Part shown: positions 1 through 64,000 of the stretch, one piece after another
Layout: each line of letters starts with the position of its first letter
How positions within the stretch are numbered: the first letter of the stretch is position 1
From: Borborobacter arsenicus
GTDB taxonomy: Bacteria > Pseudomonadota > Alphaproteobacteria > Rhizobiales > Rhizobiaceae
NCBI RefSeq assembly: GCF_003934165.1
Contig: NZ_RKST01000001.1
Coordinates: 1-64,000, forward strand
Length of the DNA stretch: 64,000 bases
Direction of reading: 5' to 3'
Notes under the pieces: generated by a model
Database searches by the model: none
What the model was told of the DNA's origin: nothing
Seen by the model: the letters and a program-made list of their open reading frames with translations, nothing else
Made by a program: the position numbers and the translations under genes

Positions 1-119
1 CGGAAATCGCCGAAATACTTCGTGATCGCTGCCGTCAGCGACGTCTTGCCATGGTCAACGTGACCAATCGTGCCAATGTTCACATGCGGCTTGGTGCGCT
101 CGAATTTACTCTTGGCCAT
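1..119 (-). CDS. tuf: Elongation factor Tu, N-terminal fragment (cut by window edge)
   Basis: The first 39 residues of EF-Tu are encoded here and the gene runs off the left edge. The GTPase brings aminoacyl-tRNA to the ribosome. The P-loop GHVDHGKT is visible near residue 19, in the order usual for EF-Tu. The ATG at 117-119 follows a GGAGA ribosome site on the minus strand. It lies 66 bases after the fusA stop, so it is the last visible gene of the rpsL-rpsG-fusA-tuf operon. Only the N terminus can be judged. Confidence 0.95.
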
Positions 120-185
120 GTGAGGTCTCCATTCCTAGAAGCCGATTAAGGCGACAAATTAAGGTGCGGTCGTAGGTTCTTGGAA

Positions 186-2276
<2,091 letters not shown>

Positions 2277-2306
2277 GGGAGGGTGCCTCTAACTCTAGTT
2301 CGCGCT

Positions 2307-2789
<483 letters not shown>

Positions 2790-2836
2790 TCAACTTCGAG
2801 GTTCGGCGCAACAATCAGGCACCGGAACCGAAAAAC

Positions 2837-3208
2837 TTACTTCGGACGCTTGGCGCCATATTTGGAACGGCGCTGCTTGCGGTTCTTGACGCCCTGCGTG
2901 TCGAGCACGCCGCGGATGATGTGGTAGCGCACGCCGGGAAGATCCTTGACGCGGCCGCCGCGGATCATGACGACCGAGTGCTCCTGAAGGTTATGACCTT
3001 CGCCAGGAATATAGCCGATCACCTCGAAGCCATTGGTCAGACGGATCTTCGCGACCTTGCGGAGCGCGGAGTTCGGCTTCTTCGGCGTCGTCGTGTAAAC
3101 GCGCGTGCAGACGCCCCGCTTCTGCGGATTGGCCTGCATGGCCGGAACCTTATTGCGCTTCACCGGCGCAATGCGCGGCTTGCGGATCAACTGGTTGACG
3201 GTAGGCAT
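2837..3208 (-). CDS. rpsL: 30S ribosomal protein S12
   Basis: A 123-residue decoding-centre protein. The frame stays open to 3433, but S12 starts at [11 protein letters not shown] (ATG at 3206-3208), preceded by AGAGGG. The lysines where streptomycin-resistance changes arise are both wild type (in [12 protein letters not shown] and in [10 protein letters not shown]), so the protein looks streptomycin-sensitive. It is the first gene of the str operon, behind a promoter at 3460-3488 and a leader of about 245 nt. Confidence 0.97.
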
Positions 3209-3459
3209 TAAACCCTCTTGTCCAAATAATTCCGTGTCTCGAGCCCATTCACGGGCGGCTTCAAGCGGCGTTTCCATACGCAAATTCGGGCCACAAGCCG
3301 CATCTCGCGGTGAGCCCGAACAAAAAGCAGAGGAAGCGGAACTCCGCCTCATGCACGCCGGAAATGTGTATTCGCTCGTAAAACGAACCTTGTTTGAGGC
3401 AAACTCCAGAGCGCGACGCTGCCGGAAAGCCAAACCTCACATCGGTTCAGACGAGGCGG
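3209..3459 (-). other. Long untranslated leader of the str operon
   Basis: About 250 bases lie between the promoter and the rpsL start. The rpsL frame stays open through much of it without a recognisable protein, and no known riboswitch or attenuator was recognised. It could hold a ribosomal-protein control element or be a passive leader. From 3489 to 3790 there is no gene; that stretch holds the small palindrome at 3547-3561 and a candidate promoter at 3713-3741. Confidence 0.45.
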
Positions 3460-3488
3460 GTCATACTCGCAAGACCCGAAACCGTCAA
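3460..3488 (-). promoter_or_regulatory. str operon promoter (sigma-70 type)
   Basis: On the minus strand TTGACG (3483-3488) is followed by a 17-base spacer and TATGAC (3460-3465). Transcription would begin near 3453, giving a leader of about 245 nt before rpsL. The match and spacing are good, and no gene lies between the promoter and rpsL. Confidence 0.7.
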
Positions 3489-3546
3489 GCCTGCAACACA
3501 GATTATCTTAACAAAACCGGCGTTTGACGGTACGTGTGCGGCGCAG

Positions 3547-3561
3547 CGCAATTATATTGCG
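3547..3561. promoter_or_regulatory. Small perfect palindrome between rpsL and the terC-like gene
   Basis: CGCAAT-TAT-ATTGCG is a perfect 6+3+6 inverted repeat about 60 bases upstream of the str -35 box and 230 bases upstream of the terC-like gene. It may be a protein-binding site; the regulator is unknown. Confidence 0.3.
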
Positions 3562-3712
3562 TTGTTTTGCAAATGCGAAATCAAAAATGACGCAGCCGAA
3601 CGGCTTCCCTCCGCTCTCCAGGGGCCAATTCGCCCGATCTGGTCAGGCCGGTGAGCGAATCTAAGGGCAGTGGACGGAATCACCTTATAGACACCGGCCG
3701 ACTTTAGATTAC

Positions 3713-3741
3713 TTGACGCAAGGCAAGCCCGCGCGTTAGGC
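3713..3741 (+). promoter_or_regulatory. Candidate promoter of the terC-like gene
   Basis: TTGACG (3713-3718), a 17-base spacer, then TTAGGC (3736-3741). The -35 box is good and the -10 box is weak. It would leave a 40-50 nt leader before the start at 3791. Confidence 0.35.
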
Positions 3742-3790
3742 CGTGCGTCACCACAGCCTGGCCACAGGCACTCAAGAAGGTCTTCGTAAC

Positions 3791-4447
3791 ATGGAAATTT
3801 TCACCGCCGCCGGATTTGCGGCGTTGCTGCAGGTCATTGCAATCGATCTCGTGCTTGCCGGTGACAATGCCATAGTCATCGGCCTGGCTGCGGCCGGCCT
3901 GCCTGCCGATCAGCGAAAAAAAGCTATTCTGGTTGGTGTTCTGGCGGCAACAGTCCTGCGTATCATCTTTGCGATGCTTACCGTCCAGCTCTTGCAGGTC
4001 CTCGGTCTGTTGCTGGTCGGCGGTATTCTGCTTTTGTGGGTATGCTGGAAAATGTGGCGCGAACTGCGCACTTCGAAAGCCGAACATGAAGCTGCCCATG
4101 AAGCCCTATCTGAGATGGACATCAACGCTGACGGTTCCGTTGCCAGCGGCGCCCCGCGCAAGACGTTGAGACAGGCGGCAATCCAGATCGTCGTTGCCGA
4201 CGTGTCGATGTCGCTGGACAATGTCCTGGCCGTTGCCGGTGCCGCGCGCGACCATCTGACAGTGCTTGTCATCGGGCTGATCCTCTCTATCGCCCTGATG
4301 GGTCTGGCCGCCAGCTTCATCGCTAAGCTGCTGCATCGCTATCCTTGGATTGCCTATATCGGCCTGGCCATCATCCTCTATGTCGCACTCGACATGATCT
4401 ATCGTGGCATGGTGGAAGTGGCGCCCTTCGTAGCTGCGGCTATGTAG
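3791..4447 (+). CDS. TerC-family integral membrane protein
   Basis: A 218-residue membrane protein of the TerC/YjbE/YkoY family. Known members export manganese or support metal loading of secreted enzymes. The acidic DLVLAGDNA motif near residues 19-27 and its repeat DVSMSLDNVLA near 138-148 mark the family and lie in predicted membrane segments. The start at MEIFTAAGF follows AAGAAGG and is preferred over an ATG/GTG-type start at 3743. The cytoplasmic loop holds DINADGSV, which resembles the first part of an EF-hand loop but lacks the final acidic residue. It is a single gene; its metal is not shown by the sequence. Confidence 0.9.
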   Translation: MEIFTAAGFAALLQVIAIDLVLAGDNAIVIGLAAAGLPADQRKKAILVGVLAATVLRIIFAMLTVQLLQVLGLLLVGGILLLWVCWKMWRELRTSKAEHEAAHEALSEMDINADGSVASGAPRKTLRQAAIQIVVADVSMSLDNVLAVAGAARDHLTVLVIGLILSIALMGLAASFIAKLLHRYPWIAYIGLAIILYVALDMIYRGMVEVAPFVAAAM

Positions 4448-4454
4448 CTCTTGC

Positions 4455-4477
4455 TGGGGCAGCCATGTGCTGCCCCA
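4455..4477 (+). terminator. Hairpin after the terC-like gene (weak terminator)
   Basis: TGGGGCAG and CTGCCCCA pair around a 7-base loop, 8 bases after the stop. No T-run follows, so it may be a processing hairpin rather than a true intrinsic terminator. Confidence 0.45.
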
Positions 4478-4653
4478 ATGCCCTCCGGCCAATTCGGCCG
4501 CAAGGTCCCGCCAAATCAAAAATCGTGCCCGGCAACCCGGCAGCCAGCCCGACATGTTTCCGGCGTTCATCAACCGTGAAACGCAGCTTGCGGACGATGG
4601 AGCCAACGGTTTAGTGTCTCGCGCGGGCGAAGCGAATTGAAGCGAGGGCGCAG

Positions 4654-5397
4654 ATGATGGACTGGTTGGATGGCATTGCCGGGCCCGGATATTCGGCAGC
4701 AATTTTGTGGACTTTTGCCGCCCTCATTCTCCTGCTTGTCGTCCTGGTCATCATCAAGCTGGTGCGCAGCCTGACATTCGGCACTTTTGTCGCCGGCGGC
4801 CGCAACCGCAAGGCGCGTCTGGCGGTGATGGACGCGACTGCAGTCGACAGCAACCGGCGTCTGGTTCTCGTGCGCCGTGACGACATCGAGCACCTGCTGC
4901 TGATCGGCGGGGCAAGCGATATCGTGGTAGAGCGCGATATCCGCCTTACCCAGCACCGTCGGCCAGTCCTGTCTGCCAGTGACAGCCATGATGTGCCCAC
5001 TAGAACTCATGCGCCTGAACAACCGGCACAGAGGCCAGCACCGCCTCTGCGTGCGCCAGCCCCGACACCACGGCCGGCCCCCGCTGCCGTACGCCCTGCC
5101 CCTGCATTCGCACCGCGACCGGCGCCTGCGCCAAGGGCAGAGCCTCCGGTCGCGCCTCAAGCGACCCCCGCCCCTGTTCCGCATCGCGGTCCCTCACCGG
5201 TCTTGGCGCACACCAACCCGTCCCCGGCCGCGCCTCAGCCAACCGCCGAGCGCGACAAGATTGACGACGAACTGATGAAAGAGCTGGAATTTTCCTTGCG
5301 GGAAAGCCCTCAGGCGGCCGCTTCCAAGGCTGCCGAAGGCTCCCTCGATGACGAAATGACCAGGCTGCTCGGCGAGCTTTCCAGCCACAAGAGATAG
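4654..5397 (+). CDS. FliO-like single-span membrane protein
   Basis: A 247-residue protein with one transmembrane helix at about residues 17-38, then a compact domain at about 40-95 (RLAVMDATAVDSNRRLVLVRRDDIEHLLLIGG) that matches the short cytoplasmic domain of FliO-type flagellar biosynthesis proteins. A proline/alanine-rich low-complexity stretch covers about 115-195 and an acidic C terminus follows. No other flagellar gene is nearby, so a flagellar role is only an inference from the fold; rhizobial genomes often carry such a protein outside the flagellar cluster. It ends just before a bidirectional terminator shared with dksA. Confidence 0.7.
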   Translation: MMDWLDGIAGPGYSAAILWTFAALILLLVVLVIIKLVRSLTFGTFVAGGRNRKARLAVMDATAVDSNRRLVLVRRDDIEHLLLIGGASDIVVERDIRLTQHRRPVLSASDSHDVPTRTHAPEQPAQRPAPPLRAPAPTPRPAPAAVRPAPAFAPRPAPAPRAEPPVAPQATPAPVPHRGPSPVLAHTNPSPAAPQPTAERDKIDDELMKELEFSLRESPQAAASKAAEGSLDDEMTRLLGELSSHKR

Positions 5398-5422
5398 CCG
5401 AACGCGATCAGCAAACAAAACA

Positions 5423-5438
5423 GGCGGCCGAAGCCGCC
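5423..5438. terminator. Bidirectional terminator between the FliO-like gene and dksA
   Basis: GGCGGC-CGAA-GCCGCC lies between two convergent genes. On the minus strand it is followed by TGTTTTGTTTG, on the plus strand by CGTTCTTC, so it best serves dksA. Confidence 0.7.
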
Positions 5439-5469
5439 CGTTCTTCATTTAAAATGACTATCCGCGCTG

Positions 5470-5886
5470 TCAGTCGTCGCGATAGACCTTCTCGCGCCGC
5501 TCATGGCGTTCCTGCGCTTCGATCGACAGTGTTGCGATCGGACGGGCGTCCAGTCGCTTCAGGGCGATCGGCTCGCCGGTTTCTTCGCAGAAACCGTAAG
5601 TTCCCTCGTCGAGCCGCTGGAGTGCCGAATCGATTTTCGAGATCAATTTGCGTTGCCTGTCGCGTGCCCTGAGCTCGATTGCCCGATCTGTTTCGGAGGA
5701 AGCCCGGTCTGCGAGGTCCGGATGGTTGGCGTTTTCCTGCTGGAGAATTTCGAGCGTTTCGCGTGCTTCACGCAGGATGTCGCTCTTCCATCTGACGAGC
5801 TTCTGACGGAAGTAGGACTTCTGCCGCTCATTCATGAACGGTTCGTCTTCCGTAGGAACATAAGCGGTATCAACGAGTTCGTTCAT
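5470..5886 (-). CDS. dksA: RNA polymerase-binding transcription factor DksA
   Basis: A 138-residue DksA. With ppGpp it acts in the secondary channel of RNA polymerase to set rRNA and stress transcription. The N-terminal coiled coil covers about residues 20-100 and the C-terminal zinc-finger region holds GFCEETGEPI, then LKRLDARP. Only one of the four zinc-binding cysteines of E. coli DksA remains, as in other alphaproteobacterial forms, so zinc is probably not bound in the classical way. It has its own promoter at 5920-5948 and a terminator at 5423-5438. Confidence 0.95.
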   Translation of the reverse strand: MNELVDTAYVPTEDEPFMNERQKSYFRQKLVRWKSDILREARETLEILQQENANHPDLADRASSETDRAIELRARDRQRKLISKIDSALQRLDEGTYGFCEETGEPIALKRLDARPIATLSIEAQERHERREKVYRDD

Positions 5887-5919
5887 TTCGACTCACCCCA
5901 TTTACCCGTTTTTGGGGCC

Positions 5920-5948
5920 TATATATTCGTCGCTCAACGACCGCACAA
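5920..5948 (-). promoter_or_regulatory. dksA promoter
   Basis: On the minus strand TTGTGC (5943-5948), a 17-base spacer and TATATA (5920-5925). The start site would be near 5913, giving a leader of about 27 nt. Confidence 0.6.
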
Positions 5949-6075
5949 GATCAATCGGTTTAAGACTCACGCAATTGTTAGCTGTATCGGCCGACCCGGT
6001 TCGCGTTTCGCGGCATGGCGAGTTGCGCAATCGCTGCGCCATGGCTAAACGAGCGTGACGAAATCGGGGGTGCGC

Positions 6076-6582
6076 ATGGCAAGCAGGCTTTTTCTCCTCA
6101 GGCACGCAAAAGCCGGCTGGGCGCTGCCCGGGATGCGCGACTTCGATCGGCCGCTCGACCCGTCCGGCATTGCCGACGCCGCCGCCACCGGCATCGCCAT
6201 GCAGGCCTGCAATTTCGTTCCCGATCTTACGCTTTGTTCCAGCGCCGCCCGGGCGCGGCAAACGCTGGAGGGCATCGCCGCCCATGCCGATACCGGGCGG
6301 ACAGTGTTCCTCGACAGCCTCTATAGCGAAGATGCGGCCGGTTATCTGAAAATCATCCAGCAGTCTGGTGCCACAGGTTCACTGCTGGTCATCGGCCACA
6401 ATCCGATGCTGGAAGATCTCGCCATGGCTATCGCAACCGAGGGCGAAAACCATGCGCGGGCCAACCTCCATGCCGGATTCCCGACATCAGGCCTCGCTGT
6501 CATCCGGTTTGCAAATCCTCTGGCCACCGCAGCTCTCGGGCAAGGTTTTCTCGAAGCTTTTCTGATACCCGGTGAACTGTAG
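6076..6582 (+). CDS. SixA-type histidine phosphatase
   Basis: A 168-residue member of the histidine phosphatase (phosphoglycerate mutase-like) superfamily. LFLLRHAKA at residues 4-12 is the catalytic RH motif; SSAARARQT near residue 60 and VIGHNPML near 111 carry the other conserved Arg and His. SixA removes phosphate from phosphohistidine domains, but the substrate here is not known. ATG 6076 follows GGGGG and is preferred to a GTG at 6055. It reads away from dksA. Confidence 0.85.
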   Translation: MASRLFLLRHAKAGWALPGMRDFDRPLDPSGIADAAATGIAMQACNFVPDLTLCSSAARARQTLEGIAAHADTGRTVFLDSLYSEDAAGYLKIIQQSGATGSLLVIGHNPMLEDLAMAIATEGENHARANLHAGFPTSGLAVIRFANPLATAALGQGFLEAFLIPGEL

Positions 6583-6608
6583 AGAAATGCCAGCCACTAC
6601 CGGCTGCC

Positions 6609-6637
6609 TTGACCTGAAAACTCTTCAGGCGTTTTAA
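6609..6637 (+). promoter_or_regulatory. Possible promoter for the ycjX-like operon
   Basis: TTGACC (6609-6614), a 17-base spacer and TTTTAA (6632-6637), in the gap after the SixA-like gene. The -10 box is imperfect. Confidence 0.35.
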
Positions 6638-6689
6638 ATCCGACTTCCATAACCTATATCGGGAGACTTAACAGGCCGGGGTGTAGCGT

Positions 6690-8162
6690 TTGGCGTCTCT
6701 GACGACTTTCACCGACGAGGCGCGGATTGCGCTGGATGCGCTTTCAGAGCGGGCGACGGGTCTTTTCTCTCCTTCGATCCGTGTCGGCGTCACCGGCCTG
6801 TCACGCGCCGGCAAGACGGTGTTCATCTCCGCCTTCGTCCACAATCTTATCCATGGCGGCCGCCTGCCCTTGTTCGAGGCGCAGAAATCGGGCCGCATCG
6901 CCCGCGCCTTGCTGGAAGAACAGCCTGACGATGCGGTGCCACGGTTCCAGTATGAGGACCATATCGATGCCCTGGTGAATGCGCGGACATGGCCCGACTC
7001 GACTCGCGCCATCTCCGAACTGCGCCTGACCATCGAATATGAGTCGGCTTCCGGCTGGAATCGCATGTTTTCCAGCGGTCGGCTGTCGGTGGATATCGTC
7101 GATTATCCCGGCGAATGGCTGCTCGATTTGCCGCTACTTGGCAAAAACTATCGCGAATTCTCGCATGATGCCGTCGAACTCGCGCTGCTGCCGGTCCGTG
7201 CCGAGCTTTCGAAAGAATGGAGAAAGCTTGCAGCGGGCGTCGATCCGAACATGGATGCCGACGAGATGACGGCACGGCGGCTGTTCGAAAGCTTTGCCGC
7301 TTATCTGAAGGCCTGCAAGCTGGACGAGCGAGCATTGTCAACGCTGCCGCCCGGTCGCTTCCTGATGCCGGGCGACCTGGAGGGTTCGCCCGCCCTCACC
7401 TTTGCGCCGCTTCCGGGACTTGGCGATGCTCGCCCGCGCCCCGGCTCGCTGCATGCGATGATGGAGCGCCGCTACGAGGCCTACAAGACGCATGTCGTGA
7501 AACCCTTCTTCCGCGAGCACATTGCCCGGCTCGATCGCCAGATCGTGCTGATCGACGCCATGCAGGCACTGAATGCCGGGCCGGGCGCGATCGCAGATCT
7601 GGAGCGCGCCGTTACCGAAATCCTCGCCTGCTTTCGCCCCGGACGTGGCAGCCTGCTAACCGACCTGTTCTCACGCCGCATCGATCGCATCCTGGTCGCC
7701 GCAACCAAGGCCGATCACCTGCATCATGAGAGCCATGACCGCCTGCAGGCGATTGTGCGGCGCCTGACCGAACGCTCGGCCGCCCGCGCCAACCTGTCTG
7801 GCGCTGAAGTCGATGTGCTGGCTATGGCCGCCGTCAGGGCCACTCGCGAAGGCACCGTCAAGCAGGGCCGCGAAACGCTGCCGGTGATCATCGGCACGCC
7901 GCTGGAAGGCGAGACGATAGGCGATGAGATATTCGACGGCAAAACCGAAACCGCCATATTTCCCGGCGATTTGCCGGAAAAAGCTGGCTCGGTTTTTCAA
8001 CAGAACGGCAGCGGATTAAATGACCAGGCCGACCCGGAGATCCGTTTCGTGCGGTTCCGCCCGCCGCACCTTGAGAAAACCGCGGAGGGTGTCACGCTGT
8101 CATTGCCTCATATAAGGCTCGATCGCGCGTTGCAGTTCCTGATCGGAGACCGCCTCGCATGA
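6690..8162 (+). CDS. YcjX-family P-loop ATPase/GTPase (DUF463)
   Basis: A 490-residue protein of the YcjX family, a set of predicted nucleotide-binding proteins linked to stress responses in enterobacteria. The P-loop GLSRAGKT is at about residues 35-42 and VDIVDYPGEW near 135 looks like a Walker B/switch II motif. NTP-binding TKAD lies near 338. The start is a TTG at 6690 with a weak ribosome site. The stop overlaps the next start by four bases (ATGA), so translation is probably coupled with the DUF697 gene, the usual partner. Confidence 0.88.
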   Translation: MASLTTFTDEARIALDALSERATGLFSPSIRVGVTGLSRAGKTVFISAFVHNLIHGGRLPLFEAQKSGRIARALLEEQPDDAVPRFQYEDHIDALVNARTWPDSTRAISELRLTIEYESASGWNRMFSSGRLSVDIVDYPGEWLLDLPLLGKNYREFSHDAVELALLPVRAELSKEWRKLAAGVDPNMDADEMTARRLFESFAAYLKACKLDERALSTLPPGRFLMPGDLEGSPALTFAPLPGLGDARPRPGSLHAMMERRYEAYKTHVVKPFFREHIARLDRQIVLIDAMQALNAGPGAIADLERAVTEILACFRPGRGSLLTDLFSRRIDRILVAATKADHLHHESHDRLQAIVRRLTERSAARANLSGAEVDVLAMAAVRATREGTVKQGRETLPVIIGTPLEGETIGDEIFDGKTETAIFPGDLPEKAGSVFQQNGSGLNDQADPEIRFVRFRPPHLEKTAEGVTLSLPHIRLDRALQFLIGDRLA

Positions 8163-9232
8163 CCGCACCGCGCAAGCCTGCTGCTTTTCGCATCGAGCCC
8201 GAATCGGAACAGGAACGGGCGCCGACGCCTGCCGCGCCGCGCAAGCCGAGAGCGGTGAAATCCGAAGCCGCCATCGTCACTCCGGCTGAAATCGACGTCT
8301 TCGAGGAACCGGACATAAACATAGGCGAGCCGCCGCCGGCGGTCGCACAACGGCGCCGCTCTTGGCTTGGAACAGTTTTCCTCGGTGCGTTCGGCATTCT
8401 TGTATCGCTGGCCATTGGCCTGTGGACGGACCAGTTGATCCGCGACCTGTTCCAGCGCGCGCAATGGCTTGGCTGGTTGGCGGCCGGCATGGCTGCCATT
8501 GCCGCAATTGCACTAGTGGTCATTCTGTTGCGAGAGATGCTGGCGTTGCGCCGGCTGGCTTCGGTTGAACATCTGCAACAAAAGGCGCTCGACGCCATTG
8601 CCCGCGACGACCCCAAAGCCGCCCGCGAAGTGGTGGACGCGCTTTCGGCTTTCGTTTCCGACAAGCCAGAAACGGCGGCCGGACGTCGCTCACTCGATGC
8701 CTTGCGTGGCGACATCATCGACGGTGCGAATCTCGTTCGTCTTGCCGAGACAGAGATATTGAGCCCGCTCGACAATCGCGCCAAAACGCTGATTCTTGAT
8801 GCCGCCAAGCGCGTCTCGCTCGTCACCGCAGTCAGCCCGCGTGCACTGGTCGACATTGCCTATGTCGTCTTTGAGGCCGGGCGCCTGATTCGCCGCTTGT
8901 CCGAGCTTTATGGCGGACGTCCGGGCACACTCGGCTTCTTTCGCCTCGCCCGCAGCGTGCTGGCACATCTGGCGGTGACCGGGTCGATCGCGGTCGGCGA
9001 CAGTTTTGTCCATCAGATCGTCGGCCACGGCCTGGCAGCGCGGCTTTCGGCCAAGCTCGGTGAAGGTGTGGTCAACGGCATGATGACGGCCCGCATTGGC
9101 CTCGCAGCCATGGAAACCGCCCGGCCTCTGCCCTTTATAGCCAAAGCCCGGCCCGGAATGAGCGATTTCCTGTCGGCCCTCGCCACCTTTGCCTCCCGCA
9201 AGCAGGAAGAAAAGCCGCCTTCCAAGCCCTGA
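8159..9232 (+). CDS. YcjF-like membrane protein (TIGR01620/DUF697)
   Basis: A 357-residue inner-membrane protein. A charged proline-rich N terminus of about 65 residues is followed by two hydrophobic helices (about 70-90 and 105-123) and a C-terminal DUF697-like domain. It overlaps the YcjX-like gene by four bases. YcjX-YcjF pairs are widely conserved, but their biochemical role is unknown and nothing here adds to it. Confidence 0.85.
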   Translation: MTAPRKPAAFRIEPESEQERAPTPAAPRKPRAVKSEAAIVTPAEIDVFEEPDINIGEPPPAVAQRRRSWLGTVFLGAFGILVSLAIGLWTDQLIRDLFQRAQWLGWLAAGMAAIAAIALVVILLREMLALRRLASVEHLQQKALDAIARDDPKAAREVVDALSAFVSDKPETAAGRRSLDALRGDIIDGANLVRLAETEILSPLDNRAKTLILDAAKRVSLVTAVSPRALVDIAYVVFEAGRLIRRLSELYGGRPGTLGFFRLARSVLAHLAVTGSIAVGDSFVHQIVGHGLAARLSAKLGEGVVNGMMTARIGLAAMETARPLPFIAKARPGMSDFLSALATFASRKQEEKPPSKP

Positions 9233-9346
9233 TATCGGCTGGTGATATTTCTTCATTTGGCAGCGCAGGTGATAAAGCGTTAACCAATCTTGTTCATCTT
9301 TCAGACAATTCGTAAACGAGCTTCCTTTGTTGCCGGGTATCCCTTC

Positions 9347-9892
9347 ATGAAACGTGCAATCCTGTCTTGCGTGCTGCCGATCATGACGCTCGCCATTGCC
9401 GGCACCAGCGCCGCTCAGGCGTCCGAGCGGGACAAGAAATTCTTCGAATCAGTGCAGGGCGAATGGGTCGGCCCCGGCGAGATCGTCGCCGGCAAATACA
9501 AGGGCACCAAGTTCAACTGCAATCTTTCCGGCTCGACGCCCGACGGCAAAGTCGGCATGACGCTGGACGGCGGCTGCCGCGTTGGCATCTTCACCCAGAA
9601 GATGTCGGCGACCATCGAACAGAAAGGCGCCAAGGGCTACCAGGGCTCCTTCCTCGACGGCGCCGAGGGCAAAGGCCTCGATATCGTCTCCGGCAGCGTC
9701 GTAGACGGGCGCAAGGTCGTGCTCTCGCTCAATCGCAAGCAATTGAAGGGCGTGATGCAAGCGCGTGTAGCCGGCGAGGACACGATGATTGTGACGGTGT
9801 CGGTGAAGGTCGACAAGCAGATGGTGCCGGTCATCGGCATGAATCTCAAGCGTGTCGACGGCGCCGCTGTCGGCGCGATCGCCCGCAAGTAA
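9347..9892 (+). CDS. Secreted protein of unknown function
   Basis: A 181-residue protein with a clear signal peptide at residues 1-24, probably cut after TSAAQA. The mature part is rich in beta-type sequence and glycine and carries a Cys pair (FNCNLSG and DGGCRV, near residues 63 and 78) that may form a disulfide. It recalls small periplasmic lipid-binding or beta-barrel-like proteins, but I do not recognise the family. The start at 9347 is chosen because the signal peptide begins there; the frame opens at 9290. It is 65 bases upstream of ispDF. Confidence 0.75.
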
Positions 9893-9957
9893 CAGCCACA
9901 TCCGGCAGCGTCGTTAAAGCGCTGGCCTTGGCCGACGTCTGCGACTATGCGTTCGGC

Positions 9958-11169
9958 ATGAAGACAAAAATAACCGGAACGCGCGGCATCGCAGCCGTCA
10001 TCGTTGCAGCCGGCCGTGGTGAACGCGCCGGACAGGCAGAAGGCCCTAAGCAATATCGCCGCATCGGCACTCGTGCCGTGCTTGCTCACACCCTGAATGC
10101 TTTTGCCTCGCATCCTGACATCACCGCCATCGCAGTGGTAATTCATCCCGAAGATGGGGATTTGCTGCGCGCAGCCATCTGCGACCTGCCTGCGCATGTG
10201 CGCATCGTCCATGGCGGCGCAACCCGACAGGACTCCACCCGCCTCGGCCTGCTTGCCGTGGAAGAGGATAGCCCTCGCGCTGTTCTGATTCATGATGGCG
10301 TGCGTCCCTTCATCGACAAGACGCTCATAGACCGCGTTGCTGCCGCCATCGATACAAGCCACGGCGCCCTGCCCGCCTTGCCTGTTTCCGACACGCTGAA
10401 ACGAGAGGCAGAAGGTGGCACCATCCTGGAGACCGTGCCACGCGCCGGCCTTCACGCGGCACAGACGCCGCAGGGCTTTCCTTATGAATTGATCCTGCGC
10501 GCGCACCAGCGGGCTTTCGACCAGGGCCGCAATGATTTCACCGACGACGCGGCCATTGCCGAATGGGCGGGCATTAAGGTGCGCATCGTTGCGGGCTCGC
10601 CCGAAAACATCAAACTGACCTGGGCAAGGGATATTGAAATGGCCGATCAGCGCCTCGCCGCTTCCGTGAACTTCCCCGACGTGCGCACCGGCAACGGCTA
10701 TGATGTGCATTGCTTCGGCCCCGGCGACCATGTCACGCTCTGTGGCGTGGCCATCCCGCACGACAAGCAGCTTTCCGGTCATTCCGATGCCGATGTCGGC
10801 CTGCATGCGCTGACGGATGCGCTGCTCGCCACCTGCGGCGCCGGAGACATCGGCACGCATTTCCCGCCCTCCGATCCGCAATGGAAGGGTGCTGCCTCGC
10901 ACATCTTCGTGGAACATGCAGTGAGTGTCGTGCGTTCGCATGGCGGCCGGATCGCCAATGCCGACATTACGCTGATCTGCGAGGCGCCGCGCATCGGTCC
11001 GCACCGTGAAGCGATGACCGAGGCACTTGGAAAGATGCTGAACATCACGCCGCAGCGCATTTCGGTGAAGGCGACGACGAATGAGAAGCTTGGCTTTGTC
11101 GGCCGCGAGGAGGGCATTGCCGCAATCGCCACGGTGAGCGTGGTCTATCCCGGAGAGGTGCCCGAATGA
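9958..11169 (+). CDS. ispDF: Bifunctional IspD/IspF of the MEP isoprenoid pathway
   Basis: A 403-residue fusion. Residues 1 to about 235 are IspD (2-C-methyl-D-erythritol 4-phosphate cytidylyltransferase), with AAGRGERAG and GPKQY binding CTP. Residues from about 240 are IspF (MEcPP synthase), with GYDVH and SGHSDADV supplying the metal ligands. It thus does two non-consecutive steps of the pathway to IPP; IspE is not in the window. The fusion is normal in alphaproteobacteria. The frame is open from 9367, overlapping the previous gene, but the IspD homology starts at ATG 9958. It overlaps the next gene by four bases. Confidence 0.95.
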
Positions 11170-11651
11170 ATGAGCTCGGCGAATTGGCGGATGCTTTCCT
11201 CAAAGCCTGCGCCCGCCACAAGATTCTGTCGGCAACGGCCGAATCCTGCACCGGTGGCCTCATCATCGCCGCGCTGACCGATATTCCGGGCTCCTCCTCC
11301 ATGGTCGATCGCGGCTTTATCACCTATTCCAACGAGGCCAAGATGGAGATGCTTGGTGTATCCGCCGCCACGCTCGATGCGCATGGAGCCGTGTCGCGTG
11401 AAACCGCCGTGGAGATGGCCGCCGGCGCGTTGGCGCGCTCGCACGCAGGCATTGCCCTTGCCGTTACAGGCATTGCCGGGCCCGATGGCGGTTCGCCCGA
11501 AAAGCCGGTCGGCCTGGTCTGGTTTGGCCTGGCAAGACGCGGCGAGGCACTGATCGCCGAAAAGCGCATATTCGAGAATAATGGCCGCGATTTCATCCGC
11601 CGCCAGACGGTGCGAACTGCACTCGAAATGGGCCTGAAGGCGCTTGAGTAG
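11166..11651 (+). CDS. pncC: Nicotinamide-nucleotide amidase, CinA C-terminal type
   Basis: A 161-residue CinA_C protein. Family members deamidate nicotinamide mononucleotide in NAD salvage. [12 protein letters not shown] (residues about 20-31) and [11 protein letters not shown] (near 99-109) are the signature motifs. The N-terminal CinA domain is absent, as is usual for the PncC form. The start overlaps the ispDF stop (ATGA). It converges on the START-domain gene, with the two stops adjacent. Confidence 0.9.
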
Positions 11652-12113
11652 CTACGCCACCTTCCCGGGTCCGTAGATCTCGACCGCTCTTTTCTCGAAC
11701 GCCTCCACGAACATGCGGAAGGCGCGGTCGAACATCGCGCCCATCAGCGCGCCGAGAATGCGGCTCTTGAATTCATAGTCGATGAAGAAGTGGATGTCGC
11801 AGGTGCCATCATCCGTTGCATCGAAGCGCCAAAGATTGCTCAGATAGCGGAATGGCCCATCAAGATATTTGACATCGATCGTGTAGTCGTCCGGCTTCAA
11901 ATGCACCTGGCTGGTGAAGGTTTCGCGGATCGCCTTGTAGCCCGCGGTCATATCGGCCACCAGTACCGTCTGCCCGTCACGCTCCCGGCGCGAGCGCACC
12001 GTAAGCGCTTCGCAAAGCGGCAGGAATTGCGGATATGTCTCCACATCCGCGACAAGCGCGAACATCTGGTCCGGCGTATGGGAAACCCGGCGGATCGTTT
12101 CGAATTTGGGCAT
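11652..12113 (-). CDS. Coenzyme Q-binding START-domain protein (COQ10/RatA family)
   Basis: A 153-residue SRPBCC (START) protein of the COQ10/RatA type. Family members bind ubiquinone and help respiratory electron transfer; the RatA toxin label from E. coli is not supported here. VADVETYPQFLPLC near residues 22-35 is the family hallmark. Its start overlaps the lipA stop (TGATG), so the two are translationally coupled and probably co-transcribed. Confidence 0.88.
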   Translation of the reverse strand: MPKFETIRRVSHTPDQMFALVADVETYPQFLPLCEALTVRSRRERDGQTVLVADMTAGYKAIRETFTSQVHLKPDDYTIDVKYLDGPFRYLSNLWRFDATDDGTCDIHFFIDYEFKSRILGALMGAMFDRAFRMFVEAFEKRAVEIYGPGKVA

Positions 12114-13090
12114 CAGACCAGTGCGTCGGCGCGCTTCTTCAGCTTTTCCTCGCGCGCTGCCCGCAACCTTGCGAAGTCCTCGCCGGCATGGTGGGAGGAG
12201 CGAGTAAGCGGACTGGACGATACCATCAGGAAGCCCTTGGTATAAGCGATGGTCTCGTAGGACTTGAACTCGTCCGGCGTCACGAACGCCTTCACCGGAT
12301 GGTGCTTCTTCGTCGGCTGAAGATATTGCCCGATGGTCATGAAGTCGACGTCCGCACTGCGCAGATCGTCCATCAGTTGCAGGATTTCGTTACGCTCCTC
12401 GCCGAGCCCGACCATGATTCCCGACTTGGTGAAGATCGACGGATCGAGTTCCTTCACCCGCTGCAACAGCCGCACCGAATGGAAATAGCGGGCGCCGGGC
12501 CGCACCGTCAGATAATTCGACGGCACCGTTTCGAGGTTGTGGTTGAAGACGTCCGGCTTGGCCGCAACGACTATCTCCAGCGCCCCCTCCTTGCGCAGGA
12601 AGTCCGGCGTCAGGATTTCGATGGTGGTTGCCGGCGTCATCTCACGGATGGCGCGGATCACCTCAGCAAAATGCTGCGCGCCGCCATCATCGAGATCATC
12701 GCGATCGACCGAGGTGATGACCACATGCGACAGCCCCATCTGCAGGACAGCCTTGGCGACGCTCTCCGGCTCGTTGGGGTCGAGCGGCAGCGGCCGTCCG
12801 GTCGCCACATTGCAGAAGGCGCAGGCGCGGGTACAGATCTCGCCCATGATCATGAAGGTCGCGTGCTTCTTTTCCCAGCACTCGCCGATATTGGGGCAGC
12901 CCGCCTCCTCGCACACCGTCACCAGCTTGTGCGAGCGAACGATGTCGCGCGTTTCGGCATAGCCCTTCGATACCGGCGCCTTGACACGAATCCAGTCCGG
13001 CTTGCGCAGCACCTCCTGGTCCGGCCGGTGCGCCTTTTCCGGATGCCGAACCCGGGGCGCCTTGGAGACGAGATCAAGCACTGTGACCAT
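12113..13090 (-). CDS. lipA: Lipoyl synthase
   Basis: A 325-residue radical SAM enzyme that inserts two sulfur atoms into octanoyl chains on lipoyl domains. The auxiliary cluster motif [12 protein letters not shown] and the radical [11 protein letters not shown] motif are both present. ATG 13090 is preceded by AGGAAAA; the frame opens 42 bases earlier. It lies beside the pyruvate dehydrogenase genes, whose E2 and E1-beta lipoyl domains are direct substrates. Confidence 0.97.
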
Positions 13091-13098
13091 GATTTTTC

Positions 13099-13377
13099 CT
13101 AGCGAGCCGCCTGCGAGCGGCCGAAAATCCACAGGATGAGAAGTGCGCCGGCAATGGCGACAACCAGATTGCCGAGGAAGCCGTAATAGTTGATTTCAAG
13201 CAGCCCGGCCAGCGTGCCGCCGACGAAAGACCCGGCGATGCCCACCAATATGTTGGTGATGAAGCCATGGTCGCGGTTCATGGTCTTTTCAGCGACATAG
13301 CCGGCCAGGAAGCCGATCACCAGCATCCCGAAAAAGCCGGTGCCCGGCATGCTCAGAATTCCGTATTGAGGGTCCAT
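13099..13377 (-). CDS. GlsB/YeaQ/YmgE-family small membrane protein
   Basis: A 92-residue hydrophobic protein with three predicted helices and glycine-rich repeats ([24 protein letters not shown]). It belongs to the transglycosylase-associated family, often stress-induced; its function is unknown. ATG 13375-13377 follows GAGGAGAGG, which rules out the longer frame to 13449. It lies between lpdA and lipA on the same strand. Confidence 0.87.
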
Positions 13378-13455
13378 CGGTCCTCTCCTCGCAAACTGTC
13401 CGCCAGCCCTGCATATAAGTCGCCGCCGCGCGCCGCAACAGGCGCGCATCCGCCG

Positions 13456-14901
13456 TCATGCATTCAGCGCGCGACCGTAAGCGTCGAGCACGCTTTCCTT
13501 CATCATTTCCGACAGCGTCGGGTGCGGGAAGATCGTGTGCATCAGTTCTTCCTCGGTCGTCTCCAGGTTCATCGCCACGACAAAGCCCTGGATGAGTTCA
13601 GTCACTTCAGCACCGATCATATGCGCGCCGAGCAGTTGCCCGGTTTTCTTGTCGAAAATGGTCTTGATGAAGCCCTGGTCCTCGCCAAGCGCGATCGCCT
13701 TGCCATTGGCGCCGAACTGAAAGCGGCCCACACGGATGTCGTGGCCGGCTTCCTTGGCCTTGGCCTCCGTCAGCCCGACCGAGGCGACCTGCGGATGGCA
13801 ATAGGTGCAGCCGGGAATCTTGAGCTTGTCCATGGCATGCACGCCCGGAACATTGGCGATCTTTTCCACGCAGACCACGCCCTCATGCTCGGCCTTGTGC
13901 GCCAGCATCGGCGGGCCGGCGACGTCGCCGATGGCATAGATGCCGGGCACATTGGTGCGGCCATAGCCATCCACCACCACGCAACCGCGATCCGTCTTCA
14001 CGCCAAGCTGCTCCAGCCCGAGATTTTCGATATTGCCCTGCACGCCGACGGCAGAGATCATCCGGTCGGCGGTGATCTTCTCTATCTTGCCGTCCTTCAG
14101 CTCGACATGGGCGGTCACCGAGTTCGCGCCCTTCTCGACCTTGGCCACCTTGGCATCGAGCAGAATCTTCATGCCCTGCTTTTCGAACTGCTTCTTGGCG
14201 AATGCCGAAACCTCGGCATCCTCCACCGGCATCACCGCCGGCAACAGTTCCACCACCGTCACCTCCGCCCCCATGGTGCGATAGAAGGAGGCGAATTCGA
14301 TGCCGATTGCGCCGGAGCCCATCACCAGCAGCGATTTCGGCATCTCCTGCGGCACCATCGCCTCAAAATAAGTCCAGATCAACTTGCCGTCCGGCTCGAT
14401 GCCGGGCAGCACGCGTGGCCGAGCGCCGGTCGCAAGGATGATGTGCTTTGCCGTATAGGTGCCCTCACCCTTGGTGTTCTTCGGCGCCGGGTGCTGAGGT
14501 TCCATCGGCTTCTTGGCCGTTTTTGTCACCACGATCTCACCCGGCTTGCTGAGCTTGGCCTCACCCCAGATCACATCGACCTTGTTCTTCTTCATCAGGA
14601 AGCCGACGCCGCCATTGAGGCGGGCCGAGACCCCGCGCGAACGCTCCACCACGGCCTTCACATCGGCCGACACCGTTCCGTCGATCTTCAGGCCGTAATT
14701 CTTGGCATGTTCGGCATAGTGCTTGATCTCGGCCGAACGCAGCAGCGCCTTGGTGGGAATGCAACCCCAATTGAGGCAAATACCGCCCAGATGCTCGCGC
14801 TCGACGATCGCCGTCTTGAAGCCGAGCTGTGCCGACCGCACCGCCGTCACATAGCCGCCCGGACCCGAACCGATGATGATGACGTCGTAGTTTTCGGCCA
14901 C
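13456..14901 (-). CDS. lpdA: Dihydrolipoyl dehydrogenase (E3)
   Basis: A 481-residue FAD flavoprotein that reoxidises dihydrolipoyl groups with NAD+. The FAD motif GSGPGG is at residues 11-16, the redox disulfide is C42-x4-C47 in GGICLNWGC, and HPTLSE near the C terminus carries the active-site His. The start is taken as GTG 14899-14901 because the GAGGAGA ribosome site lies inside the longer frame that begins at 14922. It ends the pdhA-pdhB-pdhC-lpdA series. Confidence 0.95.
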   Translation of the reverse strand: MAENYDVIIIGSGPGGYVTAVRSAQLGFKTAIVEREHLGGICLNWGCIPTKALLRSAEIKHYAEHAKNYGLKIDGTVSADVKAVVERSRGVSARLNGGVGFLMKKNKVDVIWGEAKLSKPGEIVVTKTAKKPMEPQHPAPKNTKGEGTYTAKHIILATGARPRVLPGIEPDGKLIWTYFEAMVPQEMPKSLLVMGSGAIGIEFASFYRTMGAEVTVVELLPAVMPVEDAEVSAFAKKQFEKQGMKILLDAKVAKVEKGANSVTAHVELKDGKIEKITADRMISAVGVQGNIENLGLEQLGVKTDRGCVVVDGYGRTNVPGIYAIGDVAGPPMLAHKAEHEGVVCVEKIANVPGVHAMDKLKIPGCTYCHPQVASVGLTEAKAKEAGHDIRVGRFQFGANGKAIALGEDQGFIKTIFDKKTGQLLGAHMIGAEVTELIQGFVVAMNLETTEEELMHTIFPHPTLSEMMKESVLDAYGRALNA

Positions 14902-14970
14902 GGATTTTCTCCTCGGTTCCAATTTCCGGTCTTTCGGGGCAACCGCCGCCGGCCGGCGGCGGTCAGGAAA

Positions 14971-16368
14971 TCACACCAGCATTCCCATCGGATTTTCGAT
15001 GTGGCGCTTGAAAGCGGCAAGCAGTTCGGCACCCAATGCACCATCGACGGCTCGATGGTCGGTCGAAAGCGTCACCGACATAATGGTGGCGATCTTGATC
15101 TCGCCATTCTTGACCACCGCCCGCTCCTCGCCGGCGCCAACCGCCAGAATGGTGGCGTGCGGCGGGTTGATGACGGCAGAAAAGTCCTTGATGCCGAACA
15201 TGCCGAGATTGGAAACCGCAGTCGTCCCGCCCTGATATTCCTCAGGCTTCAGCTTGCGGCTCCTGGCGCGCGCGGCCATATCCTTCATCTCGTTGGAGAT
15301 TACGGACAGCGTCTTCTCATCGGCCTTGCGCACGATCGGCGTGATCAGCCCGCCGGGGATCGACACGGCAACGCCGACATCGGCATGCTTGTGCTGCACC
15401 ATCGCACTGTCGGTCCATGAGACATTTGCCGCCGGAACGTCGCGCAGCGCCAGTGCCATCGCCTTGATGACCAGGTCGTTGACCGACAGCTTGTAGGCGG
15501 GAACATCGCCCTTGTCGGTCTTGCGCATCGGTGCGGCATCATTGAGCTGCTTGCGCAGCGCAAGCAGGGCGTCGAGCTCGCAATCCAGCGTCAGATAGAA
15601 ATGCGGGATCGTGCTCTTGGCTTCCACCAGCCGCCGCGCAATGACCTTGCGCATATTGTCGTGCGGCACCAGTTCGTAGGAGCCTTCCTCGAAAAGCTTG
15701 AGTACGGCATCATCCGACATCGGCTTGGGCGCGCTGGCCGGTGCGTCTGCCGGTGCCTTCGCAGCAGGCGTTGCCTTGGCGCCGCCACCGGCAATCGCTG
15801 CCTCGACATCGGCCTTCACCACGCGGCCGCGCGGTCCGCTGCCTGCAATTGCGGCGACATCGATGCCCGCATCCTTGGCAATGCGGCGGGCAAGCGGCGA
15901 GGCGAAGGCGCGATCTGCCCCATTACCCTCCCCCTTGTGGGAAGGGTCGGTGCGCAGCACCGGGGTGGGGGCCGCTTGCGTTGCAACAGCCTTCTCACCC
16001 CCACCCGCGCCTTCGGCGCGACCTCCCCCATCCGAGGGGGAGGTAAGAGCCTTCTCCTGCTTAGCCTCTGCCTTGGCAGGTGCAGCACCATCGCCGCCGG
16101 CCTTGGCCGCAGCACCCACATCCTCACCGTCGGCCGCCAGAACGGCGATCAGCGCATTGACCTTGACGCCTTCGGTGCCGGCAGGCACGACGAGCTTTGC
16201 CACCGTGCCTTCATCCACGGCCTCGACTTCCATCGTCGCCTTATCGGTCTCGATCTCGGCGATCACGTCGCCGGGCGAAACCTTGTCGCCTTCCTTGACC
16301 AGCCACTTGGCAAGATTGCCCTCTTCCATTGTCGGCGAGAGGGCAGGCATGGTGATGTTGATCGGCAT
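14971..16368 (-). CDS. pdhC: Dihydrolipoyllysine acetyltransferase (E2 of pyruvate dehydrogenase)
   Basis: A 465-residue E2. One lipoyl domain covers residues 1-80 with the lipoylated Lys43 in [11 protein letters not shown]; the E1/E3-binding domain starts near residue 155 (ASPLARRIAKDAGID); the catalytic domain runs from about 235 and ends with the DHRAVDG motif. Residues of about 109-148 in the first linker are unusual: rich in Gly, Pro, Ser and Arg and encoded by a GC-rich palindromic repeat (15925-16044). The frame is intact, so the enzyme probably works with a longer linker. Confidence 0.95.
   Translation of the reverse strand: MPINITMPALSPTMEEGNLAKWLVKEGDKVSPGDVIAEIETDKATMEVEAVDEGTVAKLVVPAGTEGVKVNALIAVLAADGEDVGAAAKAGGDGAAPAKAEAKQEKALTSPSDGGGRAEGAGGGEKAVATQAAPTPVLRTDPSHKGEGNGADRAFASPLARRIAKDAGIDVAAIAGSGPRGRVVKADVEAAIAGGGAKATPAAKAPADAPASAPKPMSDDAVLKLFEEGSYELVPHDNMRKVIARRLVEAKSTIPHFYLTLDCELDALLALRKQLNDAAPMRKTDKGDVPAYKLSVNDLVIKAMALALRDVPAANVSWTDSAMVQHKHADVGVAVSIPGGLITPIVRKADEKTLSVISNEMKDMAARARSRKLKPEEYQGGTTAVSNLGMFGIKDFSAVINPPHATILAVGAGEERAVVKNGEIKIATIMSVTLSTDHRAVDGALGAELLAAFKRHIENPMGMLV
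15925..16044. repeat. Palindromic repeat element inserted in the pdhC reading frame
   Basis: Two half-elements face each other. The left half (15925-15971) has an ACCCT/AGGGT-flanked hairpin, then GGTGC-GCA-GCACC, then GGGGTGGGGG. The right half (15994-16044) has the mirrored order: CACCCCCACC, then CGCGCC-TTC-GGCGCG (16006-16020), then ACCTCCCCC-ATCCGA-GGGGGAGGT (16021-16044). Between them are 22 bases. Length is 120 bp, a multiple of three, and there is no stop in the pdhC frame. A related module lies in intergenic DNA at 24151-24202. This resembles protein-coding insertions of palindromic elements known from Rickettsia. Confidence 0.8.
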
Positions 16369-16380
16369 GAGCGTCCCCCC

Positions 16381-17775
16381 TCAGCGATAAGTGACGGCTT
16401 TCACCGCCTCGACGACCTCGCCGACATTGGGCAGCGCCAGCTTTTCGAGATTGGCCGCATAGGGCATCGGCACGTCCTTTCCGGCAATGGTGATCACGGG
16501 CGCGTCGAGGAAATCGAATGCGCGCTGCATCACCTGGCTGGCAATATGGTCGCCGACCGAACTCTGCGGGAAACCTTCCTCCACCACGACGAGGCGATTG
16601 GTTTTCTTGACAGAAGCAATCACCGTATCGAAATCGAGCGGCCTGATGGTACGAAGATCGATGATCTCGACATCGATGCCCATCTCGCGCAGCTCGGCTT
16701 CAGCCTTCACCGCATAGGTCATACCGATGCCGAAGGAGACGATGGTCACGTCCTTGCCCTGCTTGTGGATGCGTGCCTTGCCGATCGGTAGCACGAAATC
16801 ATCCAGCTTGGGCACGTCGAAATGCTGGCCGTAGAGGATCTCGTTCTCGAGGAAGATCACCGGATTGGGATCGCGGATCGCAGCCTTCAGTAGGCCCTTG
16901 GCATCGGCCGCCGTATAGGGCATCACCACTTTCAGCCCCGGAATATGGCTGTACCAGGCGGCATAGCACTGCGAGTGCTGGGCGGCGACGCGGGCGGCAG
17001 CCCCATTCGGACCGCGGAAGACGATAGGCGCACCCATCTGGCCGCCCGACATATAGAGCGTCTTGGCCGCCGAGTTGACGATCTGATCGATCGCCTGCAT
17101 GGCGAAATTGAAGGTCATGAATTCCACGATCGGCTTCAACCCGGCAAAGGCAGCACCAACGCCGACGCCGGCAAAACCGTGCTCGGTGATCGGCGTATCG
17201 ACCACTCGCCGGTTGCCGAACTCCTGCAGCAACCCTTGCGTGATCTTGTAGGCGCCCTGATATTCGGCGACCTCCTCGCCCATCACGAACACGTCTTCAT
17301 CACGGCGCATTTCCTCGGCCATCGCATCGCGCAATGCTTCACGCACCGTGGTCGAAACCATCTCCGTGCCCGCCGGAATATCCGGATCGGCCGCAACTTC
17401 CGCCTTGGGCGCAGCGGCGACAGGCTGCGCCGCCGGCTTTGATGCCGCTGAGGCTTCGACCGGCGCTTCGGGTGCTTTGGCAGGAGCCTCGCTTTTCGCA
17501 GTCGCCGGCGCTTTCATCGCATCGGCGCTTTCGCCGTCGGCCAGAAGCACGGCGATCGGTGTATTGACCTTCACCCCTTCGGTGCCGGCCGCAATCAGGA
17601 TCTTGCCCAGAGTACCCTCGTCGACAGCCTCAACTTCCATCGTCGCCTTGTCGGTCTCGATCTCGGCAATAACGTCGCCGGCGACAACCTTGTCGCCCTC
17701 ATTCTTCAGCCACTTTGCTAGGTTGCCCTCTTCCATCGTCGGCGAGAGCGCGGGCATGAGAATTTCGATCGGCAT
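16381..17775 (-). CDS. pdhB: Pyruvate dehydrogenase E1 beta subunit with N-terminal lipoyl domain
   Basis: A 464-residue protein. Residues 1-80 form a lipoyl domain nearly identical to that of PdhC (Lys43 in [11 protein letters not shown]), an Ala/Pro-rich linker covers about 85-135, and the thiamine-diphosphate-dependent transketolase-like E1-beta part follows. The extra lipoyl domain is a known feature of rhizobial and other alphaproteobacterial E1-beta chains. It starts 15 bases after pdhA and ends 12 bases before pdhC. Confidence 0.96.
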
Positions 17776-17790
17776 ATCCCTGCCCTCCCC

Positions 17791-18834
17791 TTAATGTACG
17801 ATGTCGGTCCAGAGCTCGGACGCATCCGGCTCCGGGTCGGCCTGCGCGAATTCGGCAGCATCGGCCACAATGTCGCGCACCTCCTTGTCGATCGCCTTCA
17901 GGTCGTCCTCGCTCGCCCACTTCTTGTCGAACAGACGCGCCTTGACCTGCTCGATCGGGTCGTGCTCGGAGCGCATCTTCTGCACCTCCTCCTTGGTCCG
18001 GTATTTCGCGGGGTCGGACATGGAGTGGCCGCGATAGCGGTAGGTCTGCATCTCAAGGATGATCGGGCCCTTGCCTGCGCGACACCATTCGGTCGCCATG
18101 TCGCCCGCCGCCTTCACCGCGCGCACATCCATGCCATCCACCTGTATGCCGGGAATGCGGAAGGACGTACCACGCTGCGAGAAGTCAGTTTCGGCAGACG
18201 AGCGCGTCACCGAAGTGCCCATCGCATAGCGGTTGTTCTCGATGATATAGATCACCGGCAGCCTCCACAGCGAGGCCATGTTGAAGCTTTCATAGACTTG
18301 GCCCTGGTTGGCCGCACCATCGCCAAAATAGGTCAGCGACACGTTCTTGTTGCCGCGATAGCGGTTGGCGAAGGCAAGTCCGGTGCCGAGCGGCACCTGC
18401 GCACCGACGATGCCGTGGCCGCCATAAAACTGCTTCTCCTTGGAGAACATGTGCATGGAGCCACCCTTGCCCTTGGAGTAGCCACCCTGCCGTCCAGTCA
18501 GCTCCGCCATCACCCCGCGCGGCGACATGTCCATCGCCAGCATATGGCCGTGATCGCGATAGGCGGTGATCATCTGGTCGCCTTCGATCAGCGCCATCTG
18601 CATACCGGTCACCACCGCTTCCTGGCCGATATAGAGGTGGCAGAAGCCGCCGATGAAACCCATGCCGTAGAGTTGGCCGGCCTTCTCCTCGAAGCGCCGG
18701 ATCAGAAGCATGTGGCGATAGGCCGAAAGCTCCTGCTCCTTGGTGAATTCAACTGGCTTGGGCGTTACGGGGTTGGAACCGGATTTGGCATCCGCTTTCG
18801 ATTTCGCGGGCGCCCTTTTGGCGGCAGCAGCCAT
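17791..18834 (-). CDS. pdhA: Pyruvate dehydrogenase E1 alpha subunit
   Basis: A 347-residue E1-alpha. The thiamine diphosphate motif GDGAANQGQVYESFNMA begins near residue 171 and ends in the conserved Asn; the phosphorylation-loop region YRYRGHSMSDPAKYR is present near 266. The Lys/Ala-rich first 25 residues are typical of the family in this order. It is the first gene of the pdhA-pdhB-pdhC-lpdA run. Confidence 0.97.
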   Translation of the reverse strand: MAAAAKRAPAKSKADAKSGSNPVTPKPVEFTKEQELSAYRHMLLIRRFEEKAGQLYGMGFIGGFCHLYIGQEAVVTGMQMALIEGDQMITAYRDHGHMLAMDMSPRGVMAELTGRQGGYSKGKGGSMHMFSKEKQFYGGHGIVGAQVPLGTGLAFANRYRGNKNVSLTYFGDGAANQGQVYESFNMASLWRLPVIYIIENNRYAMGTSVTRSSAETDFSQRGTSFRIPGIQVDGMDVRAVKAAGDMATEWCRAGKGPIILEMQTYRYRGHSMSDPAKYRTKEEVQKMRSEHDPIEQVKARLFDKKWASEDDLKAIDKEVRDIVADAAEFAQADPEPDASELWTDIVH

Positions 18835-18901
18835 GCATCACTCCCTGATACTGTCTCTTACGGACACTGAGAGGATGCCTCCACCCCCTCGAATTGGCAG
18901 G

Positions 18902-18948
18902 AACCTAGCATGCAATCTCATGTTCTGCCATGCGGAAAAATGCATGGC
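18902..18948 (-). promoter_or_regulatory. Candidate pdhA control region with inverted repeat
   Basis: GCCATGC and GCATGGC (18927-18933 and 18942-18948) form a 7-bp inverted repeat around an 8-base A-rich spacer. On the minus strand it overlaps a weak -35 box ATGGCA (18926-18931), which is 18 bases from TAGGTT (18902-18907). An operator over the pdhA promoter is possible; no regulator is known from the sequence. Confidence 0.3.
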
Positions 18949-19006
18949 TGACATGCGCTTAAATGCCTATAATCATTGAAGATATTATCGATTAACCGCT
19001 ATCGGG

Positions 19007-19333
19007 TTAATTCGCGTGATTGACCGGCCGCATGATGGTTATCTCGTCGGCGTGTGACAAATTAAGCGCCTTGCGGGCTTGCTCGTCAAGCATGTCCTTT
19101 TCAAGCGTCCCGTCATGCAACAGCTGCACCCGGCGCTCCAGATCGATCCGCTGGGCCCGGATGGCATCAAGCTTGCCCTGCAATTCGGCAGTGCGCGCAT
19201 GCAACTGGTATTTGGAGTAGATGCCGAATTCGCCGTGATAGGCATGAAAGCCGAAATAGGACAGGAACAGCACGGTCAGCGCCGGCACGATCAGCCGACC
19301 CGTTTTTCTGTCCTTGTGCTGGCGAGTCCACAT
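19007..19333 (-). CDS. ftsB: Septum formation initiator protein FtsB/DivIC family
   Basis: A 108-residue single-pass membrane protein: a short N terminus, a transmembrane helix at about 15-33, then a coiled coil at about 40-85. FtsB-type proteins join FtsL and FtsQ in the divisome. The second ATG (19331-19333) is chosen because GAGAGGGA lies at a proper distance from it and too close to the first. It lies between eno and pdhA, the usual place for this gene in many bacteria. Confidence 0.85.
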   Translation of the reverse strand: MWTRQHKDRKTGRLIVPALTVLFLSYFGFHAYHGEFGIYSKYQLHARTAELQGKLDAIRAQRIDLERRVQLLHDGTLEKDMLDEQARKALNLSHADEITIMRPVNHAN

Positions 19334-19417
19334 AAGCATTTCCCTCTCGCCCCATCTCGCGCATTCTTGCTTAATGGACGGTTACGAAGGCACCGATTTC
19401 AGCCCATGACACGCAAA

Positions 19418-19441
19418 AAGGGCGAGGTCTCCCCCGCCCTT
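19418..19441 (-). terminator. Terminator of eno
   Basis: AAGGGCG and CGCCCTT pair around the GC-rich inner bases; on the minus strand the stem is followed by TTTTTGCG. It lies about 40 bases after the eno stop. Confidence 0.75.
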
Positions 19442-19481
19442 CAATCTCACTGCAGGCTGGCATAGCCAGGTATTGCAGGTT

Positions 19482-20756
<1,275 letters not shown>

Positions 20757-20841
20757 TCAGAGCCCTCGATGGTGACGGTAAAAATCGTGGCTTCTCTTAG
20801 CGGAAGCGGCCGAAAACGCAAACTGCTGCGTAATGAAAAAA

Positions 20842-20863
20842 GCCCCGCCAGACATAGCGGGGC
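20842..20863 (-). terminator. Terminator of the PRC-barrel gene
   Basis: GCCCCGC and GCGGGGC pair around an 8-base loop; on the minus strand a TTTTTTC run follows. It lies about 30 bases beyond the PRC-barrel stop. Confidence 0.8.
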
Positions 20864-20890
20864 CTTTTGTGCACAACCGACGGGGAAGCA

Positions 20891-21253
20891 TCACCAATAG
20901 GGATCGACCTTGTAATAGTCATAGGACGCATCGCGCGCCCTTGTCCCATCTGCGCCAGTCAGTTCATTGATCGAATAGACGGGCGCTGCTTCGAGTTGCT
21001 CCTTGGTGAAAGGCACCACATAGCCGCCCTTGTCGACCTCATAGTCGAGCAGCGACCATGGGATGGCGTGATATTTCTCACCTATTCCCAGAAAACCGCC
21101 GAAACCGATCACCGCGAACATGATGCCGTTCGACGTCTTATCGAGCATCACATCCTCGATCGAGCCGATACTTTCGCCGGCGGTGTTGTAGACATTGGTG
21201 CCGATCACGCGCGAAGCGGCAATTGCGTCGGTATGCCTGGAAACTGTCGGCAT
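20891..21253 (-). CDS. PRC-barrel domain protein
   Basis: A 120-residue soluble protein. The PRC-barrel fold is shown by AASRVIGTNVYNTAGESIG then IEDVMLDKTSNGIMFAVIGFGGFLG, near residues 12-60. The domain occurs in RimM and in photosynthetic reaction centres; stand-alone forms like this are common in rhizobia and have no set function. Two upstream ATGs exist (21268 and 21259), but AGGAGA is inside them, so the start is ATG 21253. It ends in a tyrosine-rich tail. Confidence 0.85.
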   Translation of the reverse strand: MPTVSRHTDAIAASRVIGTNVYNTAGESIGSIEDVMLDKTSNGIMFAVIGFGGFLGIGEKYHAIPWSLLDYEVDKGGYVVPFTKEQLEAAPVYSINELTGADGTRARDASYDYYKVDPYW

Positions 21254-21338
21254 CTTCATTCTCCTCATTGTTCGTTGACACGAACGTCAATGGGGAGCCC
21301 TGCGGAAAGTTCCTGAATGTGATCGCGACGACGACGAC

Positions 21339-21542
21339 CTAGTCCTCCAGGACGAATGTCACCTTCATGTTCACGCGATAAGCGGTGATCTGACCGCCCT
21401 CGACCACGACCTTCTGCTCCTGGATCCACGCTCCCTCGATATTCTTGAGCGTCTTTACCGCTCGCGCGACCCCCTGCTCGATGGCGTCCTCGAAGCTGCT
21501 TGTCGATGACGATGTGATTTCGGTTACCCGGGCGACTGACAT
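21339..21542 (-). CDS. Dodecin flavin-binding protein
   Basis: A 67-residue protein of dodecin type. Dodecins form hollow dodecamers that store flavins or coenzyme A. The pattern VTEITSSSTSSFEDAIEQGV followed by GAWIQEQKVVVEGGQITAYRVNMKVTF fits the family over its whole length, including the Trp that stacks on flavin. It lies between kdsA and the PRC-barrel gene. Confidence 0.92.
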   Translation of the reverse strand: MSVARVTEITSSSTSSFEDAIEQGVARAVKTLKNIEGAWIQEQKVVVEGGQITAYRVNMKVTFVLED

Positions 21543-21599
21543 GGCGTCCTCCTTGGCACGCCCCTCGCCCGAACAGCCTAATCCCGCTGGGCGGCGACC

Positions 21600-22436
21600 T
21601 CAACCGGCGGTCTTGGCGATGCGGTCAAAGGCCATCAGCCTTTCCAGCAGTTCCGGCAAATCCTTCAGCGGCACCATGTTCGGCCCGTCGGAAGGCGCAT
21701 TGTCCGGGTCCTGATGCGTCTCAATGAACACGCCAGCCACGCCGACCGCCACGGCCGCACGCGCCAGCGTTTCCACGAAGCGCCTTTCGCCGCCGGACGA
21801 ACCACCCTGCCCGCCCGGCTGCTGCACCGAATGGGTGGCATCGAAGATCACCGGCGCACCCATCTCGGCCATGATCGGCAGAGAGCGCATGTCGGAAACC
21901 AGCGTGTTGTAGCCGAAGGACGCGCCCCGTTCAGTCACCAGCACATTGGCATTGCCCGATCCGGTCACCTTGGCGACAACATTCTTCATGTCCCACGGCG
22001 CCAGAAACTGGCCTTTCTTTACATTCACCACCTTGCCGGTACGGGCGGCGGCGACAAGCAGGTCGGTCTGGCGCGAAAGGAAGGCCGGAATCTGCAAGAT
22101 ATCCACCACCGGGGCGACAAGCCCGCATTGCTCCTCGGTGTGCACATCGGTCAGCACCGGAACGTCAAGTTCCTTGCGCAAGGCCTCGAACACCGGCAGC
22201 GCCGCTTCCAGCCCTGCCCCGCGTGTTCCTGAAAGCGAGGTGCGGTTGGCCTTGTCATAGCTGCTCTTGTAGACGAAGCCGATTCCGAGATTTTCCGTCA
22301 ACTCCTTCAGGGCGCCAGCCATATCGAATGCATGCTGGCTCGATTCAAGCTGGCAAGGGCCGGCAATCAGCGCAAGCGGCGCTGCATTGCCGAAAACCAC
22401 ATTACCGACGGTCACATGGGGATTGGGCGCGGTCAT
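21600..22436 (-). CDS. kdsA: 3-deoxy-8-phosphooctulonate synthase
   Basis: A 278-residue KDO-8-phosphate synthase that condenses arabinose 5-phosphate with phosphoenolpyruvate for the lipopolysaccharide core. [10 protein letters not shown] (residues 18-27), SYDKANRTS and TDVHTEEQC are conserved family motifs. Its start overlaps the stop of the upstream glyoxalase-like gene by four bases (ATGA). Confidence 0.97.
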
Positions 22437-23314
22437 GCAATTTCCTCGAAAATGAAAACGGTCCCTTGGCCAGCAACAGCCGGTACGATCACGCGCCTGC
22501 CGATACGCTCATGGCCGACGGCGTTGTTTCGCAACACAGTCTCGATCGCGGCAAGAGCTTGCACCCCGAAGATGATGGCGGCAAGCCGAAGCCCGGTCGA
22601 TTGAGGCGCGGCCTGCCCCGAAATCTGTTCGAAAGTTGCTGGCGTAACGCATTGCACGGTCGCATTGGCCAGTTGCAATTCGATCTGCCCGCCCGAGGCA
22701 ACCGGTGTCTGCGTGCCAGCGACAGCGGACAGAAATTCGCCGGATGCCTGGGGCTCCTCGCTCACTGCGATCACGCCCGCAATGCGCCTGACCCCGTTTT
22801 CGTGCGCCTGTAACGCGCTGCGGCCCACCTTGGGGGCGTTGACGCGCTGGCAGGTGAAGAAAAAACTATCCGGGGCATTCTTCCCGGCGGCAAAGGCCAG
22901 CCGGAACGACGCCATATCGGTGTTGCCTGATGCATCCGTGAAGGGTCGCGAAAAATCAAGCCGTTTGCCCGCCGATATGCCGGCGCGGACAAAGCCGGCA
23001 TGGTCGCCATCGGCATCGCCCGTGGCCAGTACCAGTGCCGAAAACCCCTCATCGCCATTGCGCGCACGAAACTGCCGGTCACGAGCGACGAAGACATTTC
23101 CTTCATCGGCGGCCAGCCGTGCCTGTGTCTCGTCGCCGGTGGCCAGCGGTTCGATGAAGGTGCCGTCCGCGAAATAGACGCAAGTATTCTCGGTGCCGAA
23201 AGGATGGCGCCCTGCCGGGGCCACCGTAAAGCCGAGTTGCATCAATCGATCGCGTGCCGTGTGCAGCGATGCTGTCGGCAGCACAAGATGATCGAGGGAG
23301 CGGGGCATGGTCAT
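22433..23314 (-). CDS. Glyoxalase-like VOC domain protein
   Basis: A 293-residue protein matching the glyoxalase-like domain type (Glyoxalase_3): [11 protein letters not shown] at the start, [19 protein letters not shown] near 37-55. The family is widespread in Rhizobiales, often beside kdsA or eno, but has no assigned reaction. It overlaps kdsA by four bases and so is probably the promoter-proximal gene of that pair. Confidence 0.75.
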
Positions 23315-23572
23315 TGGATTGGCATGTGCCTCAAAACGGCCAGTGGTTCAAGCGCCCCCATCTTGCATCAGCCGCGAGCCCTCCATTGCGCTCACGATCG
23401 GTTGAACCGCGCGCGTCCGGCCACACGCCAATTTGAGGACTTCGTTAGCCGACACACTGTTCACAAAACGCACGCTGCAAGCTGCATCCCGTTCACATAT
23501 TTACGCTGCATCGGATGACGCAAACGTCACCGGCAAGATTTTTGAACCAAACAGGAAAACAGGAGATTTATC

Positions 23573-23848
23573 ATGAACAAGATCGCACTCGCTCTCGCGG
23601 TTGCCCTTTCCACCGTCGCCGGCTCGGCTTTCGCCTATGACGATGCCGCGCCCGCCTCGCTGATCGAAAACCCGGCCACGGCCACGATTGCCACCACCGC
23701 GCTGCCTGCCTCCGCCCGTTCCGGCGATGCCGCTCCGGCTTCGGTCGTCGTCAATGCTCCGGCCGCTGTCGATTACTCGTCGTCCGCCGCCATCGGCGCC
23801 AACGAGCCGCTTCTGGTCAGCCCGCGTGTTCTGGGCGGCAGCAACTAA
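23573..23848 (+). CDS. Small secreted Ala/Ser-rich protein
   Basis: A 91-residue protein with a standard signal peptide (residues 1-22, cut after GSAFA). The mature part is Ala, Ser, Pro and Thr-rich, without cysteines, and contains two related phrases: DDAAPASLIENPA and GDAAPASVVVNAPAA. AGGAGA lies 8 bases before the ATG. Coding bias and the strong terminator after it support a real gene. I do not recognise the family. Confidence 0.75.
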   Translation: MNKIALALAVALSTVAGSAFAYDDAAPASLIENPATATIATTALPASARSGDAAPASVVVNAPAAVDYSSSAAIGANEPLLVSPRVLGGSN

Positions 23849-23867
23849 GCTTTACGGCTAGTTCAAC

Positions 23868-23904
23868 AAAAAAGGGTGGCAGGCTCCGGTCTGCCGCCCT
23901 TTTG
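23868..23904 (+). terminator. Terminator of the small secreted protein gene
   Basis: AAAGGGTGGCAG (23871-23882) pairs with CTGCCGCCCTTT (23891-23902), with one G-T wobble and an 8-base loop, and a T-run at the end. It lies 20 bases after the stop. Confidence 0.85.
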
Positions 23905-24086
23905 CTATGGTTATCCGGTGCTCGATCACGCCCTGTCCGGTGAAGCTGCAAAGCCTGGCAAGCCACCCATCCGCGCATTGTGCATCCACACCGACTCCCA
24001 CTCACAATTTGCCCCGCCCTTAAGCTGCCTCGCTGCGCTCGTCGCTGGCGGGGGCCCGAATGGCCAGGCGCAGGCCAAGGGTGCGG

Positions 24087-24119
24087 CTTTCCATCGCCAC
24101 GCCCGCAAAATGCGTCTGG
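24087..24119. repeat. Imperfect direct repeat, copy 1
   Basis: This 33-base unit, with core GCCACGCCCGC and end GCGTCTGG, recurs with few changes at 24233-24264, 146 bases on. Confidence 0.6.
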
Positions 24120-24150
24120 TGGTCCTTGCCCCGCCCTCTCCACCTTGCTC

Positions 24151-24202
24151 CGCCCCTCTCCGTCTCGGCTTCGCCTCGACACCTCTCCCCAGAGGGGCGA
24201 GG
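24151..24202. repeat. Palindromic module related to the pdhC insertion
   Basis: An imperfect hairpin GTCTCGGC-TTC-GCCTCGAC (24162-24180) is followed by CCTCTCCCC-AGA-GGGGCGAGG (24182-24202, one mismatch). The order and spacing match the right half of the element inside pdhC (16006-16044). Confidence 0.55.
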
Positions 24203-24232
24203 AACCCAGGTCTTGAAAGGTCTTAGCCACAG

Positions 24233-24264
24233 TTTTCCATTGCCACGCCCGCTTTCGCGTCTGG
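24233..24264. repeat. Imperfect direct repeat, copy 2
   Basis: Second copy of the unit at 24087-24119; the AAAAT before GCGTCTGG is replaced by TTTC. Confidence 0.6.
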
Positions 24265-24846
24265 CCATTGTCAAAGAACATGGGAAGACGGGCGGCACGG
24301 GACACGCTCATCTTATTGTAATTTCGTGCGGTCCTTCGGCCGCCCGTCCGGTGTTCTTGCCTTGAGCGCGGGAGACAGCATTCCATCATGCCGGCAAAGC
24401 CGCCCTCCAAGGCCCGGACCTGAGGGCTCATCACCCAGCAACGCCACCATCGCGTCACCGATCCGGCACCGTCCCCTCCACGCTCATCCGGTTCATGACC
24501 CGTGTTCCCGCGAGGGCGATGCGGGGATTATGAGGGCACAAGCGCAAGGCGGGGATGAGAAAGTGCCGCGTGGGTGGGCAAAGGCAGGTGTGGCAAGGGG
24601 TTGCGGGCCGGGGTGGATGGATTCTGTCCACGCTTTCGGGGCGCATGCCTTCTGCGCGGCGGCGACTGTCGTCGCGGTCATGGAATGGATCCCCGAGTTC
24701 CAGCGGTTCGCTGCGCTCACCACCGGCCTCGAGGATGAGGAAGGGAAAGGGGAAAGGTCCCCCTCACCCGGCCTTCTGCACAAGCCACTGGCTCTAAAAG
24801 ACAGGGCAGCGGCTTCTGGAAAAAGCGGCGGGAACCCGCGGGATGC

Positions 24847-26753
<1,907 letters not shown>

Positions 26754-26847
26754 TTATCGCCCCGGGATTGATTCCGCCAGTGGAAAAACGCCCCGTTGCG
26801 TCTTTTCCCGGCATGATTTTCATCGGGCTCATTAGCCCAAATAAAAA

Positions 26848-26866
26848 GGGCCGGCAAAACCGGCCC
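26848..26866 (-). terminator. Terminator of the L,D-transpeptidase gene
   Basis: GGGCCGG and CCGGCCC pair around a 5-base loop; on the minus strand TTTTTATTT follows, 21 bases after the stop at 26887. Confidence 0.85.
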
Positions 26867-26886
26867 CTGAGAAATGTCGGCCTGCA

Positions 26887-27828
26887 TCACATTACGACGA
26901 CGTTCGTGCCCATTTTGACGCGCCGATAGAGATCCATGACATGGTCATTGACCATGCGGAAGCAGCCATTGGAGGCACTGGTGCCGATGGTTTGCGGCTG
27001 ATTGGTTCCATGGATACGCAAATAGGTATCCTTCTTGCCCTGATAAAGGTAGATCGCGCGGGCGCCAAGCGGATTTTCGGGGCCGCCGGGCATGCCGTCC
27101 TTATACTGGCCGTATTTCTTCGGCTCGCGCTTCTGCATGTCGAGCGTGGGAATCCAACGCGGCCATTCCTGCTTGTCACCAACCGTCGTCGTTCCCTTGA
27201 ACTGCAACCCTTCGCGCCCGACCGCGATGGCATAGCGGCGCGCGGTAGAAGAGGATTCGACCAGATAGAGATAACGCGCCGAGGTATCGATGACGATGGT
27301 GCCGCGCGGATAGCCGGAAAACGCCACCGATTGGGGCTCGAAGTCGGACTTGACCTTGAAATTCTTCCTGGCTTGCTTCTGTTCGAGCGCGGCGTCGAGC
27401 GCGCGGGTCTGCGGCAGCATGCGCGGCGAAGCCGGATCGCCGCCGAAAAGCACCGAGAGGAAGCCGCCCTGCGGCCGGTCCGATCCCTCGCTGCGCAATT
27501 CGCCATTATTGCCGGTCTGCGCGATGGTTGCGGGATCATCCAGGACGATTGCAGCAGCCGCAGCCGCGCCAGCCTTGGGCTTGCTGCTTGTGGCCTTTGC
27601 CAACTTCTTCTGGTCGTTGCCTGCCTTGGCCTCGGCCGCCCTTTTCTGCCTGACCTGTTCCTTGGCCGTCAGCTTCTTCTTGACCGTCTTATCCTTGGCC
27701 TCGGCATCGTCTGTCTTGGCGTTGGACGGGAACAGATAGGTTTTCGTCGGCGTGGTGTCGGCGTGGGCTGGAATCGACATGCCGATGGCAGCGCAGAGGC
27801 CCAAGAGAATGAGACCGCGAATGTGCAT
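26887..27828 (-). CDS. L,D-transpeptidase (YkuD/ErfK family)
   Basis: A 313-residue periplasmic enzyme. A signal peptide (residues 1-23, ending IPAHA) is followed by a Lys/Ala-rich stretch at about 30-100 and the YkuD domain at about 170-313. The active site is the IHGTNQP...SNGCFRM pattern, with the catalytic Cys and downstream Arg. Such enzymes make 3-3 peptidoglycan cross-links or anchor outer-membrane proteins to the wall, both common in Rhizobiales. It has its own promoter (27909-27937) and terminator, and separates secG from pyrG. Confidence 0.92.
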   Translation of the reverse strand: MHIRGLILLGLCAAIGMSIPAHADTTPTKTYLFPSNAKTDDAEAKDKTVKKKLTAKEQVRQKRAAEAKAGNDQKKLAKATSSKPKAGAAAAAAIVLDDPATIAQTGNNGELRSEGSDRPQGGFLSVLFGGDPASPRMLPQTRALDAALEQKQARKNFKVKSDFEPQSVAFSGYPRGTIVIDTSARYLYLVESSSTARRYAIAVGREGLQFKGTTTVGDKQEWPRWIPTLDMQKREPKKYGQYKDGMPGGPENPLGARAIYLYQGKKDTYLRIHGTNQPQTIGTSASNGCFRMVNDHVMDLYRRVKMGTNVVVM

Positions 27829-27908
27829 TATGACTATCCCGATATTTCGATATTGCGCGGCAACGCAAATTCATGCGGTGCGATGTGCCGACACTGCCGC
27901 TGCGGGAT

Positions 27909-27937
27909 TTATAAGCAATTAACGTTGAAAATCTCAA
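27909..27937 (-). promoter_or_regulatory. Promoter of the L,D-transpeptidase gene
   Basis: On the minus strand TTGAGA (27932-27937), a 17-base spacer and TTATAA (27909-27914), giving a leader of about 75 nt. Confidence 0.6.
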
Positions 27938-27992
27938 GCGAGCCGTGATGTGCCAAGGCCGGTTTTCGGCTCGCAGAATCGTATTTGCATTT

Positions 27993-28020
27993 ACTGTGCC
28001 TATTACACAACAGGCACAGT
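27993..28020. other. Perfect 9-bp hairpin after secG
   Basis: ACTGTGCCT and AGGCACAGT pair around a 10-base loop, 15 bases beyond the secG stop and 56 bases upstream of the next -35 box. No T-run follows. It may end secG transcripts or bind a regulator. Confidence 0.4.
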
Positions 28021-28034
28021 ATCGGCATGGCGCC

Positions 28035-28457
28035 TTACTGGTTCGGAACCTGCGGTGCGGCAGGCTCGGCCGGCGCAGTTGCCGGCGGCGTGGCGGCAGG
28101 TGCGGAACCCTCCTCGCCCGCGGGAGGCGTGGCCGGTGCGCCGCCGAGCTGGTCGAGAACGCCACCGCCTGTGCCCTGGCTGGGGACAGTGCCCTCCTGC
28201 GTGGTCGGCACGCGGTCGAGAATGTCGGTCGGCCGCTCGCCATAACGCGCAATCAGCGACAGCGTCAGCGAGGTGACGAAGAAAACCGCCGCAAGAATAG
28301 CGGTTGCACGCGTCAGCGCATTGGCAGCACCACGCGCCGTCATGAAGCCCGAACCGCCGCCGATGCCCAGACCGCCGCCTTCCGAACGCTGCATCAGGAT
28401 GAGGCCGACGAGCGCCAGAACGACCATCAGATGAATGACGATGACTACGGTTTCCAT
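28035..28457 (-). CDS. secG: Preprotein translocase subunit SecG
   Basis: A 140-residue SecYEG subunit. Two hydrophobic helices (about 1-19 and 51-70) flank the conserved LMQRSEGGGLGIGGGSGF loop. The last 65 residues are a Pro/Ala/Gly-rich cytoplasmic tail, longer than in E. coli but usual in alphaproteobacteria. It lies downstream of tpiA on the same strand. Confidence 0.93.
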   Translation of the reverse strand: METVVIVIHLMVVLALVGLILMQRSEGGGLGIGGGSGFMTARGAANALTRATAILAAVFFVTSLTLSLIARYGERPTDILDRVPTTQEGTVPSQGTGGGVLDQLGGAPATPPAGEEGSAPAATPPATAPAEPAAPQVPNQ

Positions 28458-28598
28458 GACTTCACCTGGATTTGGCGGATTTGCGGGCGCAAGGCGCGTC
28501 GCTTGATGTGGAGGCGGCTCAATACAATGCTTTCATGGCATTTCCAAGCCCGTGCCCGAATATGGGATCAGCGACCTGCATTGCAACGAAAAAGCGGA

Positions 28599-29363
28599 TC
28601 ACATCGCTTGATAGGCTTCCGCGATGCCGAGGAAATCGGCGGCCTTCAGGCTGGCGCCGCCCACCAGGGCTCCATCGACATTTTCCACCGACAGCAACTC
28701 GACCGCGTTCGATGGCTTGACCGAACCGCCATAAAGAACGCGGACCTTGCCTGCTTCTGAACCGAGCTTTTCGGCAAGCCGGGCGCGGATATGCGCATGG
28801 GCTTTGGCAACATCGTCCACGGTCGGCGTCAAGCCGGTGCCGATCGCCCAGACCGGCTCATAGGCAACGATCATATTGGCGGCGGTGGCGCTGGCCGGCA
28901 CCGAGCCTTCGATCTGGCGCGAAAGGACCGACAGGGTCGCGCCGCTTTCGCGCTCGGCCTGGGTTTCGCCCACGCAGATGATTGCGACCAGCCCTGCCCG
29001 CCAAGCGGCTTCGGCCTTGGCCCTCACCGTCGCATCGTCCTCGCCATGGTCCGTCCTGCGCTCGGAGTGTCCGACGATGACATGCGAGGCGCCGGCATCC
29101 TTCAGCATCTCGGCCGAGATGTCCCCAGTGTGGGCGCCGCTTGCCTTGGCGTGGCAATCCTCTCCGCCGAGGCGAACGGGCGTGCTGGCAAGGATTTCGG
29201 CGGCGCGCGTCAACAGCGTCGCCGGCACGCACAACAGCGCTTCGGTATCGGCGTCGAGGCCACGCATGAAGCCGTGCCCGATCTCGCGCAGTTCGCCAAG
29301 CGAGGCGCTCGTCCCGTTCATCTTCCAGTTACCGGCGACCAACGGGCGAATTCCTGGCGTCAT
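28599..29363 (-). CDS. tpiA: Triose-phosphate isomerase
   Basis: A 254-residue TIM barrel enzyme interconverting dihydroxyacetone phosphate and glyceraldehyde 3-phosphate. NWKMNGT near the N terminus carries the substrate Lys, VIGHSERR the catalytic His, [11 protein letters not shown] the catalytic Glu, and LYGGSVKP the phosphate loop. It reads away from ppiD. Confidence 0.97.
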
Positions 29364-29496
29364 GGTTCACTGTCTCCTGTGATGGTGGCGATGATCTCCT
29401 GTCTCCCTATCAAAAACGAGGCGCAAAGCAATTGTCGAAGGCGCGCAAAGCGACGCAGCGGGCGGGAAATCGGCAGGCTCGGCGTGCATATGCGCA

Positions 29497-29525
29497 TTGA
29501 GTTTTGAAACCGAGGGGGCTATTGC
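29497..29525 (+). promoter_or_regulatory. Promoter of the ppiD-trpDC-moa-moeA run
   Basis: TTGAGT (29497-29502), a 17-base spacer and TATTGC (29520-29525). The start site near 29532 lies inside the longer open frame and supports the ppiD start at 29575. Confidence 0.5.
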
Positions 29526-29574
29526 CGATGGTTCGGACACTCTACACAAAGACAATCAACAACCGGACCTGATT

Positions 29575-31464
29575 ATGCTTGATAGCTTGCGCAAAGCCGC
29601 TGGAACCTGGGTCGCAAAGCTGCTGCTGATGCTTTTGGTGGCAAGCTTCGCGGTCTGGGGCATTTCAGATCAGATCATCAGCGGCGGTGGCAGCAACAAG
29701 GTGGTGACGGTCGGCGACAGCTCGGTTTCCACGACGGAATACCGGCTGGCTTACGACCGCCAGGTCAATGTGCTGTCGCAACAGTTCGGGCGCCGCCTGA
29801 CGCGCGACCAGCTCACCGCCCTGGGCATCGACAACCAGGTGCTGGCCCAGCTTGTCGCCGGCGCGGTGCTCGACGAGCAGGCGCGCGACCTCGGGCTCGG
29901 GCTCTCCAAGGACAAGCTGGCTTCGCTGACGGCGGAAGACCCGGCATTCCAGGGACCGGACGGGCGCTTCAACCGGCAGCAGTTCGATTACGTGCTGCGC
30001 CAGGTCGGCATGCGTCCCGACGACTATTTCAACAGTCGAGCCCAGATGGCCGTGCGCCAGCAGATTATCGAGGCGGTGTCAGATGGGCTGAAGGCCCCCG
30101 ACACCTTCCTGCGCGCCGTCGCGCTTTATAATGGCGAAGACCGGACAGTCGATTATCTGGTGTTGCCGAAGGCACTGGTGGAGCCGATCAAAGCACCCGC
30201 CAATGACGTGCTTTCGGCCTGGTTCGAAGAAAACAAGCAGGACTACGCCGCGCCGGAATATCGCAAGATTTCCTATATCAAGCTGGAACCGGAAGACATA
30301 GTCGATGAATCCTCGGTCAGCGACGAGCAGGTGCGCGAGGATTACGAAAAGAACAAGGATCGTTTCACGACGCCTGAATCCCGCACCATCGAGCAGATCG
30401 TGTTCAAGACGCCCGAAGCGGCGCAGGCGGCACGCGATTCCATCGCCGGCGGCGCGACCTTCGAAAAGATCGTTACGGCCGAGGGCAAGACCATGGCCGA
30501 CACCAGCCTGGGAACGCTGACCAAGGACAGGATCGCCGACAAGGCGGTGGCCGAAGCAGCCTTCGCACTTGCCGAAAACGAAGTTAGCCCGGTGGTGCAA
30601 GGCGCGTTCGGCCCGCTTTTGCTGCGCGTCACCGAGATCAAGCCGCAGACGGTGAAGTCGCTTGCCGACGCTTCGGCCGAAATCCGCAAGGAACTGGCGC
30701 TGGCCGAGGCAAGCCGCGTCCTTCTGGAAGTGCACGACGCCTATGAGGACGCGCGTGCCGCCGGCGAATCGATGAAGGAAGCAGCCGACCGCCTCAAGCT
30801 GAAAGTCGTCACCATCGACGCCATCAGCCGCTCGGCACAGGCGCCCGACGGAACCGTGATCAACACATTGCCGCAGTCGCGTGACCTGCTTCAGGCCGCC
30901 TTCGAAGCCGAGACGGGGGTCGAAAACCCTCCCGTGAATATCGGCTCGAACGGTTACGTCTTCTATGAAGTGGAAGGCGTCACAGCCGCCCGCGACCGCG
31001 CGCTGGACGAGGTCCGCGAAAAGGTTGTCGCCGACTGGACCAAGGCCGAAACAGCAACGCGGCTTGCCGCCAAGGGCGAGGAACTGCGCAAGCGGGTGAA
31101 GGATGGCGCTTCGCTTGACGTGCTGGCCGGAGAATTGTCGCTGGAAAAGCAGACCAAACGCGGATTGAAGCGTGGAACCGATGATGCCGATTTCGGTGAG
31201 GCCGGCGTTGCGGCGGCATTCAGCGTCGGCGAAGGCAGCGAGGGGCTGGTTTCGGCGCCCACCGGCGATGCGCAGATCCTATTCAAGGTAGTGGAATCCT
31301 TCGAGCCTGCAGGTGCCGGTCCGGACTCGGTGCCTGAGGATGCCCGCCAGCAGTTTGCCGCCGGCATGTCCGACGATCTTCTCGACCAGCTCGTCGCGCA
31401 GCTTCAGGCTCAGTACAAAGTCACGATTGACCGCAACGCGATCAACCAGGCATTGGCTTTCTGA
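29575..31464 (+). CDS. PpiD-like periplasmic folding factor (SurA/parvulin)
   Basis: A 629-residue inner-membrane-anchored peptidyl-prolyl isomerase. A short cytoplasmic start is followed by one membrane helix (about 14-34), a SurA_N-type chaperone domain and a PPIC-type parvulin domain at about 240-365. The frame is open from 29497, but the PpiD-type start [10 protein letters not shown] at 29575 places the helix correctly. It is followed six bases later by trpD, an order seen in many alphaproteobacteria. Confidence 0.88.
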
Positions 31465-31469
31465 CCACG

Positions 31470-32480
<1,011 letters not shown>

Positions 32481-32484
32481 CTGC

Positions 32485-33291
32485 GTGACCGACATTCTGC
32501 GCAAGATTGAAGCCTACAAACGCGACGAGATCGCCGCAGCCAAGGCACGGTTGCCGCTGGCCGAGCTGAGCGCACGCGCACGCGACCTCGCGCCGCCACG
32601 CGGCTTTCTGGCCGCATTGCAGGCCAGACGGGAGGCAGGCAAATTCGCGCTGATCGCCGAAATCAAGAAGGCCAGCCCCTCGAAAGGGCTGATCCGCGCC
32701 GATTTCGACCCACCATCGTTGGCGCAAGCCTATGAGTTGGGCGGCGCTGCCTGCCTGTCGGTGCTGACCGATGCTCCTTCATTCCAGGGCGCGCCGGAAT
32801 TCCTTACCGCCGCCCGGGATGCCTGTTCGCTGCCGGCGCTGCGCAAGGACTTCATGTTCGAGCCCTATCAGGTCTATGAGGCCCGCGCCTGGGGCGCCGA
32901 TGCGATCCTCGTCATCATGGCGAGCCTGGAAGACGACGACGCCAGAAGGCTCGAAGACACCGCTTTCGAACTGGGAATGGATGTGCTGGTCGAGGTCCAT
33001 GACGAAGCCGAAACCGAACGCGCGCTGAAGCTTTCCTCGCGGCTGATCGGCATCAACAACCGCAACCTGCGCACATTCGAGGTCAGCCTGGAAACCTCCG
33101 AGCGCCTGGCGACGCTGGTGCCCGATGACCGCCTGCTGGTTGGCGAAAGCGGTATCTTCACCCATGCGGATTGCCGGCAGCTCGAGCACGCCGGCATCGG
33201 CACCTTCCTGGTCGGCGAAAGCCTGATGCGGCAGGAGGACGTCGCTGCTGCCACCCGCACGCTGCTGACCGGAGCAAACGGGCATGGCTGA
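32485..33291 (+). CDS. trpC: Indole-3-glycerol-phosphate synthase
   Basis: A 268-residue TIM barrel enzyme of tryptophan synthesis. The start is the GTG at 32485, matching the family start [23 protein letters not shown] carries a catalytic Lys, IGINNRNL the active-site Asn and LVGESGI the phosphate site. Its end overlaps moaC by eight bases. Confidence 0.96.
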
Positions 33292-33772
33292 CAAACCCGC
33301 CCTCACCCACCTTGGCGCCGACGGCCAGGCCAACATGGTCGATGTCGGCGAAAAGGCCGAAACGCAGCGCACCGCAATTGCCGAAGGCACCGTCACCATG
33401 CAGCCGGAAACGCTGCGAATGATCCGCAATGGCGACGCCAAGAAAGGCGACGTGCTGGGCACCGCGCGGCTTGCCGGCATCATGGCAGCCAAGCGGACCC
33501 ATGAATTGATCCCGCTTTGCCACCCACTGCTTCTGACCAAGGTTTCGGTCGATATCGAGATGGACGAGGCACTGCCCGGCCTGCGGATCAGGGCGCTGGC
33601 GCGCGTGAGCGGCAAGACCGGCGTTGAGATGGAGGCGCTGACGGCGGCATCGGTTGCCTGCCTGACCATCTACGACATGGCCAAGGCGGTGGATCGCGGC
33701 ATGGTCATTTCCGGGATCAGGCTGATCGAGAAGACCGGCGGCAAATCCGGCGACTTCCGGGCCGGGGATTAG
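33284..33772 (+). CDS. moaC: Cyclic pyranopterin monophosphate synthase MoaC
   Basis: A 162-residue enzyme that completes cPMP formation in molybdenum cofactor synthesis. LIPLCHPL and [11 protein letters not shown] are the family signatures, the latter with the catalytic Lys and Asp. It overlaps trpC and is one base from moeA, so the three are a tight transcription unit. Confidence 0.97.
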
Positions 33773-33773
33773 A

Positions 33774-34979
33774 ATGGCGCTGCTTGCCGTCAACGAAGCG
33801 CTGGAGCGGCTTCTGGATGGGGCAGAGCCGAGCGAATCCGAAACCGTCGCGATTGCCGAGGCTGCCGGACGCGTGCTTGCCGAGCCGCTGACGGCCCGGC
33901 GCACCCAGCCGCCTTTCGATGCATCGGCCATGGACGGCTACGCGGTGCGGGCGCAAGATGTGGCTCGCCTGCCTGTCACGTTGCGGGTGATCGGCATTGC
34001 CCCGGCGGGGAAACGATTCGCAGGGGTGGTTGGCCCCGGTGAAGCGGTGCGCATCTTCACCGGTGCGCCGGTTCCCGAAGGAGCCGATACGGTCGTTATC
34101 CAGGAAGACACCAGAAAGCTCGACGAAAACACGGTCGAAATTGTCGAGGCGCCGGCCAAAGGCCGCCATATCAGGCGGCGCGGGCTGGACTTTCGCGAGG
34201 GCGATGCCCTGCTGGACAAGGGCCGGCTGCTTGACGCGGCCGCGCTGTCGCTTGCAGCCGCCGCCAACTATCCTGCCCTTCCAGTGGTGAAGCGGCCCTT
34301 GCTGGCGATCATCGCCACCGGCGACGAGCTGATGCCGCCCGGCAGCGACACCGGCCCGGACCAGATCATCGCCTCCAACGCCTACGGCGTCGCCGCCATT
34401 GCCGAGGCGGCCGGCGCGCGAGTGCTCGACCTCGGCATTGCACCGGACCGCAGGCAGGCAATCGCCGCGCTGGTGCGACGCGCCGTCGATGAGGGAGCCG
34501 ACGTGCTGGTCACGCTTGGCGGCGCCTCGGTCGGCGATCACGACCTGACCCATGCCGTGCTGACCGAACAGGGCATGGAACTGGACTTCTGGAAGATCGC
34601 CATGCGCCCCGGAAAGCCGCTGATGTTCGGCCGGCTTGGACGCACCCGCTTCATCGGTCTACCCGGCAATCCGGTGGCGAGCCTGGTCTGCTCCTATCTG
34701 TTCCTGAAACCGCTGCTGGCGCGGCTGGGCGGGCGGCACTACGCTCCTGACACGCTCCGAGCCAAGCTTGGCGCTCCCCTGCCCGCCAACGACCGGCGGC
34801 AGGACTATATCCGCGCCACCCTGCAGGACGGTCCGGAAGGTCTGCTGGCGACGCCCTTTATCGTCCAGGATTCCTCCATGCTGAAAGTGTTTGCCAACGC
34901 AAATGCCTTGATCGTGCGCGAACCGCATTCTCCGGCCGCAAACGCCGGAGATTCCTGCACCGTGATCAGGCTGCGCTGA
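33774..34979 (+). CDS. moeA: Molybdopterin molybdenumtransferase MoeA
   Basis: A 401-residue MoeA, which inserts molybdate into adenylylated molybdopterin. SAMDGYAVRA near residue 52, FTGAPVPEGADTVV near 93 and LGGASVGDHD near 247 are conserved. It follows moaC with a single base between the genes. Confidence 0.96.
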   Translation: MALLAVNEALERLLDGAEPSESETVAIAEAAGRVLAEPLTARRTQPPFDASAMDGYAVRAQDVARLPVTLRVIGIAPAGKRFAGVVGPGEAVRIFTGAPVPEGADTVVIQEDTRKLDENTVEIVEAPAKGRHIRRRGLDFREGDALLDKGRLLDAAALSLAAAANYPALPVVKRPLLAIIATGDELMPPGSDTGPDQIIASNAYGVAAIAEAAGARVLDLGIAPDRRQAIAALVRRAVDEGADVLVTLGGASVGDHDLTHAVLTEQGMELDFWKIAMRPGKPLMFGRLGRTRFIGLPGNPVASLVCSYLFLKPLLARLGGRHYAPDTLRAKLGAPLPANDRRQDYIRATLQDGPEGLLATPFIVQDSSMLKVFANANALIVREPHSPAANAGDSCTVIRLR

Positions 34980-35060
34980 CCGCTCCAATGTCTTGCGAAT
35001 AGCAGCCGGCAAATGTTTTTGGTTTCCGTACCCTTAACGGATTCATTAAAATTTAAACAG

Positions 35061-35106
35061 TTGCGGAACACAAATGGAACAGATAGTGTTTGTTCTGGTT
35101 TTGTTT
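35061..35106 (+). promoter_or_regulatory. lexA promoter with two LexA boxes
   Basis: TTGCGG (35061-35066), 17 bases and TAGTGT (35084-35089) make the promoter. A perfect alphaproteobacterial SOS box GAAC-N7-GAAC (35066-35080) sits in the spacer, and a second, imperfect one, GTTC-N7-GTTT (35092-35106), just after the -10 box. The layout predicts self-repression by LexA. Confidence 0.8.
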
Positions 35107-35130
35107 TGTATTTGATTCCGTGGGGCTGCA

Positions 35131-35850
35131 ATGCTGACGCGCAAACAACATGAGCTTCTACTGTTCATCCATCAGCGGATGAAGGAAACCGGAATCCCCC
35201 CTTCCTTCGATGAGATGAAGGAAGCGCTCGACCTTGCCTCCAAATCGGGAATCCACCGGCTCATCACCGCGCTGGAGGAGCGCGGCTTCATTCGCCGGCT
35301 GCCCAACAGGGCACGCGCCCTGGAAGTCCTGCGGATGCCCGAATCCATAGCTCCGGGTCTTGCGCCGCAGCGCGCCAAGTTTTCACCCAGCGTCATCGAG
35401 GGCAGCCTTGGCCGCCGCGAAGCCGAGCCCTCACGCCTGCATTCGGCCGGAAACGACGATGCCGGCGCATCCATATCGGTTCCGGTGATGGGCCGGATCG
35501 CCGCCGGCGTGCCTATCGACGCCATCCAGCACAAGACCCATTCCATCTCAGTGCCGCCTGAAATGATTTCCGGGGGCGAGCATTATGCGCTCGAGGTCAA
35601 GGGTGACTCGATGATCGAGGCCGGTATCTTCGACGGCGACACGGTAATCATCCGCAATGCCAGCACAGCCAATCCGGGCGAGATCGTCGTGGCCCTTGTC
35701 GATGAGGAGGAAGCAACGCTGAAGCGGTTTCGCCGCAAGGGAGCTTCGATTGCGCTGGAGGCGGCCAATCCAGCCTATGAAACCCGTATTTTCGGCCCCG
35801 ATCGCGTCAAGGTGCAGGGCAAGCTGGTCGGTCTGATCCGCCGCTACTAG
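35131..35850 (+). CDS. lexA: SOS repressor LexA
   Basis: A 239-residue repressor. The winged helix-turn-helix lies at about residues 1-65; the self-cleavage site is Ala-Gly in GRIAAGVP (near 126); the serine is in [14 protein letters not shown] and the lysine in EATLKRF. The sequence reads as a functional, cleavable LexA of the rhizobial type. It ends the ppiD-to-lexA run but has its own promoter. A repeat with hairpins follows it. Confidence 0.98.
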
Positions 35851-35853
35851 GGC

Positions 35854-35902
35854 ATTTTGCAGCCAAGTGAAATCACTTGGCGTTGCACAAATCCTGCAAA
35901 AT
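35854..35902. repeat. Rhizobial-type palindromic repeat after lexA
   Basis: ATTTTGCA (35854-35861) and TGCAAAAT (35895-35902) flank a perfect CCAAGTG-AAAT-CACTTGG hairpin (35863-35880). Read on the plus strand it resembles the element at 59792-59895 read on the minus strand, including the trailing AAACA-ATAG phrase. It lies between the convergent lexA and comEC genes. Confidence 0.6.
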
Positions 35903-36005
35903 TAAACAGATAGGGTGGTTCACCTGACGGAGTCCTTGAACCGCTCCGGCCGATTTACGCAAATTCCGGACAGGAAACGCCCTCCACTTATCGTGGAATT
36001 GCTCT

Positions 36006-38462
36006 CTAAGGCACGGTGCTGGTCGCTGGCGGCATGATTTCTGCTGGTCTGTTGGCGGTCGACATGGGTTGTTTTGGTGTCGTCGCTGCGACAGGCTGTT
36101 TTCGCTGGTAAGGTGGCAAGCCACGCGCGGCACGCGAGAAACGGCGCTGTGTGTGCCAAGGCCGGTAGGGCTTGGCGAGCGCGAAGCGGACTTTCACGCC
36201 TTTTTCCGAATCGGACGAAAGATAGATGGCAGCGCTGCCGAACTGCGCCAGATCACGCAACGTGACCACCTCGGCGATGCTGTTGCGGCACATTTTCCGG
36301 GCGGTGGCATCGGCCACCACGATCAGGGTGGCTTGATCGCATAGGCTGCGCGCCGCCTCAATCGTAGCCGCATGGGCGATGAGCGAACCGGAGGGGTGGC
36401 GTGCGGCACATAATGCCTCGTCGCAAACGAACCCTATGCCCGGCGGCATCTCCGGGATTGTGGCCGGCGGCAATTCGGTAGCCGTGGCCTTGACAGGCTT
36501 GATGATTGTTTCCGCGCGCAAAGCGCGTTGCCAATTCTCGATCGTGAACTCGCCTGGCCTTGGGCGATTGATCGCAAGTTGGCCGCTGCCGGTTGCCAAG
36601 GCGATCAGCCGGCCATCTTCCGAAATGAAGGCATCCGGCGTTCGAACTGCGCCAAGCATCAACAAGCCGATCAGCACGAAAGGCAGGGCTACCAGCCGCA
36701 GCCAAGTGGTCGCCATCGTCGCAAGGATCAGGGCAATCGTCAGGAACACCAGCGCATAGACCGAGACGAGACCGACGGCATCGATGGGCGTGCGCTCGGA
36801 AAACCACTTCGACAAGGCGATCATGACTTTGAGGCCCTGGCCCATCACCGCAAAGAACGGCTGATCGAGCCCAAGCGTCATGGCGATGGAACCGGCAACG
36901 CCGAACGGCATGACGACAATCGAGACCACCGGCATGACCGCAAGATTGGCAACAAGGCTCAATGGCGACACGCGCTGGAAATGATAGGCGCCGAACGCGG
37001 TCGTTGCCAGGCCGGCGACGACGGAGGTCACTGCAAGTCCGATGACGACACCGCCGAGCTTTCGCACAACCACGCCAGCCTTCGATTGATGGTCCGCCGC
37101 AGAGCGGGATTTTCCGGATCGGCGCTCCGACCACAGCGCATAGGCGCCGACAAGGGCGGCGGTGGCGGCAAAGGACATCTGGAAACTGGGGCCAACGACT
37201 TCATGCGGAGCAATTGCAATCACGATGATAGCCGAGATCGCCAGATTGCGCATGGTCAGTGCCGCGCGATCGAACAAAAGCGCAATCAGCATGATCGCCA
37301 GCATGATGAAACTGCGCTGGGCCGCGACTTCCGCGCCCGAAATGAAAAGATAGAAAGCAAGCCCGACCAGCGCGATAGCCGCAGCATATTTCTTGATTGG
37401 ATGGCGCGAGGCAAATCCCGGAAAGCATGCGAATATTGCACGCAGTGTGCCCATGACGGTCCCGGCAACCAGCGCCATATGCAGGCCCGAAATCGAGATG
37501 ATGTGGTATATGCCCGAGCGCCGCATGGCTTCGTTGATGTCTTCGGGAATACCGGCCCTGACGCCGACCACGAGCGCTGCGGCAATCTCGCCTTCCGGCC
37601 CGCCAATATGGCCGCGGATGCGCCCGGCGATACGATTGCGGATATCTTCGACCCAGATCGAGAATCGCGCCACGGCCGGAACCGGCGCCGTTTGAGAAAT
37701 GAGTTCCGGACCGCGCAGGAAAAACCCGCTGGCGCCGATACCGTCGAAATAGCTTTCGAACGAAAAATCATAACTCCCTGGGCGGACGGGACCGGAGGGC
37801 GGCAACAGCCGGACCAGCCCGGTAACTTCCGACCCGGCACGCAGATCCGGCGGGATCTTACGCGCCGACACCCGCACCCGCTCCGGCGCGTAACGCAGCA
37901 CCGGGCGTGCCGTCCCCGTCACGTCCATCGTCAGCCGCACGCGTCCATTGGCCATATAGTCGAGGCTCAGAACACGTCCGGTCAATTGCGTGGAGATTTC
38001 GCTTCCAAGCATATTGGTGCCTGCACGCCAAGTTTCGGCCTTGGCGAACAGGGCGCCGATCAGGCAACGCAACATGCCCGCAAGGACAAAGCGCACGGCC
38101 TGCCGCTCGGCAGGGAGGAAGTGCCAAATCGCTGCAATAATGCCCCCGCAGCCCGACAACGGAACCCACGCGGGTTCCGCCGCAAGGTTGAAATAGACTA
38201 TTGCCCCAAGCGCCAGGAAAACAGGAATGAGCAGGAAGGCTGTGCCACGCTCCTGCTCGACGGTGACGGCAAGACGCAACGCATGAGCGGCGCCGGTCGC
38301 CGTCAGTATATAGCGGCTGCCGGAAACAGGAGATCGGATCAGATCGCCAGTGCGGGTGGATACCGGCGGCAAGCGGGTGGTGGCCTCAGCAGGCAGGTCA
38401 TTTGCCGAATAGCCGAGTAACGCTCTCTCGCTTACCTCGCTAGCGGATGTTTCCTGTGCCAT
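36006..38462 (-). CDS. comEC: ComEC/Rec2-family DNA-uptake channel protein
   Basis: An 818-residue polytopic membrane protein. An N-terminal soluble domain with two early helices is followed by the competence domain, recognised by HIISISGLHMALVAG near residue 330. The C-terminal part, from about 625, stands where a metallo-beta-lactamase domain would be but shows no HxHxDH metal motif. ATG 38460-38462 is preferred to an upstream GTG (38507). Natural competence is not implied; such genes are widespread in rhizobia. Confidence 0.9.
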   Translation of the reverse strand: MAQETSASEVSERALLGYSANDLPAEATTRLPPVSTRTGDLIRSPVSGSRYILTATGAAHALRLAVTVEQERGTAFLLIPVFLALGAIVYFNLAAEPAWVPLSGCGGIIAAIWHFLPAERQAVRFVLAGMLRCLIGALFAKAETWRAGTNMLGSEISTQLTGRVLSLDYMANGRVRLTMDVTGTARPVLRYAPERVRVSARKIPPDLRAGSEVTGLVRLLPPSGPVRPGSYDFSFESYFDGIGASGFFLRGPELISQTAPVPAVARFSIWVEDIRNRIAGRIRGHIGGPEGEIAAALVVGVRAGIPEDINEAMRRSGIYHIISISGLHMALVAGTVMGTLRAIFACFPGFASRHPIKKYAAAIALVGLAFYLFISGAEVAAQRSFIMLAIMLIALLFDRAALTMRNLAISAIIVIAIAPHEVVGPSFQMSFAATAALVGAYALWSERRSGKSRSAADHQSKAGVVVRKLGGVVIGLAVTSVVAGLATTAFGAYHFQRVSPLSLVANLAVMPVVSIVVMPFGVAGSIAMTLGLDQPFFAVMGQGLKVMIALSKWFSERTPIDAVGLVSVYALVFLTIALILATMATTWLRLVALPFVLIGLLMLGAVRTPDAFISEDGRLIALATGSGQLAINRPRPGEFTIENWQRALRAETIIKPVKATATELPPATIPEMPPGIGFVCDEALCAARHPSGSLIAHAATIEAARSLCDQATLIVVADATARKMCRNSIAEVVTLRDLAQFGSAAIYLSSDSEKGVKVRFALAKPYRPWHTQRRFSRAARGLPPYQRKQPVAATTPKQPMSTANRPAEIMPPATSTVP

Positions 38463-38621
38463 CCGGCGTCCCGACCGGGACACGGCCGACCGCGCCCTTG
38501 CAGGCACCGCTCAGCCACGCCCCTCCCCCTTGCACCACTGACCCTCTATGCTACATGAAGCCCACCAAATTGCCATGCACGGCGCATGCCGTTGCTGCGG
38601 CCTCTTTTCCTCGGAAGCATC

Positions 38622-40046
38622 ATGTCCAACAAAGTCGTCACCCGCTTCGCCCCCTCGCCCACCGGCTTTCTGCATATTGGCGGCGCGCGAACGGCACTAT
38701 TCAACTGGCTTTATTCGCGCCACACCGGCGGCAAGATGCTGCTTCGCATCGAAGACACCGATCGCGAGCGCTCGACCGAAGCTGCCACAAGCGCCATTCT
38801 CGATGGCCTGTCCTGGCTGGGCCTGACCTGGGACGGCGATCCGGTATCGCAATTCGAGCGCGCACCGCGCCACCGCGAAGTGGCGGAAGAACTGGTGCGG
38901 ATGGGTAAGGCTTACTATTGCTACGCCTCGCCCGAAGAACTCAATGAAATGCGCGAAAAGGCGCGGGCCGAAGGCCGCCCGCCGCGCTATGATGGCCGCT
39001 GGCGCGACCGCGACCCGTCCGAGGCGCCGGCGGGGGTCAAAGGCGCAATCCGCATCAAGGCGCCGACCGAGGGCGAAACCATTGTCCACGACCGCGTGCA
39101 GGGCGAGGTCCGCTTTCCCAACAAGGATCTGGACGATTTCATCATTTTGCGGTCGGACGGCAACCCGACCTATATGCATGCGGTGGTGGTGGACGACCAT
39201 GACATGGGCGTCACCCACATCATCCGCGGCGACGACCACCTGACCAATGCGGCACGCCAGACCGTGATTTACAACGCACTGGGATGGGACGTGCCGGTCA
39301 TGGCACATATACCGCTGATCCATGGTGCCGACGGGGCCAAGCTTTCCAAGCGCCATGGCGCACTCGGCGTCGAAGCCTATCGGGCCATGGGCTATCTGCC
39401 TGCCGCGTTGCGCAACTATCTCGCGCGCCTAGGCTGGAGCCACGGCGACGACGAAGTGATGTCGCTTGAAGACATGATCAGCTGGTTCGAGATCGAGGAC
39501 GTCAACAAAGGGGCGGCACGGTTCGACTTCCAGAAGCTGGAGGCGCTGAACGGTGTCCATATGCGTAGGATGGACGACGCCGAACTGCTTGAGATATTTG
39601 TCGCCACCCTGCCCTATCTGGAGAACGGGGCGCCGATTGCGGGCGGGCTGGATGACGAGCGGCGGGCGCAGCTTCTGGCAGCCATGCCGGGGCTGAAAGA
39701 GCGCGCCAAGACGCTGGTGGAACTGGCAGACGGTTCAGCCTTCCTGTTTGCGCAGCGGCCGCTTGCCGTGGACGAAAAAGCTGCACCCGTTCTGGGCGAA
39801 CGGCCGCGCACTGTGTTGAAGGGTGCGCATACCGCTCTTGCAGCACTTACCGGCGAGTGGAACGCGGCTGCGGTGGAAGCTGCAATTCGTGAATTTGCCA
39901 ATGAAAATGGACTCAAGCTCGGGGCGGTCGCGCAGCCCCTGCGGGTAGCACTGACCGGAAAAACCACCTCTCCGGGTGTATTTGATGTGCTGGCGGTGCT
40001 CGGCCGTGACGAAAGTCTTGGACGCATTGCCGATCAAATCGATTAA
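38622..40046 (+). CDS. gltX: Glutamyl-tRNA synthetase
   Basis: A 474-residue class I synthetase. The HIGH-type motif appears as [11 protein letters not shown] near residues 17-27 and the KMSKS-type motif as KLSKRHGA near 238. The start follows GGAAG; the longer open frame (38586) adds only unrelated residues. Alphaproteobacteria often have two paralogues; this window shows one. Confidence 0.96.
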
Positions 40047-40211
40047 CGCGTTTTGACCTTATAATTTCCCATTGAAACCGCACTGCTGCAGTGCAACATT
40101 GCCGCCGCCAAACTTGGCACGGCTTGGGAAATGCGATAGCAGAAGCGCATATTTTTGAAGCGGCTCTATACCGGGCCGCAAGAACAGTGGACGGGCACGA
40201 AGGGAGTTGCG

Positions 40212-41501
40212 ATGACCGAATCTACAGCAAAACTGGAATTTGGCGGCAAAACCCACGAGTTGAAGGTTCGAAGCGGATCGGTGGGCCCCGATGTCATCGA
40301 CATCGCCTCGCTTTACAAGGATACCGGCGCTTTCACCTACGATCCGGGCTTCACTTCGACGGCCTCCTGCGAATCGGGAATCACCTTCATCGACGGCGAC
40401 CAGGGTATATTGCTGCATCGCGGCTACCCGATCGACCAGTTGGCCGAACATGGTGATTTCCTGGAAGTCTGCTACCTGCTGCTCTACGGCGAATTGCCGA
40501 CCAAGGCGCAGAAGGACGATTTCGACCTGCGTGTCACGCGCCACACCATGGTGCATGAGCAGATGACGAAGTTCTTCAGCGGCTTCCGTCGCGATGCCCA
40601 CCCCATGGCGGTCATGTGCGGCGTCGTAGGCGCGCTGTCGGCCTTCTATCACGACTCGACCGATATTTCAGATCCGCATCAGCGCATGGTGGCCTCGATC
40701 CGTTTGATCGCCAAGATGCCGACCATCGCTGCCATGGCCTACAAATACTATATCGGCCAACCTTTCGTTTACCCGAAGAACGAGCTGAATTTCGCGGCGA
40801 ACTTCCTCCATATGTGCTTCGCGGTTCCCTGCGAGGACTACAAGGTCAACCCGGTTCTCGCCCGCGCGATGGAACGCATCTTCATCCTGCATGCCGATCA
40901 CGAGCAGAACGCCTCGACATCGACCGTGCGCCTCGCCGGCTCGTCGGGCGCCAATCCGTTTGCCTGTATCGCCGCCGGCATTGCCTGCCTGTGGGGCCCG
41001 GCCCATGGCGGCGCCAACGAGGCTGCCCTCACCATGCTGTCGGAAATCGGCCATGTCGATCGCATCCCGGAATTCATCGCCCGCGCCAAGGACAAGAACG
41101 ATCCGTTCCGGCTGATGGGCTTCGGTCATCGCGTCTACAAGAACTATGATCCGCGCGCCAAGATCATGCAGAAGACCACGCATGAGGTTCTGGGCGAACT
41201 CGGCATCAAGGACGACCCGATGCTGGACGTGGCGATCGAACTCGAACGGATCGCACTGACCGATGAATATTTCATCGAAAAGAAGCTTTATCCGAATATC
41301 GACTTCTATTCCGGCATCACGCTCAAGGCACTCGGCTTCCCCACCGCCATGTTCACGGTGCTGTTTGCGGTCGCCCGTACCGTCGGCTGGATTTCGCAGT
41401 GGAAGGAAATGATCGAGGACCCGCACCAGCGGATCGGCCGGCCACGCCAGCTTTATACCGGCGCGACGGAACGCGACTACGTACCGATCGCCAAGCGCTG
41501 A
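40212..41501 (+). CDS. gltA: Citrate synthase
   Basis: A 429-residue type II citrate synthase that condenses oxaloacetate and acetyl-CoA. The conserved His/Asp residues lie in [19 protein letters not shown] and [19 protein letters not shown] precedes the ATG at 40212, so the 19-codon upstream extension is not used. A strong terminator follows. Confidence 0.98.
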
Positions 41502-41519
41502 AATCGGCATATGCATTTG

Positions 41520-41544
41520 AAAAGGCGCCCTTGGGCGCTTTTTT
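41520..41544 (+). terminator. Terminator of gltA
   Basis: AAAAGGCGCCC and GGGCGCTTTTTT pair, with the T-run built into the right arm. It lies 19 bases after the gltA stop and 4 bases before the lpxB stop on the other strand, so it may serve both. Confidence 0.85.
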
Positions 41545-41547
41545 GCA

Positions 41548-42729
41548 TCAAGAGCCAGCCTTATGGCCTTCTATCTTGGCAAGGATCACCTTGGCAGCTA
41601 TCTCGCCTGCAGGCTTGTCCGTCGCCATTCGCCGCGCCACTTCAGAAAATCCGTCTTTCTGCCAGCTTCGGAAGGCTGTATCGGCAAACAAGGCTTCCAG
41701 GTGACGCGCAAGATTCTGGGGCCGGACATAGCGGTCATAGAATTCCGGCACGATCGGCCGATCGGCGATGAGGTTTGGCAACAGTGCCGACCAGACCGTG
41801 ATCATACCCTGCAGGAGCCTGGCGATCGGATCGAGCCTGTAGGCGGAGACCATGGGCACGCCGGCGAGCGCCAGTTCCAGTGAAACAGTTCCGGACGCGA
41901 TCAACGCCGCATCGGCTTGCCCGAATACCTGCCATTTGCGCGCGGCATCCGTCTCGATTTCCGGCTTGTCTTCCCAGTTCGCAACGGACTGGGCAACGAG
42001 ATCGGCAACATGCGGAACCGTGGGCAGGACCAGCCGCAATCTGTGACCGCGCGCGCGCAGGATGGAAACCGTCTCGGCAAACGGTTCGATCAATTTCCGC
42101 ACTTCGCCACGGCGAGAGCCGGGCAGCACGAGCAAGGTCTTGACGCGGTCATCCGACAGGTCGCGTGGCAGCGCCTGCGCCTGGCGGGCCGCCAGCACGC
42201 CAGCATCATGGCTGAGGCGATGGCCGACATAGGTGCCGGGCGGGCCGCCCAGACGCTCCAGCTCGGCAACTTCGAACGGCAATATGCACAGCACATGATT
42301 GACATAAGGGCGCATCGCGCGTGCCCTGCCCGGCCGCCATGCCCAGACACTGGGGCATACATAGTGGACGATGGGAATGGCGGGAGCGGCAGCGCGGACC
42401 TTGCGGGCCACGCGCAACGCGAAATCCGGGCTGTCGATGGTGATGAGGCAATCGGGCTGCACTTCGACAATCGCCCTTGCTGTCTGGCCGATCCTGCGCA
42501 TGAGGCGCGGGAGATCCCGCACGATTGCGGCCACGCCCATCAAGGCAATTTCGCCGCCGTCGAACAACGGTTCAAGCCCGAGCTCCTGCAGATGCCTTCC
42601 ACCGATGCCGACAAGCTGGATGTCGCGCCCCGTCATCTGCCCGAGCGCGCGAACCACATCGGCGCCGAGCAGATCGCCTGACTCCTCGCCCGCCACGATT
42701 GCGACCTTCAAGGGGGCAGCCGCCGTCAT
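41548..42729 (-). CDS. lpxB: Lipid-A-disaccharide synthase
   Basis: A 393-residue glycosyltransferase that joins UDP-2,3-diacylglucosamine and lipid X. VAGEESGDLLGADVVRAL at the N terminus, LITIDSPDF near 100 and LLVLPGSRRGEV near 202 are family motifs. It is the last gene of the lpxD-fabZ-lpxA-lpxI-lpxB series and overlaps lpxI by four bases. Confidence 0.97.
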   Translation of the reverse strand: MTAAAPLKVAIVAGEESGDLLGADVVRALGQMTGRDIQLVGIGGRHLQELGLEPLFDGGEIALMGVAAIVRDLPRLMRRIGQTARAIVEVQPDCLITIDSPDFALRVARKVRAAAPAIPIVHYVCPSVWAWRPGRARAMRPYVNHVLCILPFEVAELERLGGPPGTYVGHRLSHDAGVLAARQAQALPRDLSDDRVKTLLVLPGSRRGEVRKLIEPFAETVSILRARGHRLRLVLPTVPHVADLVAQSVANWEDKPEIETDAARKWQVFGQADAALIASGTVSLELALAGVPMVSAYRLDPIARLLQGMITVWSALLPNLIADRPIVPEFYDRYVRPQNLARHLEALFADTAFRSWQKDGFSEVARRMATDKPAGEIAAKVILAKIEGHKAGS

Positions 42730-43640
42730 TCGGTGCCGCCGGGTGCAAGGCCGACAACAAACAGGCCGAGTTCATCCGCCCGTTCGACCATGCGGCCAAA
42801 GTCGAGAACCAGCGAGCCACCAGCTTCCACGCCGATGCCGGCCAGGCCGGCGGCATGCGCCCCCTCCACGGTAGCTGGCCCGATCGCCGGCAGGTCGGCG
42901 CGCATTTCCTGGCCCGGCTTGGCGCATTTGACGAGAACGCCACGTGTCTTTCCGGCCAGCCGGCCATGGCCGCGCATGCCGGCCACTCGCGCCAGCAACT
43001 GGTCGGTGCCCTCGATGCCTTCGAGCGCGATGGCGCGCCCGCCGATCGCAACCGCGCCCTGGCCAATGTCCAGCGCGCCGATCGCGCGGGCAGCAACCAG
43101 CCCGGCCTCCAGATCGGCCCAATCGGCCTTGCGTGGCTGCGTGCGCGTCATCGGCCCCTCTTCGGCAAGAAGATCAGGCACTATCTCATGGGCACCGACA
43201 ACCTTGAACCCGTAACCCTCAAGTCCGCGTACGAGCGCCCGCAGAAGTCCGTCATCGCCCTTGGCAAGCGCGGCAATCGCCCTGGGAAGCAGCGACAGCA
43301 GGGACAGCCTGGGACGGACGGCGCGCCAGTTCGGACGTCGCTCGATGCCGCCGGCAAGGACGACATGGGTGATGCGGTGGCGCTTCAGCAAGGGCACCAG
43401 GCCACCGAAATCCTCCAGCGGCAGGGTCTCATGGTCATAATCAGCCAGTCCGGTATGGGGTTCGGTTTCACCCTCGATATGGACGATAAAGGGAGAGTGG
43501 CCGGCAGCGGCCAGGCCCTGGGCGACATTGACCGGCAATCGGCCATGGCCGGCGACGATGCCGACCCTGTCGCCGGCGGCAAGCTTTATCCGCAGTCCCG
43601 CCGCGTCAGTCCTGATCGTCGGCGTCGTCATCGACGGCAC
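42726..43640 (-). CDS. lpxI: UDP-2,3-diacylglucosamine pyrophosphatase LpxI
   Basis: A 304-residue LpxI (DUF1009) protein that hydrolyses UDP-2,3-diacylglucosamine to lipid X, replacing the unrelated LpxH of gammaproteobacteria. VGIVAGHGRLPV near residues 26-37 and KCAKPGQEMRADLPAIGPATVEGA near 234 are typical. ATGs at 43640 and 43631 are both possible; either overlaps the 3' end of lpxA by about 26-35 bases. It lies exactly between lpxA and lpxB. Confidence 0.94.
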   Translation of the reverse strand: MPSMTTPTIRTDAAGLRIKLAAGDRVGIVAGHGRLPVNVAQGLAAAGHSPFIVHIEGETEPHTGLADYDHETLPLEDFGGLVPLLKRHRITHVVLAGGIERRPNWRAVRPRLSLLSLLPRAIAALAKGDDGLLRALVRGLEGYGFKVVGAHEIVPDLLAEEGPMTRTQPRKADWADLEAGLVAARAIGALDIGQGAVAIGGRAIALEGIEGTDQLLARVAGMRGHGRLAGKTRGVLVKCAKPGQEMRADLPAIGPATVEGAHAAGLAGIGVEAGGSLVLDFGRMVERADELGLFVVGLAPGGTE

Positions 43641-44439
43641 CCTTCAGCGGCGGCACGGCATAGTGGCGCTTTCCTCGCACGGCGATGAAATCGACAATCT
43701 TCATGGCACCGGGCGAATCGGCGAATTCGGCGCGCGCGATCTCGATATTCTCGCTGACCGGTTGGGCCGGATCGAAGATCGTCTTGTAGGCGCGCCGCAA
43801 TGTCATGATCTCGGCTTTCGACATTCCCGACCGCCGCAGCCCGACAACATTCAGGCCACGAAGCTTCGCACGGTTGCCCATGGCAATCGCGTAAGGGATC
43901 AGATCGCCCACAAGCATGGAACCGCCGGCAAGGAACGCCCCCTGGCCGATACGCACGAATTGATGGACCGCGCTCAAGCCGCCTATGCCGACATTGTCGC
44001 CAACCTCGCAATGGCCGCCAAGCGTAGCGCCGTTGGTCAGGGTGACATTGTTGCCGACGATGCAATCATGCGCGACATGCGAATAGGCGAGGAAATTGCA
44101 ATTGTCGCCGATTGTGGTGGCGCCGCGAGCATTGTCGGTGCCGATATGCATCGTCACGAACTCGCGGATGATGCAATTGGCGCCAACCGTCAATGTCGTG
44201 CGCCCGCCCTTGTGGCTCTGATTTTGCGGCGGGCCGCCAAGCACGGCCTGCGGATAGACAATTGTGTTCGCGCCAAGGGTCGTGGCTCCGATGACCGTGA
44301 CGTGGCCGACAAGCTTCACGCCGTCATCGATGACCGCATCAGGGCCGATATGGCAGAGAGGGCCAATATGAACACCGGAACCGATGCTGGCGCCGGTTTC
44401 GATGACAGCGGAGGAGTGGATGAATGTTTGCTTTTGCAT
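43606..44439 (-). CDS. lpxA: UDP-N-acetylglucosamine O-acyltransferase
   Basis: A 277-residue hexapeptide-repeat enzyme for the first step of lipid A synthesis. The left-handed beta-helix is visible as runs such as GSGVHIGPLCHIGPDAVI, and the catalytic His lies in YSHVAHDCIVG. Its start shares bases with the fabZ stop (TGATG), indicating coupled translation. Confidence 0.97.
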   Translation of the reverse strand: MQKQTFIHSSAVIETGASIGSGVHIGPLCHIGPDAVIDDGVKLVGHVTVIGATTLGANTIVYPQAVLGGPPQNQSHKGGRTTLTVGANCIIREFVTMHIGTDNARGATTIGDNCNFLAYSHVAHDCIVGNNVTLTNGATLGGHCEVGDNVGIGGLSAVHQFVRIGQGAFLAGGSMLVGDLIPYAIAMGNRAKLRGLNVVGLRRSGMSKAEIMTLRRAYKTIFDPAQPVSENIEIARAEFADSPGAMKIVDFIAVRGKRHYAVPPLKGAVDDDADDQD

Positions 44440-44906
44440 CAGGCCGTGGGGGGCGACATCATCGCCGAAATTTCTGCTTCAGCCGCCTTTGCGCCATCGA
44501 CGAGCGCTTCGCAAGCAAAACGCCAGATATTTCCGCGCTTCTTGACTTTATTCACATGGATGTGAAGGCGGTCGCCAGGCACGACCGGACGCCGGAATTT
44601 CGCATTGTCGATGGTCATGAAATAGACAAGCGACGGCTTGTCCGTGTTCTGGCTCTTGATGCAGATGGCGCCGGCGGTCTGTGCCATCGCCTCCACGATC
44701 AGCACGCCCGGCATGACCGGCTGTTCGGGAAAGTGCCCCTGGAAATGGGGTTCATTGATCGTGACATTCTTGATGCCGACCGCGGAATTGTCGGCATCGA
44801 TATCGATGATCCGATCCACCAGAAGAAACGGATAGCGGTGGGGCAGCAGTTTCATTAAACCAAGGATATCCACTGCCTCAAGCGTGGACAGCGCTTCTTC
44901 AGCCAT
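44439..44906 (-). CDS. fabZ: 3-hydroxyacyl-ACP dehydratase FabZ
   Basis: A 155-residue hotdog-fold enzyme of fatty acid elongation. [14 protein letters not shown] near residues 20-33 and [23 protein letters not shown] near 59 carry the catalytic His and Glu. The start at [10 protein letters not shown] (44906) excludes a spurious N-terminal extension to 45005. It competes with LpxA for hydroxyacyl-ACP, which fits its place in the lpx cluster. Confidence 0.97.
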
Positions 44907-44911
44907 TGATC

Positions 44912-45958
44912 TCACTCTTTCGGTTTTGTTCTGGAAGACAGCTTGCGGATGGCGGCAACGTCGCGCATGAACTCCATCATCGGCCGCGCGGGCAGCCCGC
45001 CCCATACTTCGCCGGCCGGCACGTCATTCATGAAACCGCTTGCCGCCGCCAGCCTTGCTCCGCTGCCGATCGTCAGGTGATCGGCGAGACCGACGCGGCC
45101 GCCCATCATCACATAGTCACCGACGGTTACCGAGCCCGAAATCCCGCAATGGGCTGCAATCACGCAACCGCGCCCGATGCGCACATTATGCGCGATCTGC
45201 ACGAGGTTATCGATCTTGGTGTTCTCGCCGATAACAGTGTCGGCCATGGCGCCACGGTCGACAGTGGTGTTCGCGCCGATCTCGACATTGTCCTGGATAA
45301 CGACGCGGCCGATCTGCGGCATGCGCTCGGGCCCGAACGCACCGGAAACAAAGCCGAAACCATCCTGGCCGATCCTCGCGCCGCCATGGATGATGACGCC
45401 ATTACCGACAAGCGCATATTGAAGGGTGACGCTGGGGCCGACATAGCAATTGCGGCCGATCTGCGATGACGGTCCGATCACTGCGTTGGGAGCAACGATG
45501 GTGCCACTGCCGATGGCGACATTCGCACCGATGACGGCACCTGCTTCGACAATGACATTGTCTTCCAGGCGAACGCTTTCCTCGACATGGGCGAGCCTGG
45601 ACACACCGGTTTCCCCGGTCATCGGCTCGGGCATGGCAGCGGCCGGAAAGAGCAAGCGCCCGATCTGGGCAAATGCCGCCTGCGGTCGCGGCGTTACCAG
45701 AACGGCCATGCCTGAAGGAGCAAGATCGGCGACATCGGGCGTGCATAGAAGAATCGCCGCGCGCAGTGCCTTCAAGCCACCGGCATTGCGCTTGCCCTCA
45801 ACGAAGACGAGCGCTTCGTCTCCCCCCTCGCCCACTGGAGCGATGGTCGAGATCTCGGTTTGCGCATAGCTGGGATCAACGAATTCGGCGCCGGTGAGAT
45901 TCGCGATCTCTAGCGCCGTATAGCGGCGCGACGGCACGAAAAAGACCGGGTCGGACAT
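44912..45958 (-). CDS. lpxD: UDP-3-O-acylglucosamine N-acyltransferase
   Basis: A 348-residue hexapeptide-repeat acyltransferase for the third step of lipid A synthesis. The uridine-binding N-terminal domain covers about 1-100, followed by the beta-helix and the catalytic His in [10 protein letters not shown]. The start at 45958 follows a purine-rich site; the frame runs on to 46000. It is 52 bases after bamA, the usual order. Confidence 0.97.
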
Positions 45959-46009
45959 GTGAACCTTTTCTTCCGGGCCCGCATGGCCCGGAAGTCTCAC
46001 CCGCTCAAA

Positions 46010-48403
46010 TCAGAAGCGGGTCGAAATGCCGAAGTTGAAATTCTGCTCGACGTCGGAATCTTCCTTGACCACAGGCACGGCATAGTCGACGCGCAGCGGA
46101 CCGAACGGCGACTGCCAGATCAGGCCTGCACCGACCGACGCACGCCATTCCATGTCGGTTCCGGCAACCGTGAGGGTGCCAGTTCTTTCGATCTTGTTTC
46201 CGTACAAGGTTGCCGCATCCGCGAACACCGCACCCTTCAGGCCGAAGCTTTCCGGAACGACCGGGAACGGGAACTGGGCTTCCACCGAGGCATTGAAATA
46301 GGTGGTGCCGCCGAGATGATCGCCAGTAGCCGGATCAAAGGGGCCGATGCCATCATATTCGAAGCCGCGGATTATGCGCTCATTGTTCTTGAAGTGATCG
46401 AAGATGCGCAGATTATTATCGCCGAAACCGGCAATGTGACCGCCACCGATACTGACCAGCCCGACAACATCCAATTCATCGGACAGTGTATGATAGTAGC
46501 TGCTCCGCCCGGTGAGCTTGACGAATTCCGCATCGCCACCCAAGCCTGCAACTTCCGTAGTGAAAGTCGCATAGATGCCGGCATGCGGATTCTTCATGTC
46601 GTCAATGGTATTGTAGAGAACCGTCCCCGACACCGATGACTTAACCCAAGGACTCTCTCTAACACCCTCTTGAATCGCCTGTGACACGTCGCAGACCGGA
46701 GTTGGAGGCGTGCCTGATTCATCAACCAGTCCATTGCCGTCCGCATCGCAATGCTCGCGCAAACTGTACTTCTCCTGCGTGTAGTTATACGCAAGCTGCG
46801 TCGATACGGATTCAGTGATCGGCAGACCGAAACGGACCGTAGCACCGTTCAGTTCGCTCTCATATTTATCCAGCGTGCGTGTCTGGCGGTAGATATCGAA
46901 ACCGGCCGAGATACGCCGCCCGAGGAAGTAAGGCTCCGTGAACGACACCATGAAGTCGCGCGAGTCCTTACCGCCGCCGGCAGACACGCGGATGAACTGG
47001 CCACGGCCAAGGAAGTTGCGCTCGGTAATCGAAGCTTCCACCGAGGGTCCAGGGGTTTGGCCGCCGCTGGTATAGCCGGCACCGATTGAGAACTCGCCGG
47101 TCGACTTTTCGACGACATCGACCACAAGGACAACCTGATCCGGCTCCGAGCCGGGAGCCGTCGCAATCTCGACGCGATCGAAGAAGCCAAGATTCTCAAG
47201 CCGCTTCTTGGCGCGCTGGATCAGAACCTGGTTGAAGGCATCGCCTTCGCTGACATCGAATTCGCGGCGGATGACATAGTCGCGCGTGCGCGCATTGCCA
47301 CGGATCTCGATGCGCTGGACATAGGTCTTGGCGCCCTGGTCGATGGTGTAAACCACCGAGATGGTGTGGCTTTCGAAGTTGCGGTCGCCGCGCGGCGTGA
47401 CCTGGGCGAAAGCATAGCCCTTGCCGGCCACTTCTTCCGTCAAGGCGATGATGGAATCCTCGACATCCTTGGCGCTATAGGCCGCGCCCGTCTTGGTCTC
47501 GACCAGCGACTGGAGTTCCGTGGTGTTGACCTCGGGGATCGAAGTCTCGATCGAGACATCGCCGAAAGTATATTTGTCGCCCTCCTCGACCGTGATCGTC
47601 ACGGTGTAGGAATTGGACGCCTCATCCAGTTCACCAAAGGCGGAAACGACGCGGAAATCCGCATAGCCGCGATTGTAATAGAAGCGGCGAAGCGCCTCCT
47701 CGTCAGCGCGCAGACGCTGCTCGTCATAGATGTCGTCACGCGTCAGCAGGGACAGGATCGTCGACTTCTTGGTCGTGATCACATCCGAAAGGCGCCGGTC
47801 GCCGAACGCGTTGTTGCCGACGAAATTGACATCGGCGATCTTGGTGCGCTCGCCTTCATTGACCTCGAACACGACATTGACGCGGTTTTCGCCCAGATCC
47901 ATCGTGCGGGCGTTGACCGTGGCGTCGTTGCGGCCGATGCGCCGATAAGCCTCGCGAATTGCTTCGGCGTCGGCTTCCATCGTCGCGGTCGAGAATGCAC
48001 CGCGCGGCTTCAACTGCACTGCGCTCGACAGCGCCGCGTCCTTGATCTTCTTATTGCCCTGGAACAGGACCTGGTTGACGACCTGCAACTCTGAGACCTG
48101 CACGACGAGCGTCGAGCCGACCTGATTGATGCGAACGTCGGAAAACAGACCGGTGGCAAAAAGCCGCTTCACGGCCTCATCGACATCAGCACTCGAAAAA
48201 GACCTGCCGGGGCTTATTCCGACATGCTCGCGAATCGTGGATGCCTCGACACGCTGGTTGCCCCGCACATCGATGCTGCTGACGGTTGCCGCCGACGCGG
48301 CCGACACGCCTGCAAGCTGAATAGCAAGCGCGCCCGGCACAGCCAAGGAAGCGGAAAGGGCCACCGCGGACGCGGCGCTCAGAAAACTCGATGCTGCCTT
48401 CAT
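46010..48403 (-). CDS. bamA: Outer membrane protein assembly factor BamA
   Basis: A 797-residue outer-membrane protein with a signal peptide (residues 1 to about 27), five POTRA repeats to about 430 and a C-terminal 16-strand barrel ending in FGISTRF, a standard beta-signal. VRGYEYDG-type sequence appears as IIRGFEYDGIGPFDP, the conserved lid-lock motif. It inserts other barrel proteins with BamB-E. It lies between rseP and lpxD. Confidence 0.97.
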   Translation of the reverse strand: MKAASSFLSAASAVALSASLAVPGALAIQLAGVSAASAATVSSIDVRGNQRVEASTIREHVGISPGRSFSSADVDEAVKRLFATGLFSDVRINQVGSTLVVQVSELQVVNQVLFQGNKKIKDAALSSAVQLKPRGAFSTATMEADAEAIREAYRRIGRNDATVNARTMDLGENRVNVVFEVNEGERTKIADVNFVGNNAFGDRRLSDVITTKKSTILSLLTRDDIYDEQRLRADEEALRRFYYNRGYADFRVVSAFGELDEASNSYTVTITVEEGDKYTFGDVSIETSIPEVNTTELQSLVETKTGAAYSAKDVEDSIIALTEEVAGKGYAFAQVTPRGDRNFESHTISVVYTIDQGAKTYVQRIEIRGNARTRDYVIRREFDVSEGDAFNQVLIQRAKKRLENLGFFDRVEIATAPGSEPDQVVLVVDVVEKSTGEFSIGAGYTSGGQTPGPSVEASITERNFLGRGQFIRVSAGGGKDSRDFMVSFTEPYFLGRRISAGFDIYRQTRTLDKYESELNGATVRFGLPITESVSTQLAYNYTQEKYSLREHCDADGNGLVDESGTPPTPVCDVSQAIQEGVRESPWVKSSVSGTVLYNTIDDMKNPHAGIYATFTTEVAGLGGDAEFVKLTGRSSYYHTLSDELDVVGLVSIGGGHIAGFGDNNLRIFDHFKNNERIIRGFEYDGIGPFDPATGDHLGGTTYFNASVEAQFPFPVVPESFGLKGAVFADAATLYGNKIERTGTLTVAGTDMEWRASVGAGLIWQSPFGPLRVDYAVPVVKEDSDVEQNFNFGISTRF

Positions 48404-48620
48404 AGGGCTATGTAACCTTTTCTCGAAGTCCCCACGGCGAGAAAACCGGACGTGCGGCTAATTTCCCATACCGTATTAACCGGATTTTCCTTACACGCAA
48501 GGCTTCTGGTTAATTTGCATTTACTTAGACCAATCGCGTGGCATTAGCGTCACGCATATCGCGGCTGATGGTAAACGCAGTCTCAATCCTCACAGCGTTG
48601 CGGTGATTTTCTTAATGATT

Positions 48621-49760
48621 TCAGCACCCAAATAGATCGTTCCAGAAAACGAATCCCATAAAGGCAAGCACGAGGAACATACCAGCCCGATAGGCAATAT
48701 CCATCATCCGTTCCGACAGCGGCCGGCGCATCACCGCCTCCACCCCATAGAAGACCAGGTGCCCGCCATCCAGCGGCGGAATCGGCAGCAGATTGAGGAA
48801 GCCGATTCCGACCGACAGCAGCGCCACAAGCTGCACCACCCACTCGAAACCGAGCTTTGCGGCCTTACCGGCCATGTCGGCAATCTTGACCGGGCCTCCC
48901 AACTGGCACTTGTCTTCGCGCCCGACGACAAAGCGCTGCAGGAATTCACCGGTACGCATGATGATATGGCCGGTCTCGCTCACGGCCTCTACAAGCGCAC
49001 CTGCCGGGCTGTAGGTAACCTGGCGCGGCTGGCCGAGCGCTTCATTGTTGATGACCCCGATCACACCGACCTTGACGGTGTTTCCCAGCGCATCCTGCTG
49101 CTCCATGATTTCAGGCGTGGCGTTGAGGATGATCTCGGCGCCATTGCGCTCCATGACGAAGGTGATCGGATCGCCTGCACGGCCGGAGACAAGGCGCTGC
49201 ACATCCGAGAAGGTTTCGACCGGCGTTCCATCGACGCTGATAAAACGGTCGCCCGGCTCGAATCCGGCAAGGGCGGCGGGGCTTTCGGCGCGCACCTCCG
49301 CGACCATCGGGTCGGAAACGAAGCGGCCATAGACCGAAAACATCACGGCAAAGACCGCGATGGTCAAAAGAAAGTTGAACAGCGGCCCGGCAAAGACGGT
49401 CGCCGCGCGCTTCCAGACCGGCTGGGTGTGGAAGGCATGCTTGCGCTCGGCTTCGGTCAGCTTTTGCGTCGCCTCCGAATCAGGAGAACTGGTGACGCTC
49501 ATGTCGCCGAGGAATTTGACGTAGCCCCCCAGCGGGATGGCCGAGAGCTTCCAGCGCGTGCCATGGCGATCGTTGAAGCCGAAAATTTCGGGGCCGAAAC
49601 CGACCGAGAAGGCCTGCACGCCGATGCCGCACCAGCGGCCGACCAGGTAATGCCCCATCTCGTGGACAAACACGACGACGGTCAGGACAAACAGGAACGG
49701 TATGATGGTGCCTATGAGCAGGCTGTCCATGCCGAACATCGCGGAAAGAATCTCGCTCAA
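48621..49760 (-). CDS. rseP: Site-2 protease RseP
   Basis: A 379-residue intramembrane zinc protease. The HExxH motif is HEMGH at residues 33-37 in the first helix, one PDZ domain lies at about 115-200, and NLLPIPPLDGGHL near 328 holds the third zinc ligand. It cleaves anti-sigma factors and leftover signal peptides. Only one PDZ domain is evident, versus two in E. coli. Between it and bamA (48404-48620) I see no gene. Confidence 0.96.
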   Translation of the reverse strand: MSEILSAMFGMDSLLIGTIIPFLFVLTVVVFVHEMGHYLVGRWCGIGVQAFSVGFGPEIFGFNDRHGTRWKLSAIPLGGYVKFLGDMSVTSSPDSEATQKLTEAERKHAFHTQPVWKRAATVFAGPLFNFLLTIAVFAVMFSVYGRFVSDPMVAEVRAESPAALAGFEPGDRFISVDGTPVETFSDVQRLVSGRAGDPITFVMERNGAEIILNATPEIMEQQDALGNTVKVGVIGVINNEALGQPRQVTYSPAGALVEAVSETGHIIMRTGEFLQRFVVGREDKCQLGGPVKIADMAGKAAKLGFEWVVQLVALLSVGIGFLNLLPIPPLDGGHLVFYGVEAVMRRPLSERMMDIAYRAGMFLVLAFMGFVFWNDLFGC

Positions 49761-49884
49761 ATCAAGCCCTCAACCTGTCCACGTGCTCAGCGAAGAGCGC
49801 GCCGACAATACTGCTTCAACCTCGACAAATCCAAGACATCCAAGCCGCCGGACCCCGGCACGCCGCGGTTACTATGCGCCCGGA

Positions 49885-50700
49885 TCATGCCGGAAACAGC
49901 CCATGCGCCGGGTGATCCATCCCGCCAAGGGTCATGCAAATCACGTAAAGGGCAAGGGCTGCCGCGACAAGTCCGTCGACACGGTCCATCACGCCACCGT
50001 GACCGGGGATGAGGTTGCCGGAATCCTTCACGCCATGCCGACGCTTGACCCAGGATTCGAAGAGATCGCCGATCTGCGAGACGATGGACAGGAAAAGCGC
50101 CACGCCAACCATCAATGGCAGGCCGGTGCTGCCTGACGCGGCCGCGACCGCAAGCCCCGCAACCATGCCGCCGACCGTACCGCCGATCGCTCCGCTCCAG
50201 GTCTTGCCCGGCGAAATGGATGGCGCCAGCTTCGGCCCGCCAACAGCCTTACCCACGAAATAGGCGAGGATATCGGTTGCCCAGACAACAGCAAAAAGAA
50301 ACAGGATGGCAACCAGGCCGGAACTGTCGCTATCGCGCAGAAAGGCCACTGAGAGGGCCGAGAGCCCGGCATAGGCAAGGCCGGCGCTCGTCCATGCGCC
50401 CTGCCCGCGAACCAGGCCGGAGACGACTGATACGATCAAGGCCAGGCCGAAGACGGCAAGGACCGCCGGCGCCGAATAGCCCGCAACGAGCGCAACCAGG
50501 ACCACCGCGAGAAAAGCGGCTATGAGCCATTGAAAGGACGCGTTGGCTGCCGTGCGCGCCATGGCGCACCATTCGAAGAAAACCGCTGCCGCGATGGCCG
50601 CAGACAGGATACGGAACGGCAGGCCGCCAAGCCATGTCAGGCCAAGCACGACCACCGCCAGCACCAATGCGGAAATGACCCGAAGCTGGAGGTTGCTCAA
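49885..50700 (-). CDS. cdsA: Phosphatidate cytidylyltransferase
   Basis: A 271-residue membrane enzyme that makes CDP-diacylglycerol. It has about eight hydrophobic segments and the C-terminal signature [18 protein letters not shown] followed by MDRVDG. The start is taken as TTG 50698-50700, which overlaps the uppS stop (TTGA) and matches the family N terminus [12 protein letters not shown]; the frame otherwise extends to 50805 with unrelated residues. Confidence 0.93.
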
Positions 50701-51416
50701 GATGCGACGCCTTGCGCGGTCAGCCCGCCAAACCTGCGGTCTCGCGCCGAAAACTGCCGAAGTGCATCGGCAAAATGTTCCTTGGTGAAGTCCGGCCAGT
50801 AGCAAGGAAGGAACACAAGCTCGCTATAGGCAGCCTGCCAGAGCAGGAAATTCGACAGCCGCACCTCGCCGCTGGTGCGGATGACCAGGTCGGGATCGGG
50901 GATTTCACTGGTGTCGAGAGCGGCCGTGACATGGTCGACGCTGATCTCGTCGACATCGATCTTTCCGGAGACGGCGTCGGCCGCGATCCGGCGGGCGGCA
51001 CGCGCGATCTCGTCACGCCCGCCGTAATTGAAGGCGATGACGAGGTTGGTCTCGCGATTGTTGATGGTAAGTGCTTCCGCCTCCTCGAGCAGCGCGGCGA
51101 TGTCAGGCTCAAGGCCGGAACGCTCACCGATGATGCGCACGCGCACGCCGTTCTGGTGAAGCTCGGCCAGATCGCGCCTGATGAATATCTTGAGCAGACC
51201 CATCAGATCGCTGACTTCGGATTTGGGGCGCGACCAATTCTCGGACGAAAAGGCGTAGACAGTGAGCCAGGAAATACCGAACTCGCCGGCCGCCCTGACC
51301 GTCTGGCGCAAAGCCTCGACCCCGGCGCGATGGCCGGCAACGCGCGGCAGGCCGCGCGCCTTCGCCCAGCGGCCATTTCCGTCCATGATGATCGCGACAT
51401 GCGCAGGCGTTGTCAT
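50697..51416 (-). CDS. uppS: Di-trans,poly-cis-undecaprenyl-diphosphate synthase
   Basis: A 239-residue cis-prenyltransferase making the C55 lipid carrier for peptidoglycan and [24 protein letters not shown] near the N terminus holds the catalytic Asp, and [18 protein letters not shown] near 180 is conserved. ATG 51416 is used; a TTG at 51449 would add 11 residues. It lies between frr and cdsA and uses C15/C5 prenyl units that IspDF helps to supply. Confidence 0.95.
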
Positions 51417-51453
51417 CGCTTCGCTTTCGGGCCGCCGGCTTACCGACAAGGTG

Positions 51454-52014
51454 TCAAACCTGCATGATTTCGGTTTCTTTTCCGTTCAACAGGCTATCGA
51501 TCGTGCTGATCGTATCGTCGGTGAGCTTCTGCAGCTTGTCGGACTGGACGCGCTGGTCGTCCTCGCTGATGTCGCCATCCTTCTGCGCCTTCTTCAGCGT
51601 ATCCATGCCGTCGCGGCGGACATGGCGCACGGCAACGCGCGCGTTTTCGGCATAGCCATGCGCAATCTTGACCAGTTCCTTGCGGCGCTCCTCAGTAAGC
51701 TCAGGCAGCGGAATGCGCAGCGTCGTGCCATCCATGATCGGGTTGAAGCCCAGATTGGATTCGCGAATAGCCCGGTCGACGGCACCAACCATCGACTTGT
51801 CCCAAACGGAAACCGAAATCATCCGGGGCTCAGGCACGGACACGGTCGCGACCTGCGTGATCGGCATAGCCGTACCATAGGCCTGGACCTGGATCGGATC
51901 GAGCAGGTTGCTCGACGCGCGACCGGTCCGGAGCGATGCAAGGTCGTGCTTGAAGGCGCTGACGGCACCATCCATGCGCCGCTGAATGTCGTTGAAATCT
52001 GCCCCGTTGTTCAT
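51454..52014 (-). CDS. frr: Ribosome recycling factor
   Basis: A 186-residue RRF that splits post-termination ribosomes with EF-G. Length is exactly standard and [16 protein letters not shown] near residues 28-43 and the basic helix [19 protein letters not shown] near 138 match the family. It lies between pyrH and uppS. Confidence 0.98.
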
Positions 52015-52060
52015 AATTTTGTCTCCTTGGCTCGTGGACGTTCAAGGCCGTTCATGCCGA

Positions 52061-52783
52061 TCATGCGTCTGCGACGATCGTGCAGCGGCCGCCGCCTTTG
52101 AGAATATCCCCGAAACCGCCCTGCTCATGGATCGAATAGACGATTATCGGAATGTTGTTTTCGCGTGCAAGGGCAATTGCAGCGGTATCCATGATCGTCA
52201 GCCCTTGCGCAATGACCTCGTCATGGCTGATGCGGTCATATCTCGTCGCCGTCGGGTCCTTCTTCGGATCGGCCGAATAGACGCCATCGACCTGGGTGCC
52301 CTTGAAAAGCGCGTCGGCGCCAATCTCGGCCGCCCGCAACGCCGCTGCCGAATCCGTGGTGAAGAATGGATTTCCGGTGCCCCCGGCAAAGATCACCACC
52401 TTGCCCGCATTCATGTAGGCAGTGGCCTGGCGCTGCGAGAAGCTTTCGCACAGTTCGGGCATTGCGATGGCCGACAGAACCACGGCATCGACGCCGAGCT
52501 TCACCAGCGAGGTGCGCAGCGCGAGCGAGTTGATGACGGTCGCCAGCATGCCCATATGGTCGCCGGTCACCCGGTCGCCACCCTTGGATGCAACCGCCAC
52601 CCCGCGGAAGATATTGCCGCCACCGATGACAACGGCCACCTCGACGCCGAGCGCCCTTGCCTCGGCAATGTCGGAGGCGATGCGGTCGACGACCGAGACA
52701 TCGATGCCGAAATGCTGCTCGCCCATCAACGCCTCGCCCGATGCCTTCAGCAGAACACGCCGATAGAGGGGTTTGGCCGTCAT
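52061..52783 (-). CDS. pyrH: UMP kinase
   Basis: A 240-residue UMP kinase of the amino acid kinase fold. LLKASGEALMG near the N terminus, VVIGGGNIFRG near 56 and FAGGTGNPFFTTDSAA near 130 are the conserved loops. GAGGAAAAT precedes ATG 52783. It lies between tsf and frr, the normal order. UTP made from its product feeds CTP synthase (pyrG). Confidence 0.97.
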   Translation of the reverse strand: MTAKPLYRRVLLKASGEALMGEQHFGIDVSVVDRIASDIAEARALGVEVAVVIGGGNIFRGVAVASKGGDRVTGDHMGMLATVINSLALRTSLVKLGVDAVVLSAIAMPELCESFSQRQATAYMNAGKVVIFAGGTGNPFFTTDSAAALRAAEIGADALFKGTQVDGVYSADPKKDPTATRYDRISHDEVIAQGLTIMDTAAIALARENNIPIIVYSIHEQGGFGDILKGGGRCTIVADA

Positions 52784-52868
52784 ATTTTCCTCGTCTGGTC
52801 TTGCCCGCACTGTTCCAGCCGAGCGTATGCCGGGATTGCGCTACAGTATGCCGCCCGCGCTATTTCCT

Positions 52869-52920
52869 GGGCATGGTCTTTTTTTCCGAAAACCGGCTCC
52901 CGCTTTTCGGGACCACGCCC
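52869..52920. repeat. Rhizobial-type palindromic repeat between tsf and pyrH
   Basis: GGGCATGGTC and GACCACGCCC (52869-52878 and 52911-52920) flank an inner CCGAAAA/TTTTCGG pair (52886-52892 and 52904-52910). The pattern matches a dispersed repeat well known in rhizobial intergenic DNA. In RNA it would form a long nested hairpin between tsf and pyrH. Confidence 0.65.
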
Positions 52921-52942
52921 CAGCGGGATTGCGATACACGAA

Positions 52943-52968
52943 GGGCACCGCGTTGTCACGCGATGCCC
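52943..52968 (-). terminator. Hairpin after tsf
   Basis: GGGCACCGCGT pairs with ACGCGATGCCC (one mismatch) around TGTC, 35 bases after the tsf stop. No T-run follows, so it may slow or process rather than fully end transcription into pyrH. Confidence 0.45.
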
Positions 52969-53003
52969 TGTTCATAAAACGCGAAGAACAGCTTGATGCT
53001 GCG

Positions 53004-53927
53004 TTACTTTTTAGCCGCCGCGGCAACCTCTGCCGCAAAATCGGTCTCTTCCTTTTCGATACCCTCGCCGAGCGCATAACGCAGGAAGGCGGTGATCTTC
53101 GCCGGAGCGCCGATTTCCTTCTCCGCTTCCTTGAGGGCAGCCTCGACCGTCACGTCCGGATTGATGACGAAAGCCTGCTTGAGAAGGACGACCTCCTCGT
53201 AGAACTTGCGCATCCGGCCTTCGACCATCTTTTCGATGATATTTTCAGGCTTGCCCGATTCCCGGGCTTGCTCGGAGAAGATAGCCTTTTCACGAGCGAC
53301 AGCGGTCGGATCGACCTGCTCTGCGGTCAGTGCCAGCGGATTGGTGGCAGCAACATGCATGGCGACCTGCCGGGCAAAGGCACGGGCAGCATCGGCGTTG
53401 CCTGTCGTCTCGATGGCGACCAGCACACCAAGCTTGCCGAGATTGTCGGCAACCGCATTATGAACATAGGTCGCAACCGCACCGGACGACACCGACAGCT
53501 TGGCCGAGCGACGGAAAGCGAGGTTTTCGCCGATCGTGCCGACGGCATCCTTGATGGCGTCGACAACGGTCTTGTCGGTGCCGGGATAGTTTGCTGCAGC
53601 AACGGCCTCGGTGGAACCGTCGCTCTCAAGCGCGACCTTGGCAACGTTGCGGACGATTTCCTGGAACCCTTCGGCACGGGCCACGAAGTCCGTTTCCGAA
53701 TTCACTTCGACAAGGACAGCGCTGGTTGCGTCACCGGCTGCGCCGACCAGACCTTCGGCCGCCGTACGTCCGGCCTTCTTGTCGGCCTTGGCAATGCCCT
53801 TGGCACGCAGCCAGTCAACGGCGGCTTCCATGTCGCCATTGGTTTCGGCAAGCGCTGCCTTGCAATCCATCATGCCCGCGCCGGTCATGTCGCGGAGCTG
53901 TTTTACCTGTGCTGCTGAAATGCTCAT
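53004..53927 (-). CDS. tsf: Elongation factor Ts
   Basis: A 307-residue nucleotide-exchange factor for EF-Tu. [12 protein letters not shown] near residues 16-27 and [12 protein letters not shown] near 77 (the TDFV motif that contacts EF-Tu) are present. It lies 125 bases after rpsB, as usual for the rpsB-tsf operon. Confidence 0.98.
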
Positions 53928-54052
53928 CTTGGCCTCTTTGTATCAAATGCGTTGGCGCACCACCCCGATTATCGGTGATGCGCCTGACGCCGGCACGACA
54001 TGGCGTGCCAAATCAAAAGAAAATGAAAGCCGCATTTGCGGCCTTCGCGCTA

Positions 54053-54835
54053 TCAGGCTTCTGGAGCGGTCTCGGCCGGCGCTTCCAGGATCACCGGCTC
54101 GAAGGGCGCTTCTTCCGCAGCACCGATGTCCACACCCAGAGCACCCTGCTGGCGCGCAATGCCGTCAATGGCGGCCTTGGCGATCAGATCGCAATAAAGC
54201 TGGATCGCGCGTGCGGCATCGTCGTTACCCGGAATCGGGAAGTCGACCTTGTCCGGATCGCAGTTGGAATCGACGATCGCCACGACCGGAATACCCAGAC
54301 GCTTCGCCTCGAGGATGGCAATCGCTTCCTTGTTGGTGTCGATGACGAACATCAGGTCAGGCGTCGAGCCCATGTCCTTGATACCGCCGAGCGCCTTGTC
54401 GAGCTTTTCGCGCTCGCGCTCAAGGTTCAGACGCTCCTTCTTGGTGAAGCCGAGGGCCTCGCCCGCCAGCAGCTCATCGAGCTTGCGCAGACGCTGGATC
54501 GAATTGGAGATCGTCTTCCAATTGGTCAGCATGCCGCCCAACCAGCGCGAATTGACGTAGTACTGCGCCGAACGCTGCGCGGCATCGGCAACGATTTCGG
54601 AAGCCTGACGCTTGGTGCCGACGAACAGCACGCGGCCACCACGGGCAACGGTGTCGGACACCTGCTTCAACGCCTGATGCAGAAGCGGCACCGTCTGGCT
54701 GAGGTCGATGATGTGGATGTTGTTGCGCGCGCCATAGATGTAGGGCGCCATCTTCGGGTTCCAGCGATGGGTCTGGTGGCCGAAGTGAATACCAGCTTCC
54801 AAAAGCTGGCGCATGCTGAAATCAGGCAGAGCCAT
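54053..54835 (-). CDS. rpsB: 30S ribosomal protein S2
   Basis: A 260-residue S2. [22 protein letters not shown] near the N terminus and [10 protein letters not shown] near 72 are family signatures. The C-terminal extension is acidic and Ala/Glu-rich ([20 protein letters not shown]), as in related species. It is the first gene of a long minus-strand run, with promoter 54996-55024 and a leader of about 150 nt. Confidence 0.98.
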
Positions 54836-54995
54836 TCTCTATTTCCTTTCCGGTTAACCTCCACGGACACTTGACGGCTTTGAGAAAACCGGAACGAAAG
54901 GCTTGCGCTTCTCGGGGTTTTATCTGACCGCCACCGGAGGTTTCAGCCGGATTTCTCCCGGGCAGACACCAAAGTCCGTGTGTGGAATGCCGGCG

Positions 54996-55024
54996 CATAT
55001 AAAGGCTATACCGGCTTTTGGCAA
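54996..55024 (-). promoter_or_regulatory. rpsB-tsf promoter
   Basis: On the minus strand TTGCCA (55019-55024), a 17-base spacer and TATATG (54996-55001). The start site near 54989 leaves a leader of about 150 nt, which could hold an S2 feedback site; none was identified. Confidence 0.65.
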
Positions 55025-55059
55025 GCGCGCCCGCCATGGGCGCGACAAGACAGCCTGCT

Positions 55060-55887
55060 CTACCGCTCGCATTTTTCCTTCGGCGCGGGAAACAGCGCCA
55101 GATTGACGAGCTTTCCGGTCATCGAAAAATCGCCATAGTCCATGACCAGGTCGCGCGTCAGGCCATTTTCGTGCAGCTTGAAGGCAATCCGGTATTCCGG
55201 CACCTCTTCGCCGCCATCGGTGTTTTCATCGAAATAGGCGATGTCCACCGGCCAGTATTTTTGGGTGGCAAGGTCCTTCAGCGCTGACAATTCCGGATCG
55301 CTCTTTTGTGCGTCGGACTTCTTGCCAACGACGACGGTCGTCGTCATCACCTTGTCGGCATCCTCGGAACCGTCAAACAGATTGGTTTCGTAGAAAGTCT
55401 CGCCGCTATTGGCCTTGTTGATCAGTTCGACCAGGTGCTGGGTCGGAAATTGCGTCGCCGGAAGCTCCAGGCTGTTCTTTTCCGGCTTGTCGATCTCGAC
55501 CCTCAGCCCATCCTTTTCACGGGTCGCCGTGCCCTTGACTTCGCGATCCAGCGTCTGGTCGACAAAGGATTTCGTCACGAAGCTGAACGTCTTGCCTTCG
55601 GCATCCTCGAAAGTGGTGGTCTGCTGGTCGGTCACGCGCGAGTTCTCGCCCGTATCGATCTGCGTCACGAAGCGGAACTTGACCGTATAGCCCTCACAGG
55701 CCGAGCCGTTGAACTCATAGACCATGCGACCGGCGATGCCGGTGATTCCCGAATTGTCCGATGCCTTGTCGAGAACCAGATCATACACGGCCCGATGTGG
55801 CGCAAGCGGCGTCACGGCAAAAGCCGGGACAGCAGCGAAGGCCGGTGATGCGAGAAGGGCAAGCAGGGCAAGGCGCGATACGCGCAT
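55060..55887 (-). CDS. eipB: EipB-family periplasmic cell-envelope integrity protein (DUF1849)
   Basis: A 275-residue exported protein. The signal peptide covers residues 1-24 (ending PAFA). The mature sequence matches the EipB family of Brucella, a beta-spiral periplasmic protein needed for envelope stability and full virulence. Two cysteines, C64 in GSACEGY and C273 near the end in KEKCE, fit the single disulfide described for EipB. It is divergent from ridA; a 19-bp palindrome lies between them. Confidence 0.88.
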   Translation of the reverse strand: MRVSRLALLALLASPAFAAVPAFAVTPLAPHRAVYDLVLDKASDNSGITGIAGRMVYEFNGSACEGYTVKFRFVTQIDTGENSRVTDQQTTTFEDAEGKTFSFVTKSFVDQTLDREVKGTATREKDGLRVEIDKPEKNSLELPATQFPTQHLVELINKANSGETFYETNLFDGSEDADKVMTTTVVVGKKSDAQKSDPELSALKDLATQKYWPVDIAYFDENTDGGEEVPEYRIAFKLHENGLTRDLVMDYGDFSMTGKLVNLALFPAPKEKCER

Positions 55888-55929
55888 GAGACGCTCCAGT
55901 CGGCGTGGCCACGTTTTGCCACATTCACA

Positions 55930-55948
55930 TTAAAGTGGGCCACTTTAA
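55930..55948. promoter_or_regulatory. Perfect 19-bp palindrome between eipB and ridA
   Basis: TTAAAGTGG-G-CCACTTTAA is a perfect inverted repeat, 43 bases before the eipB start and 85 bases before ridA. As the genes diverge it cannot be a terminator for either, so an operator is the simplest reading. The regulator is unknown. Confidence 0.55.
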
Positions 55949-56032
55949 AAAAAGTCATGGCGGAAGCGAGGCAAAAATAGCAGTTTGCGCTCGAACAACC
56001 GACCACCTCACATGAAGACATAGGAAAACAAG

Positions 56033-56497
56033 ATGGGCGACACAATCGAAAAGCGGCTCCAGAGCATGGGCATCAATCTGCCGGAAGCGGCAGCGCCAGC
56101 GGCCAACTACGTGCCTTTCGTGCGCACCGGAAATCTGCTCTACCCCTCCGGCCAATTGCCTATGAAGGACGGCAAGCTGCACATTACAGGCTTGCTCGGC
56201 CGCGACATCGACACCGCCACCGGCAAGGAAGCCGCAAAGCTGTGTGCGATCAATGTGTTGGCACAGGCAAAGGCAGCGTTGGGTGATCTGGAAAAAATCG
56301 CCCGTCTGGTGAAGATCACCATTTATGTCGCCTCCGCACCGGATTTCACGGAACAGCATCTGGTCGGCAACGGCGCCTCCGATTTCTTTGCCGACGTGTT
56401 GGGCGAGCGCGGCAAACATGCGCGCGTCGCCGTTGGCATGGCAGCACTGCCGCTCAATGCCGCCGTCGAGGTCGAAGCGATCATCGAGGTTGCCTGA
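56033..56497 (+). CDS. RidA-family protein
   Basis: A 154-residue YjgF/RidA-type protein. RidA members hydrolyse reactive enamine/imine intermediates of pyridoxal-phosphate enzymes. NYVPFVRTGNLLYPSGQLP and VKITIYVASAPDF fit the family, and its length matches the longer RidA subgroup. The highly conserved Arg of true deaminases near residue 105 is not clearly placed (LNAAVEVEAI occurs at the end), so activity is not certain. AGGAAAA lies before the ATG. Confidence 0.85.
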   Translation: MGDTIEKRLQSMGINLPEAAAPAANYVPFVRTGNLLYPSGQLPMKDGKLHITGLLGRDIDTATGKEAAKLCAINVLAQAKAALGDLEKIARLVKITIYVASAPDFTEQHLVGNGASDFFADVLGERGKHARVAVGMAALPLNAAVEVEAIIEVA

Positions 56498-56505
56498 GGC
56501 ACGCC

Positions 56506-57234
56506 ATGGCCGACCTTTCCTGGCTGACCGCGCAGCCGATCGCGCATCGCGGTTACCACGATCTCAACAAGACGGTGTGGGAAAACACGCTGTCGGCCTT
56601 TAGCCTCGCTGTCGAGCGAGGCTATGCCATCGAATGCGATGTGCATCTTTCGTCCGATGGCGTACCCATTGTATTTCATGACCACTCGCTCGAGCGGCTG
56701 GCCGGGCAGGATGGCTATATCTGGCAGCGAACCGCTGCCGAGCTTGCTGCGCTCAGCATCGGCGGCACGGCCGACCATGCGCCTTCGCTGCGAGAATTGC
56801 TCGACCTCGTGGGCGGGCGCGTACCGCTGGTGATCGAGCTGAAGGGCACTCCCGGACGGGATGAGGGCCTGGTGGAGCGGGTGTGCGAAACGTTGCGCGC
56901 CTATCCTGGCAAGGCCGCAATCATGTCCTTCGACCACTGGCTGATCCGGCAATTTCCTGCCCATGCCGGCGACATTCCAACCGGACTGACCGCCTATGGC
57001 ACCAGGGATCAGGACATCGAGGCGCATTTCTCGATGCTGGCGCATGGCATTTCCTTCGTCTCCTACCATGTTGCGGACCTTCCCAACCGCTTTGTCGGCT
57101 TCGTTCGCGAAAATTTGAACATGCCGGTGATCACCTGGACGGTTCGGGACCAGGCCTCCGTGAAGGCGACTTTTGCCCATGCCGATCAGATGACTTTCGA
57201 GGGCTTCGAGCCACAGGCGCGCTTGACCGCGTAG
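56506..57234 (+). CDS. Glycerophosphodiester phosphodiesterase
   Basis: A 242-residue GDPD-domain enzyme. PIAHRGYHD (catalytic His14 and Arg15), ENTLSAF, IECDVHLSSDG (metal ligands) and VFHDHSLER (second His) are all present. It should hydrolyse glycerophosphodiesters to glycerol 3-phosphate. No signal peptide is seen, so it is cytoplasmic. It follows ridA by eight bases and is probably co-transcribed with it. Confidence 0.92.
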   Translation: MADLSWLTAQPIAHRGYHDLNKTVWENTLSAFSLAVERGYAIECDVHLSSDGVPIVFHDHSLERLAGQDGYIWQRTAAELAALSIGGTADHAPSLRELLDLVGGRVPLVIELKGTPGRDEGLVERVCETLRAYPGKAAIMSFDHWLIRQFPAHAGDIPTGLTAYGTRDQDIEAHFSMLAHGISFVSYHVADLPNRFVGFVRENLNMPVITWTVRDQASVKATFAHADQMTFEGFEPQARLTA

Positions 57235-57280
57235 GCCGCCGCCTCTTGCGCGCCACAACCAGCGGCGTATCTAAGACGTC

Positions 57281-58501
57281 ATGGACAGCAGAAGCGATGG
57301 CGGCGGGAAACAGACGGATGGCGAATACGCCATCCGTATCGTGCCGACCCTTGGCGGCTTCACCAAAGCCGAGTGGAGCAGTTTCTCAGGCACATCGCGC
57401 GATAGTTCGGCTTCTCCATATAACCCGTTTATCTCATTTGACTTTTTGAGCATCCTTGAAGAGTCCGGCTGCGCTGTCAGGCGCACCGGCTGGCAGGCAC
57501 ATCATCTGCGGTTGGATGCATCCGACGGAACAGTGCTTGGCGCCGTGCCCTGCTATGTCAAATCGCACAGCCAGGGCGAATATGTCTTCGACCATGGCTG
57601 GGCCGATGCCTTCGAGCGCGCTGGCGGACGCTATTATCCAAAGCTGCAGGTTTCCGTGCCGTTCACTCCGGCGACCGGGCCGCGGCTTCTGGTCAATCGC
57701 TCGGCCAATGAGGAAGCGGTCAAAACCGCCCTCGCCTCCGGATTAAAAATGGCGACCGACCAGCTTGGCGTTTCCTCGGCTCACGTCACCTTCGCCGAGC
57801 ATGCAGACATGTCGGCATTGCAGCAGGCCGGCTTCCTGCATCGGACCGACCAGCAATTCCATTTCTTCAACGAGGGCTATTCCACCTATGACGATTTTCT
57901 CGCCACGCTCGCCTCTCGCAAGCGCAAGGCGCTGAAGAAGGAGCGGCGCGAAGCACTCGCTGCCGGCATCTCTATCGACTGGCTGACGGGCTCTGACCTC
58001 ACCGAGCGTGTCTGGGACGATTTCTTCGCCTTCTACATGGACACCGGCAGCCGCAAATGGGGCCGACCCTATCTCGACCGGACCTTCTTCTCGCTAATCG
58101 GCGAGCGCATGGCCGGCGACATCCTGCTGGTCATGGCCAGGCGCGGCGGTCGCTACATCGCCGGCGCCATCAATTTCATCGGCTCGCAAACGCTGTTCGG
58201 CCGTAACTGGGGCTGCATCGAGGACCACCCCTTCCTGCATTTCGAGGTCTGCTACCACCAGGCAATCGATTTTGCGATCCACAAGGGCCTGAAGGTGGTG
58301 GAGGCCGGCGCACAGGGCGAACACAAGCTCGCGCGCGGATACCGGCCGGTGACGACGCATTCCGCCCACTACATTGCGCATCCGGGCCTGAGGAATGCCG
58401 TCGCCGACTATCTTGCGCGCGAGCGGAGCGAGGTCGCGCAGATCGGCGAATATCTCGACGAGCGCACCCCGTTCCGCAAAGGCTCCGGGCTCAATGAATG
58501 A
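57281..58501 (+). CDS. GNAT-like acyltransferase of the COG3146 (DUF482) family
   Basis: A 406-residue protein of a conserved alphaproteobacterial family with two tandem GNAT-like folds, sometimes called peptidogalycan biosynthesis protein. DHGWADAFERAGGRYYPKLQ near residues 104-123 and FYMDTGSRKWGRPYL near 250 are typical. The substrate is unknown. Its stop overlaps the convergent SMR gene by eleven bases. Confidence 0.85.
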   Translation: MDSRSDGGGKQTDGEYAIRIVPTLGGFTKAEWSSFSGTSRDSSASPYNPFISFDFLSILEESGCAVRRTGWQAHHLRLDASDGTVLGAVPCYVKSHSQGEYVFDHGWADAFERAGGRYYPKLQVSVPFTPATGPRLLVNRSANEEAVKTALASGLKMATDQLGVSSAHVTFAEHADMSALQQAGFLHRTDQQFHFFNEGYSTYDDFLATLASRKRKALKKERREALAAGISIDWLTGSDLTERVWDDFFAFYMDTGSRKWGRPYLDRTFFSLIGERMAGDILLVMARRGGRYIAGAINFIGSQTLFGRNWGCIEDHPFLHFEVCYHQAIDFAIHKGLKVVEAGAQGEHKLARGYRPVTTHSAHYIAHPGLRNAVADYLARERSEVAQIGEYLDERTPFRKGSGLNE

Positions 58502-58826
58502 GCGTTTTTGAAAACAGGTTTATGATCATCACCCCCGCCATGATGAACCCCATGCCGATCAGCGCAGGCAGGTCGAGCGCCTGGCGGAACCAGACCCAAC
58601 CGATCATGGTGATGAATATGATGCCCGCGCCGCACCAGATGGCATAGACCACGCCCACCGGCATGGTGCGCAGCGTCAGAGAGAGGAAATAGAAAGCCAG
58701 GGCATAACCCACAATCGCGACCAGCGAAGGGATCAGCCGGGTGAAGCCATATGTTTCCTTGAGCGCGGTGGTAGCGACGACCTCGAACAGAATGGCGACA
58801 AGCAGATAAACATAGTTCCAATACAT
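58491..58826 (-). CDS. Small multidrug resistance (SMR) family transporter
   Basis: A 111-residue protein with four transmembrane helices. The essential membrane glutamate is Glu15 in the first helix (AILFEVVAT), and the second and fourth helices have the usual Gly/Pro pattern. SMR proteins use the proton gradient to expel cations such as quaternary ammonium or guanidinium; the true substrate cannot be read here. It ends inside the convergent GNAT-like gene. Confidence 0.93.
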   Translation of the reverse strand: MYWNYVYLLVAILFEVVATTALKETYGFTRLIPSLVAIVGYALAFYFLSLTLRTMPVGVVYAIWCGAGIIFITMIGWVWFRQALDLPALIGMGFIMAGVMIINLFSKTLIH

Positions 58827-58904
58827 ATAAACCCCTCGGCTCTTGATTCGGCACCGACCCTTCGAGGACTATGGGGTAAGCGTGAAAATGGCGAGAGGCA
58901 GATT

Positions 58905-59330
58905 ATGGCTTATGACGATACCAATGTGTTTGCGAAGATCCTGCGCGGCGAATTGCCCGCCCACAAGCTCTATGAGGATGACGATACATTCGTCATGATG
59001 GACATCATGCCGCGCGGCGACGGCCACTGCCTGGTCATCCCCAAAAAGCCATCCCGCAACATATTCGATGTCGAACAAGAAAGCCTCGCAGCCGTCATGC
59101 GCACGGTGCAGAAACTGTCGCGCGCGGTAATGAAGGCCTTCCAGGCCGACGGCGTTACGATCCAGCAATTCAACGAGCAGGCAGGAGGCCAGGTGGTGTT
59201 TCACCTGCATGTGCATGTGTTGCCGCGCTTTGAAGGCGTGGCGCTCAAACCGCACACGGGCGCTATAGAAAAGCCGGAGGTGCTTGCCGCCAATGCCGAA
59301 AAGATCCGCGCAGCGCTGGCCGGCGAATGA
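58905..59330 (+). CDS. HIT-family nucleotide hydrolase/transferase
   Basis: A 141-residue histidine-triad protein. The active-site motif HLHVHVLPRF begins at residue 100 (His-x-His-x-His). NVFAKILRGELPAHKLYEDD and RGDGHCLVIPKK also match the HinT-like subgroup, which cleaves AMP-lysine and similar phosphoramidates. It is divergent from the SMR gene. Confidence 0.93.
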   Translation: MAYDDTNVFAKILRGELPAHKLYEDDDTFVMMDIMPRGDGHCLVIPKKPSRNIFDVEQESLAAVMRTVQKLSRAVMKAFQADGVTIQQFNEQAGGQVVFHLHVHVLPRFEGVALKPHTGAIEKPEVLAANAEKIRAALAGE

Positions 59331-59374
59331 ACGCCCCCTAAATTGAACGGGTGCGAAACGCAGGGAGTGACGCA

Positions 59375-59794
59375 ATGCAGCAGCAAATCTCGGTTATCAC
59401 GCTGGGCATCGCCGACCTTCCCCGGTCACGGCGCTTTTATGTGGAGGGCTTTGGCTGGGCACCCGTATTCGAGAATGAGGAAGTCGTCTTCTACCAGATG
59501 AACGGCCTGATGCTGGGGACCTGGCTGGAGAGCGCCCTGTCGGCGGATATGGGACGCAAGCTGGCGAGGCCGGGAGCGTTCGCCCTCGCCCACAACGTGC
59601 CCACCCGTGACGACGTTAAACCGGCGATGGACCAGCTCGTCGCGGCCGGTGGCAGCCTGCTCAGGGCGCCGGTCGCGCCGCCTCATGGCGGCTATAACGG
59701 CTATATTGCCGACCCAGATGGCCACGCCTGGGAAATCGCCTGGAACCCGGCCTGGACCATAAGCCCTGAAGGTTTTGTGACATTCGGCACATAG
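59375..59794 (+). CDS. VOC-family (glyoxalase/bleomycin-resistance-like) protein
   Basis: A 139-residue vicinal oxygen chelate protein. The start ISVITLGIADLPRSRRFYVEGFGW and end GYIADPDGHAWEIAWNP are typical of small two-module VOC proteins. Function is not known; it resembles many uncharacterised rhizobial homologues. ATG 59375 follows AGGGAG, so the extra eight codons from 59351 are not used. A repeat and a terminator follow. Confidence 0.85.
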   Translation: MQQQISVITLGIADLPRSRRFYVEGFGWAPVFENEEVVFYQMNGLMLGTWLESALSADMGRKLARPGAFALAHNVPTRDDVKPAMDQLVAAGGSLLRAPVAPPHGGYNGYIADPDGHAWEIAWNPAWTISPEGFVTFGT

Positions 59795-59895
59795 AGCAAC
59801 GGGCATCCTGACGGATGCACAACCGTTGCTCTATCTATTTGTTTAGCCGCATTTCCGGACGCAAAACCGTTTCACACTTTTGCTGGAAATGCTCT
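59792..59895. repeat. Rhizobial-type palindromic repeat after the VOC gene
   Basis: TAGAGCAACGG (59792-59802) and CCGTTGCTCTA (59823-59833) enclose GCATCC-TGAC-GGATGC, giving a nested hairpin that starts at the VOC stop codon. It runs into a segment at 59850-59895 with GCATTTCC and GGAAATGC arms, a repeat type common in rhizobial intergenic DNA and similar to the one after lexA. Confidence 0.65.
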
Positions 59896-59900
59896 AAGAA

Positions 59901-59928
59901 AAACCGCCGGCCAGATGGCCGGCGGTTT
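59901..59928. terminator. Terminator between the VOC gene and clpA
   Basis: AAACCGCCGGCC-AGAT-GGCCGGCGGTTT is a perfect 12-bp hairpin with T-runs on both strands. It lies between convergent genes and can serve both. Confidence 0.85.
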
Positions 59929-59955
59929 CTTAATCTTGCAATCGTTCGGGACTGA

Positions 59956-62415
59956 TCAGCCCTTGCGCGGCAGTTGCGGCACGAGGCTGCGCTTGGCTCC
60001 ATCCTTGCCCTTAGGCTTCTGCGCCGCGGGCTTCTTTGCAGCGGCTTTGCGTGCAGCCGGCTTCTTGGCCGCGGGCTTTCTGGCCTCTTCCTTTTTCGGC
60101 TTGACCGGCACCTCGTCGGCCAGGGCCTCAAGCTTCAGGCCGCTTTCGCCCGCCTCGTTCGTCTCCAGCGTCACGCGCACGGTGCCGCCCTTCTTGAGTT
60201 TGCCGAACAGCACCTCTTCAGCCAGCGGCTTCTTGATGTGCTCCTGGATCACCCGGCCAAGCGGCCGCGCGCCCATGCGCTCGTCATAGCCTTTCTCGGC
60301 AAGCCAGGCGATCGCTTCCGGCGACAGGTCGAAGGTGACGCCACGCTCCGAAAGCTGGGCCTCCAGCTGCATGACGAATTTCTGCACCACCTGATGCACC
60401 ACCGGCACCGGCAGCGAGCCGAACGGAATGATCGCATCGAGACGGTTGCGGAACTCAGGCGAGAACAGCCGGTTGATCGCCTCCATGTCGTCGCCTTCGC
60501 GCTTGGACGAGCCGAAGCCGATGGCCGCCCTGGCCATGTCGGAAGCGCCCGCATTCGTCGTCATGATCAGGATGACGTTGCGGAAGTCGATCTGCTTGCC
60601 GTTGTGGTCGGTCAGCTTGCCGTGGTCCATGACCTGCAACAGGATATTGAACAGGTCCGGATGCGCCTTCTCGACCTCGTCGAGCAAGAGCACGCAATGC
60701 GGATGCTGGTCGACACCGTCGGTCAGCAGGCCGCCCTGGTCGAAGCCAACATAGCCCGGAGGCGCGCCGATCAGACGGCTGACCGTGTGGCGTTCCATAT
60801 ATTCGGACATGTCGAAGCGCAGCAGTTCGACACCGAGCGAAGCGGCAAGTTGCTTTGCCACCTCTGTCTTGCCGACGCCGGTCGGGCCAGAGAACAGGTA
60901 GGAACCGATCGGCTTTTCAGGCTCGCGCAGGCCCGCCCGCGCCAGCTTGATCGCCGAGGACAATGCGGTGATGGCCGTATCCTGTCCATAGACCACTCGG
61001 CGCAGTTCCGTTTCCAGACCAGCCAGAACCTGCTCATCATCGGCAGAAACCGTCTTGGGCGGAATGCGCGCCATGGTGGCGATGGTCGCCTCGATCTCCT
61101 TGATGCCGATCGTCTTCTTGCGCCTTGTTTCGGGCAACAGCATCTGCGAGGCGCCGGTCTCGTCGATAACATCGATCGCCTTGTCCGGCAGCTTGCGGTC
61201 GCTGATGTAGCGCGCCGACAGCTCCACCGCCGCCTTGATGGCGTCGTTGGTGTATTTCACCTTGTGGAACTGCTCATAGTAAGGCTTGAGGCCTTTCATG
61301 ATCTCGATGGCGTCATCGACCGTCGGCTCGTTGACGTCGATCTTCTGGAACCGGCGCACCAGCGCGCGATCCTTTTCGAAGAACTGGCGGAATTCCTTGT
61401 AGGTGGTCGAGCCGATGCAGCGGATCGAGCCGGAAGAAAGCGCCGGCTTGAGCAGGTTCGACGCATCCATGGCGCCGCCAGAGGTGGCGCCGGCACCGAT
61501 CACCGTGTGAATCTCGTCGATGAACAGCACCGCGCCCGGATATTCTTCCAGTTCCTTGACGACCTGCTTCAAACGCTCCTCGAAATCGCCGCGATAGCGG
61601 GTGCCCGCCAAAAGCGTGCCCATGTCGAGCGCAAAGATGGTCGCGTCAGCCAGCACGTCCGGCACATCGCCCTCGACGATGCGCTTGGCCAAGCCCTCCG
61701 CGATGGCGGTCTTGCCGACGCCGGGATCGCCGACATAAAGCGGGTTGTTCTTGGAACGGCGGCACAGCACCTGAATGGTCCGATTGATCTCGGACTCGCG
61801 CCCGATCAGCGGATCGATCTTGCCCGCCCGCGCCTTCTTGTTGAGATCGACGCAATAGGCCGTCAGCGCATCCTGCTGCTTTTTCTTGCCGTTATCCTCC
61901 GAAGAATCGCTGCCGCCCTGAGCGCCGGACTGGTCGTCCTCGGCGCCGCGCGGCGTCCTCGATTCGCCGGCACCCGGCCGCTTGGCGATGCCGTGCGAGA
62001 TATAGTTGACCGCGTCGTAACGGGTCATCTGCTGTTCCTGCAGGAAATAGGCGGCATGGCTCTCGCGCTCGGCAAAGATAGCGACGAGCACATTTGCGCC
62101 CGAAACCTCATCGCGCCCGGAAGACTGGACATGAATGACCGCGCGCTGGATGACCCGCTGGAAACCGGCCGTCGGCTTGGAATCCTCGTCATAGCCGGTG
62201 ACCAGATTATCGAGTTCGGTGTCGATATAAGTGAGGACCGTGTGCTTCAGGTCATCGAGATCGACATTGCATGCCCGCATGACGGCGGCGGCTTCCGCAT
62301 CGTCGATCAATGCGAGCAGGAGATGTTCCAGCGTCGCATATTCATGATGGCGCTCATTGGCGAAGGTCAACGCCTGATGAAGCGCTTTTTCCAGGCCCTG
62401 GGAGAAAGCCGGCAT
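59956..62415 (-). CDS. clpA: ATP-dependent Clp protease ATP-binding subunit ClpA
   Basis: An 819-residue AAA+ unfoldase. The Clp N domain covers about 1-140; the first Walker A is [13 protein letters not shown] near residue 222 and the second [13 protein letters not shown] near 507. It unfolds substrates for ClpP, including those brought by ClpS. The last 54 residues form a Lys/Ala/Pro-rich tail ([19 protein letters not shown]), like a histone H1 tail and absent from E. coli ClpA. It lies eight bases after clpS. Confidence 0.97.
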
Positions 62416-62423
62416 TCAATACC

Positions 62424-62804
62424 TCATTTCTTCTCCATCACGCATTGCAGCGGATGTTGATTCTGGCGGGCGAAATCCATGACCTGAGACACTTTGGTCT
62501 CGGCCACCTCAAATGTATAGACCCCGCATTCACCGACGCCGTGATTGTGAACGTGCAGCATGATGCGAGTCGCCGATTCCCGATCCTTCTGGAAAAACCG
62601 CTCCAGGATATGGATGACGAATTCCATCGGCGTGTAGTCGTCATTGAGGATCAGGACCCGATAAAGACTTGGCTTCTTCGTCCTCGTCTTGGTTCGTGTA
62701 ATGACGGCCGTGCCCCGGCCCGGACCATTGTCCCGACCTGCGCCGTTCTGCATGCGTGCCACTCGCATTTCCGTGGCTTCCCCGCCTTTCGTCACAAACA
62801 CCAT
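62424..62804 (-). CDS. clpS: ClpS adaptor of the ClpAP protease
   Basis: A 126-residue N-end-rule adaptor. [20 protein letters not shown] and [20 protein letters not shown] carry the pocket residues that bind destabilising N-terminal amino acids and the ClpA contact. The core starts at about residue 45. ATG 62804 (after AAAGG) and ATG 62753 are both possible starts; the shorter one gives 109 residues. It is the first gene of clpS-clpA. Confidence 0.95.
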
Positions 62805-62953
62805 GCCTTTCGTCGGATCCTCACCCGAAGCTCGAATGTAGGTAGTCGATATTGGATTTTAAGCCCTTCTCGCACGGTGACAATACGCACCGCGGCGAGT
62901 GCCGGATGATTTCCGTTAATCGTGAACGCGGCCATGGTCCGGCTGCATACGAA

Positions 62954-62982
62954 AAACCCGGCTGCGCAGGGCAACCGGGTTT
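62954..62982 (-). terminator. Terminator of the phasin gene
   Basis: AAACCCGG (62954-62961) pairs with CCGGGTTT (62975-62982) around a 13-base loop; on the minus strand TTTTTCG ends the hairpin. It lies 37 bases after the phasin stop. Confidence 0.7.
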
Positions 62983-63018
62983 CAAATAAGCCGCAGGGGG
63001 CTCGATTGGTTCAGGAAG

Positions 63019-63348
63019 TTACTTCGACTTGGCGATGACCGATTCGAACGGGGTATAGGCTTCCTTGGCAAGATCGGCATAGAGCTCGCCGAGCTTGGTC
63101 GCCTCGGCCACGAAACCCTCATAGGACTTGCGGGCATAATCGGTTTGGATTTCAAGCGCCTTCTCAAGCGAGCCGGCCGACAAAACCTTCTCCAGCGCGG
63201 CAGTGCCGGCTTCGAACGACTTCTTGGTGTATTCGGTGGTTTCCACCGCAATGGCCTGGGCGCTCTTCGACACTGAAGCAAAGCTCTTCAGGCTGGTGTC
63301 GACGAATTCCTTGTTGAATTTGCTCGCATTCTCGAATGATTGCAGCAT
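63019..63348 (-). CDS. Phasin family protein (polyhydroxyalkanoate granule-associated)
   Basis: A 109-residue, all-helical, cysteine-free protein of the phasin_2 type: FNKEFVDTSLKSFASVSKS, then ETTEYTKKSFEAGTAALEKVL and TDYARKSYEGFVAEATKLGELY. Phasins coat polyhydroxybutyrate granules and limit their size. It has its own promoter with probable PhaR-type operators and its own terminator. The pha synthesis genes are not in the window. Confidence 0.9.
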   Translation of the reverse strand: MLQSFENASKFNKEFVDTSLKSFASVSKSAQAIAVETTEYTKKSFEAGTAALEKVLSAGSLEKALEIQTDYARKSYEGFVAEATKLGELYADLAKEAYTPFESVIAKSK

Positions 63349-63394
63349 ATGCGCGTTTCCCTTTCGACGTATTGACGGTCGCGGTACGGATTTG

Positions 63395-63434
63395 TGCGAT
63401 GCATCTATCTATTGTGCGACGCACAAAAAGTCAA
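63395..63434 (-). promoter_or_regulatory. Phasin promoter with two TGC-N3-GCA operator-like sites
   Basis: On the minus strand TTGACT (63429-63434), 17 bases and TAGATA (63406-63411). The spacer is almost filled by the perfect palindrome TTGTGCG-A-CGCACAA (63412-63426), which contains TGC-GAC-GCA. A second TGC-GAT-GCA lies at 63395-63403, just after the -10 box; the centres are 20 bases apart, on the same helix face. The pattern resembles CTGC-N3-GCAG sites of the PHB repressor PhaR. Confidence 0.65.
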
Positions 63435-63622
63435 TTCGGAAATGCCCTTGCGGAAGCCGCAGGCCGCCGTCGCAAATCTAAATTCATTCTAAAGGTCGAA
63501 TAAAAAAGTGAACGTCCTGGTTACCATAAACGGATTGGTAACGCGGCACGCCTAGTGTCGGGGAATGTGAGGCTGGTGCCTTTGCCGCCTCGAACGGAAC
63601 AAAAATCTCAAAGGGTGTGGCG

Positions 63623-64000
63623 GTGCGTCAGGCGTTAGCAGGCATTTTCCTTGGCAAAATATTTTGCGCAAAAACGGTGGTCGCCGGCATCATTGCCGTG
63701 GCGATGAGTATTGCCGCTACGGGATCGTCGGCTGCGAACTCGAAATATGCAGCGATCGTAATCGATGCCAACACCGGCAAGACGCTGTTTTCCGCAAACG
63801 CGGACTCGCGGCGCTATCCGGCCTCGCTGACCAAGATGATGACGCTCTACCTGACGTTCGAAGCGCTGTCGCGTGGCAAGATCACCAAGGAAACTCGCGT
63901 ACCCATTTCCGCGCAGGCGGCCGCGGAGCCGCCGACCAAGCTGGGTGTCAAGGCCGGCGGGTCGATCACCGTCGAGACGGCAATCTATGGTCTGGTGACC
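63623..64000 (+). CDS. D-alanyl-D-alanine carboxypeptidase, N-terminal part (cut by window edge)
   Basis: The first 126 residues of a peptidase S11 penicillin-binding protein. A long signal peptide (about residues 1-38, ending SSAA) leads to the SxxK active site, S68-L-T-K71 in YPASLTKMMT, and VPISAQAAAEPPTKLGVKAG downstream fits the DacC/DacF type. The SxN and KTG motifs lie beyond the edge. GTG 63623 is used because AAAGGG is at the right distance; GTG 63617 is too close. The gap 63435-63622 holds a GTTACC/GGTAAC inverted repeat (63520-63542). Confidence 0.9.
   Translation, partial: MRQALAGIFLGKIFCAKTVVAGIIAVAMSIAATGSSAANSKYAAIVIDANTGKTLFSANADSRRYPASLTKMMTLYLTFEALSRGKITKETRVPISAQAAAEPPTKLGVKAGGSITVETAIYGLVT

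Follow-up and report, generated by a model that had tools for sequence, protein, structure and literature searches.

The pyruvate dehydrogenase E2 gene pdhC of Borborobacter arsenicus carries, in frame, an insert that is very probably a non-autonomous palindromic repeat, tolerated by the enzyme and predicted to be translated as a flexible E2 linker. A preliminary description of this DNA had proposed that a flexible E2 linker tolerates such an element. The proposal is supported by the in-frame position of the repeat, by the recurrence of its half-modules in the genome and by the lack of conservation of the residues it encodes. The window, that is, the whole stretch of 64,000 nucleotides that was analysed, comprises positions 1–64,000 of the forward strand of contig NZ_RKST01000001.1 (assembly GCF_003934165.1).

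Structure and Location of the pdhC Element

PdhC was identified as pyruvate dehydrogenase E2 by TIGR01349, which covered residues 4–465 with 567 bits (cut-off 445). The protein contains a lipoyl domain (residues 4–77), an E3-binding domain (155–189) and a catalytic domain (230–464). The Pfam limits of the first two confirmed that residues 109–148 lie between the lipoyl and E3-binding domains, as described earlier. An element of 120 bp had been placed at 15,925–16,044. It is indeed found there, in frame in pdhC, and comparison with the other genomic copies widened its limits to 15,923–16,046 (TTACCC...GGTAA). The coding frame runs through it free of stops, as had been noted, while the length, formerly given as a multiple of three, is 124 bp as delimited here, the value of 120 bp following from the ends chosen.

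The element consists of two 49-bp modules in opposite orientation, each with two hairpins, and a spacer between them (Table 1). It bears terminal inverted repeats, which is a feature of MITEs. In the family, the tails point outward (TTACC...GGTAA), and copies with both modules present span about 90–145 bp. Both tail-out and head-out module arrangements were found in the genome. The neighbouring pdhB gave no match to the covariance model of the pdhC element.

Table 1. Coordinates of the pdhC element, its host gene and other features in the window, and of further in-gene copies in the genome (positions with the prefix C1 or C8)
Feature	Position	Strand	Remarks
pdhC, dihydrolipoamide acetyltransferase (E2), host gene	14971..16368	−	ORF of 465 aa; TIGR01349, Pfam
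Whole palindromic element	15923..16046	−	124 bp; encodes PdhC residues ~108–149 in frame
Module 1	15923..15971	−	C-rich arm, GC hairpin, terminal hairpin with end GGGTAA; 73.9 bits, E 7.6e-12 in genome; 1 of 11 training rows
Spacer separating both modules	15972..15997	.	
Module 2, inverted	15998..16046	+	Variant with TCGGAT loop in terminal hairpin (coding-strand reading); 56.4 bits, E 3.6e-8; also training row
pdhB (E1 beta subunit; has a lipoyl domain and a linker)	16381..17775	−	Homologous linker in Mesorhizobium AR07 carries pdhC element family
Module of another palindrome family	24152..24204	+	37 genome matches, itself included; 12.6 bits, E 0.69 with pdhC element model
Fused oligopeptide-type ABC protein	C1:390346-390464		Between its two ATPase domains; pdhC element family
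Hydantoinase/oxoprolinase-like protein	C1:570852-570942		Within Hydantoinase_B match (407–951); pdhC element family
Acyl-CoA synthetase	C8:15380-15434		Directly before ATP-grasp domain; pdhC element family
Second E2	C1:635425-635566		Lipoyl/E3-binding linker; kindred family
CobG	C1:462810-462987		TIGR02435 spans insert, above cut-off; kindred family

As single-stranded DNA, the element has a folding energy of −39.4 kcal/mol, whereas its shuffles average −26.6 kcal/mol (z −4.2); the coding-strand RNA folds at −79 kcal/mol (z −4.05). In both cases, 0 of 200 shuffles folded as well. The predicted RNA fold is symmetrical and consists of a terminal hairpin, a GC hairpin, a central stem, a second GC hairpin and a second terminal hairpin. 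A predicted RNA of this stability, with nearly intact hairpin stems, is what would be expected if the element served as nucleic acid, its hairpins in the pdhC mRNA slowing translation between the domains or protecting the transcript and its protein sequence being incidental; moreover, REP-type repeats have been reported to influence RNA stability (PMC5082802). Such a role is nevertheless improbable, given the lack of conservation of the site (no insert was recognised in 85 of 90 linkers, the linker of G058 being counted among those with one) and given that the same family also occurs in unrelated genes.

Copies in the Genome and Separate Families

A BLAST search with the 120-bp sequence yielded 14 matches in the genome, the query site included. 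One other match showed 76% identity over almost the full length, and part-length matches showed 80–96%. A covariance model built from 11 modules was then applied to the 5.4-Mb assembly, giving 50 module matches at E ≤ 0.1, which were grouped as 28 clusters. Sixteen of these matches lie below 1e-5, and 11 of the 16 are training rows. The weaker matches among the 28 clusters include two kindred palindromes, a heads-out type (CCCCCACCCC...) and the Mesorhizobium AR07 type. The half-modules therefore do occur elsewhere in the genome. It should be noted that the match counts reported here (14 for BLAST and 37, 111, 22, 11, 88 and 4 for individual repeats) include the query's own site; since palindromes also match both strands, the true copies are fewer. 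Among 101 genomes, the own one included, 44 contained matches to the model at E ≤ 1e-4. In two of them, G070 and G053, at least 59 module matches each were counted, some of those in G070 standing in series at a spacing of about 200 bp.

The preliminary description had also named a module at 24,151–24,202 as a relative of the pdhC element. Its layout is similar, but it belongs to a different family with its own set of matches (Table 1). On either side of this module stand the two copies of a 19-bp direct repeat (24,088 and 24,234) and a pair of 13-bp inverted arms (24,059 and 24,257); the region 24,059–24,269 looks as if the module were part of a larger composite repeat. Mobility of the pdhC element, formerly deduced from this module, is suggested here by copy number and by presence and absence among relatives.

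In-Frame Copies in Other Genes

At least 6 of the 28 clusters lie in frame inside genes recognisable by Pfam or NCBIfam; four belong to the pdhC element family and two to kindred families (Table 1). For the remaining 22 clusters, flanking genes were identified at one locus (L165), where the element precedes the likely start. Since the list includes both pdhC and the second E2, two of the six copies are situated in E2 linkers. The copy in the hydantoinase-like protein falls within the Hydantoinase_B match and therefore outside any interdomain linker. The in-gene copies of the pdhC family are 124, 119, 91 and 55 bp long. None of these lengths divides by three, so the frame is set by the junctions. 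A shared peptide, (T/P)SPxxGG...DPxHKGEG, was found in the pdhC, ABC protein, hydantoinase-like and synthetase copies and in the PdhB copy of Mesorhizobium sp. AR07, one GG being RG. A preference for one reading frame was considered and rejected as weak, roughly half of the open frames being of that type.

Empty sites were sought in related genomes. At the hydantoinase site, the same-genus genomes G001 and G002 are empty and read PVFDD(T/A)GKEILFY, and the own genome reads PVFEEAG-insert-ERRILFW. Across 14 loci (L245–L258), extra sequence at this site is present in the own genome (G000), G075, G007, G073 and G023 and absent in nine. In G023, this extra sequence is another palindrome, whose arms are CCTCAGGATGAGG/CCTCATCCTGAGG. 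At the synthetase site, the same-genus genome G003 carries a two-module element; the own copy resembles one that has lost internal sequence, and G001 and G002 have unrelated sequence. No clear target-site duplication was seen at the hydantoinase and synthetase empty sites, whose flanks have diverged. In-frame insertion is shown more directly at the hydantoinase-like gene, with its two empty same-genus relatives, than in pdhC.

Linkers of E2 and PdhB in Alphaproteobacteria

To survey the linkers, 90 PdhC linkers were taken from the 101 genomes, 11 being omitted because of partial or weak matches. A second, best-hit set gave parsed linkers for 73 of 80 loci; the two sets overlap in genomes, and their rates were not summed. 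Each linker was compared with 40 codon-order shuffles, and the threshold was z < −2.5. Four of the 90 linkers passed, namely the own one (z −2.74), G027, G037 and G008, the last (L223) through a single 15-bp hairpin, as judged by structure. The linker of G058 contains the left half of the own element by sequence, yet its z was +0.33. Among the 90 linkers, the own included, residues 109–148 are partly shared by G058 alone; hence, they are not conserved, in agreement with an inserted origin as first described.

Of the 73 best-hit linkers, 10 passed the threshold, and eight of these had clear multi-hairpin repeats on inspection, two of the eight (L028 and L032) probably being in E2 paralogues. 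Hairpins were visible in L048 and L072, with scores under the threshold. The inserts of L061, L042, L045 and L051 were judged from structure alone. Five other linker inserts were confirmed as repeats within their own genomes. With the insert itself and both strands counted, there were 22 genome matches for G027, 11 for G037, 88 for Chelativorans alearense (L032), 4 for the MAG PRO6 (L026) and 111 for Mesorhizobium AR07. L032 is probably an E2 paralogue, as is L028 of M. sophorae.

These data also bear on a local origin, according to which a GC-rich low-complexity linker became palindromic by chance and no repeat element is involved. High GC and Ala/Pro contents characterise such linkers, and L024 and L029 passed the fold threshold with no evident repeat. 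A chance palindrome is contradicted by the near full-length and part-length genomic copies recovered by BLAST and the covariance model, and the own linker folds better than its codon shuffles; we regard this origin as extremely improbable.

The two sets together yielded 76 PdhB linkers; at 94 of 170 loci no such linker was obtained. Two of the 76 passed the threshold, L016 with an evident repeat and L119 without. The 90-genome set did not show PdhC to be a hotspot relative to PdhB (4/90 vs. 2/76, Fisher p 0.69); the best-hit PdhC set compared with the same PdhB linkers (10/73 vs. 2/76) gave p 0.016. A hotspot in PdhC is thus not shown statistically. Over all parsed linkers, the median length was 78 aa in the 14 labelled as carrying an insert versus 64 aa in the 149 others (p 0.009).

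Mesorhizobium sp. AR07 (L016) carries the pdhC element family in its PdhB linker and a different (Mesorhizobium) family in its PdhC linker, the latter insert having 111 matches in its own genome (itself and both strands counted). Two Mesorhizobium genomes close to AR07 in the linker-free protein tree (L015 and L039, end branches ≤0.023) are without either insert, and the comparison is the cleanest case of presence and absence. In both genes of AR07, the inserts replace part of the older linker; because old sequence is displaced, the net gain is about 9–18 residues rather than about 40. In M. sophorae, L028 has the insert and the preceding residues in common with AR07 PdhC, suggesting that E2 genes have exchanged sequence.

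Origin of the pdhC Copy

In a linker-free tree, the own PdhC clusters with G058 and G010 (92/95), apart from three genomes of the same genus. This grouping, instead of one with its GTDB genus mates, could reflect gene transfer. In G058, from a different genus, the left half of the element is present almost letter for letter in the same place, and the PdhC linker of G010 is without the insert. None of the pdhC genes without the element had a linker that could be aligned cleanly, those of the same-genus genomes having diverged. The copy may go back to a single insertion followed by loss, may have been exchanged between genes, or may be one of several separate insertions.

A rather unlikely but serious alternative to fresh insertion is that the copy arrived by recombination among carrier genes or together with a transferred pdhC allele. 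The half element of G058, the clustering of the own PdhC with G058 and G010, and the sequence common to L028 and AR07 PdhC all fit this alternative. Against it, the inner forks of the tree are mostly weak (15 of 28 are open), G010 has no insert, and the other in-gene copies require insertion regardless.

Comparison with Known Palindromic Repeats

In REPINs, a spacer separates two palindromic modules of opposite orientation, and RAYT is a Y1_Tnp-type transposase. The pdhC element likewise has two inverted palindromic units and a spacer; it differs in that the own genome (98.5% complete assembly) gave no match to Y1_Tnp (PF01797), for which 5 of 14 control genomes were positive. In addition, Rfam 15 gave no matches at gathering score in four copy-bearing loci (L155, L156, L157 and L159).

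Wolbachia palindromic elements are of the same kind as those of Rickettsia (RPEs) and lie in frame in genes. RPEs are palindromic repeats of about 100–150 bp that are tolerated in frame inside unrelated genes (PMC2229807, PMC10969869). The likeness to RPEs lies in the in-frame palindromic repeats in unrelated protein genes, here at least 6 of 28 clusters. The difference lies in the Hyphomicrobiales-type genome and the GC-rich modular two-hairpin units.

Intragenic REPs tagged with GTAG or CGTC are short palindromes, frequently dimers, inside ORFs (PMC3733652). Different REPs were described there near the same recB site in two Xanthomonas, and flexible linkers were proposed as neutral places. 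The main text of that paper makes no mention of "pyruvate", "lipoyl", "dihydrolipo" or "acetyltransferase". Unlike these repeats, the pdhC element has no GTAG or CGTC tag at the stem base. Among 11 aligned modules, inspected by eye, most end in GTAA and two in GTAG, on the 3′ side of the stem.

Each CIR of Caulobacter and Brucella is a palindrome of two arms that ends in TA; CIRs carry GANTC and are said to be absent from gene interiors (PMC2229807). The pdhC element is also an alphaproteobacterial two-armed palindrome with terminal TA, but it is located within a gene, and GANTC was absent from both copies tested (the pdhC copy and L157). Many MITEs end in TA as well (PMC2229807), as do the ends of the pdhC element family. 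Br-REP1 and Br-REP2 of Bradyrhizobium are palindromic, intergenic and in 3′-UTRs, one of them within a three-hairpin element (PMC5082802). They resemble the pdhC element as palindromic repeats of Hyphomicrobiales and differ from it, by eye, in their printed consensus sequences.

Taken together, the pdhC element behaves like RPEs and intragenic REPs, and the features tested as diagnostic of REPIN/RAYT systems, of tagged REPs and of CIR (a Y1_Tnp transposase, a GTAG or CGTC tag and GANTC, respectively) were not found. A literature search by titles and abstract openings found no palindromic inserts in E2 among the matches listed, subscription papers being thinly covered.

Proposed Mechanism and Biological Meaning

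We suggest the following course of events. Copies of the element would spread through an enzyme acting in trans, and most insertions that break proteins would be purged by selection. Those in flexible places would survive, being translated as a Gly/Ser/Pro/Lys-rich peptide. In PdhC, the insert would keep the swinging-arm tether functional at near-normal length. The preliminary description had called the element domesticated; it is in frame and tolerated, but the term exceeds the evidence, which tolerance with predicted translation fits equally well.

E2-type tethers look like safe landing sites because some related bacteria hold other repeats in the same tether. In a broader reading, to which we give even chances, the E2 and E1-beta linkers of Alphaproteobacteria would serve again and again as safe harbours, different palindrome families inserting there independently and replacing the old linker, and repeats would regularly supply new disordered sequence in core metabolism. 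In-frame palindromic insertions are already known, best from the intracellular Rickettsia and Wolbachia and from scattered intragenic REPs. The present case is set apart by its element, its host group and the repeated use of one core-enzyme linker by several repeat families: in-frame insertions occur in several enzymes of a single rhizobial-type genome, and the repeats in the E2 linker differ by lineage. The question of whether a mobile repeat can turn into working protein thereby becomes testable in culturable bacteria, with an enzyme complex that is essential and easily assayed.
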